Source: Longibaculum muris (lineage in GTDB: Bacteria > Bacillota_I > Bacilli_A > Erysipelotrichales > Coprobacillaceae). Taken from it: DNA of 42,722 nt. This document shows, one piece after another, positions 1 to 42,722 of this stretch. The notes below the pieces were generated by a model. It saw only the letters and a program-made list of their open reading frames with translations, was not told the origin of the DNA and did no database searches. Within the stretch, counting starts at the first letter, position 1. The number at the start of each line of letters is the position of its first letter. The stretch spans positions 1-42,722 of the forward strand of contig NZ_SMCQ01000026.1 of assembly GCF_004343035.1 (NCBI RefSeq). Reading direction: 5' to 3'. A program made the position numbers and the translations under genes.

Positions 1-78
1 TACTTATATATACGCTTGCAAAGTCTGATTTTTCTTCTTTTTTCTTAAAAAAAGTTAAAAAACTTTTCATTCACCCAT

Positions 79-106
79 ATTATAGCACAAAGCAAACTTT
101 TATCAA
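79..106 (-). promoter_or_regulatory. Sigma-A promoter reading off the left edge
   Basis: On the minus strand a -35 box TTGATA (101-106) is followed after 16 bases by a perfect TATAAT (79-84). It points left, out of the window, and must serve a gene whose start lies beyond position 1. It sits just past the terminator of the HAD operon, which fits the start of a new transcription unit. This is consensus matching only. Confidence 0.6.
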
Positions 107-121
107 TTACTTAAAGCAAAT

Positions 122-145
122 AAAAAAAGAGCATTCACTCTTTTT
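122..145 (-). terminator. Rho-independent terminator of the HAD/VOC/GNAT operon
   Basis: An 8-bp stem (124-131 with 138-145) with a 6-base loop is followed on the minus strand by a run of Ts (As at 122-128 on the plus strand). It lies about 70 bases after the last stop codon of the operon and before the outward-facing promoter. Confidence 0.75.
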
Positions 146-213
146 AAATCGTATATGATAATAAATTATTTGAATTAAGTAAATCTTATCAAAAGAACAG
201 ATCATTTTATAAT

Positions 214-1011
214 TTAAAATAATATTTTTAATATTCTAGCTAAACCATCTTCATCAATCCGTCTACAAATCAAATCAGCAACATCTTTTAATTCTTTAAC
301 AGCATTACCCATAGCGACTCCAACATGACAGTATTGAATCATTTCTAAATCATTTATTCCATCTCCAAATGCATATGTATCATCTTTTGTTAAATTATAA
401 TACTCTAAAACTTTTTGAATTCCTACTGCTTTAGAAATTGTTGGAGAATACAATTCAAATGCATTTTCGCTACCATGTTCATCATAATTTACAACATATC
501 CAAAATCATTTTTTATATAATCAATAACCTTTTCTCTATTTTCATCAGTTACATTTGCTTCTATTTTTAATGTCCTTTGAATCACATCATATTTATCAAA
601 CTCCGTTTTAAATTGACTAGCAAATCCTACTTTATCAAAAAAATCATATAAATCATTATTTTGATTATCAATATAAACATGTTTTGCTGTTTCAATCATA
701 TAAGAACAATCTAATTTTTCTAACATTTCCATTGTTTTTACTGCCAGTGTTGCATCCATTCGATCTTCATAAATAGATTGGCCATCAATTTCTACATAAG
801 CTCCATTTGCTAATATATAGCCATCAAATCCAGCCTCTAAAATTTCCTGATTTAACATTGCTCTTGGACGACCACTAGATATAAATAATTTATGCCCTAA
901 TCCTTGTAACCTTTTCATTTCATCTTTAACAGTTTGTGGAATATCCACAATCCCTAAACGACTTTCTACCAATGTTCCATCAATATCAAAAAATAATACT
1001 TTCCTACTCAT
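214..1011 (-). CDS. Cof-type HAD phosphatase
   Basis: A HAD-superfamily phosphatase of the Cof/YbiV type. It probably hydrolyses small phosphorylated metabolites such as sugar phosphates or pyridoxal phosphate in the cytoplasm. The nucleophile motif DIDGT gives Asp9 and Asp11, motif II is SSGRP near residue 45, and motif IV GDGIND lies at about 216-221. The large segment between motifs II and III matches a C2-cap. I start the gene at 1011 because GGGAGG at 1016-1021 sits 4 bases upstream; the earlier in-frame ATG at 1021-1023 overlaps that ribosome site. The protein is then 265 residues, normal for the family. It is the last gene of a four-gene operon and is followed by a good terminator. The substrate cannot be told from sequence. 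Confidence 0.9.
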   Translation of the reverse strand: MSRKVLFFDIDGTLVESRLGIVDIPQTVKDEMKRLQGLGHKLFISSGRPRAMLNQEILEAGFDGYILANGAYVEIDGQSIYEDRMDATLAVKTMEMLEKLDCSYMIETAKHVYIDNQNNDLYDFFDKVGFASQFKTEFDKYDVIQRTLKIEANVTDENREKVIDYIKNDFGYVVNYDEHGSENAFELYSPTISKAVGIQKVLEYYNLTKDDTYAFGDGINDLEMIQYCHVGVAMGNAVKELKDVADLICRRIDEDGLARILKILF

Positions 1012-1023
1012 AAATCCTCCCAT

Positions 1024-1758
1024 TTATATTTTCTCTATAAGCTTCCCATTTTTATCTAACAATTCTAAATAACTTTTAATTTGATAATCAGCTAACTGAT
1101 TAATTTGCTCACGCTCAGCATCAGAATATTGATCCTCAATAACAACACATTCAATTCCTGCATTTTTAGCCGCTTCAACACCAATCAACGAATCTTCAAA
1201 AACCAAACAATCTTTTCTAGATACTTTTAAATCTTTCATCACACGTAAATAGATTTCAGGATTTGGCTTGATAGCTTTTGCATCTTCTCGTGTATAAACA
1301 AGCGTGAAATAATCATCAATATTTGCTTTAGAAATAATACGATGATTATGTTTTCGATAAACATCCATATTTGTACGCTTAGTTGTTGATGCAATAACAA
1401 GTTGATAGCCTAATTTTTTTAAACTTTTAATAAAAAGCTCAGCTCCTTCTTTGTAATCTACAACATGATGCAAATAATCCTGAGCTATTTCATAACGCAA
1501 TGCATGAATGTCTTGAACACTCAAAGTTGATTGATACGTTTTTTTTAAATATGTGCAGTATTCTATATAAGGATTATCTGCCTGATCATTTTTTCTTAAT
1601 ACTTCATCACGTTTTCTTTGTACATTTTTAATTTCACTTTTTCCATCTTCACGTATTCTTTGAATCAAAGCTTCATCAACTTGATTCCAAATTCCGACTG
1701 AATCAATTAATGTTCCATCCATATCAAATATAATCACTTTTTTATCTTTCAACATCAT
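1024..1758 (-). CDS. HAD hydrolase, beta-phosphoglucomutase-like subfamily
   Basis: A second, unrelated HAD hydrolase. The nucleophile motif DMDGT (Asp12 and Asp14) starts the protein, ASTT near residue 125 is motif II, KPNPEIY carries the motif III lysine, and FEDSLIGVEAAKNAG is the acidic motif IV. This last motif is typical of the subfamily holding phosphoglycolate phosphatases, beta-phosphoglucomutases and sugar-phosphate phosphatases. The helical segment after motif I is a C1 cap. The start ATG overlaps the stop of the VOC gene as ATGATG, with GAGGAG 5 bases upstream; the second ATG is equally possible. The stop is 12 bases before the next gene's start. Adjacency to another HAD enzyme suggests phosphometabolite clean-up, but the substrate is unknown. 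Confidence 0.88.
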   Translation of the reverse strand: MMLKDKKVIIFDMDGTLIDSVGIWNQVDEALIQRIREDGKSEIKNVQRKRDEVLRKNDQADNPYIEYCTYLKKTYQSTLSVQDIHALRYEIAQDYLHHVVDYKEGAELFIKSLKKLGYQLVIASTTKRTNMDVYRKHNHRIISKANIDDYFTLVYTREDAKAIKPNPEIYLRVMKDLKVSRKDCLVFEDSLIGVEAAKNAGIECVVIEDQYSDAEREQINQLADYQIKSYLELLDKNGKLIEKI

Positions 1759-2186
1759 TTATTCTCCTCAAAATCTCCAGTAATCTCTAAAATATTCCCA
1801 TCCGGATCTTTAATATTAAAATACCAATAAGGCATATGAACATTGACATACATAAGTTTTGAGACTTCTCCAATATTTAATGATAAGAGTCTTTCATACT
1901 CAGCTTTTAAATTATCTACCTCAAAATTCAAAATCATTATATTATTCTTTTTTTCATCATCTTCAATAAAAAAATCATCAATATATGCTTGATTAAAATA
2001 TTTATGATTTTCTATAATTTTTTGATCATATTCTTTATTATACAAAGAAACTGTTTGCCCACATTTAAATGTAACCCATCTTTCTTCATTCATATAAATA
2101 GGATCTTGTTGTAAAAGTAATTTATAAAAATTTATTGATTTTTCCATATTCTTAACACAAATATATGTTGTTCCTAGCCTTATCAT
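1755..2186 (-). CDS. VOC (glyoxalase/dioxygenase) superfamily protein
   Basis: A 143-residue single-domain vicinal-oxygen-chelate protein. It shows the usual opening (a beta strand, then KNMEKSINFYKLLL as the first helix) and the closing pattern DPDGNILEI with the conserved terminal Glu metal-ligand position. Small members of this family include glyoxalase-like enzymes and antibiotic-binding proteins. The metal ligands other than the final Glu are not obvious, so catalytic activity is uncertain. It overlaps the upstream GNAT gene and the downstream HAD gene by 4 bases each (ATGA), implying translational coupling across the operon. Confidence 0.8.
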   Translation of the reverse strand: MIRLGTTYICVKNMEKSINFYKLLLQQDPIYMNEERWVTFKCGQTVSLYNKEYDQKIIENHKYFNQAYIDDFFIEDDEKKNNIMILNFEVDNLKAEYERLLSLNIGEVSKLMYVNVHMPYWYFNIKDPDGNILEITGDFEENK

Positions 2187-2752
2187 AATTTTTCATTTTC
2201 CTTTATGTTTCTCCATTCATCTTCTAATATGACCATTATGATATCATCTGCATACTGTTTTCCATCCATAATAGCATCTTTTCTAACTCCTTCAACCTGA
2301 AATCCAGCTTTTTCATAAACTCTTTGTGCTCTATGATTAAAAGAAAAAACATCTAATTCTAAACGATGCAATTTTAACATTTCAAAAGCAAAATCTCTTG
2401 TCTTTTTTACCACCCATGTTCCAATTCCTTTTGAACAATTTTGACTATCAAAAATAACAATTCTAAAATTAGCTGATTTTGTTTGCCAATCTATTTCATT
2501 AATAACACTTTCTCCTATAAATTTTCCAGCTGGATCAATAATCATAAAATCATATCTATTCTTATCATCAATAATCCGATTATAATATTGAATAATTGTT
2601 TCATAGTCAAATTCTTCTAAAGTTCCTGTTAATCGATTAACTTCTTCATCTATTTTACCAAAGCAATCTTGATAATACTTTTTGGCTTGTCCCTTTTCAA
2701 AGGATTGAAGTCTATATTTGCCTTTCTCCCAGCTTATTTTTATTTTTTCCAT
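2183..2752 (-). CDS. GNAT N-acetyltransferase, RimJ/RimL-like
   Basis: A GCN5-related N-acetyltransferase of about 189 residues. The acetyl-CoA pyrophosphate loop is seen as NCSKGIGTWVVKK (a variant of Q/RxxGxG/A), followed by HRLELDVFSFNHRAQRVYEKAGF, the beta5-alpha4 signature of the RimJ/RimL/SpeG-type branch. The acceptor may be a protein N-terminus or a small amine. I start at the ATG at 2750-2752 because GGGGAG at 2757-2762 is ideally placed; an in-frame GTG at 2764 overlaps that ribosome site and is less likely. It is the first gene of the GNAT-VOC-HAD-HAD operon and overlaps the VOC gene by 4 bases. Confidence 0.85.
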   Translation of the reverse strand: MEKIKISWEKGKYRLQSFEKGQAKKYYQDCFGKIDEEVNRLTGTLEEFDYETIIQYYNRIIDDKNRYDFMIIDPAGKFIGESVINEIDWQTKSANFRIVIFDSQNCSKGIGTWVVKKTRDFAFEMLKLHRLELDVFSFNHRAQRVYEKAGFQVEGVRKDAIMDGKQYADDIIMVILEDEWRNIKENEKL

Positions 2753-2851
2753 TTTTCTCCCCACTATTAAATATAATTCTATTACTATATTTTACAGGTA
2801 TCTTAATTAAATAACAATCTCAAAAATATATTTATATAATTTTTCATCCAT

Positions 2852-3259
2852 TTAATAATCGATAGTCATTTGAAAATCAACTGCTAAAATATCATAAACA
2901 AAATCATAAGTATAAAAACGATAATGTTTATATAATGAACAATCAATATCTTTTCTAATAGGTAATTTTTCTATCCATCTACTTGCATTCACCATTACAA
3001 AACTACTTTGATAATCAGCATTGTTTTCAATCATTTCATAGGTATCTAATTCACAAGAAAAATAAGCCAATACTTGTTGAAAAACCAATTGATAAGAAAT
3101 CCAATCTTTTTTATTTGTATTATTATAAATCAAATGTCCATTAATATCTCCACTCAAAGTTAACTGACCAAAATCATCTTGAATGAGCGTATTTAAATAA
3201 ACACAATCTCGTCCTTGTAAAATACCTAATTCTGTTTGTATTGCTGTTAAAGTTTCCAT
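2852..3259 (-). CDS. Hypothetical protein, 135 aa
   Basis: I do not recognise this protein. It is a soluble-looking 135-residue protein rich in aromatic residues (many Tyr, Phe and Trp), with no signal peptide or membrane segment. A GGAG ribosome site lies 8 bases upstream of the ATG, which supports a real gene. The C-terminal half is dense in Tyr and Asp. It is separated by about 100 bases from the GNAT operon downstream and diverges from the plus-strand membrane protein at 3426. No function is proposed. Confidence 0.65.
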   Translation of the reverse strand: METLTAIQTELGILQGRDCVYLNTLIQDDFGQLTLSGDINGHLIYNNTNKKDWISYQLVFQQVLAYFSCELDTYEMIENNADYQSSFVMVNASRWIEKLPIRKDIDCSLYKHYRFYTYDFVYDILAVDFQMTIDY

Positions 3260-3361
3260 AACTCATTCTCCATTTTTTTAAGATACAACTATTATGCCAT
3301 CACTCTACTCCAATAGCAAGTTCTAAACATTTTTATAGAAATATGTTTCAAAAAAACAGGA

Positions 3362-3390
3362 TTGAGAATATTAAAAAAGATGTGTATAAT
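3362..3390 (+). promoter_or_regulatory. Sigma-A promoter for the small membrane protein
   Basis: TTGAGA (3362-3367), a 17-base spacer and a perfect TATAAT (3385-3390) read rightward, with a predicted start near 3397. The next gene begins at 3426 behind GGAGGGG. This is one of the best consensus promoters in the window. Confidence 0.75.
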
Positions 3391-3425
3391 AAAATCAATT
3401 CTAAAAAATGAGTGGAGGGGAATAT

Positions 3426-3881
3426 ATGTTTGATTTAGAAGCAGAAATGATGTCTGTTTTAAGAGAATCAGAAGATCATGAATTATTAGAAACAATTTCT
3501 ACAGCCAAAGAATTATTTAATGAATGCGTAGAAACTAAGAAAATTATTCCAACTGAAGAATCATACATCACAATATCAAAAATATTTATCGGTGCTATTT
3601 TTATTTTTCTTGTCTTATTTTTGCTATTTATCCAATCGAAAATCTATCCTCTTGCTGCATTTTGCTTTGCTATATCACTTTTTTTAATTATAATTGCCAT
3701 AGTATTTTTTGTTGTCATGAATGTTGAAACCAATTGTTGGTTAGATTTCCTTGATAATGAAACTATTGAAAAAATAAATCAACTTATAGAAAAGCATAAT
3801 ATGAAAATTGTTGATACAGATGAAAAAATGTTTCTTAAAAAGAAACATAAAAAGATTATTGCTTTATCACATAATGTCTAA
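3426..3881 (+). CDS. Hypothetical two-helix membrane protein
   Basis: A 151-residue protein of unknown function. Residues 1-45 are acidic and helical. Two hydrophobic segments follow, about 52-72 and 80-104, then a charged C-terminal tail ending in a Lys/His-rich stretch. This gives a helical-hairpin membrane topology with both ends probably cytoplasmic. I start at the ATG at 3426: GGAGGGG precedes it, whereas the upstream in-frame ATG at 3408 lies before that ribosome site. It is one of only a few plus-strand genes here, has its own near-consensus promoter, and no partner gene follows it. Confidence 0.75.
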   Translation: MFDLEAEMMSVLRESEDHELLETISTAKELFNECVETKKIIPTEESYITISKIFIGAIFIFLVLFLLFIQSKIYPLAAFCFAISLFLIIIAIVFFVVMNVETNCWLDFLDNETIEKINQLIEKHNMKIVDTDEKMFLKKKHKKIIALSHNV

Positions 3882-4051
3882 AAGAAAACCAAAAATCTCA
3901 TACCTTTATATCATATTTTGACTAACATCTTCATATAAGATATTCCGCTTGATTCTATAAATTTTAATTTTGAAAATAGATATCCTATAAAATTCATATT
4001 ATTCATTCTGTATTCCATCAATCAAAAAACATGTGCCCTTTTGACATATAC
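3882..4051. other. Intergenic stretch with no recognised feature
   Basis: AT-rich sequence after the small membrane protein. I see no convincing terminator, promoter or coding frame in it. Confidence 0.4.
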
Positions 4052-4189
4052 CTATAGATTATATATTTTCTTTTTATTCATAAAATTGCTTGACCAATAT
4101 GTTTTTAATCTCCATTGTGGAGCCATACCATCATCAACCCAATATTCATCCATTGAAATAATTTTATCATAAGCCTCTCGTAAAGCCAT
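4052..4189 (-). pseudogene. 45-codon reading frame, possible gene remnant
   Basis: A frame of 45 codons opens with ATG at 4187-4189 and runs to a TAG at 4052-4054. Its translation looks protein-like, with a Trp/Asp/Met-rich motif (DEYWVDDGMAPQW) and a basic tail. However, it lacks a clear ribosome site and has a stop codon immediately upstream in frame. This suggests the surviving C-terminal piece of a lost gene rather than an intact small gene. I do not recognise the family. Confidence 0.3.
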
Positions 4190-4243
4190 TTATTTCTGCT
4201 TACAAGAACGTACTCAAATAAAGCTTAAAATGTCTATTACTCA

Positions 4244-4272
4244 AACAAGCAACACAAATAATGTTGCTTGTT
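4244..4272 (-). terminator. Terminator hairpin after the RlmD-like gene
   Basis: A perfect 10-bp stem (4244-4253 with 4263-4272) with a 9-base loop overlaps the stop codon. On the minus strand it is followed by only a short T-rich stretch, so termination may be partial. Confidence 0.55.
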
Positions 4273-5620
4273 ATTGTTTATATAATCTTACAATATTTTC
4301 AATGTGATGACTTTGTGGAAACATATCAACTGGTTGACAAATATCTACAATATATCCATGTTCTTGTAAATAAGCAATATCGCGTGCTTGAGTTGCAACA
4401 TCACATGAAATATAAACGACTTTATCTGGAGCCAAGGTAATTAATTGATCTAAGAAAACTTGTGAACACCCTTTTCGTGGTGGATCAACCATGACTACAT
4501 CAATATGTTTATTCTTTTTGGCAAATTCCACCATAAATTCACCTGCATCTTGACAAGTAAATTCAACATTTGAAATATCATTTCTTATTGCATTTTCCTT
4601 TGCATCTATAATAGCCTGTTCAACAATTTCTACTCCATATACTTTTTGAACATATTGAGCCATTGATAGAGATATTGTGCCAATCCCACAATAAGCATCT
4701 ATAACCTCATCAGTTGGCTTTAACTCTGCAAAATCAATTGCTTTTTGATACAAATGTTCAACTTGAATAGGATTAACTTGATAAAAAGATTTTACTGAAA
4801 TACGATAAGTATTTCCTAATAATTGATCTTCAATATAACCAGGACCATCTATTACCTTTACTTCATCTCCTAAAATAACATTATCATGTCTTGAATTTAT
4901 ATTTTGAATAACCGTTGTTAAATGAGGAAATTCTTTTTTTAAGGTTGAAATCAGATAATCAATCTTTTTAATTTTCTTTTGATAAGTAATGAAAACAAGC
5001 ATTAACTGTTGAGTTGTAAATGCATATTTTACAAGGATATGACGAATATTTCCCTGATGAGTGACTTTATCATAAGGTGTTTCTTGAACCTCCTGTAAAA
5101 GAATACGAACACGATTAATCAATTGATTTGATGCTTCATTTTGAATATAACATTTATCCATTGGAACAATATCATTACTATGTTGCTTATAAAACCCTGT
5201 TACAATCGTATTACCTTGAGTTCCTATTGGAACTTGAACTTTATTACGATAATACCAAGGTTCTTCCATCATCAAACAAGGTTGAACTCCGACATGACAG
5301 TGCCCAATTCTTTCTAATGTATCTTTTACTCTTTTAGTTTTAAAATTTTGTTGACCAGCAAGTGATAAATGTTGTAAATGACATCCTCCACATTGTTTAA
5401 AAATAGGGCATAATGGGACTTGTCGATAAGGACTTGCTTCATAAATTTCAATTAATCTCCCTACTGCATAATTTTTTAATACTTTAATAATCTTTACTTT
5501 TCCTACTTCATTAACTAACATATTTTTAACAAAGATAGGAAAACTATCAACTTTAACAATTCCTTGACCATCATGTGTATAATCAATACACTTTGCTTCT
5601 ATATATTCATTCTTTTTCAT
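4271..5620 (-). CDS. rlmD: 23S rRNA (uracil-C5)-methyltransferase, RlmD/RlmCD type
   Basis: A SAM-dependent enzyme of the TrmA/RumA family that makes 5-methyluridine in 23S rRNA. An N-terminal TRAM domain covers about residues 1-60. The iron-sulfur cluster motif is C71-x5-C77-x2-C80, with a fourth Cys near 158 in KCYIQN. The methyltransferase domain has DAYCGIGTISL for SAM binding, DPPRKGC, and the catalytic Cys406 in YISCDVATQARD. The length of 449 residues is usual. I start at the ATG at 5618-5620, which has GGAGG 5 bases upstream; an in-frame TTG at 5632 precedes that site and is unlikely. The exact target uridine cannot be read from sequence, since Gram-positive members may modify two positions (RlmCD). 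Transcription must pass a terminator just upstream or start inside the previous gene. Confidence 0.92.
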   Translation of the reverse strand: MKKNEYIEAKCIDYTHDGQGIVKVDSFPIFVKNMLVNEVGKVKIIKVLKNYAVGRLIEIYEASPYRQVPLCPIFKQCGGCHLQHLSLAGQQNFKTKRVKDTLERIGHCHVGVQPCLMMEEPWYYRNKVQVPIGTQGNTIVTGFYKQHSNDIVPMDKCYIQNEASNQLINRVRILLQEVQETPYDKVTHQGNIRHILVKYAFTTQQLMLVFITYQKKIKKIDYLISTLKKEFPHLTTVIQNINSRHDNVILGDEVKVIDGPGYIEDQLLGNTYRISVKSFYQVNPIQVEHLYQKAIDFAELKPTDEVIDAYCGIGTISLSMAQYVQKVYGVEIVEQAIIDAKENAIRNDISNVEFTCQDAGEFMVEFAKKNKHIDVVMVDPPRKGCSQVFLDQLITLAPDKVVYISCDVATQARDIAYLQEHGYIVDICQPVDMFPQSHHIENIVRLYKQ

Positions 5621-5630
5621 TCCTACCTCC

Positions 5631-5654
5631 AAAAAAAACGAGCATTGCTCGTTT
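5631..5654 (-). terminator. Terminator of the ligA-gat operon
   Basis: An 8-bp stem (5636-5643 with 5647-5654) with a 3-base loop is followed on the minus strand by eight Ts. It overlaps the end of the preceding gene and lies between it and the rRNA methyltransferase. Confidence 0.8.
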
Positions 5655-6387
5655 ATTTATTATTTAAAGTTTCTTTTGCTTTATTTGCACTATCTTTATC
5701 TCTTATTGAAGAAAGTGTATAAGAGAAATCATCATTTTGTACATTCTTTGTTCCATAGATTGGAAAATCTTCACTATTTTTAGAAGTTAAATATAAATTC
5801 ACTTCATATTGATAAATATTATCAATCTTGCCAAAGAGTGTACTATATGTTTTCCCATTTTCTTTAGGTTTACCTACCAAACCATCCAATGTTTGAACTG
5901 TTTTTTCAGCAATCTGTTTTGCTTTCTTCGTACTCATACCATCTTTAAAGATAATATCAACTTTTAATTGACGACATTCTGTAGATAGTGATAAATCTTG
6001 TATTTCAGAATATTCTTTCTTCATAGTATCAATTGTCGCAGCTTGTAAATCCTTATTAATTGATACAATACCTTCACAACGTTTTCCATAAACAGGACCA
6101 TCATTTTGTGAAGCAAAGAAAATATATGCGGCAAACGCAATCAATAAAACACCTAAACCAATTAATAAATAATGCCACCATTTCCATACAAACTTTTTCT
6201 TTTTCTTACTCATAGGTTGATTATCCTCATCATCAAAACTTTCAAATTCATCAGTATATTCATCTTGATTCATTGATTGAGCAGATTTTGCCATTCTCAT
6301 ACTCTCTAATTCATCAATATGAGAAGGTTGCTGGTATTGATCTTCAATATCATCATCTTCATCATCAAATTGAAATCTTTTAGCCAT
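5653..6387 (-). CDS. Hypothetical single-pass membrane protein with acidic N-terminus
   Basis: A 244-residue protein not assigned to a family. Residues 1-60 are very acidic (long Asp/Glu runs) and a basic KKKKK cluster precedes one membrane segment at about 70-93. The remaining ~150 residues would lie outside the cell. The ectodomain has two cysteines, near 104 and 137, that could pair, and an alpha/beta pattern. The positive-inside rule places the acidic tail in the cytoplasm. An AGGTGAG site lies 3-4 bases before the ATG. It follows gatB by 54 bases and ends the ligA-camS-gatCAB operon at a strong terminator. The context suggests co-expression with housekeeping genes rather than a specific job. 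Confidence 0.75.
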   Translation of the reverse strand: MAKRFQFDDEDDDIEDQYQQPSHIDELESMRMAKSAQSMNQDEYTDEFESFDDEDNQPMSKKKKKFVWKWWHYLLIGLGVLLIAFAAYIFFASQNDGPVYGKRCEGIVSINKDLQAATIDTMKKEYSEIQDLSLSTECRQLKVDIIFKDGMSTKKAKQIAEKTVQTLDGLVGKPKENGKTYSTLFGKIDNIYQYEVNLYLTSKNSEDFPIYGTKNVQNDDFSYTLSSIRDKDSANKAKETLNNK

Positions 6388-6441
6388 TTTCTCACCTACT
6401 TTCCACTATTGTATCAAAAATCATAAGAAATGTATAGGACA

Positions 6442-7875
6442 TTATTGTACTCTAGCTTTTAATAATTGAATTAAAATTTGATTTGTTACTTTTGGATTCG
6501 CTTGTCCACCAGTCTTTTTCATGATTTGTCCAACTAAGAATCCAACTGCACGGTCTTTACCAGCAGCATAATCTTGAATAGATTGTTCATTTGCATCTAA
6601 TACTTCATTAATAATATTTGTAAGTGTTGTTGGATCAGAAATTTGTTTCATTCCTTTTTCTTCAATAATCACTTCAGGATCTTTTCCTTCACTCATTAAA
6701 CATTCAAAAACTTTCTTAGCCTGCTTTGATGAAATTGTTCCATCTTGGATGAATGAAATCATTTTTCCCAAATATGCTGGTGTTAATTTTGTTTGTTGAA
6801 TAGTTAAATTTTCTTTATTTAAATAAGCTTGAACTTCACCTAATAACCAGTTACATACCAATTTATATTCTTGACAAGTTTGAATTGTTTCTTCATAAAA
6901 ATCTGAAATATCTTTAGATGCAACTAAAATATTTGCATCGGTTTGTGGTAAGCCATGTTTTTCAATGTAAAGTTTAGCACGTTCATCTGCCATCATTGGA
7001 AGCTCATCTTTTATTTGCATAACCCATTGATGATCTAAACGAATAGGTAGAATATTAGGTTCTGTGTAATATTTATAATCAACAGCATCCCCTTTAGCAC
7101 GCATGACAACTGTTTCCTTGCTATCTTCATCAAAACGTCTTGTTTCTTGTTTAACTTCGCCACCTTGAATTAAAACTTTTTCTTGACGCATAGCTTCAAA
7201 CTCAATAGCTTTTTGTACATTTGAAATAGAGTTTAGATTTTTGATTTCAGTACGAATTCCAAACTCCTCGCTTCCAAAAGGTCGAATTGAAATATTAACA
7301 TCACAACGCATTGAACCTTCTTCCATCTTAGCATCTGAAACATCAGTATATAAGAAAACCTGTCTTAATTTTTCTAAGTAAGCAGCAGCTTGCGCACCAT
7401 TTCCAATATTTGGTCTTGTGACAATTTCAATCAATGGAATTCCAGCACGGTTATAATCAATTAATGAATAATCATCAAAGTGAAATTGTTTTGCTGTATC
7501 TTCTTCCATATGGAGACGTTCAATTTCAACTCGTGTCACTTCTCCATCCACTTCAATATCTAAGTACCCATTTCTTCCAATTGGTCTTTTATCTTGAGTA
7601 ATTTGAAACCCTTTAGGTAAATCTGAATAATAATAATTCTTACGATCAAAACATAATAATTCATCAATTTCCATATGTAAAGCATGACAAACACGAATTG
7701 CAAATTCAACACCACGTTTATTTAAAACTGGCATTGTTCCTGTCATTCCTAAGTCCACTTCATTGACCATTGTATTCACATCTTCACCAAATGTCACTGG
7801 AGCAGCGGAAAACATTTTAGAATGTGTCTTTAATTCACAATGGACTTCTAATCCTATGACTTGTTCAAAATTCAT
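6442..7875 (-). CDS. gatB: Asp-tRNA(Asn)/Glu-tRNA(Gln) amidotransferase subunit B
   Basis: The tRNA-binding and kinase/transamidase subunit of GatCAB, which converts Glu-tRNA(Gln), and often Asp-tRNA(Asn), to the correct amide form. The N-terminal signature (IGLEVHCELKTHSKMFS) and the internal DYNRAGIPLIEIVTRP and GSMRCDVNISI motifs are diagnostic. The C-terminal helical YqeY-like tail (GQIMKKTGGQANPK) recognises the tRNA elbow. The length of 477 residues is normal. A GGAGGGG-type site precedes the ATG, and the gatA stop lies only 3 bases upstream, so the subunits are made together. Confidence 0.97.
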   Translation of the reverse strand: MNFEQVIGLEVHCELKTHSKMFSAAPVTFGEDVNTMVNEVDLGMTGTMPVLNKRGVEFAIRVCHALHMEIDELLCFDRKNYYYSDLPKGFQITQDKRPIGRNGYLDIEVDGEVTRVEIERLHMEEDTAKQFHFDDYSLIDYNRAGIPLIEIVTRPNIGNGAQAAAYLEKLRQVFLYTDVSDAKMEEGSMRCDVNISIRPFGSEEFGIRTEIKNLNSISNVQKAIEFEAMRQEKVLIQGGEVKQETRRFDEDSKETVVMRAKGDAVDYKYYTEPNILPIRLDHQWVMQIKDELPMMADERAKLYIEKHGLPQTDANILVASKDISDFYEETIQTCQEYKLVCNWLLGEVQAYLNKENLTIQQTKLTPAYLGKMISFIQDGTISSKQAKKVFECLMSEGKDPEVIIEEKGMKQISDPTTLTNIINEVLDANEQSIQDYAAGKDRAVGFLVGQIMKKTGGQANPKVTNQILIQLLKARVQ

Positions 7876-7878
7876 CTT

Positions 7879-9321
7879 CTACCCCTCCCTCTTATATTGA
7901 TTTTTAAAGTTAAGTGCATTTTCTAAAGCATAAGCGCAATTTAAGACTGTTTGTTCTTCAAAAATACGGCCAGATAAATTCACAGCAATTGGCATCCCAT
8001 CAACAAAACCTGATGGTAAAGATAAACTTGGCGTTCCTGCAAAATTAGCAAGCGAAAGATGATTTTCTAAAATCAAATATTCATCGCTTAAACGATCATC
8101 ATATGCTTCATCTACCTTAGGAGCAATACTTCCCCCATTAGGTGTTAAAATAATATCATAATCCTGATAAATTTTATTTAATTCTTCAACAATTAAACGT
8201 CTTACTCTTTGGGCTTTTCTAAACATTCTTTCTTGATTTTCTGTCGCAAGTGCTAAGTTTCCAAGAATAAAACGACGCTTAATATGATCACCAAAACCAT
8301 GTGTACGAGAATTAATCATAACATCATCTGTGGTTTTTCCTGGTTGACGATTTCCATATTTAATTCCATCTAAACAAGAATGGTTACTTGTTGCTTCTGA
8401 ATTGGCAATAATTGTATATGTAGGAAGCAATGTACGCATTAATTGTGTTGGCATAGTTACATTTTCAACAATAGCTCCCAAATTTTTTAATGTTTCAACA
8501 ATACTTTCAAAATTTGCTTTGATTTCTGGATTTCTAATTTCATCACTAACTGATGTCAAAACAGCAATTTTTAATCCTTTAATATCATCAGTTAAGTTTT
8601 CTAAATAATGTGGTACTTCCTTAAAGCTTGAAGTCATATCACGATTATCACGACCTGCCATTGCTTCAGTCACAATCGCCATATCTCTGACATTTCTTGT
8701 AAAAGCCCCTACTGTATCTAAGCTTGAAGCATAAGGAATCACACCGTAACGTGAAATACGTCCCCATGTTGGTTTAAATCCAACAATACCACAAAATCCT
8801 GCAGGTTTACGGATTGAATCTCCTGTATCACTACCTAAAGCAAATGGTACAACTCCACTAGCAACCAAAGCCGCACTTCCACCTGATGAACCTCCCGCAA
8901 TACGTGAAGTATCCCAAGGATTATAAACCGGACCCGTTAAAGCAGACTTATTTGTTCCACCCATTGCTAATTCATCCATAGAAGCTTTTCCAACTAAACA
9001 AACTCCTTGTTTACTTAATAAGTCCACAACATGAGCGTTATAAACAGGTACATAATCTTCCAACATACGACTTGAAGCTGTGGTTTTAATTCCTTTTGTA
9101 TTATAATTATCTTTTAATACATAAGGGATTCCATTTAATAAGTTTTCAAAATGTGCTTCTTTTAAATCAGCATATGCTTTTTCCTTAGTAATTGTTACAA
9201 AAGCATTTAATCTTTTTTGTTGTAATTCTACTTCTTCAAATAATTCATCATAATATGCTTTAGGATCAATAGCCTTAGATGCAAATAATTGATGAAGTTC
9301 CTCAATACTATATTGAATCAT
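7879..9321 (-). CDS. gatA: Asp-tRNA(Asn)/Glu-tRNA(Gln) amidotransferase subunit A
   Basis: The glutaminase subunit of GatCAB, an amidase-signature enzyme that releases ammonia from glutamine for the B subunit. The catalytic triad is visible: Lys70 in VLKDN, the cis-Ser in GGSSGGS (Ser145/146), and nucleophile Ser169 in SDTGDSIRKPA. The more common wording of the last motif is TGGSIRQPA; the TGDSIRKPA form is seen in related amidases and keeps the serine. The length of 480 residues is standard. The ATG abuts the gatC stop codon (TAAATG). Confidence 0.97.
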   Translation of the reverse strand: MIQYSIEELHQLFASKAIDPKAYYDELFEEVELQQKRLNAFVTITKEKAYADLKEAHFENLLNGIPYVLKDNYNTKGIKTTASSRMLEDYVPVYNAHVVDLLSKQGVCLVGKASMDELAMGGTNKSALTGPVYNPWDTSRIAGGSSGGSAALVASGVVPFALGSDTGDSIRKPAGFCGIVGFKPTWGRISRYGVIPYASSLDTVGAFTRNVRDMAIVTEAMAGRDNRDMTSSFKEVPHYLENLTDDIKGLKIAVLTSVSDEIRNPEIKANFESIVETLKNLGAIVENVTMPTQLMRTLLPTYTIIANSEATSNHSCLDGIKYGNRQPGKTTDDVMINSRTHGFGDHIKRRFILGNLALATENQERMFRKAQRVRRLIVEELNKIYQDYDIILTPNGGSIAPKVDEAYDDRLSDEYLILENHLSLANFAGTPSLSLPSGFVDGMPIAVNLSGRIFEEQTVLNCAYALENALNFKNQYKREG

Positions 9322-9615
9322 TTATCCCACCACCTTTGGTACTTTAATTTGATTATCTTGAATATTCTTCGCATTCTTTAAAGCATCTTCACGACTAATC
9401 ACATAAGTTTCATCATCATCTCTTAAATAAGTTGTTTCTATTTCATAAGGAAAAGCTAAAGGTTCAACATCAGTTGTATCAATTGCTTCCAACGCTTGAA
9501 CGTGACTCATAAAAACATTATATTCTTCAATTAATGCTGGCATTTCTTCATCACTGACATCAAACATTGTTTTACGCCCTAACTGTTTAAGCATTTTTTC
9601 AATATCATTCATCAT
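9322..9615 (-). CDS. gatC: Asp-tRNA(Asn)/Glu-tRNA(Gln) amidotransferase subunit C
   Basis: The small scaffold subunit that wraps around GatA and stabilises the GatAB interface. At 97 residues it has the usual length. The conserved internal phrase DVEPLAFPYE matches the family's D-x-x-P-x-x-x-P region. AGGAGG lies 4 bases before the first ATG and 7 before the second, so the start is uncertain by one residue. It begins 8 bases after the end of the CamS gene and abuts gatA. Confidence 0.95.
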   Translation of the reverse strand: MMNDIEKMLKQLGRKTMFDVSDEEMPALIEEYNVFMSHVQALEAIDTTDVEPLAFPYEIETTYLRDDDETYVISREDALKNAKNIQDNQIKVPKVVG

Positions 9616-9623
9616 TCATCCTC

Positions 9624-12703
<3,080 letters not shown>

Positions 12704-12765
12704 TCATTATATCAAAAATCATCATTGAATAAAACTAAAAAAAGCATAAACCTATACATTTATTT

Positions 12766-12774
12766 ATTGTACCA
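12766..12774 (-). promoter_or_regulatory. Extended -10 promoter of the ligA-camS-gatCAB operon
   Basis: On the minus strand the sequence TGG-TACAAT (plus positions 12766-12774) gives a TGn-extended -10 box about 85 bases before ligA. No good -35 box is visible, which is common for extended -10 promoters. It lies just after the pcrA terminator. Confidence 0.45.
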
Positions 12775-12814
12775 TATTATCAAAAGATAATTCTTAACTT
12801 TTCCTTAATAAATC

Positions 12815-12837
12815 AAAAAAGGAGAATAATCTCCCTT
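12815..12837 (-). terminator. Terminator of pcrA
   Basis: An 8-bp stem including one G-U pair (12818-12825 with 12830-12837) and a 4-base loop is followed by six Ts on the minus strand. It overlaps the pcrA stop codon. Confidence 0.75.
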
Positions 12838-14983
12838 AATTTGATAATCGATGCAAAGCTTTATGATGAGCCATTAATGTTTTAATCCCATAAGGAACAG
12901 AAAATGCAATATCCAAAGTTTTTCCATTCACTTTCACAATAACTCCTTTACCAAAAGTATCATGTTCAACCAAGTCACCCTGTTTCCAATCCGTAATTTC
13001 ATTATCACCAATCATCTCATCAACACTTGGTGTTAAATGCAAATATTCTCGAGATTTAAATTGAGAAGGATTCCCTGCATGTTCAACATGATCACTTCCA
13101 ATTTCATCAATAAAACGTGATGACATCTTAGGCGAATTCGTTATAAAATTAAATCCCTGACTATCTGTTAAATACAAACGCTTTTTAGCACGTGTAAAAG
13201 CAACATATGCCAAACGTCTTTCTTCCTCCATGCCATCATCTCCACCTTCGGAAACACTTCTAAAACTTGGGAAGATATCTTCTGATAATCCCACCACAAA
13301 GACATAATTAAATTCCAAACCTTTAGCCATATGAATACTCATTAATGACACATATTCATCATCAAAAATATCATCTTGTGATGTGTATAAAGCAATATCC
13401 TGTAAATAACTTTCAAAATTAGCTGAATCTGGATGTGTATTCATATAATTTGTGATAGAATTTTTTAATTCCATTAAGTTTTGAATACGATTTTCATCTT
13501 GATCATTTCTTAGCATATCAAAATACCCTAAATCAATTAATAATTTTTCAAAAAGATCAGGTAAAGCTAATGATGAATGTTTAGCATTTTCAATACATGT
13601 TACAAATTGACTTAATTGTTTTTTGGCTTTACCAGAAATACCAATTTCATCAGCATATAAACATAAAGCTTCATAATTCGTTATACCATATTCAATAGCT
13701 TTATTTTGAATCTTTTCTAAGGTTTTTGCCCCAACCCCTCTGGCTGGAACATTAACAATCCTTTCAAAAGACAAATCATCCTGATTGACCATCAAACGAA
13801 TATAACTTAAAGCATCTTTCACTTCCTTACGATTAAAAAACTTTAAACCTCCAAATATCTTATAATCAATTTGACGTTGAATAAGTTTTTGTTCAAAAGC
13901 ACGAGAAAGATAATTAGCACGATATAAAATCGCAAAATCATGGTAGTTCACACCCTCAACAGTATGAATAATATTTTCAATTGTATCACAAACAAAATTA
14001 GCCTCTGCTTCTTCATCCACTCCTGAATAATGCATGACTTTTGGACCTTCTTCTAATTCTGTAAATAAATCTTTTTCCATTCGATTTTTATTTTTACGAA
14101 TTAAATTATTAGAAATATCAAGAATGGTTTTTGTAGAACGATAGTTTTGATCTAGAATAACTGTTTTGGTATGAGGAAAATCTTTTTCAAAATTCATAAT
14201 AAAATTAATATCTGAACCTCTAAATGAATAGATTGTTTGATCAGGATCTCCAACCACACATAATGTTGATTGACCAGATAAATATTTAATTAATTTATAA
14301 TCCACTTCACTGACATCTTGAAACTCATCCACATGAATAAATTGAAATTGTCTTTGCCATCTTTCTAAGATTTCAGGATATTTTTCAAATAATTCAACAG
14401 TCTTTAATAATAAATCATCAAAATCCAACATAAAATGTTCTTCTTTATATTGTTCATAATCTTGATAAGCAATTGCTTTTTTTTGTTCACCAATAAAATC
14501 ACCCGCAAATTCAAAAGCACGACTTGGTGTAACGCCACCAATCTTACATGTTGATATATAATTGATGCAACTTTTTAAACTGATTGTTTTAGGATCAATT
14601 TGACGTTCTTTAAAGATTTTCTTTAATAATGATTTTTGATCTTCTTCATCCATAATAATAAAATTATTAGGATAATTTAAAGCCCGTATATTTTGTCTTA
14701 AAATACGTACACATAAAGAGTGAATCGTACAGAGTAATGCCCCTGAAGCATAGTCTCCCAATAAACGAATGACTCTTTCTTTCATTTCATTAGCCGCTTT
14801 ATTCGTAAAAGTAATTGCCAATATATGACGTGGTTCAATTCCAATTTCTTCAATCAAATAAGCAATACGATAAGTTAAAACTCTCGTCTTTCCACTTCCT
14901 GCTCCAGCAATAATACGTAAATGCGAGTCTAAATAAGTCGCTGCTTCCTTTTGTTTAGGATTTAATAATTCATCTAAATTCAT
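12836..14983 (-). CDS. pcrA: ATP-dependent DNA helicase PcrA (UvrD/Rep family)
   Basis: A superfamily 1A 3'-5' DNA helicase for repair and rolling-circle replication. The Q-motif and Walker A GAGSGKT (Lys32) start the protein. DEFQDVS is Walker B, GDPDQTIYSFRGS is motif III, LDQNYRS is motif IV, MSIHMAKGLEF is motif V, and VAFTRAKKRLYL is motif VI. A Tudor-like C-terminal domain (GDLVEHDTFGKGVIVKV) contacts RNA polymerase in relatives. The length of 715 residues is typical. AAGGAG lies 9 bases before the ATG. It appears to be transcribed alone and ends in a terminator just before the ligA promoter. Confidence 0.96.
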   Translation of the reverse strand: MNLDELLNPKQKEAATYLDSHLRIIAGAGSGKTRVLTYRIAYLIEEIGIEPRHILAITFTNKAANEMKERVIRLLGDYASGALLCTIHSLCVRILRQNIRALNYPNNFIIMDEEDQKSLLKKIFKERQIDPKTISLKSCINYISTCKIGGVTPSRAFEFAGDFIGEQKKAIAYQDYEQYKEEHFMLDFDDLLLKTVELFEKYPEILERWQRQFQFIHVDEFQDVSEVDYKLIKYLSGQSTLCVVGDPDQTIYSFRGSDINFIMNFEKDFPHTKTVILDQNYRSTKTILDISNNLIRKNKNRMEKDLFTELEEGPKVMHYSGVDEEAEANFVCDTIENIIHTVEGVNYHDFAILYRANYLSRAFEQKLIQRQIDYKIFGGLKFFNRKEVKDALSYIRLMVNQDDLSFERIVNVPARGVGAKTLEKIQNKAIEYGITNYEALCLYADEIGISGKAKKQLSQFVTCIENAKHSSLALPDLFEKLLIDLGYFDMLRNDQDENRIQNLMELKNSITNYMNTHPDSANFESYLQDIALYTSQDDIFDDEYVSLMSIHMAKGLEFNYVFVVGLSEDIFPSFRSVSEGGDDGMEEERRLAYVAFTRAKKRLYLTDSQGFNFITNSPKMSSRFIDEIGSDHVEHAGNPSQFKSREYLHLTPSVDEMIGDNEITDWKQGDLVEHDTFGKGVIVKVNGKTLDIAFSVPYGIKTLMAHHKALHRLSN

Positions 14984-15007
14984 ATCGTATCACTCCTTCG
15001 TTTGTTT

Positions 15008-15036
15008 ATTATAACACATTTTAAAGATAAGAAAAG
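15008..15036 (-). promoter_or_regulatory. pcrA promoter
   Basis: A perfect TATAAT on the minus strand (15008-15013) lies 25 bases before the pcrA start. The -35 region near 15031-15036 is weak. It overlaps the left arm of the terminator hairpin of the upstream broken phosphatase. Confidence 0.5.
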
Positions 15037-15057
15037 TGATGAAATCACTCATCACTT
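15034..15057 (-). terminator. Terminator after the broken histidine phosphatase
   Basis: A perfect 9-bp stem (15034-15042 with 15049-15057) and a 6-base loop are followed by TTTTCTTATC on the minus strand. It includes the stop codon of the pseudogene and may be the original terminator of that gene. Confidence 0.65.
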
Positions 15058-15390
15058 GTCTAAAGATGAAAAATCATGATTAATAATCTCAACCAATGTA
15101 AATTCATCATTTTCAAATTCAAATTTTCCAAAATTCCGTTCTTTTAAACCTTTAACTCTTGTATAAGCTATTTTCCCCTGTGTCGCAAGTTCAAGCGTAT
15201 CACAAGCACGTTCTGATGTTGAAGCATAAGCATGATCAAAAACAATATTATTTTTGATAAAATATTTCCCCACAATACGAGCTTGATTTTCTCCAATCTC
15301 AGTTAAGGGTGCATCACACCATCCATGAATTTTACGTCTTACATTAAATAAAGTTTGTCCATGTCGCATTAAATATAAAGTTTTTTTCCT
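15052..15390 (-). pseudogene. Histidine phosphatase (phosphoglycerate mutase family), decayed
   Basis: The frame encodes the phosphohistidine motif MRHGQT, then the family's early region up to KGLKERNFGKFE. About 20 residues later it stops, 105 codons after the ATG inside the RHG motif; intact relatives have about 200. The last piece (EFTLVEIINHDF) looks like the family's normal C-terminus, so the middle seems deleted in frame, taking the second catalytic His (the SHG motif) with it. Upstream in frame, TTA TAT TTA encodes the strand that normally precedes MRHGQT, preceded by AAA AAA ACT and then AGG at 15388-15390 where a start codon is expected; a TAA lies two codons before that. The residual ATG at 15367-15369 has no well-placed ribosome site. 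Almost certainly inactive. Confidence 0.75.
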
Positions 15391-15438
15391 TTGTTATTTC
15401 TCTTTCATTTTTACAAGAACAATGTGATGCGCAAGGAG

Positions 15439-17010
15439 CTATGATCTTATTTTAAAAGTTTGTGGTCCTTTTTTATAAACCAAATAACACGCAATGACAC
15501 AATAAAGGAAACAAAAAGCCACTACTGAAAAACTAAATAAATAAAATGGTAAACGCATATTCATAAACAGAAAACAAATAAAATAAGTCAAAGACGTTAT
15601 AAGCTGATACATAGGATTTTTTACTTCAGTATAAGCATTATAAGGTTGTAATAAATAATACAAAACCAAATAATGGGTTGAAAAGAAAATACTCATAGAA
15701 ATAATTGAAATAAAACTCATTAAAGAATACCCAATTTGATGAATTCCTAAAAGATTTAATAAAATCACATAACCTATTGCAATCACCAAAGCAGGAATTA
15801 AATTAATCTTTATCATTTCTCTTAAACGTATTTGAAATAATTTTAAGAGATTTTTTGGTTCATGAAAAAAAGCATAATTAAGCATACAATAATCACAATT
15901 AATAAACATCGCATTGGTTATATTTTTCGTTGTATTTAACATATACATAATAAAAACAAAATATGGTAAAGATAAAATTAAAAAATCCTTGATATTTTCT
16001 TTTAGACTAGGCACAACTTGTACCCCAATAATAAGTGATATAACAACTACAAGTAATATGTAAGTTTGTCTTTTGGCAAAGCGCCAAATAATTTTATGAT
16101 GACGTTTCATAAATAATTCATTCATCATTTCAAAACCTTTTTTATGACTTTGAGTGATTTTTGATTGATCAATCATTTGATGATACGATTCTTCTTGAAT
16201 TTGTGACATACTTGCCTCTAATAATAAAGCGTCCATATCCCCTAACATATCCTTACACATCATTTGATATGCCGGAAACTTAAAAATATAAACAAGTCCT
16301 ATCATACCTAAAAGTGTCATCATAACAGATAAAATAACAACACTAAAAACTGGTAAATAAATTTGAAAGAAAACACAAGCATAAGCTGCAAAAAAACAAA
16401 TCGTTAATAAAACAGTCAATGGTTTTGGAATATTATTGCCAGTGTAAACACGATGAGAATGTAAATACGCATATGAACAATACATGCCTACAATGATTTT
16501 CATTCCACAAACTAATAAAGTTAAAACCAAGCATAGCCATAATGGAAATGTAAACATAAATGAAATCCAATATAAAACAACCATATTCCCAATAAAATGT
16601 CTAATGATTGTATATAGAAACTGAGAAACAACATATTCTCTTGCATTCATACGCATTAAAATAATTCCATAATATTTGTCTTTACTGACTTCAAAAAGAT
16701 CATTATTGATAAAAGCACCAATAAATGATAAAAAAGCAAAAATAGTTAGAAAAGAAAGTAAATCATTTCTTTCTATTAAAAAGATTGGTAAAACATAAAA
16801 GAATATAAAATAAACAATTTTTCCTAGGAAAATATTTATAATTTCCCATAAGGCACTCAGGATATTTGCAAAAGTTTTCAATCCAAGATGTTTATATAAA
16901 GATGCTGGTAAAAATTTTTTAATAATCGGAATTTGTTTCAGTCCATAAATAATACTATTCACACGATAAGTATTATGTATACGATAAGCAATTAACCATG
17001 TCTTTATCAT
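15439..17010 (-). CDS. ABC transporter permease, ABC-2-like, 523 aa
   Basis: A polytopic membrane protein with roughly ten or more hydrophobic segments. It pairs with the ATPase encoded just upstream, whose stop overlaps this start by 4 bases. The first 50 residues are basic and cytoplasmic. A soluble loop around residues 255-305 (QIQEESYHQMIDQSKITQSHKK) divides two membrane bundles. Large two-bundle permeases of this kind occur in Firmicutes export systems of unknown cargo, often linked to peptide, lipid or bacitracin-type stress. No substrate is claimed. No clear terminator follows. Confidence 0.8.
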   Translation of the reverse strand: MIKTWLIAYRIHNTYRVNSIIYGLKQIPIIKKFLPASLYKHLGLKTFANILSALWEIINIFLGKIVYFIFFYVLPIFLIERNDLLSFLTIFAFLSFIGAFINNDLFEVSKDKYYGIILMRMNAREYVVSQFLYTIIRHFIGNMVVLYWISFMFTFPLWLCLVLTLLVCGMKIIVGMYCSYAYLHSHRVYTGNNIPKPLTVLLTICFFAAYACVFFQIYLPVFSVVILSVMMTLLGMIGLVYIFKFPAYQMMCKDMLGDMDALLLEASMSQIQEESYHQMIDQSKITQSHKKGFEMMNELFMKRHHKIIWRFAKRQTYILLVVVISLIIGVQVVPSLKENIKDFLILSLPYFVFIMYMLNTTKNITNAMFINCDYCMLNYAFFHEPKNLLKLFQIRLREMIKINLIPALVIAIGYVILLNLLGIHQIGYSLMSFISIISMSIFFSTHYLVLYYLLQPYNAYTEVKNPMYQLITSLTYFICFLFMNMRLPFYLFSFSVVAFCFLYCVIACYLVYKKGPQTFKIRS

Positions 17011-17711
17011 AGGCTTTCATCCTTTAATAAAGTAATAATCTTTTCTTGAAACTCATCATCACTTAATTCATCTTTTGAAACCATTGATAAGACTCCATGA
17101 TTTAATAAAACAATCTCATCACATAAATCAACAGCTAATTCCATAATATGGGTAGAAAAAATTAAAATATGTTCGTCTTTTATTTTTCTTAATAACTTTT
17201 TCATCTCATCTGCCACAACAACATCTAAAGAAGTTAAAGGTTCATCCAACAATAAGATAAATGGATTATATATAAAGTTAATTAACATTTGCATCTTATT
17301 TTTCATCCCATGAGAAAAATCTTTTAAAAGACGATCTCGATCTTCTGGTAAAATTCCCATAAAATCAAAATACTCATCAACAGTTTTTACATTAGGAATA
17401 TCTTTTTGATTGATATCAATAAAAAATTGTAAAAATTCTCTTGCTGTTAAAAATTCTGGAACAGAAGGTGTTGATAAAACATAACCAATATCACCAGTTG
17501 TGACTTTCCTTTGTTCATTTCCATCAAGAATATAAAACTTTCCTTGATCAATAGGAAGATCTTGATTCAAACAATTAAATAAAGTTGTTTTCCCTGCCCC
17601 ATTTCTTCCTAACAAACCATAGATTTTCCCTTTCTCAAAACGAAAATCAATATCTTCTAAAACATGTTTACCCTCAAAATATTTCTGTAAATGTTCAATG
17701 ACTAATTCCAT
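17007..17711 (-). CDS. ABC transporter ATP-binding protein
   Basis: The ATPase of a two-gene ABC system. Walker A is GRNGAGKT (about residues 35-42), the signature is FSHGMKNKMQ (a degenerate form of LSGGQ common in ABC-2 exporters), Walker B is LLLDEPLTSLD, and the H-loop is FSTHIMEL. Three consecutive ATGs begin the frame. AAGGGGG lies directly before the first, so the third (17709-17711), 7 bases from it, is best placed. It is the first gene of the operon with the permease. A perfect palindrome in the leader suggests repressor control. Confidence 0.9.
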   Translation of the reverse strand: MELVIEHLQKYFEGKHVLEDIDFRFEKGKIYGLLGRNGAGKTTLFNCLNQDLPIDQGKFYILDGNEQRKVTTGDIGYVLSTPSVPEFLTAREFLQFFIDINQKDIPNVKTVDEYFDFMGILPEDRDRLLKDFSHGMKNKMQMLINFIYNPFILLLDEPLTSLDVVVADEMKKLLRKIKDEHILIFSTHIMELAVDLCDEIVLLNHGVLSMVSKDELSDDEFQEKIITLLKDESL

Positions 17712-17722
17712 CATCATACCCC

Positions 17723-17747
17723 CTTGTAATAGTTACAAGTATATCAT
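17723..17747 (-). promoter_or_regulatory. Extended -10 promoter with a perfect palindromic operator for the ABC operon
   Basis: On the minus strand TGA-TATACT (17739-17747) is an extended -10 box. Directly downstream, covering the transcription start, is a perfect inverted repeat: CTTGTAA and TTACAAG at 17723-17729 and 17733-17739, with a 3-base spacer. This resembles GntR/YtrA-type operators that often sit before small ABC operons. No GntR gene is present in the window, so the regulator is unknown. Confidence 0.5.
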
Positions 17748-17839
17748 TTTCAATGATAAAAAAATAGATAAAATTAAAAATCAATAACCTATTCATCACA
17801 ACATTATATGAAACTATAGGATATTTCTTGATTTTATTG

Positions 17840-17845
17840 TATAAT
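17840..17845 (+). promoter_or_regulatory. -10 box of the ROK kinase promoter
   Basis: A perfect TATAAT at 17840-17845, preceded by TG and followed about 30 bases later by the ROK gene start. The -35 region is weak. It diverges from the ABC operon promoter about 100 bases to the left. Confidence 0.5.
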
Positions 17846-17873
17846 AAAGTCAATTGAGATAGGAGTGAAAAAT

Positions 17874-18749
17874 ATGTATTTAGTTATTGATGTAGGAGGA
17901 ACTTATACCAAATATGGTTATTATAATAAAGAGGGACATTGCTTTGAAAATGGCCAATTTGAAACAATCAAAACAAATCGAATGGCTTTTTATGAAAGCT
18001 TAGAAAAATTAGTTCAGCAAAATACCAAAGGAATTGCTTTAAGTATGCCAGGAATCTTAAATGCACAAACTGGAGAAATGCTAGCTGTTACCTTACTTCC
18101 TTTTTTAAATCATCATAATATTAAAGAAGAATTACAAGAACGTACCAAACTTCCTGTTTCGATTCAAAATGATGCCAAATGTGCAGCCTTGGGTGAAATG
18201 TGGCAAGGAAGTTTACAAAACATGAGTAATGCTTTTATGCTCGTCTTTGGAAGTGGAATTGGTGGAACAATTATAATGAATGGAGAATTGGTTGATAGTC
18301 CTCGGCATAAAGCTGGTGAAGTTGGTTGCTTATTAGCACCAGAAACACTTGATTATTCATCGGTATATAATATTTCAAAGAGTGATAGTGGTATAGCCCT
18401 GATTCGTGATTTAAGCCAAGCAATTGGTTGTGAGCCTGATGGACAAATTGTTTTTCAAAAACTTTTTGATCATCAAGAAGCAAGACAAATCTTTCAAGCG
18501 TTTTGTCGCAGAATTGCTATGTTAATCTATAATTTGGATTATCTTTTTGATTTGGATGCGGTTAGTATTGGTGGAGGAATAAGTGCCCAGGAAATCTTAA
18601 TTTCTACAATCCAAGAAGAATTTCAAAAGATGCGAGATTTACATCAAGAAGATGATCACCAGCCAATTATTCAAGCTTGTACATTTTTAAATGGCGCAAA
18701 TTTATTAGGTGCCTTGCATTATTATTTAAAAACAATTGAAAAAAATTAA
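17874..18749 (+). CDS. ROK family sugar kinase-like protein
   Basis: A 291-residue ROK (repressor, ORF, kinase) protein without a DNA-binding domain, so probably a cytoplasmic hexose or glycoside kinase. The phosphate-binding loop is DVGGTYTKYG at residues 6-15. GSGIGGTIIMNGELV is the central sugar-binding and catalytic region, and SIGGGIS is near the C-terminus. The zinc motif CxCGxxGCxE found in most glucokinases and in NagC is absent: AGEVG is followed by unrelated sequence. This is also true of some beta-glucoside kinases. I start at the ATG at 17874, with AGGAG 8 bases upstream; the in-frame GTG at 17865 overlaps that site. It stands alone with its own promoter and a bidirectional terminator. 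Confidence 0.88.
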   Translation: MYLVIDVGGTYTKYGYYNKEGHCFENGQFETIKTNRMAFYESLEKLVQQNTKGIALSMPGILNAQTGEMLAVTLLPFLNHHNIKEELQERTKLPVSIQNDAKCAALGEMWQGSLQNMSNAFMLVFGSGIGGTIIMNGELVDSPRHKAGEVGCLLAPETLDYSSVYNISKSDSGIALIRDLSQAIGCEPDGQIVFQKLFDHQEARQIFQAFCRRIAMLIYNLDYLFDLDAVSIGGGISAQEILISTIQEEFQKMRDLHQEDDHQPIIQACTFLNGANLLGALHYYLKTIEKN

Positions 18750-18773
18750 AAAGGAAGATGCCCATCTTCCTTT
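18750..18773. terminator. Bidirectional terminator between ROK kinase and Na/Pi transporter
   Basis: A perfect 11-bp stem (18750-18760 with 18763-18773) and a 2-base loop lie between convergent genes. Ts follow on the plus side and the complementary As (Ts on the minus strand) on the other, so it can serve both. Confidence 0.85.
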
Positions 18774-20475
18774 ATTTAATTTCTAATTGATTTGGATCTA
18801 AGAATTGACTTTGGTGTTTCTTATAAGCAACAAAAGTACGATTTGCTATATCGAGTGAAATATCGCCAATTCTTTCCATATGTGATAAAATATCTAAGAA
18901 AACTGAAGCAGAGACAGAATTATCACAAATATTATCACACATACGTTCAAAATGATTCTGTTGACATTCTAAAATCAAAGCATTGAGTTGTTTTGTTTTA
19001 CTATTGAGCTGTCCTAATAAACGAGTCCCTTTGCGAGTCTCATAGATATGCATTGCAGTGATAAGCATATCTTCTACTAAAGCATAGATTTTCTTAAAAT
19101 CATCAATAGCCCCTTGAGAAAATTGACCATTTTCATCATAAACCATTTTATAAAAATCTATGAGATTATTAACTTGGTCAGAAATTTGTTCTAAGTGTTT
19201 AATAATTTGATAATTTTTATAATATTCTTGGGTTTGATCTTTTGATAATGTAGGTTGTTGAGCAATTTTTAATAGATATTGTGATAAATTAGCATCATAT
19301 TTATTAACCAATGCTTCAACTTCAAGGACTTCATCATAAACTTCTTGTTCTTTTGAAGTGAGATAATGCTGGGATAGTTTTATATTTTCTAAGACATTAC
19401 GTCCCATTCGCATTGTATTCTTTTTAGCAACAGCTAAAGCTGCAGCTGGGAATTTTTCAATCAATTGATCATCTAACTCATCAATATTTTCAATTTTAAC
19501 CCCTCTAGAATCTTCACCAGGTATCAAAAGTTGAAGTAATTTCACACATTGACCAACAAAAGGAATAATTAAAATTGTAGAAATAACATTGAAAAGAAAA
19601 TGTGCCTGAGCAATATACATTTCACCGCTTCCACCAATCAAATGATTGGCAAAGTTAGTCAATTGAACAAAAGGAATCAACAATAACATCCCAAGTAATG
19701 CACCTAAAACATTATATACAGCATGAAACCAAGCTGCACGACGTGTTGAAATAGATCCGCCAATCGCCGCTAGTAAAGCTGTCATACATGTTCCAACATT
19801 GGCTCCAAAGATAAATGCTGCCCCTGCAGCTGGTGATAATGCTCCAGTAACATAGAGTTTTTGAACAATTCCAATAACTGCGGTTGAAGATTGCATAATC
19901 GCTGTAGCCAGTGTTGCCCCTAACAAAGCAAACCAAGGTTGTTTACCTAACATCACCATGATATCCATAAACCATGGTTGTTTAGCAATCATTACCAATT
20001 GATCACTCATTAATTCCAAGCCAACAAAAATCAATCCAAAGCCAGCAACGACTTTACCAATATATGACATTTTCTTACGTTTAGCCAAAAACATCATTGC
20101 TATTCCAATAAAAACAAAATAATAAGCAAATTGTTCAATATTTAAGCCAATCATAATCGATGTCACACATGTTCCAATATTTGCTCCAATCGTAATTCCA
20201 ATAGCCTGAACAAGTCCCATTAACCCCGCTCTTACAAGACTAATTGAAATAACTGTCACAGCTGAACTGGAATGCAAAAGTGCCGATATCACTGTTCCTA
20301 CAAAAATAGACATAAAGAGATTACGGGTATATTTTTCAATATATTCTCGAATTCTTGTTCCAGCAATACTTTTTAAAGCATCACTCATCATATTGATGCC
20401 ATAAATAAATATTGCTAATCCTCCTAAAACAATTCCTACCATTTGAATTGTTGCTGCATTTAACCAATTTGCCAT
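18772..20475 (-). CDS. Na/Pi cotransporter family protein with PhoU-like tail
   Basis: A NptA/YjbB-type sodium-phosphate symporter-like protein. Two inverted membrane repeats each carry the hallmark serine motif: HSSSAVTV in the first and MQSSTAVIGIV in the second. About eight membrane segments fill the first ~320 residues. The last ~220 residues are helical and PhoU-like (LEQISDQVNNLIDFYK and HMERIGDISLDIANRT). In some bacteria these proteins export phosphate to avoid overload. I start at the ATG at 20473-20475, because an extended -10 box at 20500-20508 would leave the earlier in-frame ATG at 20487 only about 6 bases of leader. The protein is then 567 residues. Confidence 0.9.
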   Translation of the reverse strand: MANWLNAATIQMVGIVLGGLAIFIYGINMMSDALKSIAGTRIREYIEKYTRNLFMSIFVGTVISALLHSSSAVTVISISLVRAGLMGLVQAIGITIGANIGTCVTSIMIGLNIEQFAYYFVFIGIAMMFLAKRKKMSYIGKVVAGFGLIFVGLELMSDQLVMIAKQPWFMDIMVMLGKQPWFALLGATLATAIMQSSTAVIGIVQKLYVTGALSPAAGAAFIFGANVGTCMTALLAAIGGSISTRRAAWFHAVYNVLGALLGMLLLIPFVQLTNFANHLIGGSGEMYIAQAHFLFNVISTILIIPFVGQCVKLLQLLIPGEDSRGVKIENIDELDDQLIEKFPAAALAVAKKNTMRMGRNVLENIKLSQHYLTSKEQEVYDEVLEVEALVNKYDANLSQYLLKIAQQPTLSKDQTQEYYKNYQIIKHLEQISDQVNNLIDFYKMVYDENGQFSQGAIDDFKKIYALVEDMLITAMHIYETRKGTRLLGQLNSKTKQLNALILECQQNHFERMCDNICDNSVSASVFLDILSHMERIGDISLDIANRTFVAYKKHQSQFLDPNQLEIK

Positions 20476-20499
20476 ATCTCTCACCATCTTTCTATCTCT

Positions 20500-20508
20500 A
20501 TTTTACCA
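20500..20508 (-). promoter_or_regulatory. Extended -10 promoter of the Na/Pi transporter
   Basis: TGG-TAAAAT on the minus strand with a predicted start near 20493. The -35 region is poor. It helps decide which start codon is used for the transporter. Confidence 0.4.
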
Positions 20509-20544
20509 TAGCTTTTCCCTTAAATGATAAAAATTCAAAAACAA

Positions 20545-20582
20545 AAAAGTATTTTAAACATGATATGTTTGAAAATACTTTT
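20545..20582 (-). terminator. Terminator of truB-ribF
   Basis: A long hairpin: an outer 11-bp stem (20545-20555 with 20572-20582), an inner 6-bp stem, and one bulged base. It is followed by a T-rich stretch on the minus strand and contains the ribF stop codon. Confidence 0.7.
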
Positions 20583-21477
20583 GAATATAAGCTTGATCTA
20601 AATTTAATTGTTGAATCAATTCATCTTTATTATGAAATGACTTTTCTTTACGAATGAATAAATAAAACTCAACAACAATCTTTTCTCCATAAATATCTTG
20701 ATTAAAATCAAAAATATTCACTTCTAAAGATGGTTTATCTAAAGCAGTAAAGGTAGGATTATATCCAATATTACACATTCCTATATAACATTGTCCTTGA
20801 ATATAAACCTTCACTCCATAGACCCCATTAACCGGTAAGAAATAAGAATGATAATCAATATTAGCAGTTGGAAAACCAATTAAATGCCCTATTCTTCTTC
20901 CTTTAATAACTTCACCTTTAATTGTATATTGGCGTCCCAATAATTCATTTAAATCTTCAATTTGACCACGTTCTAAATGATTTCTAATACGTGATGAAGA
21001 AATTTTTTCATCTTTATAAATAACTTCATCAATCACACTTACACCTAAATCTGTATGTTTTTTTAAAGTTGTTGGGTCACCTGAATTACAAGCTCCAAAG
21101 CGAAAATCATAACCACATACAACATGTTGAATATGACAATTGATTAAATATCTTTCTATGAAAGTTTCAGGTGAAATAGCAGCTACTTCTTTAGTAAACT
21201 CAATAACAAATAAATAATCAATCCCTTTATCTTCTAAAATCGCAATACGATCATTCATTGAAGTTAAATACTTTTCTTCAGTAATCTTTCCTAATACATA
21301 CAAAGGATAATGATCAAAAGTCATTAAGGCTTTTGCATAACCTTTTTCATTTGATACCTTAATCACTTCATCAACCAAGGCCATATGTCCAACATGAAGT
21401 CCATCAAAAAAACCAATGGCACTACATACCGGTTGTTCTATATCGACTTTTTGTCCCCTTAAATAAATAACTTTCAT
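20554..21477 (-). CDS. ribF: Bifunctional riboflavin kinase / FAD synthetase
   Basis: Makes FMN from riboflavin and then FAD in the cytoplasm. The N-terminal nucleotidyltransferase half has GFFDGLHVGH (the HxGH-type motif), CGYDFRFG and ISSSRIRNHL. The C-terminal riboflavin kinase half has GFPTANI and GVYGVKV, and ends in an NLDQAYIQKYF helix. The length of 307 residues is normal. The start overlaps the truB stop by one base (TAATG), with GAGAGG 9 bases upstream inside truB. truB-ribF adjacency is widespread in bacteria. Confidence 0.96.
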   Translation of the reverse strand: MKVIYLRGQKVDIEQPVCSAIGFFDGLHVGHMALVDEVIKVSNEKGYAKALMTFDHYPLYVLGKITEEKYLTSMNDRIAILEDKGIDYLFVIEFTKEVAAISPETFIERYLINCHIQHVVCGYDFRFGACNSGDPTTLKKHTDLGVSVIDEVIYKDEKISSSRIRNHLERGQIEDLNELLGRQYTIKGEVIKGRRIGHLIGFPTANIDYHSYFLPVNGVYGVKVYIQGQCYIGMCNIGYNPTFTALDKPSLEVNIFDFNQDIYGEKIVVEFYLFIRKEKSFHNKDELIQQLNLDQAYIQKYFQTYHV

Positions 21478-22313
21478 TAAAATAATCCTCTCACACTTTT
21501 TAGATAACCTTTGCCATCTGGTCCATAGACAGCCAAGACTTTTCCCTCACGATTAACAACAACAACTTGATGGTCAATATCACTTTTGATTGTCTTTCCA
21601 TGAATCACAATATTTTCATCTTCAACTTCGTATTTTTCAAAATGAGCAAAAGCTTCCTCTAAACTCAAAAGATGAAAATGTCCCTTTTCAACATCTTCTA
21701 AACTCACACAATCCTTTAAAAGAAAATGACCTGATTGACTTCTGATTAAATGTGACATATGACCAGGATAACCTAGCTTTCGAGCAATATCAACACAAAG
21801 AGAACGAATATATGTTCCTTTTGAACATTTTACCTGAAAACGAATAATATTATCTTTTTGTTCAAGTAATTGGATATCTTTAATCACAATATCACGTGGT
21901 TCAATATGAACATCTTCACCATTTCTAGCATATTCATATAATTTTTTTCCATTCACCTTAATGGCTGAATAGATCGGTGGCATTTGTTTTTGAGCGCCTA
22001 AAAAAGACAACAATACTTCTTCAACATGATCGACACCTTGAAATTCTTTTGTTTCTAATACTGTACCACTAGCATCATATGTATCCGTAGATTTTCCTAA
22101 AGAAAGTGTTGCTATATATTCTTTTTCTTCACTTGTTAAAAATTGCAAAGCCTTTGTTGCTTTACCAATACATAAAACCAAAACCCCTGTTGCATCAGGA
22201 TCCAAAGTTCCACAATGTCCAACTTTCTTAGTATGTAACAAACGTCTTATACAGTTAACAACATCATGACTTGTCATACCCGCTGGTTTGTTAATTAATA
22301 ATATTCCATCCAT
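21477..22313 (-). CDS. truB: tRNA pseudouridine(55) synthase
   Basis: Makes pseudouridine 55 in the T loop of tRNAs. The N-terminal motif GILLINKPAGMTSHDVV and GTLDPDATGVL with catalytic Asp38 are diagnostic. The middle KGTYIRSL and a C-terminal PUA-like part (NIVIHGKTI to the end) complete the protein at 278 residues. I start at the ATG at 22311-22313. The longer frame from a TTG at 22349 would begin upstream of the extended -10 box at 22330-22338, so it cannot be the start if that promoter is used. It is the first gene of truB-ribF. Confidence 0.95.
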   Translation of the reverse strand: MDGILLINKPAGMTSHDVVNCIRRLLHTKKVGHCGTLDPDATGVLVLCIGKATKALQFLTSEEKEYIATLSLGKSTDTYDASGTVLETKEFQGVDHVEEVLLSFLGAQKQMPPIYSAIKVNGKKLYEYARNGEDVHIEPRDIVIKDIQLLEQKDNIIRFQVKCSKGTYIRSLCVDIARKLGYPGHMSHLIRSQSGHFLLKDCVSLEDVEKGHFHLLSLEEAFAHFEKYEVEDENIVIHGKTIKSDIDHQVVVVNREGKVLAVYGPDGKGYLKSVRGLF

Positions 22314-22329
22314 CTTATCACCGTTGTTT

Positions 22330-22338
22330 AGTATACCA
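22330..22338 (-). promoter_or_regulatory. Extended -10 promoter of truB-ribF
   Basis: TGG-TATACT on the minus strand gives a start near 22323, about 10 bases before the chosen truB ATG. The leader would be very short. The -35 region is weak. Confidence 0.45.
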
Positions 22339-22350
22339 TAAATAACCAAG

Positions 22351-22386
22351 AAAAGAAATAAAGAGTTCTTGTCATAAGAACCCTTT
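22351..22386 (-). terminator. Terminator of the FKBP lipoprotein gene
   Basis: A stem of 4 plus 6 bp with one mismatch (22360-22370 with 22376-22386) and a 5-base loop is followed on the minus strand by TATTTCTTTTCTT. It overlaps the stop codon. Confidence 0.65.
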
Positions 22387-23026
22387 ATTTTGCTTCGTGA
22401 TAAACATGATTTACAGCAACCTCAAAGACAACATTAGCATTTGCTAAACTTACAGTTTTTCCATTAATTGTCGTACTTCCATAATTTGAAGGAAATGTAA
22501 TATCAATTTCTTTGGTTTGAGTTGCTTTTAATCCCATTAATTGATTTTCAAAACCAGGAACAAATTGACCAGATCCAAGTTCTAATAAGAAACCATTGGC
22601 ACTTCCTCCATCAAAAGCTTCTCCTTTTAACTTTCCAACATAATCAATTTTTACAATATCACCTTTTTGACTTGCTTCTTTGGTTTCTTTATAAGCTTTA
22701 TTTAATGTAATATCAAACTCACATTTTTGACCAGCTAAATCTCTAGATTGATAATTCTCAGGAAATGTGACTTCAATTGTTTTTTCACTTCCCACTTTCA
22801 TATCAACAATTTGTTCTTCAAATCCATCAATAAAAGTCTTTGAACCTAATTCTAAAATATAACCTTCAGCCGTTCCACCTTGAAAAGCTTTTCCTGCTAA
22901 TTTCCCAACAAAATCAATGTTTACAACATCTCCATTTTCAGCTTTAACTTGAGATGTAGACGTTTTTTCACTTTGACATCCTGTTAATAATCCTAAACAC
23001 AATAAAGCAACTAAAATTTTCTTCAT
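22385..23026 (-). CDS. Lipoprotein with two tandem FKBP (trigger-factor-type) PPIase domains
   Basis: A surface lipoprotein of 213 residues. The first 16 residues are a signal peptide ending in the lipobox LLTGC (lipidated Cys17). Two homologous domains follow, about 31-114 and 121-209. Each carries the FKBP pattern GDxVxIDxVGKLxGxAFxGGxAxGxxLELGS, then GFExQ, then TFPxNY, close to the PPIase domain of trigger factor. So the predicted job is folding or isomerising exported proteins outside the membrane, similar in role to PrsA. The duplication is old: domain 2 has a longer final loop. No ribosome-binding part of trigger factor is present. It sits 9 bases after tyrS and ends in its own terminator. 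Confidence 0.85.
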   Translation of the reverse strand: MKKILVALLCLGLLTGCQSEKTSTSQVKAENGDVVNIDFVGKLAGKAFQGGTAEGYILELGSKTFIDGFEEQIVDMKVGSEKTIEVTFPENYQSRDLAGQKCEFDITLNKAYKETKEASQKGDIVKIDYVGKLKGEAFDGGSANGFLLELGSGQFVPGFENQLMGLKATQTKEIDITFPSNYGSTTINGKTVSLANANVVFEVAVNHVYHEAK

Positions 23027-23035
23027 ATCTTACCT

Positions 23036-24262
23036 CTACTTATGATTAATGACATAATAGTTTTTCTTACCACGTCTAATAACAGTAGCAACTTGACCAA
23101 ATGCATTTTCTTTCTTCACAACAAATTCCACATCTGTAACTTTTTCACCATTAACTAATACTGATCCACCTGTAACGAATTGACGAGCTTCACGATTTGA
23201 AGAAGCTGCACCTACTTTAACTAAGGCAGTTAAGATTTGAGTATCTTCTTCCATTTCAATGCTTGGAACTCCATTGAAGCAAGATTGAACTTGTTCTAAT
23301 GTTAAATTTTGAATTTTTCCAGAGAACAACATTTGAGAGATTTCTAATGCTTCATTATATGCTTCTTCACCATGAATGAAGGTAATAACTTCTTTTGCTA
23401 AAGCTTTATGAGCTTCTCTTAAATGTGGTTGTGTTTTATTCTTTTCTTCTAATTCTTCAATTTCTTCTTTTGATAAGAAAGTTAAGAATTTTAAGTAATC
23501 AATGACTTTGTCATCTTCTGAATTGATAAAGAATTGATACATTTCATATGGAGATGTCTTTTTACGATCTAACCAAATCGCATGTCCATTTGTTTTTCCA
23601 AATTTTGTACCATCAGATTTTGTAAGTAATGGCATTGTAAATCCATAAGCTTCTTTTCCTGTTTTCTTTCTAATTAATTCAATCCCAGCTGTAATGTTTC
23701 CCCATTGATCTTGACCAGCAACTTGCATATGACAATCTTTATTTTCATATAACCAATAAAAGTCCATGGCCTGCATAATCATGTAAGAAAATTCTGTATA
23801 AGTAATTCCTAAATCTAATCTTCTTTTAACAATATCTTTATTTAACATGTAATTAACGTTAAAGTATTTTCCATAGTCTCTTAAAAAGTCAATAAAGTTT
23901 AAATCTTTTGACCAATCATAGTTATTAACAACTTCAAAACCAAATAAATCTTGAGCTTGTTTCTTTAAACAATCAAAATTATGTTGAACTTGTTCTTTTG
24001 TAATCATTGGTCTTTCAGTATCAGGTTTTGGATCACCAATTAAACCAGTTGCTCCACCAACCAATAAAATAGGATTATGCCCTGCATCTTTTAATCTCTT
24101 ACTAATTAAAAAAGATGAAAAATGTCCAATATGTAAACTATCTCCAGTTGGATCAGTTCCAATATAGAAAGTCATTCCTCCATTATTTAATTTTTCTTCT
24201 AAATCTGGTGAACTGACATCTTTAATCAATCCACGCCATACCAATTCATCATAAATTTTCAT
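23036..24262 (-). CDS. tyrS: Tyrosyl-tRNA synthetase
   Basis: Charges tRNA(Tyr). Class I signatures are visible: DPTGDSLHIGH near residue 37-47 (HIGH motif) and KFGKT (KMSKS variant) near 230. The tyrosine-binding region is seen in VAGQDQWGNITAG. The C-terminal S4-like RNA-binding domain has REARQFVTGGSVLVNGEKV. The length of 408 residues is normal for the TyrS form. GGAGG lies 5 bases before the ATG. Expression is set by the T-box leader immediately upstream. Confidence 0.97.
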   Translation of the reverse strand: MKIYDELVWRGLIKDVSSPDLEEKLNNGGMTFYIGTDPTGDSLHIGHFSSFLISKRLKDAGHNPILLVGGATGLIGDPKPDTERPMITKEQVQHNFDCLKKQAQDLFGFEVVNNYDWSKDLNFIDFLRDYGKYFNVNYMLNKDIVKRRLDLGITYTEFSYMIMQAMDFYWLYENKDCHMQVAGQDQWGNITAGIELIRKKTGKEAYGFTMPLLTKSDGTKFGKTNGHAIWLDRKKTSPYEMYQFFINSEDDKVIDYLKFLTFLSKEEIEELEEKNKTQPHLREAHKALAKEVITFIHGEEAYNEALEISQMLFSGKIQNLTLEQVQSCFNGVPSIEMEEDTQILTALVKVGAASSNREARQFVTGGSVLVNGEKVTDVEFVVKKENAFGQVATVIRRGKKNYYVINHK

Positions 24263-24280
24263 AATATCCTCCTTATAATA

Positions 24281-24488
24281 TAAAAGAGAATTCCTCCCAA
24301 AGGACGAATTCTCGCGGTACCACCTTTATTTATGTTTACACATACTCTCTTATTGATAACGGTGTTGCCACCGTCTAAGCTTTGCACTTAGATGCTCCAG
24401 AGTGTATTCATTATATTTTGTGACTTGTTTCCACCATCCACAAGCTCTCTATGACACAGCCTATAACTACTTGTCTCCTTCAACGCTT
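24281..24488 (-). promoter_or_regulatory. T-box riboswitch, tyrosine-specific, of tyrS
   Basis: The T-box sequence AGGTGGTACCGCG (plus 24313-24325 region) precedes a terminator hairpin with stem 24286-24293 / 24306-24313 and a T-run. Upstream is a Stem I with an AGTA bulge and, in the specifier loop, the context GAA-TAC-ACTC. Its TAC codon (plus 24404-24406) matches tyrosine. Uncharged tRNA(Tyr) would pair with both sites and prevent termination. The leader runs about 208 bases from the predicted start near 24488. Confidence 0.93.
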
Positions 24489-24494
24489 GAATAT

Positions 24495-24523
24495 ATCATA
24501 TTAAATTTTGAAGATGAAGTCAA
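24495..24523 (-). promoter_or_regulatory. tyrS promoter
   Basis: On the minus strand TTGACT (24518-24523), a 17-base spacer and TATGAT (24495-24500). It lies just after the CLC stop codon and drives the T-box leader. Confidence 0.75.
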
Positions 24524-24539
24524 CAGCAAAATCGAAACA

Positions 24540-26099
24540 TCATGAAAAAGTAAAGATTTCCGCTAATTTTGCTTTCGATTCTTCAATTCTATATTTATCA
24601 ACAATAATAATCACTTGATCTCCCACATAAAATTGTGTATCACCATGAGGAATAATCTCACGTTTCCCTCGCATAATGGAAACCAATAAACAACGTGGAG
24701 GTAATTTTAAAGAAGCAACTGTTTGATTAACAGCAAGACTTCCTAAACTCACAACAAAAGAAATTAATTCTTTGTTTTCAACATAATCAGTTTGCGTTTT
24801 ATTTTTAGTTAAACGATGTAATAAGCTTTCATAAATCGGTTCACTTCCAATACTATTTGCTACAATATAAGCAATAAAAGAAACCGCTGCAATTGGTAAC
24901 ATCAACTTCAATGTTCCACACATTTCAGCAATTAATACAATTCCAGTAATTGGAGCTCTTACAATTCCGGCAAAGAATCCAGCCATTGCAAAGATAATAA
25001 AATTCATAAAATATATTTCAGGAACCCCTAACATAATTGCAAGTTTCCCAAAAATAGCACCAATCAAACTCCCTAAAATAAGTAAAGGGAAGAAAATACC
25101 ACCCGGTGCTCCCGAACCAAAACTTAATAATGAAAATATGAATTTAACAATCAATAGAATAACCAATGTTGATAAAACAACGTTTTCACTATTCAAATAA
25201 CTCACTAAAACATGTCCTCCCCCAATGACTTGAGGGATATATAGACCTAAAATTCCAGAAATAAGTAACGGAATAATCACTTTTTGATGAGATTTTAAAC
25301 AAGGAATTCTATCATAAAGATGTAGGGATGTCATTGTCATCTTATTATAAAAAGCCCCTAACAATCCCGTCGCAACTCCTAAGATCAATAACCATCCATA
25401 ATCATATAAAGGTAATGCATAATCCATAGTAAAATGTAATGATGGTGATAAACCAAAAACATTACGACTTAAAAAATCACCTGTGATAGAAGCACACATA
25501 ACAGAAACCAAAGCACTGGTTGAAAAATTCTTATGAACTTCTTCTAAAGCAAACATAATTCCTGCTAGTGGTGCATTAAATGCTGCCGATAAACCAGCTG
25601 CTGCTCCACATGTCAATAAAAATCTTTCTTCGGTTTTAATACGTTTAAAAAAACGTGAAACTGCTTTTCCTACCATTGCGCCTAATTGAATACTAGGCCC
25701 TTCTCGTCCTAAAGACAATCCCCCAACAATACAAAGCGTTCCTGCGACAATTTTCGCACAAAGAACCTTATACCAACACTGATCAATCTGCCCCTGAACT
25801 TCAGCTTCAACTTGAGGAATCCCTGAACCAGAAATATATGGTTCATATTTCAAAAACAAAGAAATAATAAACCCTAAAATTCCTAAACCTATTAACCATA
25901 AAATAATATAGAAGATATTTCCTTTCACAAAAGATGCAATTGTAAAATATAAAGATTCAGCATTCGTTAATAATAAACGATAAACAATCGCAATAAAACC
26001 AGCTATTCCACCAACTAATAAACCTTCAAAAAACAAACGACTGCTTAGTTTATTTCTTTCTTTTAATATATGTAGTGTTTCAGAATTTCTTTTTTCCAT
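24540..26099 (-). CDS. CLC-type chloride/proton antiporter with TrkA-C domain
   Basis: A CLC-family transporter of 519 residues. The selectivity motifs are GSGIP (91-95), GREGP (131-135) with the gating Glu133, and GGIFFP. FALEEVHKNF carries the internal proton-path Glu seen in exchangers, so Cl-/H+ antiport is more likely than a passive channel. The GREGP wording also argues against the fluoride-specific branch. The last ~90 residues form a soluble TrkA-C (RCK-C) regulatory domain, a fusion known in this family. GAGGGG lies 6 bases before the ATG. Likely role: acid or chloride homeostasis. Confidence 0.93.
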   Translation of the reverse strand: MEKRNSETLHILKERNKLSSRLFFEGLLVGGIAGFIAIVYRLLLTNAESLYFTIASFVKGNIFYIILWLIGLGILGFIISLFLKYEPYISGSGIPQVEAEVQGQIDQCWYKVLCAKIVAGTLCIVGGLSLGREGPSIQLGAMVGKAVSRFFKRIKTEERFLLTCGAAAGLSAAFNAPLAGIMFALEEVHKNFSTSALVSVMCASITGDFLSRNVFGLSPSLHFTMDYALPLYDYGWLLILGVATGLLGAFYNKMTMTSLHLYDRIPCLKSHQKVIIPLLISGILGLYIPQVIGGGHVLVSYLNSENVVLSTLVILLIVKFIFSLLSFGSGAPGGIFFPLLILGSLIGAIFGKLAIMLGVPEIYFMNFIIFAMAGFFAGIVRAPITGIVLIAEMCGTLKLMLPIAAVSFIAYIVANSIGSEPIYESLLHRLTKNKTQTDYVENKELISFVVSLGSLAVNQTVASLKLPPRCLLVSIMRGKREIIPHGDTQFYVGDQVIIIVDKYRIEESKAKLAEIFTFS

Positions 26100-26117
26100 T
26101 CTTTTCCCCTCTTTCGC

Positions 26118-26145
26118 AAAAAAACTTCTAAATCCTTAGAAGTTT
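26118..26145 (-). terminator. Terminator of the ytxG-ytxH-ccpA unit
   Basis: A perfect 10-bp stem (26122-26131 with 26136-26145) with a 4-base loop is followed by seven Ts on the minus strand. It overlaps the ccpA stop codon. Confidence 0.85.
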
Positions 26146-27151
26146 ATTTTGTCGTTCCTCTTGGCATTAATAAATGCTGCACTGGAACTTCTCTTGCATC
26201 AATTTCTTCTTCATTTAAAATCTTCGTTAATAAACGAACAGCTAAAGCACCCATATCATAAACTGGAACATGAATAGATGTTAAAGCAGGACGACAAATT
26301 AAAGCATAGCTTGTATCCATCATTCCAATCACTTCCATATCACCAGGAACTTGAATACCATTATCAATAGCCGCATTAACAACAGCTACAGCTTCTTTAT
26401 CATAACCTGAAAAAACAAGATCATGCTTATGATTTTTAAAATATTCTAAAAATTGTGGATAACTTTTTTCGTAATGTGTAGATGTTGGTAAAATTTGTTT
26501 ATCTTTATCAAAAGTCATACCATGTTTTTGATAAGCTTCTTCAATACCTAAAATTAAATCTTCTGTTCTAATAAGATTTTGTTTTGGACTGACAAAAACA
26601 ATATCCTTTTTACCTTTTGATAAATATTCATCAACAATATCATATGCAATCTTCTTTGCATCAATAAAAATTGAACCCATGTATTCACTAGAAACGCGTG
26701 AACCAATGACAACAGAAGGAATTTTATATTTATTAACCAATTGAATTTCTTGTTCAATTTCTTCATTATTAAATAAAATAACTCCATCAGCTCTTGATTT
26801 CACAACTTTTTCAATAACCGTTTCAATAGGGTTTCCATCACCGATTTCATCAGTTGTATAGATACTCACATTATAATCTAAACGACGGCTTGTATCACCA
26901 ATACCCCCAATCATATCTTTAACATGTGCAAATAATGATTGAGGAAAAACAATAGCAATTGTTGTTGTTTTACTTGTTGCAAGTCCTCTTGCGATTTGAT
27001 TAGGTTTGAAATCTAAACGTTGAATAGCTTCCATGACACGTTCACGTGTATTTGGTTTAACGACATTTGAGCCATTAATAACACGGGAAACCGTTGCTAA
27101 AGAAACACCTGCTTCTCTAGCAACATCATAAATTGTAACATTCTTACCCAT
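26144..27151 (-). CDS. ccpA: LacI-family regulator, probable catabolite control protein CcpA
   Basis: A 335-residue LacI/GalR-type transcription factor. The N-terminal helix-turn-helix (TIYDVAREAGVSLATVSRVING) and hinge helix (PNQIARGLA) are typical; the rest is a periplasmic-binding-protein fold. The opening sequence, length and the order murC-ytxG-ytxH-ccpA, which mirrors Bacillus subtilis, point to CcpA, the global carbon catabolite regulator that acts with phosphorylated HPr. A plain sugar-operon LacI regulator cannot be excluded from sequence alone. The ribosome site is weak and the ATG lies 2 bases after the ytxH stop, so translation may be coupled. Confidence 0.85.
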   Translation of the reverse strand: MGKNVTIYDVAREAGVSLATVSRVINGSNVVKPNTRERVMEAIQRLDFKPNQIARGLATSKTTTIAIVFPQSLFAHVKDMIGGIGDTSRRLDYNVSIYTTDEIGDGNPIETVIEKVVKSRADGVILFNNEEIEQEIQLVNKYKIPSVVIGSRVSSEYMGSIFIDAKKIAYDIVDEYLSKGKKDIVFVSPKQNLIRTEDLILGIEEAYQKHGMTFDKDKQILPTSTHYEKSYPQFLEYFKNHKHDLVFSGYDKEAVAVVNAAIDNGIQVPGDMEVIGMMDTSYALICRPALTSIHVPVYDMGALAVRLLTKILNEEEIDAREVPVQHLLMPRGTTK

Positions 27152-27153
27152 AA

Positions 27154-27636
27154 TTAATCTTTGATTTCTTCAATCATTTCTTCTAATTTATCTTCAACAT
27201 CATCGATTTCTTCTTCTAATTCATCTAAGTATTCATCATCTAATGAAGCATCTAAAACTTTAGATTTTACTTCATCTATTTTAGAATTCACTTTATCAGT
27301 TAAATCAACAACACCTTCTTTAACTTGCATATACTGATCAGTTTCTTTCACTTTAGAAGCAAATTCTTCTAATTTTGCTTCTAAATCAGTTAATTTTGTT
27401 CTTGTTGTTTCTTTAAAAGTATCTACATCAAATTCATCAACTGATTTTTTCACTGTCTCAATTGTTTGACCTAACAATGCTTCAACATCTTCTTTAGTCA
27501 TATTCTTTAATTGATCATATGCTTTTAAAGATTCTCTTTTAATATCCTCTCTTAATTCACTACCTTTTTTAGGAGCCAGTAACAATCCAGCAGCAGCACC
27601 AATTCCTAAACCTACTAAAAACTTTCCGAACTTCAT
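27154..27636 (-). CDS. YtxH domain protein
   Basis: A 160-residue YtxH-family protein. The N-terminal glycine-rich hydrophobic segment (KFLVGLGIGAAAGLLLAPKKGSELR) is the family signature and may insert into or associate with the membrane. The remainder is a long charged, coiled-coil-like helix. Relatives are general-stress proteins of unknown mechanism. I start at the ATG at 27634-27636, with AAAGGTG 6 bases upstream; an in-frame GTG at 27645 overlaps that site. Middle gene of the ytxG-ytxH-ccpA unit. Confidence 0.88.
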   Translation of the reverse strand: MKFGKFLVGLGIGAAAGLLLAPKKGSELREDIKRESLKAYDQLKNMTKEDVEALLGQTIETVKKSVDEFDVDTFKETTRTKLTDLEAKLEEFASKVKETDQYMQVKEGVVDLTDKVNSKIDEVKSKVLDASLDDEYLDELEEEIDDVEDKLEEMIEEIKD

Positions 27637-27654
27637 TTCTCTCACCTTTCTTTT

Positions 27655-27954
27655 CTATTTTTTTCTTCTAAAGATAGAAGTTAAAAACCCTAATACTGAA
27701 AGTAATCCAGTTTTCATTGCACCTCTTGAAAAGAAACCACTTACTAATTCAACTGGTGCATTTAACATTTCCATTTTATTATTGACATCATCTAAAATAT
27801 GATTCACTTTTGCTAAAGTTGTTTCAACAATTGTCATTAAAACAGTTGCTTCCTTCACAGCTCCAGACATTCTAATCAATAACAAGCCTAAGCTTAAACA
27901 AGCAAACGCAATACTCAATAGCAAAATACAATAACAGACTACTTGTGCGTCCAT
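27655..27954 (-). CDS. YtxG-like DUF948 membrane protein
   Basis: A 99-residue protein with one N-terminal membrane helix (VVCYCILLLSIAFACLSLGL), a helical middle (ETTLAKVNHILDDVNNKME), and a basic end. It fits the DUF948/YtxG family found beside ytxH in Firmicutes. I start at the ATG at 27952-27954, which has AAGGAG 5 bases upstream; a longer frame exists but has no site. It is the first gene after the promoter at 27982. Confidence 0.82.
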   Translation of the reverse strand: MDAQVVCYCILLLSIAFACLSLGLLLIRMSGAVKEATVLMTIVETTLAKVNHILDDVNNKMEMLNAPVELVSGFFSRGAMKTGLLSVLGFLTSIFRRKK

Positions 27955-27981
27955 AAGTTCTCCTTTCCTCGACTTTCTTTC

Positions 27982-28010
27982 ATTATACCATATTTTTCCA
28001 TGAATGAAAA
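27982..28010 (-). promoter_or_regulatory. Promoter of ytxG-ytxH-ccpA
   Basis: TGG-TATAAT on the minus strand (27982-27990) with TTTTCA 17 bases upstream (28005-28010). It lies in the short gap after murC, so ccpA can be expressed independently of murC. Confidence 0.65.
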
Positions 28011-28017
28011 GCAAGCT

Positions 28018-29328
28018 CTATTGTGCTTTATAATCAATAACCATATCTTCTAATTTATAAATATCTTTACTACTCATAAAAAGATAAACAATATGATCAT
28101 ATTGAGCTAATAATTTTACAGCTTCTTCATCTTCATGAATGACATGTGCACGAGGAATATATTGTGCAATTTCATAAATATCAATATCAATTCCAGGTTC
28201 TTTTTTCGCGTTCTCTGGGAAATGAACCAAGAATGGATGATCAGCCAAATCCATTGCCTCAGCAAACTCTTTAGCAAATCTTAATCCTCTTGAAAAACGA
28301 TCTGGTTGAAAAATAGCGACAATTTCTCTACCTGGATAACGTGAACGAGTTGCTTCAATTACATAACGAATAGCTGTTGGATGATGAGCATAATCATCAA
28401 CATAGATATTATTCCCAACTTCCTTCACTGTATAACGACGTTTCACACCATCAAATGTTGCTAAACGTTGTTGAATATAATCAGCGCGCATATTCTCTAA
28501 ATATCCTAAAGTAATGACTGCTAATGAATTGTATAACATATGCATTCCATAAAATGGTAAAGCAAAATGACCAAACAGCTCATTATGAATATAAACATCA
28601 AATGATAACCCATGATCATTATTAATGACATTTCTTGCTTGAACATCATTATGTTCACCTGTTCCAAATTTTAAAACACGGGTTGTATAATTCAAATGTG
28701 GTAAATGTGGATCATCACCCCATACAACAACTGTATCTTTTACTTGATTAGCAAATGTCTCAAATGATTTTTCATATTGTTCCATAGATTTAAAATAATC
28801 AACATGATCCATTTCTATATTATTAATCACAGCATAAGTTGGATAATAATGCAAGAAATGATCTTGATATTCACAAGTCTCACTAATAAAATACTTACTA
28901 TCTTCTACCGCATGACCAGTTCCATCACCAATCAATACAGATGTTTTATCATAGTCTTTAAACAAATGATAAGCCATTCCTGTTGTTGTGGTTTTTCCAT
29001 GTGTCCCGGCAATTCCAATGGAGATATACTTATCCATTAATTTTCCTAAAAAATCATAATACGTATGAGTTACAACATTAGGATTATCTTTTGCTGCTTT
29101 GACTTCTTCATTTGTTTCATCAAACGCATTTCCAATAATCACATCATAACCATCTTTAATATTATTCTTATCAAAAGAATAAATTGGAATTCCTCTTTTT
29201 CTTAATTCATCTTCAATAAAGATATATTTATCAATATCACTTCCAGCAACATCATATCCTAAATCATATAATATTGTTGCAAGTGATGCCATACCTGAAC
29301 CTTTAATTCCTATAAAATAATACATCAT
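28018..29328 (-). CDS. murC: UDP-N-acetylmuramate--L-alanine ligase
   Basis: Adds the first amino acid of the peptidoglycan stem peptide, using ATP. The N-terminal Rossmann motif GIKGSGMASLA binds the UDP-sugar; GTHGKTTTTG near residue 110 is the ATP P-loop of Mur ligases; YVDDYAHHPTAI and FQPDRFSR belong to the C-terminal domain. The length of about 436 residues is normal. Of the start candidates, the ATG at 29326-29328 lies 5 bases after GAGG and is preferred over a GTG two codons earlier. Confidence 0.96.
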   Translation of the reverse strand: MMYYFIGIKGSGMASLATILYDLGYDVAGSDIDKYIFIEDELRKRGIPIYSFDKNNIKDGYDVIIGNAFDETNEEVKAAKDNPNVVTHTYYDFLGKLMDKYISIGIAGTHGKTTTTGMAYHLFKDYDKTSVLIGDGTGHAVEDSKYFISETCEYQDHFLHYYPTYAVINNIEMDHVDYFKSMEQYEKSFETFANQVKDTVVVWGDDPHLPHLNYTTRVLKFGTGEHNDVQARNVINNDHGLSFDVYIHNELFGHFALPFYGMHMLYNSLAVITLGYLENMRADYIQQRLATFDGVKRRYTVKEVGNNIYVDDYAHHPTAIRYVIEATRSRYPGREIVAIFQPDRFSRGLRFAKEFAEAMDLADHPFLVHFPENAKKEPGIDIDIYEIAQYIPRAHVIHEDEEAVKLLAQYDHIVYLFMSSKDIYKLEDMVIDYKAQ

Positions 29329-29343
29329 CGTCACCTCGCCTCT

Positions 29344-29352
29344 ATTCTAGCA
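29344..29352 (-). promoter_or_regulatory. Extended -10 promoter of murC
   Basis: TGC-TAGAAT on the minus strand, about 16 bases before the preferred murC start codon. The -35 region (CATACA) is poor. Confidence 0.4.
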
Positions 29353-29438
29353 CAAATTGATGAAAATGTATGCTATCTCTTTATATTTTTTGTGATTTTT
29401 TTTGCAAATTTTAACAATTTGTTTTTATTGACTTCAAT

Positions 29439-29469
29439 GGATAATTCCAATAACTCTACACATACTATA
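29439..29469 (+). promoter_or_regulatory. Sporulation-type promoter of the 48-codon gene
   Basis: GGATA (29439-29443), a 17-base spacer, then CATACTATA (29461-29469). This fits the sigma-G pattern GnATR-N18-CATnnTA apart from one base of spacing; the -10 also fits sigma-E and sigma-K (CATAnnnTA). A TTGACT at 29430-29435 has no sigma-A -10 at the right distance. Confidence 0.55.
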
Positions 29470-29500
29470 AATGTCAATAGAAATGAAAGGGAGATAAACA

Positions 29501-29647
29501 ATGAGTCAAAAAAATTCAAGAAACAACCAAGTTCAAAATCAAAACAAAAGTAAAAACAAAGGGTATAATCAAAACCAACAAGAAAACAGTAGTTTTGATC
29601 AAATGAACAACTTCAAATTTGAAGATAATTCAAATGCAAGAGCATAA
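29501..29647 (+). CDS. Small Asn/Gln-rich hydrophilic protein, SASP-like
   Basis: A 48-codon gene on the plus strand between murC and the M24 peptidase. The protein is almost entirely Asn, Gln, Lys and Ser, has no Cys, Trp, Pro or His, and ends in FKFEDNSNARA. Composition and size resemble gamma-type small acid-soluble spore proteins, which protect or feed the germinating spore. The match is by composition only; the canonical GPR protease site (EFASE-like) is not clearly present, although NNFKFED may be a counterpart. AAAGGGAG lies about 8 bases before the ATG, a sporulation-type promoter precedes it, and a strong terminator follows directly. Together these make a real gene likely. Its function remains inferred. 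Confidence 0.7.
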   Translation: MSQKNSRNNQVQNQNKSKNKGYNQNQQENSSFDQMNNFKFEDNSNARA

Positions 29648-29669
29648 AACACGGGCAACCGTGTTTTTT
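29646..29669 (+). terminator. Terminator of the 48-codon gene
   Basis: A perfect 9-bp stem (29646-29654 with 29659-29667) with a GCAA tetraloop and six Ts, overlapping the stop codon. It reads rightward only for this gene. Confidence 0.9.
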
Positions 29670-29697
29670 CTTATTATGTCCTTTTTTTGAATATATA

Positions 29698-29729
29698 AAC
29701 AAAAGGAATGCGCTTTTAGCACATCCCTT
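29698..29729 (-). terminator. Terminator of the hisS-aspS-M24 operon
   Basis: An 11-bp stem including two G-U pairs (29703-29713 with 29719-29729) followed by TTTTGTTT on the minus strand. It touches the peptidase stop codon. Confidence 0.7.
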
Positions 29730-30810
29730 AACCGATAACTAACAAATCTTTTGTATATGAATTTAAAATTTCACAACCATCTTCAGTAACCAAAACAAGA
29801 TCTTCAATTCTCACACCAAAATCACCTTGTAAATAAATACCTGGTTCAATAGAGAAAATCATGCCTGGTTCCACTTCCATATCAAAAGCCGCTGAAACAT
29901 CACCATATTCATGAACATTTCTGCCTATAAAATGTCCTAAACGATGATTAAAGTTTTCACCATATCCGGCTTCACTAATCACATCTCTAGCTGCTTTATC
30001 AATATCACATAATTTAACCCCTGGTTTAATCATCGCTTCTGCAATCTCATTGGCTTTTCTAACCAAATCATAGACTTTTCTTTGTTCATCAGAAACTTCT
30101 TTATAGAAAACAGTTCTGGTCATATCACTACAATAACCTTGATATATTCCACCCATATCAATCACAATGCTGTCACCTGGTTTTAAAAGTGAATCATCAC
30201 CTTCGTGATGTCCATCTGCCCCATTTGCTCCATAAGCAACAATTGGTTCAAATGAGTTACCTGAGCATCCTAAACTTTGAAAAATTCCAGCAACTTGTTT
30301 AGAAACTTCAATTTCAGTTAAATTTCCTTTGGCACATAATTGAATCACTTGATCAATAGCTAAATCATTAAGACGACTCGCTTCACGCATCAATTCTTTT
30401 TCTTTTTCTTCTTTAATCATGCGGACATGATCAACACAGATAGATCCAAGTTCAAAACAACATTCATCATTAGAAAGTTCCATAACCCGCATTAAAAATC
30501 TTGCTTCCCAGTTTTTATCAACACCTACCACATTGGCATCTTTTAATGCATCAGCAACCAATGCTGGTCCATCTTCTGTATCCGCATACCAAACAAGATT
30601 CATTTGCAAATCTTGATCTAAATAGAAAAGTTTATTTAAAAACATCGTATGATTGCCATCTAATGATAATAATAAGACAAACATTCTTTCACCAGGATGA
30701 TTGTTATATCCTGTTAAATAATCAATTGAGCTAGGATCACTGATAATCAAATGATCCATTCCTCGTTCACTCATTTCATCTAAAACTTTATTCACTCTTG
30801 CTTGATTCAT
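29728..30810 (-). CDS. M24 family Xaa-Pro peptidase
   Basis: A 360-residue metallopeptidase of the aminopeptidase P / prolidase type that cuts X-Pro bonds. An N-terminal creatinase-like domain covers about residues 1-125. The catalytic pita-bread domain carries the five metal ligands: Asp in VIDMGG, Asp in CSDMTRT, His in GHFIGRNVHEYG, Glu in SIEPGIY, and Glu in VRIEDLV. AGGAGTGG precedes the ATG, and the gene begins 23 bases inside the end of aspS. So it is translated with aspS and falls under the histidine T-box. Cytoplasmic; role in peptide recycling. Confidence 0.93.
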   Translation of the reverse strand: MNQARVNKVLDEMSERGMDHLIISDPSSIDYLTGYNNHPGERMFVLLLSLDGNHTMFLNKLFYLDQDLQMNLVWYADTEDGPALVADALKDANVVGVDKNWEARFLMRVMELSNDECCFELGSICVDHVRMIKEEKEKELMREASRLNDLAIDQVIQLCAKGNLTEIEVSKQVAGIFQSLGCSGNSFEPIVAYGANGADGHHEGDDSLLKPGDSIVIDMGGIYQGYCSDMTRTVFYKEVSDEQRKVYDLVRKANEIAEAMIKPGVKLCDIDKAARDVISEAGYGENFNHRLGHFIGRNVHEYGDVSAAFDMEVEPGMIFSIEPGIYLQGDFGVRIEDLVLVTEDGCEILNSYTKDLLVIG

Positions 30811-32554
30811 CTTTAACCACTCCTATTCCTAACTCATCTAATTGTGCATCAGCCACTGGTGTAGGAGCTTTTGACATTGGACAAGTGGCACTTGTATTTT
30901 TAGGGAATGCAATAACATCTCTTAAAGAATCACAACCACAAAGTAACATGGCAATTCTATCTAATCCTAAAGCAAATCCACCATGAGGAGGTGTTCCATA
31001 TTGTAATCCTTCAACAAACCAACCAAATTGAGCATCAATTTGTTCTTGCGTAAATCCTAAAGCTTTAAAAGCTCTTTCTTGTAAGCTTTGTTCATAGATT
31101 CTTTGAGAACCTCCACCTAATTCAAAACCATTTAAAACAATGTCATAAGCATCTGCTAAACAGTTTTCAGGATCAGTTTCCATCTTATCAATATCTTCAT
31201 CTTTAGGTCTTGTGAATGGATGATGTTTTGCATAATATCTTTGTGTTTCATCATCATATTCAAACATTGGGAAATCAACAACCCATAAGAAATCAAATGT
31301 TGATGGATCATATAATTTCAATTCTTTTCCTAAATAATTACGAATCGCTGCTAGTGAATCACAAACAACTTCATATTTTGCATCACTTACAAACAACAAC
31401 AAATCATTTTCATGAGCATTCATAGCTGTTAATAAACGCTGCATTTGTTCATCTGTAAAGAACTTTGCAATTGGTCCTTGAACACCTTGATCAGTGACTT
31501 TTAACCAAGCTAATCCTTTCGCTTTATAAGTTTTTGCTAAGTCTTGTAATTGATCAATTTTCTTTCTAGAGAAGTTATTGGCTTCACCTATAACATTGAT
31601 TCCTTTGACATGACCATGAGCTTCTAATGCACTTTTAAACACTGCAAAATCAACATCTGCAACTTCATCATTTAAGTTCACAAGTTCTAAACCAAAACGT
31701 GTATCAGGTTTATCAATACCATATCTTTCCATTGCTTCATGCCAAGTCAAACGACGAAGCGGTAATTCAATATCAATACCTTTGACATCACGCATTAATT
31801 TTGCAATCATACCTTCACCAATTTCTAAGATTTGATCAGTTGACATAAAACTCATTTCAACATCTACTTGAGTAAATTCAATTTGACGATCAGCACGTAA
31901 ATCTTCATCTCTAAAACAACGGGCAATTTGATAATATTTTTCAAAACCAGAAACCATTAACAATTGTTTAAACAATTGAGGAGATTGTGGTAAAGCATAG
32001 AATTCACCTTTATGAACACGAGATGGAACTAAGAAATCTCTTGCTCCTTCAGGTGTTGAACGATTTAAATAAGGTGTTTCAATATCAATAAAATCTAAAC
32101 CATCTAAATATTCTCTAATTGAACGTGTAATTTTATGTCTTGTCATAATGTTTTGTTGCATCACTGGACGTCTTAAATCAAGATAACGATATTGCATTCT
32201 TGTTTCTTCTAAGGCATCTGTTTCATCAGCCACAATCATTGGTGTTAATTTTGCTGTATTGACAATTGTAAATTCTTTTGCTTGAACTTCAATTTCACCT
32301 GTAGGAATCTTTGGATTCTTAGATGATCTTTCAATAACAGTTCCTTTTACCGATAAAATATATTCATTTTTAACATCTTTTAATCTTTCTTCAAAAGATT
32401 CATCAAAAATAATTTGTGTAATCCCATAACGGTCTCTTAAATCAATAAAAACCAAAGCTCCTAAATTTCTTTTCTTAGCAACCCATCCAATTAACTCAAC
32501 ATTATCACCTACATGAGTGATCCTTAACTCTCCATTGTTATGTGTTCTATTCAT
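30788..32554 (-). CDS. aspS: Aspartyl-tRNA synthetase
   Basis: A class IIb synthetase of the bacterial type, about 588 residues. An N-terminal OB-fold anticodon-binding domain (ELIGWVAKKRNLGALVFIDLRD) is followed by the catalytic core with motif 2 (FRDEDLRADRQIEFTQ), a bacterial GAD insertion near 300-400, and motif 3 (GFALGLDRIAMLL). I start at the ATG at 32552-32554, with AAGGAGG 8 bases upstream inside the end of hisS. A longer in-frame reading exists but overlaps hisS coding. With GatCAB encoded in the same window the enzyme may be non-discriminating and also charge tRNA(Asn), but that cannot be settled here. Confidence 0.96.
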   Translation of the reverse strand: MNRTHNNGELRITHVGDNVELIGWVAKKRNLGALVFIDLRDRYGITQIIFDESFEERLKDVKNEYILSVKGTVIERSSKNPKIPTGEIEVQAKEFTIVNTAKLTPMIVADETDALEETRMQYRYLDLRRPVMQQNIMTRHKITRSIREYLDGLDFIDIETPYLNRSTPEGARDFLVPSRVHKGEFYALPQSPQLFKQLLMVSGFEKYYQIARCFRDEDLRADRQIEFTQVDVEMSFMSTDQILEIGEGMIAKLMRDVKGIDIELPLRRLTWHEAMERYGIDKPDTRFGLELVNLNDEVADVDFAVFKSALEAHGHVKGINVIGEANNFSRKKIDQLQDLAKTYKAKGLAWLKVTDQGVQGPIAKFFTDEQMQRLLTAMNAHENDLLLFVSDAKYEVVCDSLAAIRNYLGKELKLYDPSTFDFLWVVDFPMFEYDDETQRYYAKHHPFTRPKDEDIDKMETDPENCLADAYDIVLNGFELGGGSQRIYEQSLQERAFKALGFTQEQIDAQFGWFVEGLQYGTPPHGGFALGLDRIAMLLCGCDSLRDVIAFPKNTSATCPMSKAPTPVADAQLDELGIGVVKDESSKSE

Positions 32555-33827
32555 GATCATGTCCTCCTTCATAATGTTCTTCAATAAACGCAACAATATT
32601 TTCTAAAGGAACTTCAACTTGTTCTTTAGAATGATTACATTTCATATTCACAACTTCTTTTTGAACTTCTTCTTCACCAATAATCATTGAAAAATGAGCA
32701 TGGAAACGATCTGCAGACTTAAATTGACCTTTTAATCCACGATCACAATAATCCATATCGCATGTAAATCCATTAGCACGAAGCATTGTCACAATTTGCA
32801 TAGCTAAATCTTTAGCTTCAGCACCTAGAGGCATAACGTAAACATCAATACCTTCTTCTTCCTCAAAACGATCACCCATCGCAATCATTAATCTTTCCAT
32901 TCCAAAAGCAAAACCAACGCCTGGAACATCTGGTCCACCAAGTTCACTGATAAGGGTATTATATCTTCCCCCACCTCCTACAGTAGAACCTGCACCTAAC
33001 TTCGGATCATCAGAAATAACTTCAAAAACAGTATGCGAATAATAATCTAATCCACGCACAAGATTTGTATCAATCACATATTCAATTTCTAAATCATCAA
33101 GTAATTCACAAACTTTATCAAAGTGTGCTTTAGCACTTTCACTTAAATAATCAATTGTGTGTGGGGCATTATTCATAGCTGGATGATCTTTATCCACTTT
33201 ACAATCTAAAATGCGTAAAGGATTTTTTTCATATCTTTGTTGACAGTCATAACATAAATCATTTAAAACTGGTTTAAAATGTTCTTTCAAAGCTTCACGA
33301 TAAGCATTTCTTGATTCTTCATCACCTAATGAATTGATATGTAATTTAACATCATTTAATCCTAATGCTTCAACCACAGTAACAGCTAATACCATAGCTT
33401 CAACATCAACATATGGTGATTCTAAGCCAATCATTTCTACACCAAATTGGTGGAATTGTCTTTGTCTCCCATTTTGTGGTCTTTCATATCTAAACATTGG
33501 TCCCATATAATAAAGTTTTTGTAATTTTTCTGGTAATGCATACATTTTATTTTCTACATAACTTCTTGCAATTCCTGCAGTTCCTTCTGGACGTAATGTG
33601 ATGGAACGTCCTTTTTTATCTTCAAATGTATACATTTCTTTTGTCACAACATCTGTTGTATCACCAACTGCTCTACTAAACAATTCAGTATGTTCAAAGA
33701 TTGGTGTTCTCATTTCTTTAACGTTGTAGTTTGCACAGATTGTTCTTAATAGTTGTTCTAATTGTTGCCATTTTCCTGTTGCATCAGGTAAAATATCAAC
33801 TGTTCCTCTTGGTGCACTATATGCCAT
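32547..33827 (-). CDS. hisS: Histidyl-tRNA synthetase
   Basis: Charges tRNA(His); class IIa, 426 residues. PRGTVDILP opens the protein, TLRPEGTAGIAR is the motif 2 region, GRQRQFHQFGVE follows, and RGLDYYSHTVFE is the histidine-specific motif. The C-terminal anticodon-binding domain ends in an acidic/His tail. AAAGGAGG lies 8 bases before the ATG. It heads hisS-aspS-M24 and is controlled by the T-box leader upstream; its last 8 bases overlap aspS. Confidence 0.97.
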   Translation of the reverse strand: MAYSAPRGTVDILPDATGKWQQLEQLLRTICANYNVKEMRTPIFEHTELFSRAVGDTTDVVTKEMYTFEDKKGRSITLRPEGTAGIARSYVENKMYALPEKLQKLYYMGPMFRYERPQNGRQRQFHQFGVEMIGLESPYVDVEAMVLAVTVVEALGLNDVKLHINSLGDEESRNAYREALKEHFKPVLNDLCYDCQQRYEKNPLRILDCKVDKDHPAMNNAPHTIDYLSESAKAHFDKVCELLDDLEIEYVIDTNLVRGLDYYSHTVFEVISDDPKLGAGSTVGGGGRYNTLISELGGPDVPGVGFAFGMERLMIAMGDRFEEEEGIDVYVMPLGAEAKDLAMQIVTMLRANGFTCDMDYCDRGLKGQFKSADRFHAHFSMIIGEEEVQKEVVNMKCNHSKEQVEVPLENIVAFIEEHYEGGHDHE

Positions 33828-33849
33828 TTTCTTTTCCTCCTTTAAAATA

Positions 33850-34046
33850 ATAAAAACGTCCTATCTAAGGACGTTTATTTACGCGGTACCACCTTAGTTC
33901 ATACATAGTATGCCCTCATGTCTTAACGCGACTCACGGTTATTTTCATAACATCCTCCAAAGTGTCCCATAGCTGCCTCTCATTGTTTTCACCAACCACA
34001 ATGTCTCTAAAAGATTTCACTATTTAATCTTCTTCATCGGAACTTA
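33850..34046 (-). promoter_or_regulatory. T-box riboswitch, histidine-specific, of hisS-aspS
   Basis: The T-box sequence AAGGTGGTACCGCG (plus about 33881-33894) precedes a terminator with stem 33854-33862 / 33868-33876 and a T-run. The specifier context reads GGA-CAC-TTTGGAG, whose CAC codon (plus 33962-33964) is histidine. The context matches the tyrS leader (GAA-TAC-ACTCTGGAG), which supports the assignment. The leader is about 195 bases. Confidence 0.92.
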
Positions 34047-34051
34047 TAAGA

Positions 34052-34080
34052 ATTATAAAGGATTCTTCCCTAAAAATCAA
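34052..34080 (-). promoter_or_regulatory. hisS-aspS promoter
   Basis: TTGATT (34075-34080), a 17-base spacer and a perfect TATAAT (34052-34057) on the minus strand, with a start near 34045 at the head of the T-box leader. Confidence 0.8.
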
Positions 34081-34144
34081 CTCTTATTCATGAATTCTTT
34101 TTTTAATGACAAAATAATTTCATATTTCAAATCATCTTTATTTT

Positions 34145-35920
34145 TCAATCATTTCTAAACAACAATGATACTGAATATCTTTTGACAAAAACAATAAAAA
34201 TCAACATATCTATAACAAATATAAAAAGCATATTCATTATAATTACTAAACATATCAACAATAAATTTTCCATTGTCATCAAAGTTAAAAAGAAACTCAT
34301 AATAACACTTAACAATAGTGCACTTCCACCCATGATTGTCAATAAAATCAATTCTTCCAGTGCTTTCATCTTCATCAATTGATAATAATTCACGCCTAAA
34401 GTTTCCAATAATGCAATATTTCTTTTATCCTCTATAACACGATATGTATTATAAACAAAAAGTACAGCCAAAATAATAATCCAAGCAACGATTAGATATT
34501 GGGAACCAAAAACTTGTGAAAGACGCACTTGACTGTTAATATCAGGTGTTGTTAAAAATTGATAGGATGATTCTATATTTTGAGAAGCCATTTGATAATC
34601 CGAGATAGAATTGATAGATACAACAAGCCAAGGTGTTGGCGTATTTGATAACTCTATGCCTTGTTGTTGATAATATCCCTCTATCATATCATATGGAAGA
34701 TAAATCACCTGTTCATGATCATAATTTGGTTTTAGCACAGCATCAACTTGATCAAATAATTGTCCTTCACTTATCAAATGAGAAAAGACATCATCTTTTA
34801 AATAATGATAAATTTCATAAGTTGCATAAATATCAGAGGAAGATAATTCATGTTTTTTCTTTAAAATATCATTATCAGTTATCATTTTTTCATAATAAGG
34901 TTTGATTGTTATTGAATTCAATTTTTGATGCGTACTTTGTAAGGACGAAGTCATTATTGCATAAGGATAAATAGATAAATCAGGTAATGCCTGTTTTAAT
35001 CGTGTTTGTTCAGTCACACTGAATGGTTTCTCATCCTCTTTTAATACAATCCCATAGTGATGAATAGAAAGCAACAAATTCTTTTCATCATTTTCTTTCA
35101 ATAAAGTCCCATATATCAAAGATAATGCAAAACCCATTAAGACAAGACCTAAAACAATTCCAGCAACCATGTCATAAACTTTGCTTTTTTTCAAACTATA
35201 TTGATATAAAACTTTTTGATTTATCGAGTAATCTTGAAATGGTTTTGATTCTATTTGATATTCAGATATTTGACATGCAGATAAATTCATATCTTTGATT
35301 TCATAAATTTGATCAGCAATCTCAACAAAGGCATCATCATGTGAAGCTACCAAAACCATTTTTCCTTTTTGATAAGCTAAATTTTGAATAATAGAAATAA
35401 TCTTTTGCTTGTTTTCATTATCAAGATAAGATGTTGGTTCATCAAAAATAAACAGTTTCGCATCTTTAACTATACCACAAACAATTGCTAATCGCTGTCT
35501 TTCACCACCTGACATTGATTTTAAAGATGTTTGAAAATCCAGATCCAAATCAACAAAATCAAGGTATTCCCTTATTTCTTCTTCAGATATTTGTCGGTGA
35601 ATCAAATGAGCATAGAAATAGATATTTTCAATGAGATTAAGATGTTCAAAAAGATAATTTTCTTGAAAAATAAATGAGATTTCATTTTGTCGTAGATAAC
35701 TTCTTTGTTTTTCATGACATGTGTTGATATCGATTCCATCAAACAGATAATTCATCTTTGCTTGATGTGCTAACAAACCAATATCCATTAATAAAGATGT
35801 TTTACCACTACCACTTTCACCTCTTAAAAGAGTCACTTGCTGATAAGGTATACACATACCACCTTTTTCTATAAGTTGTCGTTTACCAAATGATAATTCA
35901 ATATTCGTTAACTCAATCAT
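34145..35920 (-). CDS. ABC transporter with fused ATPase and MacB/FtsX-like permease (second of pair)
   Basis: A 591-residue half-transporter. The ATPase fills about residues 1-215: Walker A GESGSGKT, signature SMSGGERQR, Walker B LFIFDEPTSYLD, H-loop ASHDD. A membrane helix near 250-275, an extracellular domain of roughly 190 residues and three C-terminal helices follow, the topology of MacB/FtsX-type permeases. The first 8 bases overlap the partner gene at 35913, so the two products probably form a heterodimer. Such mechanotransmission-type transporters export peptides or lipids or act in antimicrobial-peptide resistance. No substrate-specific domain is visible. The ribosome site is weak, consistent with coupled translation. 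Confidence 0.88.
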   Translation of the reverse strand: MIELTNIELSFGKRQLIEKGGMCIPYQQVTLLRGESGSGKTSLLMDIGLLAHQAKMNYLFDGIDINTCHEKQRSYLRQNEISFIFQENYLFEHLNLIENIYFYAHLIHRQISEEEIREYLDFVDLDLDFQTSLKSMSGGERQRLAIVCGIVKDAKLFIFDEPTSYLDNENKQKIISIIQNLAYQKGKMVLVASHDDAFVEIADQIYEIKDMNLSACQISEYQIESKPFQDYSINQKVLYQYSLKKSKVYDMVAGIVLGLVLMGFALSLIYGTLLKENDEKNLLLSIHHYGIVLKEDEKPFSVTEQTRLKQALPDLSIYPYAIMTSSLQSTHQKLNSITIKPYYEKMITDNDILKKKHELSSSDIYATYEIYHYLKDDVFSHLISEGQLFDQVDAVLKPNYDHEQVIYLPYDMIEGYYQQQGIELSNTPTPWLVVSINSISDYQMASQNIESSYQFLTTPDINSQVRLSQVFGSQYLIVAWIIILAVLFVYNTYRVIEDKRNIALLETLGVNYYQLMKMKALEELILLTIMGGSALLLSVIMSFFLTLMTMENLLLICLVIIMNMLFIFVIDMLIFIVFVKRYSVSLLFRND

Positions 35921-37892
35921 ATGTCATAACTCTTTTCCAAATTAAATGATAAGAAAAATATCCCATTCCTATTAAAACCAAAAGATAAATAACACTGATT
36001 CCTATCCATGATACAAATAAAATGTTCATTGCAAATATTCCACCACTTATCAATGTCAATATACCTAAGGCAAGAATTGATGCCAATAAACATATCATTG
36101 AGAATATCCAAAAATCTTCCATATAATATTTTTTCATGATTCTAGATAATCCTTCCCGTCTTAAAAGCTTTAATTCACTCTTTCTTAAATACAATTGATA
36201 ATAACTTAATAAACAACAAGCCAAAACCATACTCATACATGCAAATAACATAACCAAATTTAAAGAATCCATAGTTGTTGTGGCACCCCAATAATGATAA
36301 TTATCTTGAAAACGAACACGATAAAGTTCATTTGCTTGTTCAATTGCTACCTTCACATTATCTTTTTGATCTTGCTTGCACATAATCAAATAAGTCATTG
36401 GATGTTTATAAATATGATTTTCACTTTTGGCATGACTTTTCAATATTTCTCGAACTTGATCTACAGGCATAAATATTTTTACATAGTTACCCTCTGTACT
36501 ACTATCAGAATCACTATATACATCACTATTTAAAACACCATTAAATTGGATTGATAAAGGACATTTTTCATCCTTAAATTGATATTCCCTCAATTGACCT
36601 TCTACCCCTTCAATGGTCGTGTAGTGTTCAAAATATTCTGTAGGTAAATAGAAATCCAAATCTAATGTTCCACCCTTTGTCACATCTTCATCAATAAGTT
36701 CCGCAAAATTTTCATCAATATATGTTCCTTGTATATCTTTCCCATTCAATTGAATATGTTGAGTTGAATCATATGAAAAGATAACAATTTTCGCATAAAA
36801 ATCAATACCCAAATTTTTACTTTGACGAGGCCAATAATATGAGCATTTCTTTTTCACTCCATCTTTTGAAGTCAATATAAACTCTCTACCTTCACCATGA
36901 TGAAAATCTTTAATATTATAATAAGGTGTAATTGACTGAACACCAGATATTTGTTGAATCATTTTTAAATCTTCGTTTTCAATAAAATCATAAGTTTCCC
37001 AATCCAAATACCTAGCATCTGGTAACTTATAATAAATCAAGCCATTATGAGATAAAGAATTTTGATATTCTGTTGTCTGTAAATTCAACGTTATCCTTTG
37101 ACTTAATGAATACGATATGAATACAGTACTTAATACTCCAATAACGATAAAAATAATATATAATATCTTATTCTTTATATTCTTATATTTAAAGTAATGA
37201 AGCTTATTTATTTTTTGATAAGATTTGTCTTTATTCTTCTGAATAACAGACATTGTCTTTTCAAAATTAATTTGATAATTTTCAATTTTACAAACCTGAC
37301 TAGCTGCTTCTAAAATCATTTCATCATGAGTAGTACAAACAACCAAAACATCTTTCGATAATTCTTTTAAAACTTCAATTAACTTTTCTTTGTTTTCAGT
37401 ATCTAGTGAAGCTGTAGGTTCATCCAAAATAAGAATATCTTTTTTCATCATCAAAGCCAAAGCAATAAGAAATCTTTTTCTTTGTCCTGTTGATAAATAT
37501 GATGGATATTTCTTTATTTCTATATTTTCAAGATAAACTTTATCCAAATATTTTTTTACCAATTCTTTATCAATTGATAAATGATGTAATCTCGCATAGA
37601 ATTCAAAATGTTGATAAATTGTCATATTTTTTAAATATTGACCATCCTGGTCAATATAAGAAACATGATAAAATAAAAAATCATCTTTATTGTTTTCTGT
37701 TATTTCTTCTTCATTATAAAATATTTTTCCTTCTTGCATGGGAGTTTCAAATGTTAATAGATTTAACAGCGTTGTCTTTCCGCTTCCACTTTTCCCATGA
37801 ATGCAGAAAAGGGAAGTATCTGGAAAATGAAGATCAACATTTTTAAATATTGGTTTATCATAAGATAAACTTACATGTTCTAACCTTAACAT
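35913..37892 (-). CDS. ABC transporter with fused ATPase and MacB/FtsX-like permease (first of pair)
   Basis: A 659-residue half-transporter with the same plan as its partner. The ATPase has Walker A GKSGSGKT, the unusual signature YLSTGQRKR (LSTGQ instead of LSGGQ), Walker B ILILDEPTASLD and H-loop TTHDE. A helix near 240-262 leads to an extracellular domain of about 260 residues, then three helices at the C-terminus. GAGGGA lies 9 bases before the ATG. A perfect T-tailed hairpin sits only 26 bases upstream of the start codon, so expression depends on read-through or antitermination. The two fused genes likely make one asymmetric exporter. Confidence 0.88.
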   Translation of the reverse strand: MLRLEHVSLSYDKPIFKNVDLHFPDTSLFCIHGKSGSGKTTLLNLLTFETPMQEGKIFYNEEEITENNKDDFLFYHVSYIDQDGQYLKNMTIYQHFEFYARLHHLSIDKELVKKYLDKVYLENIEIKKYPSYLSTGQRKRFLIALALMMKKDILILDEPTASLDTENKEKLIEVLKELSKDVLVVCTTHDEMILEAASQVCKIENYQINFEKTMSVIQKNKDKSYQKINKLHYFKYKNIKNKILYIIFIVIGVLSTVFISYSLSQRITLNLQTTEYQNSLSHNGLIYYKLPDARYLDWETYDFIENEDLKMIQQISGVQSITPYYNIKDFHHGEGREFILTSKDGVKKKCSYYWPRQSKNLGIDFYAKIVIFSYDSTQHIQLNGKDIQGTYIDENFAELIDEDVTKGGTLDLDFYLPTEYFEHYTTIEGVEGQLREYQFKDEKCPLSIQFNGVLNSDVYSDSDSSTEGNYVKIFMPVDQVREILKSHAKSENHIYKHPMTYLIMCKQDQKDNVKVAIEQANELYRVRFQDNYHYWGATTTMDSLNLVMLFACMSMVLACCLLSYYQLYLRKSELKLLRREGLSRIMKKYYMEDFWIFSMICLLASILALGILTLISGGIFAMNILFVSWIGISVIYLLVLIGMGYFSYHLIWKRVMTYD

Positions 37893-37917
37893 ACCATCAC
37901 TTCCCTCTTGTGTTTAT

Positions 37918-37952
37918 AAAAAAGGTGGTAATATCTTTCGAATACTACCACC
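37918..37952 (-). terminator. Intrinsic terminator in the leader of the dual ABC operon
   Basis: A 7-bp GC-containing stem (37924-37930 with 37946-37952) extended by 3 bp after one mismatch, a 7-base loop, and six Ts on the minus strand. It ends 26 bases before the ABC start codon with no room for a promoter between. It is therefore an attenuator for this operon. Confidence 0.7.
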
Positions 37953-37968
37953 ACTATAAAGAAGAAAT

Positions 37969-37999
37969 ATTATCTTCTATGCAATTGATTTATATCAAT
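37969..37999 (-). promoter_or_regulatory. Probable promoter of the dual ABC operon with overlapping palindrome
   Basis: TTGATA (37993-37998), an 18-base spacer and GATAAT (37969-37974) on the minus strand. A perfect inverted repeat ATTGAT/ATCAAT with a 4-base centre (37984-37999) covers the -35 box and could be an operator. A perfect TTGACA at 37999-38004 has no matching -10. Confidence 0.4.
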
Positions 38000-38429
38000 G
38001 TCAATAACAACAATACTTTATCGTTGCCTTGCTTATTATAAACAACTCATTCCATTATAAGCTCATTCCTATTATTCTTCTCTTTTTACATTTCTTACAT
38101 ATCTTAGAAACACTTATAACTTCATTTCATTATCTCTAATAATCTCATGAAGGATTCTATAAAGCAATTTTACTATGTCTTTTTCTACTCATTTATATCA
38201 ATCAATCTCTTATCACCTTCCGTTTAATTCATATTTATACACGCTAACTTATAAACTTTTCTTAAATAATATGACATATCTATATCCTATATTTTTTACT
38301 CATTTTATAAATCTTCATTTTTTAAATATTTTATAAACTATGATTGATATAAATTTTCTTATTCACCCATTAAAACCTAACTTTAAGATATCATGAACTT
38401 TTTCTATATTTAAGGCCTTATTTCTAGGC
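38000..38429. other. AT-rich intergenic region without a supported gene
   Basis: About 430 bases of very AT-rich sequence upstream of the dual ABC operon. On the minus strand only very short frames occur, some with protein-like fragments (a basic CKKCKKRR piece near 38070-38090), as expected from decayed coding sequence. A 6-bp GGCC-type inverted repeat near 38412-38430 lacks a T-run. I would not annotate a gene here. Confidence 0.4.
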
Positions 38430-38546
38430 CTAACGTATGTTAGGGGGTAGTAAATCTTTAACCAATCGATAATCTTTTTTAAGATTAAGATTCGTTATGA
38501 AACTTGGTCTTAAATATAAAGTTTTTGTTTTTCTATTGTCAAACAT
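38430..38546 (-). CDS. 38-codon orphan reading frame
   Basis: A short frame with an excellent start: AGGAGG lies 8 bases before the ATG at 38544-38546, and an extended -10 box (TGC-TATGAT) lies about 45 bases upstream. The product is basic and Leu-rich (TLYLRPSF, then LLPPNIR at the end) with no signal peptide or membrane segment. I do not recognise it. It could be a genuine small protein, a leader peptide, or the 5' stump of a gene lost by deletion; the sequence after it looks like decayed DNA. Confidence 0.4.
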   Translation of the reverse strand: MFDNRKTKTLYLRPSFITNLNLKKDYRLVKDLLPPNIR

Positions 38547-38588
38547 CTTTAAGACCTCCTTTCAAGTCCTTTCCTTTTCTACACCTAT

Positions 38589-38597
38589 ATCATAGCA
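38589..38597 (-). promoter_or_regulatory. Extended -10 promoter upstream of the 38-codon frame
   Basis: TGC-TATGAT on the minus strand just after the NDK-like gene. The -35 region (TTTCAA) is weak. Confidence 0.4.
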
Positions 38598-38645
38598 CAA
38601 TTCCAACATTTTTGAAAGCCTTTTCATTTTCATATTTTGAAAATG

Positions 38646-39128
38646 CTATTTTAGATATTTTGCCCATATATTCAACTCTTTTTGTGCTGATTCATGAGAA
38701 TCAGAAGCATGAATAATATTATTGACCAAACGATATTGCTGGTTTGATAATTCATAACTATCTTGGCTCATTTTTCCTCTAATCGAATCAGGAGCAGCCT
38801 CTTTAGGATTGGTTTTTCCTACTAATTGACGTGAATATGAAATGATATCTTCTTTACCTTCATAACTTACTTTCATTGGCATAATGTAATGTGGTCCATC
38901 AAAATAAAATGTATTAAATAAGCGCGCAGGAAAATTAAATGTTTTCCCTTTATCATCAATAACTTGATGATAGTGTTCTAATAATGTTTTCATGACATCC
39001 ATATCTACTTTAATTTCTTTTGCTGATTCAATTTTTAAACCATGATCTTCTATCATTTGTAGAATCTTATCTTTCTTATCATTTTCAAAAGCATCTGGTT
39101 TTAACATCATATATGTATATTGTTTCAT
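38646..39128 (-). CDS. ndk: Nucleoside-diphosphate kinase-like protein
   Basis: Transfers phosphate between nucleoside di- and triphosphates. MLKPDA near residue 8 matches the NDK opening (IKPD), LVGKTNPKEAAPDSIRG matches the conserved TNP..A.PGTIRG stretch, and the active-site His is in NNIIHASDSHESAQKE. At 160 residues it is longer than the usual ~140-150, with about 10 extra residues (DSYELSNQQYRL) just before the active-site loop. It is thus a divergent NDK branch, probably active because the key His and Lys remain. GAGG lies 8 bases before the ATG. Confidence 0.88.
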   Translation of the reverse strand: MKQYTYMMLKPDAFENDKKDKILQMIEDHGLKIESAKEIKVDMDVMKTLLEHYHQVIDDKGKTFNFPARLFNTFYFDGPHYIMPMKVSYEGKEDIISYSRQLVGKTNPKEAAPDSIRGKMSQDSYELSNQQYRLVNNIIHASDSHESAQKELNIWAKYLK

Positions 39129-39152
39129 GATTTCATCCTCTTTTCCACTTCT

Positions 39153-39184
39153 ATTATACCACCATCAAATATAAAATATGTCAA
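39153..39184 (-). promoter_or_regulatory. ndk promoter
   Basis: TGG-TATAAT (39153-39161) with a perfect TTGACA (39179-39184) on the minus strand. The 20-base spacer is longer than ideal, but the extended -10 may compensate. The -35 overlaps the T-run of the terminator next to it. Confidence 0.55.
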
Positions 39185-39214
39185 AAAAAGAACCCTATAG
39201 AAAATCTGGTTCTT
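39183..39214 (-). terminator. Terminator between the transposase remnants and ndk
   Basis: A perfect 7-bp stem (39188-39194 with 39208-39214) and 13-base loop followed by seven Ts on the minus strand. It would stop transcription coming from the IS remnants into ndk. Confidence 0.7.
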
Positions 39215-39239
39215 ACTCGGTTATGGGTAGAATAACTAT

Positions 39240-39548
39240 CTAAACAGTACAAGAAATTGTACTGTTTTTTTGCTTTATCAAGTCGACTAGTTTGAAATCT
39301 GTATTATTCATTAAAAATGGTACATAACATTTCTTAAACAGGTTGACTAATTTGCTTCTTCCATATAAAATACGTTTGAGGAGTTTGAATTTGTTGTTGT
39401 TACCTTCAACAAATCCAGAACTATATGGGAAGGATATTGTGTTCTTGATCGGGGCAATATCTTTTTCTATTCCATTTATAAATCCATTAACTTTGGAATC
39501 TCTAAATTCATTAATGAATTTATCCAGTCTATCTAGAGAAGATGTCCC
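39240..39548 (-). pseudogene. ISL3-type transposase, C-terminal fragment
   Basis: The minus-strand frame encodes the last ~100 residues of an ISL3 family transposase. The recognisable part runs from FINEFRDSKVNGFINGIEK through PYSSGFVEGNNNKFKLLKR, which carries the final catalytic Glu region, and ILYGRSKLVNLFKKC. The N-terminal two-thirds are missing. Upstream of about 39548 the frame stays open only because it is antisense to another transposase, so the junction lies around 39543-39548. Inactive. Confidence 0.75.
39242..39271 (+). terminator. Plus-strand terminator at the ISL3 fragment end
   Basis: A perfect 11-bp stem (39242-39252 with 39257-39267), GAAA loop and seven Ts (39265-39271) on the plus strand, overlapping the stop of the ISL3 fragment. 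It would block transcription entering the element from outside, as IS ends often do. Confidence 0.75.
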
Positions 39549-40325
39549 CATTGTGGCAATAAGCTTTCTCTTGTCAGGTCTCGCAGTGGCTTTGACGTCT
39601 ATAAATGTCCAAACAAGAATTGTCCTCACTTCAAGTCAGAACTCAAGAAACTTTTCAAAGAAGACAAGAAGAAATATAAAATGAATCCTTCTCAGTTTTC
39701 TCTTCACTATATCACTCGTGTCTTTAATGCATCGCTGGACAAGCTTGAGAAGTTCCAACATAAAATAGAACCATCAAAAATAGATTTATCAAGAATCCGC
39801 AATTCCAAGCATATCCTCGGTCTTGTTTTAACATATTACATCAACTATGGTCTTTCACTCAGAAAAACCGCATTGATCCTTTATGAAATCCATGATATCA
39901 AAATATCTCATCAGACTATTGCCAACTATGCTCAGGCTGCCAGTCATCTCCTTTTTCCATGGATGGACAACTATAAGCATAATTTCAACTCATATCAATG
40001 TGGCGATGAAACCTATGTTAAAGTTCTAAGCAAGAAAGCCTATGTCTTCTTCATGTGTGATGTCAAGAAGAAAATCATCACTTCTTATAGAATCTACATG
40101 AAACGTGACACATTCAGTGCCATTGATGCTTTCTACTCAGTCCTTAGAAAATTCAAGAAAATACCAGAGGATCTTGAATTCGTTGTTGATGGGAACCCAA
40201 TCTATAAGGCAGCACAACAGTATTTCCAATTAAAACGCATCTTTTTTAAGGTAACACAGGTCATTGGACTTACGAATGATGATCCTGTATCAAAGCAACA
40301 TCGTCCAGCCAAACCAACATATTAA
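39543..40325 (+). pseudogene. DDE transposase remnant lacking both ends
   Basis: A plus-strand frame of about 260 codons without stops. It starts with a zinc-finger-like part (CPHCGNKL, then KCPNKNCPHF), followed by HYITRVF, a helix-turn-helix region (GLSLRKTALILYEIHDIKISHQTIANYA), and the catalytic Asp residues in CGDETYVKV and FVVDGNPIY. It ends at QVIGLTNDDPVSKQHRPAK plus four residues, exactly before the segment that normally carries the last catalytic Glu (IIERLN-like). The N-terminus is cut at the junction with the ISL3 fragment. The internal ATG at 39681 is not the true start. The two ends were lost by deletion or insertion; inactive. Confidence 0.75.
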
Positions 40326-40342
40326 AATATATTGCTATTGTT

Positions 40343-41599
40343 CTATTTTTTATTATTACATTTCAATATAACTTGTGATATAACAATACTATTTTCCATC
40401 TTAATAAAAAAACTACCATCATATTTTTCAGCATAATATTGAATTATTTTTAAACCATAACCATGTCCCACAGTTTTTTGAGTATTTAAACTTAATACCC
40501 TATCTGTTGTATTAGTAACTGTAATTAATAATGTCTCATCATTTTTTATTATTTGAATATTTACATTTGGAAATGCTATATCAATGTTTTGACAAGCATT
40601 ATCAATTAGATTAAACAGTATTGTTGAAAAATGTTTCTCATTGATGTTAATATAATCAACACTTACATCATAAGAAAATCTGATTGAAGGATATTGATTT
40701 TTTTTCAAATTAAATATAATATCAATTAATTGAATATTGGTCGTTGGTTCAAAAACTTTTATGTCCGTAATATCTGTATATAAATCATTAATATATTCTT
40801 TAACATCATACAAATTATTCATAGTTTTTAATATTTGTAAATGATTTTTTATATCATGTTTTACTTCCATTACTTTTTCATTTTCATTTCTAAAACTATC
40901 TATCATTATTTCAACATTATCGTCAAAGATATTTGCAATTGAAAGATTTTCATTATCTAATTGAAGAACTATTGATCTATTTAAAAAGTAAAGCAATGTA
41001 ATCCATAAAATTACAAATGTAAAAAATATAAAAACAATAAAAGGTATATTTAGTTCTATTAAATGTAACCCAAAAAAAATCAAAAAAACAAAAACCGTAA
41101 TAACATTTATTACATTATAGACTATACAATTTTCTTTTATTAAAATTTCAGAAGGTATGATTTTTAATCTTTCAAGCATTTTGTATAGAAAATAACTGAT
41201 TATTAAATATAAAAAAACTGAAAAAACTCTAAAACCATAATTGGTATACGTTCCTAAAATATTAATATTGACCAAAAAAAATATATATGAAAAACAATTT
41301 ATTGTAATTGAATACACACAAAAAAAGCAACTTGTGTAGAATAATATATAAAAACAAAGTGCATTATTATATATGCAAAGCATTATAAAGTCACAGAGTA
41401 TTACTAAAATATTTGAAATTAAATAATTATCAAAATCAATAATATAATCTCCCGTAATAAAAAAATTAATTAGAGCATATATACATAAGAAAATCACTGT
41501 ATATATTTTACTTCTTTCTTGATTTAAGTACGGTTTAATAGTTATAGTTAAACATAAAATATATAAATAACAGAAAAAATACTCAGATAATAATCTCAT
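40343..41599 (-). CDS. GHKL-type sensor histidine kinase, AgrC-like
   Basis: A 418-residue quorum-sensing-type kinase. Six or seven hydrophobic segments occupy about the first 205 residues, the receptor layout of AgrC/VirS/ComD kinases. The phospho-His is in KVMEVKHDIKNHL. The GHKL ATPase domain shows NLIDNACQN (N box) and HGYGLKIIQYY (G box). GGAG lies 7 bases before the ATG, inside the regulator gene, which it overlaps by 17 bases. Codon use is even more AT-rich than the core genome. It would phosphorylate the LytTR regulator upstream in response to an external peptide, but no intact peptide gene is present. Confidence 0.9.
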   Translation of the reverse strand: MRLLSEYFFCYLYILCLTITIKPYLNQERSKIYTVIFLCIYALINFFITGDYIIDFDNYLISNILVILCDFIMLCIYNNALCFYILFYTSCFFCVYSITINCFSYIFFLVNINILGTYTNYGFRVFSVFLYLIISYFLYKMLERLKIIPSEILIKENCIVYNVINVITVFVFLIFFGLHLIELNIPFIVFIFFTFVILWITLLYFLNRSIVLQLDNENLSIANIFDDNVEIMIDSFRNENEKVMEVKHDIKNHLQILKTMNNLYDVKEYINDLYTDITDIKVFEPTTNIQLIDIIFNLKKNQYPSIRFSYDVSVDYININEKHFSTILFNLIDNACQNIDIAFPNVNIQIIKNDETLLITVTNTTDRVLSLNTQKTVGHGYGLKIIQYYAEKYDGSFFIKMENSIVISQVILKCNNKK

Positions 41600-42272
41600 G
41601 TTTTTTCTCCAAAAAATAAACGTTTTTAACTTCTTTTAGACGCCTTGCACTTATTTTTAAAGTATAGTCTAAATCTCTTAAATAAAGATTGTTATTATCA
41701 ATTCCAATTATTCTATGCTTATTGATTAATATATCACGATCACAAAAAATAAACATATCCTCTAATTTTTTAGATAATTCTTGAATTCCATAACCTGTGA
41801 TAATGTAATCATTCTTCTCCAGCTTAATACAAATTGTTTTTCTTCTTATATATTGTAAATATATAATATCTTTTATAAATATATCGACAACACCTTTATC
41901 ACTTTTAACACTCATGGTTTTTTCTTCAAATATTTGTTTTATTATACTTTTAATTGTTTCAAGAAATATTTCTTCAGAATCAGATTTTTCTATAAAAGCA
42001 TACACATTCTTTCCAAAAGCTTTTTTCATATAAAAATCATAGGATGTCATAAAAACAATATTTTCAGTTAAATTATTTTTTGCAAAATCCAATCCATTTT
42101 CATCAATGAGATCAATATCTAATATAATTAAATTAAATAAAACTTTGCTGCATTTTAACGAACTTGTATCCTCAAAAGAATATGTATTAATTTCGAACTC
42201 AGATATTTTACTTAATCTTTGGACTATTAACTCTCGATATTCTTTTTGATCATCTACAATTGCGATATTCAT
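41583..42272 (-). CDS. LytTR-family response regulator, AgrA-like
   Basis: A 229-residue regulator. The receiver domain starts AIVDDQKEY, with acidic residues at 7-8 and phosphoacceptor Asp52 in IILDIDLIDENG. The C-terminal LytTR DNA-binding domain covers about 130-225 (DIIYLQYIRRKTICIKL, then DILINKHRIIGIDNNNLYL). The usual HRS of LytTR domains is replaced by DRD here. I start at the ATG at 42270-42272, with AAGGAGG 8 bases upstream; a longer in-frame reading lies before that site. Pairs with the GHKL kinase downstream. Confidence 0.9.
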   Translation of the reverse strand: MNIAIVDDQKEYRELIVQRLSKISEFEINTYSFEDTSSLKCSKVLFNLIILDIDLIDENGLDFAKNNLTENIVFMTSYDFYMKKAFGKNVYAFIEKSDSEEIFLETIKSIIKQIFEEKTMSVKSDKGVVDIFIKDIIYLQYIRRKTICIKLEKNDYIITGYGIQELSKKLEDMFIFCDRDILINKHRIIGIDNNNLYLRDLDYTLKISARRLKEVKNVYFLEKKHEIII

Positions 42273-42337
42273 ATATATTTCCTCCTTGTTTATAATCACT
42301 AAAGCAAAGGATAGAAAAAAGAACTAATGAAAAAAAA

Positions 42338-42454
42338 TCAATATAATTGACTTATTATTAATTCTAGTCCAAATCTCAATGCGTTTTTATCTTTAATTTT
42401 TATGATTCCTTTTTCTACAAAATTATTAACAATTATTTCACAAATTTTACTCAT
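42338..42454 (-). pseudogene. Probable agrB stump (38 codons)
   Basis: A minus-strand frame with GAGGGG 5 bases before the ATG and a strong promoter upstream. It encodes a 38-residue peptide that reads like the cytoplasmic N-terminus of AgrB, the membrane protease that processes the Agr signal peptide: an amphipathic helix, KGIIKIKDKNAL, then RFGLELIISQL. In intact AgrB this GLE-containing stretch leads straight into the first membrane helix. Here a TGA stops it, followed by 12 more hydrophobic codons (FFFISSFFYPLL) and another stop. The rest of AgrB and any AgrD are missing. An intact but unrelated small protein is the alternative. Confidence 0.5.
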
Positions 42455-42487
42455 ATTTACCCCTCATTCTACATAAATATTTTAAAT

Positions 42488-42517
42488 ATTATATCACAAC
42501 AAAAATATTATTGTAAA
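42488..42517 (-). promoter_or_regulatory. Strong promoter of the agr-like locus
   Basis: TTTACA (42512-42517), an 18-base spacer and TGA-extended TATAAT (42488-42496) on the minus strand, about 35 bases before the agrB-like stump. No other good promoter is seen before the regulator and kinase, so it probably drives them too. Confidence 0.65.
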
Positions 42518-42638
42518 TCAATTTTCAGCATACGAAAAAGGGTGTAAGAAAGTAAGTCTATTTTTATTAAGTTTTAAATTAGTATGAAACTTTTTAAACA
42601 TTGTATTCTTAATTATACTTAACACATATTGATATGAT

Positions 42639-42689
42639 AACCTCCCAGTAGACAGTGTAAATAATTAAACACTGATACGGGAGGTTTTT
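42639..42689 (+). repeat. Hairpin at the left end of an IS3-like element, masking a ribosome site
   Basis: A two-part inverted repeat: AACCTCCC (42639-42646) with GGGAGGTT (42679-42686), and inside it CAGTGT (42653-42658) with ACACTG (42669-42674). The 3' arm contains GGGAGG, the ribosome site of the transposase start at 42693. Five Ts follow. The exact IS border is not determined. Confidence 0.55.
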
Positions 42690-42692
42690 ATA

Positions 42693-42722
42693 TTGGGAAG
42701 AAAAAATAAATATTCAAAAGAA
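42693..42722 (+). CDS. IS3-family transposase OrfA, 5' end only
   Basis: A frame opening with TTG at 42693-42695 runs off the window: M-GRKNKYSKE. This is a common opening of IS3/IS150-group OrfA helix-turn-helix proteins. GGGAGG lies 8 bases upstream, inside the hairpin. Only 10 codons are visible, so the family is inferred from this signature and the hairpin alone. Confidence 0.55.
   Translation, partial: MGRKNKYSKE

Follow-up and report, generated by a model that had tools for sequence, protein, structure and literature searches.

A receiver pair beside a deleted agrB: a decayed agr-like locus in Longibaculum muris

Known agr systems and the locus in the window

The agr quorum-sensing operon, agrBDCA, is known from staphylococci and other Firmicutes. 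In Staphylococcus aureus, agr frameshifts occur in more than 5% of genomes, agrC being the most affected gene, and they were found to be common and short-lived (PMC8768832). In Clostridioides difficile, the Agr1 system is made of agrB1-agrD1 without agrC and agrA (PMC8534292).

The window analysed here, a stretch of 42,722 nucleotides from Longibaculum muris, contains a locus that resembles the agr operon by N- and C-terminal pieces of AgrB, a LytTR regulator and a GHKL kinase with a membrane part, and by a LytTR-type direct repeat with 21-bp spacing that precedes related agrD genes. It is a decayed member of this known kind of system, with a gene order unlike agrBDCA: its intact relatives read agrB-regulator-kinase-agrD, with agrD last. 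In addition, the window agrB is internally deleted and agrD is missing from the locus. Like the agr-defective strains of S. aureus, the window has an agr operon that lost function naturally, but most frameshifts are gathered there by agrC, whereas in the window the loss concerns the gene that makes the signal and spares the receiver. In the same way, the sender and receiver halves stand apart in C. difficile Agr1, which is the mirror image of the present case, the sender being alone there and the receiver alone in the window.

The locus most probably descends from an agrB-LytTR regulator-GHKL kinase-agrD operon, which is found intact in the family genomes G028 and G036. That such a descendant lost its sender by deletion and kept its receiver, and that an AgrD-like gene on another contig (C5) is the probable partner, is given a probability of about 0.85. 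The locus is a clear natural case of peptide quorum sensing minus the signal-making enzyme, with the receiver kept and with a parallel in a relative. If such receivers still work, gut bacteria could answer the signals of their neighbours without sending any. As a sequence finding, however, it is mostly ordinary gene decay. Comparisons were made across 43 genomes of the host's bacterial family, with one genome per species and a single genome for the host genus; G000 designates the genome of L. muris itself.

The agrB remnant

A 38-codon ATG frame at positions 42338-42454 of the reverse strand encodes MSKICEIIVNNFVEKGIIKIKDKNALRFGLELIISQLY and ends with the stop codon TGA. An AgrB profile made with 30 AgrB sequences from the host's family gave this stump 23.8 bits over profile positions 4-40, and the stump was aligned from the AgrB start. 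Chance resemblance was ruled out, as none of 5000 shuffled stump sequences reached this score, their maximum being 10.2 bits. With the closest relative removed from the profile, the stump still scored 19.5 bits, compared to a shuffle maximum of 10.4. The Pfam AgrB model (PF04647) aligned residues 6-37 in register with its positions 2-33, with an E-value of 0.033 and 14 bits, which is below its cut-off of 23 bits. The stump is 46% identical to the N-terminus of the G028 AgrB over 37 residues and, among the 43 family genomes, its best matches outside its own genome were the N-termini of full-length AgrB proteins, in G028 (44%) and G013 (41%). On the basis of the profile score, of the shuffles and of the score obtained without the closest relative, 42338-42454 is confirmed as an AgrB N-terminus, a homologous fragment. 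An initial annotation, made from the letters alone, had described an agr-like locus whose agrB seemed reduced to a stump resembling the AgrB N-terminus and had proposed the profile search as a check; the family profile bears out the resemblance. The same annotation had placed the TGA where the first membrane helix should begin, and the frame does stop after its 38 codons, upstream of the first helix of the aligned AgrB relatives, thus containing none of the several helices of an AgrB.

The C-terminal end of agrB was found in the next frame, where it extends into the 5' end of the response regulator gene. Read in the frame predicted by the corresponding overlap in G028, positions 42250-42348 of the reverse strand encode NYIDFFSLVLFSILCFSDYKQGGNIYEYRNCR followed by a stop codon, and the G028 AgrB ends with QYIHLYSLTLFLVLCLGNVTFGGEEHKHSSCG and a stop codon. 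Both the overlap and the register match residues 148-179 of the G028 protein. Because the ribosome site and the codons of the regulator itself partly determine the last residues of the remnant, these residues were left unscored and only the 21 codons before them were compared. These 21 codons gave a BLOSUM62 score of 41 with 8 identical residues, against 32 for the best of 2503 T-matched segments of the window used as a control. For the inner core of 16 codons, the observed score was reached by none of 5000 dinucleotide shuffles.

The gene has hence kept 37 N-terminal and about 32 C-terminal codons that are mutually out of frame. About 110 codons are gone, corresponding to G028 residues 38-147 with the catalytic His74 and Cys81 (G028 numbering), and the starts of agrB and of the regulator are 182 bp apart in the window, where G028 and G036 have about 517 and 500 bp, respectively. 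Since the AgrB C-terminal end persists out of frame, the loss of agrB is an internal deletion, and the window agrB is shown to be an internal-deletion remnant and not a small gene. Decay, which had been offered at first as an alternative, is therefore what happened to agrB. The deletion removed some 320-335 bp from the middle of the gene, including the codons for the catalytic His and Cys, and fused the 37 N-terminal codons to the last 32 in a different frame, so that the window gene can no longer yield AgrB. The TGA is no more than the first stop past the deletion junction. Read-through or recoding of this codon was ruled out, as the AgrB C-terminus resumes in another frame and as TGA ends 7 window frames of at least 150 codons.

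Upstream of the stump, a promoter-like site, TTTACA-18-TATAAT, was identified by consensus scan only at 42488-42517 of the reverse strand. It matches 11 of 12 consensus bases and has an extended TG, and GAGGGG is located 5 nt upstream of the stump ATG, in agreement with the strong promoter and ribosome site noted at the outset. Such good expression signals would suit a 38-residue peptide that is a functional small protein in its own right, a role that had also been envisaged. Nevertheless, the promoter and ribosome site were inherited from agrB, the AgrB C-terminus that adjoins the 38 codons out of frame marks them as a deletion product, and a peptide search found no comparable AgrB stump in the 42 other family genomes, which led to the rejection of a small functional gene. 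The claim of a role for the short peptide is thus unsupported and very improbable. The old agrB promoter may still drive the regulator and the kinase and, as this promoter survives along with a ribosome site proper to the regulator and with both receiver genes, the receiver half is predicted to be expressible.

The receiver genes and the place of agrD

The LytTR regulator and GHKL kinase had been called intact, and the domain searches agree. The AgrA-like response regulator, encoded at 41583-42272 of the reverse strand, matched the Pfam LytTR domain with 40.5 bits and the receiver domain (Response_reg) with 32.1 bits, both above cut-off, and is 40% identical to the G028 regulator, which follows an intact agrB. 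The AgrC-like sensor kinase, encoded at 40343-41599 of the same strand, matched HATPase_c_5 above cut-off with 40.4 bits. It is 40% identical to the G028 kinase, with H248, N330, D333, N334, G380 and G382 invariant, and thereby retains the phospho-acceptor histidine (His248), the N box and the G box. The regulator retains the phospho-acceptor Asp region and a Lys that is invariant among relatives. Together, the two genes span 647 codons without interruption, and all residues that are invariant among the aligned relatives are conserved in them. Judged by its sequence, the pair could work; its relatives, at about 40% identity, are too distant for dN/dS.

The order agrB-regulator-kinase-agrD was found intact in two other genera, represented by G028 and G036. 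In G028 (contig C133, locus L031), which is the closest relative with a syntenic locus, an AgrB of 179 residues overlaps the regulator start and is followed by the regulator, the kinase and an AgrD-like peptide of 32 residues, MKLINKIANTLICQVKKSNYNCSPLGFYKPKK. Close relatives of the regulator are present in only 4 of 315 genomes of the order. In the family genome G009, a stop-interrupted AgrB helix sequence (14.1 bits, E 0.006) precedes the regulator, and the decayed agrB is followed by the regulator, the kinase and the AgrD-like peptide MVLIKKVARIMIERVKETNYNCSPAGFYKPKKLFKKD. This stop-broken AgrB, beside a regulator, kinase and AgrD-like peptide that are all present, means that agrB decay with retention of the receiver has occurred at least one further time, and G009 shows the same loss independently. 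The regulator tree places the window beside G028 at no more than 85/69 and hence does not settle the order of the agrB losses. The regulator sequence alone, used as query, gave no match to the window locus in named genomes; with the alignment as query, the search returned G009 and otherwise distant LytTR regulators. Viral contigs likewise contained no match to the locus.

Given the gene order in G028 and G036, agrD is expected behind the window kinase. No agrD was found in the window, and the position that agrD has in the relatives contains a transposase fragment (39681-40325, forward strand; DDE_Tnp_IS240, 27.5 bits) that is cut at its C-terminus, ends 17 bases from the kinase stop codon and has no second copy in the genome. 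This broken transposase occupies the place of agrD. An ISL3-type transposase remnant with an IS end is located at 39208-39629 of the reverse strand (DDE_Tnp_ISL3, 27.8 bits). Window positions 39208-39270 are identical over 63 bp to C5:6521-6583, a copy that lies 1.7 kb from the AgrD-like gene of contig C5. The shared sequence is probably an ISL3 end, and it shows IS traffic at both places, not a reciprocal break. A single split element as the source of the two ISL3 pieces was unsupported, because their orientations are unlike those of one broken copy. The contig itself ends in an apparent IS element at 42640-42722, with an inverted repeat and then the start of a frame, LGRKNKYSKE.

An AgrD-like gene on contig C5 and the role of the receiver

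The initial statement that no agrD is visible is right for the window, but the genome has an AgrD-like gene on another contig. A genome search with the G028 peptide as query found an AgrD-like peptide, MKLLKKITAMIVGYVIKSDYCCSPMGYYKPKK, at C5:4771-4869 on the reverse strand, with 56% identity and an E-value of 7e-7. The C5 peptide had no match to the AgrD model TIGR04223 at E of at most 1, and the G028 peptide reached 13.9 bits with this model, below the 19-bit cut-off. The C5 peptide is called AgrD-like on account of its similarity to the G028 peptide and of position, this close relative following agrB, regulator and kinase in G028. AgrD of this type is present in only 4 of the 43 family genomes (G000, G009, G028 and G036) and, in three of them, it is right behind the kinase.

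The G009 agrD promoter contains a perfect direct repeat, ACGTTCGTTGC, with 21-bp spacing. A direct repeat so spaced has the layout of LytTR binding sites. A loose box pattern, fixed in advance on the agrD promoters of G009 and G028, was then searched in the L. muris genome and gave 11 matches there compared to 17 for the reversed control, that is, no genome-wide enrichment. One of these matches, ACATTTGATG-N11-ACGCTCGATG, which has the LytTR-type spacing of 21 bp, ends 62 bp upstream of the ATG of the C5 peptide. From the counts, a match within 150 bp upstream of this gene would arise by chance in about 3 of 10,000 such searches. The C5 peptide gene heads a peptide-modification operon, in which an ACP-like protein and a peptide of 27 residues are encoded together with a frameshifted S8 protease, which continues into a TIGR04066-like part, and with an ABC transporter. 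At C5:2486-4274 (L120), the QhpE-like S8 protease that precedes the TIGR04066-like domain is frameshifted in a TATATATATA run, a TA repeat, and its two halves match adjoining parts of one profile; this split may reflect a pseudogene, phase variation or a sequencing error. The C5 AgrD-like gene is probably the former or present partner of the window receiver, and a regulator-kinase pair on contig C6 could be an alternative partner of the peptide.

A search of the genome for other agrBD copies, also proposed at the start, found a single intact agrB, on contig C29, in a separate agrD-agrB-regulator locus. Its AgrD is a proper one, with 32 bits for TIGR04223 against the 19-bit cut-off, and is unlike the C5 peptide. 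For this signal, the cell would most likely lack a sender and have an intact receiver, unless the C29 AgrB processes the C5 peptide.

The present role of the receiver can be read in several ways, which concern that role only and are all compatible with the deletion of agrB. The whole locus may be dying, the receiver having become neutral without agrB and agrD and being merely unbroken so far. This is plausible though tentative: IS remnants lie on the downstream side and a relative of the regulator is a pseudogene in G032 (C4:117727-118140), but the receiver genes are uninterrupted over all their codons and keep each invariant residue. The same completeness, signature residues included, would be expected if selection kept the regulator and kinase to sense the cyclic peptides of others after the sender functions were lost. 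An independent relative, G009, also lost agrB and kept its receiver, and related species encode similar peptides of the form CSP-x-G-[FY]-Y. Yet the genome has its own AgrD-like gene on C5 and one intact AgrB, which leaves room for self-signalling, and receivers also decay once alone, as seen with the G032 pseudogene, so that a receiver maintained for foreign peptides is rather unlikely. Since an AgrD-like gene with a LytTR-type box is present on C5, listening only to others is not the sole reading.

A working system could also be split over several contigs, the C29 AgrB processing the C5 peptide, the window kinase sensing it and the regulator driving the C5 operon. The LytTR-type repeat with its 21-bp spacing upstream of the C5 gene is consistent with such an arrangement, as is the occurrence of this AgrD type only in genomes with related regulator-kinase pairs. 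However, selectivity for the cognate AgrD is the rule among AgrB enzymes, the C29 AgrB adjoins a very different AgrD of its own, and a frameshift interrupts the S8 protease gene in the C5 operon. A split system of this sort is therefore unlikely. A further proposal combines these elements: the receiver would have outlived its own AgrB and, through the LytTR-type box, would remotely control the C5 AgrD-like gene and its operon, switched by the peptides of other gut bacteria. We regard it as improbable.

Regulator-kinase pairs without an adjoining agrB were found in L. muris itself (C6) and in G032 (C4). The regions C6:28000-40000 (L027) and C4:319000-330000 of G032 (L090) contain such a pair without agrB or agrD, common to two genera; behind the pair lies a gene for a membrane protein of about 360 residues, with a threonine dehydratase gene nearby. 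Finally, the agr locus of G009 is flanked by two direct copies of a 70-codon membrane-protein gene (L091:3576-3788 and 8272-8484), which are identical at 182 of 213 bases.
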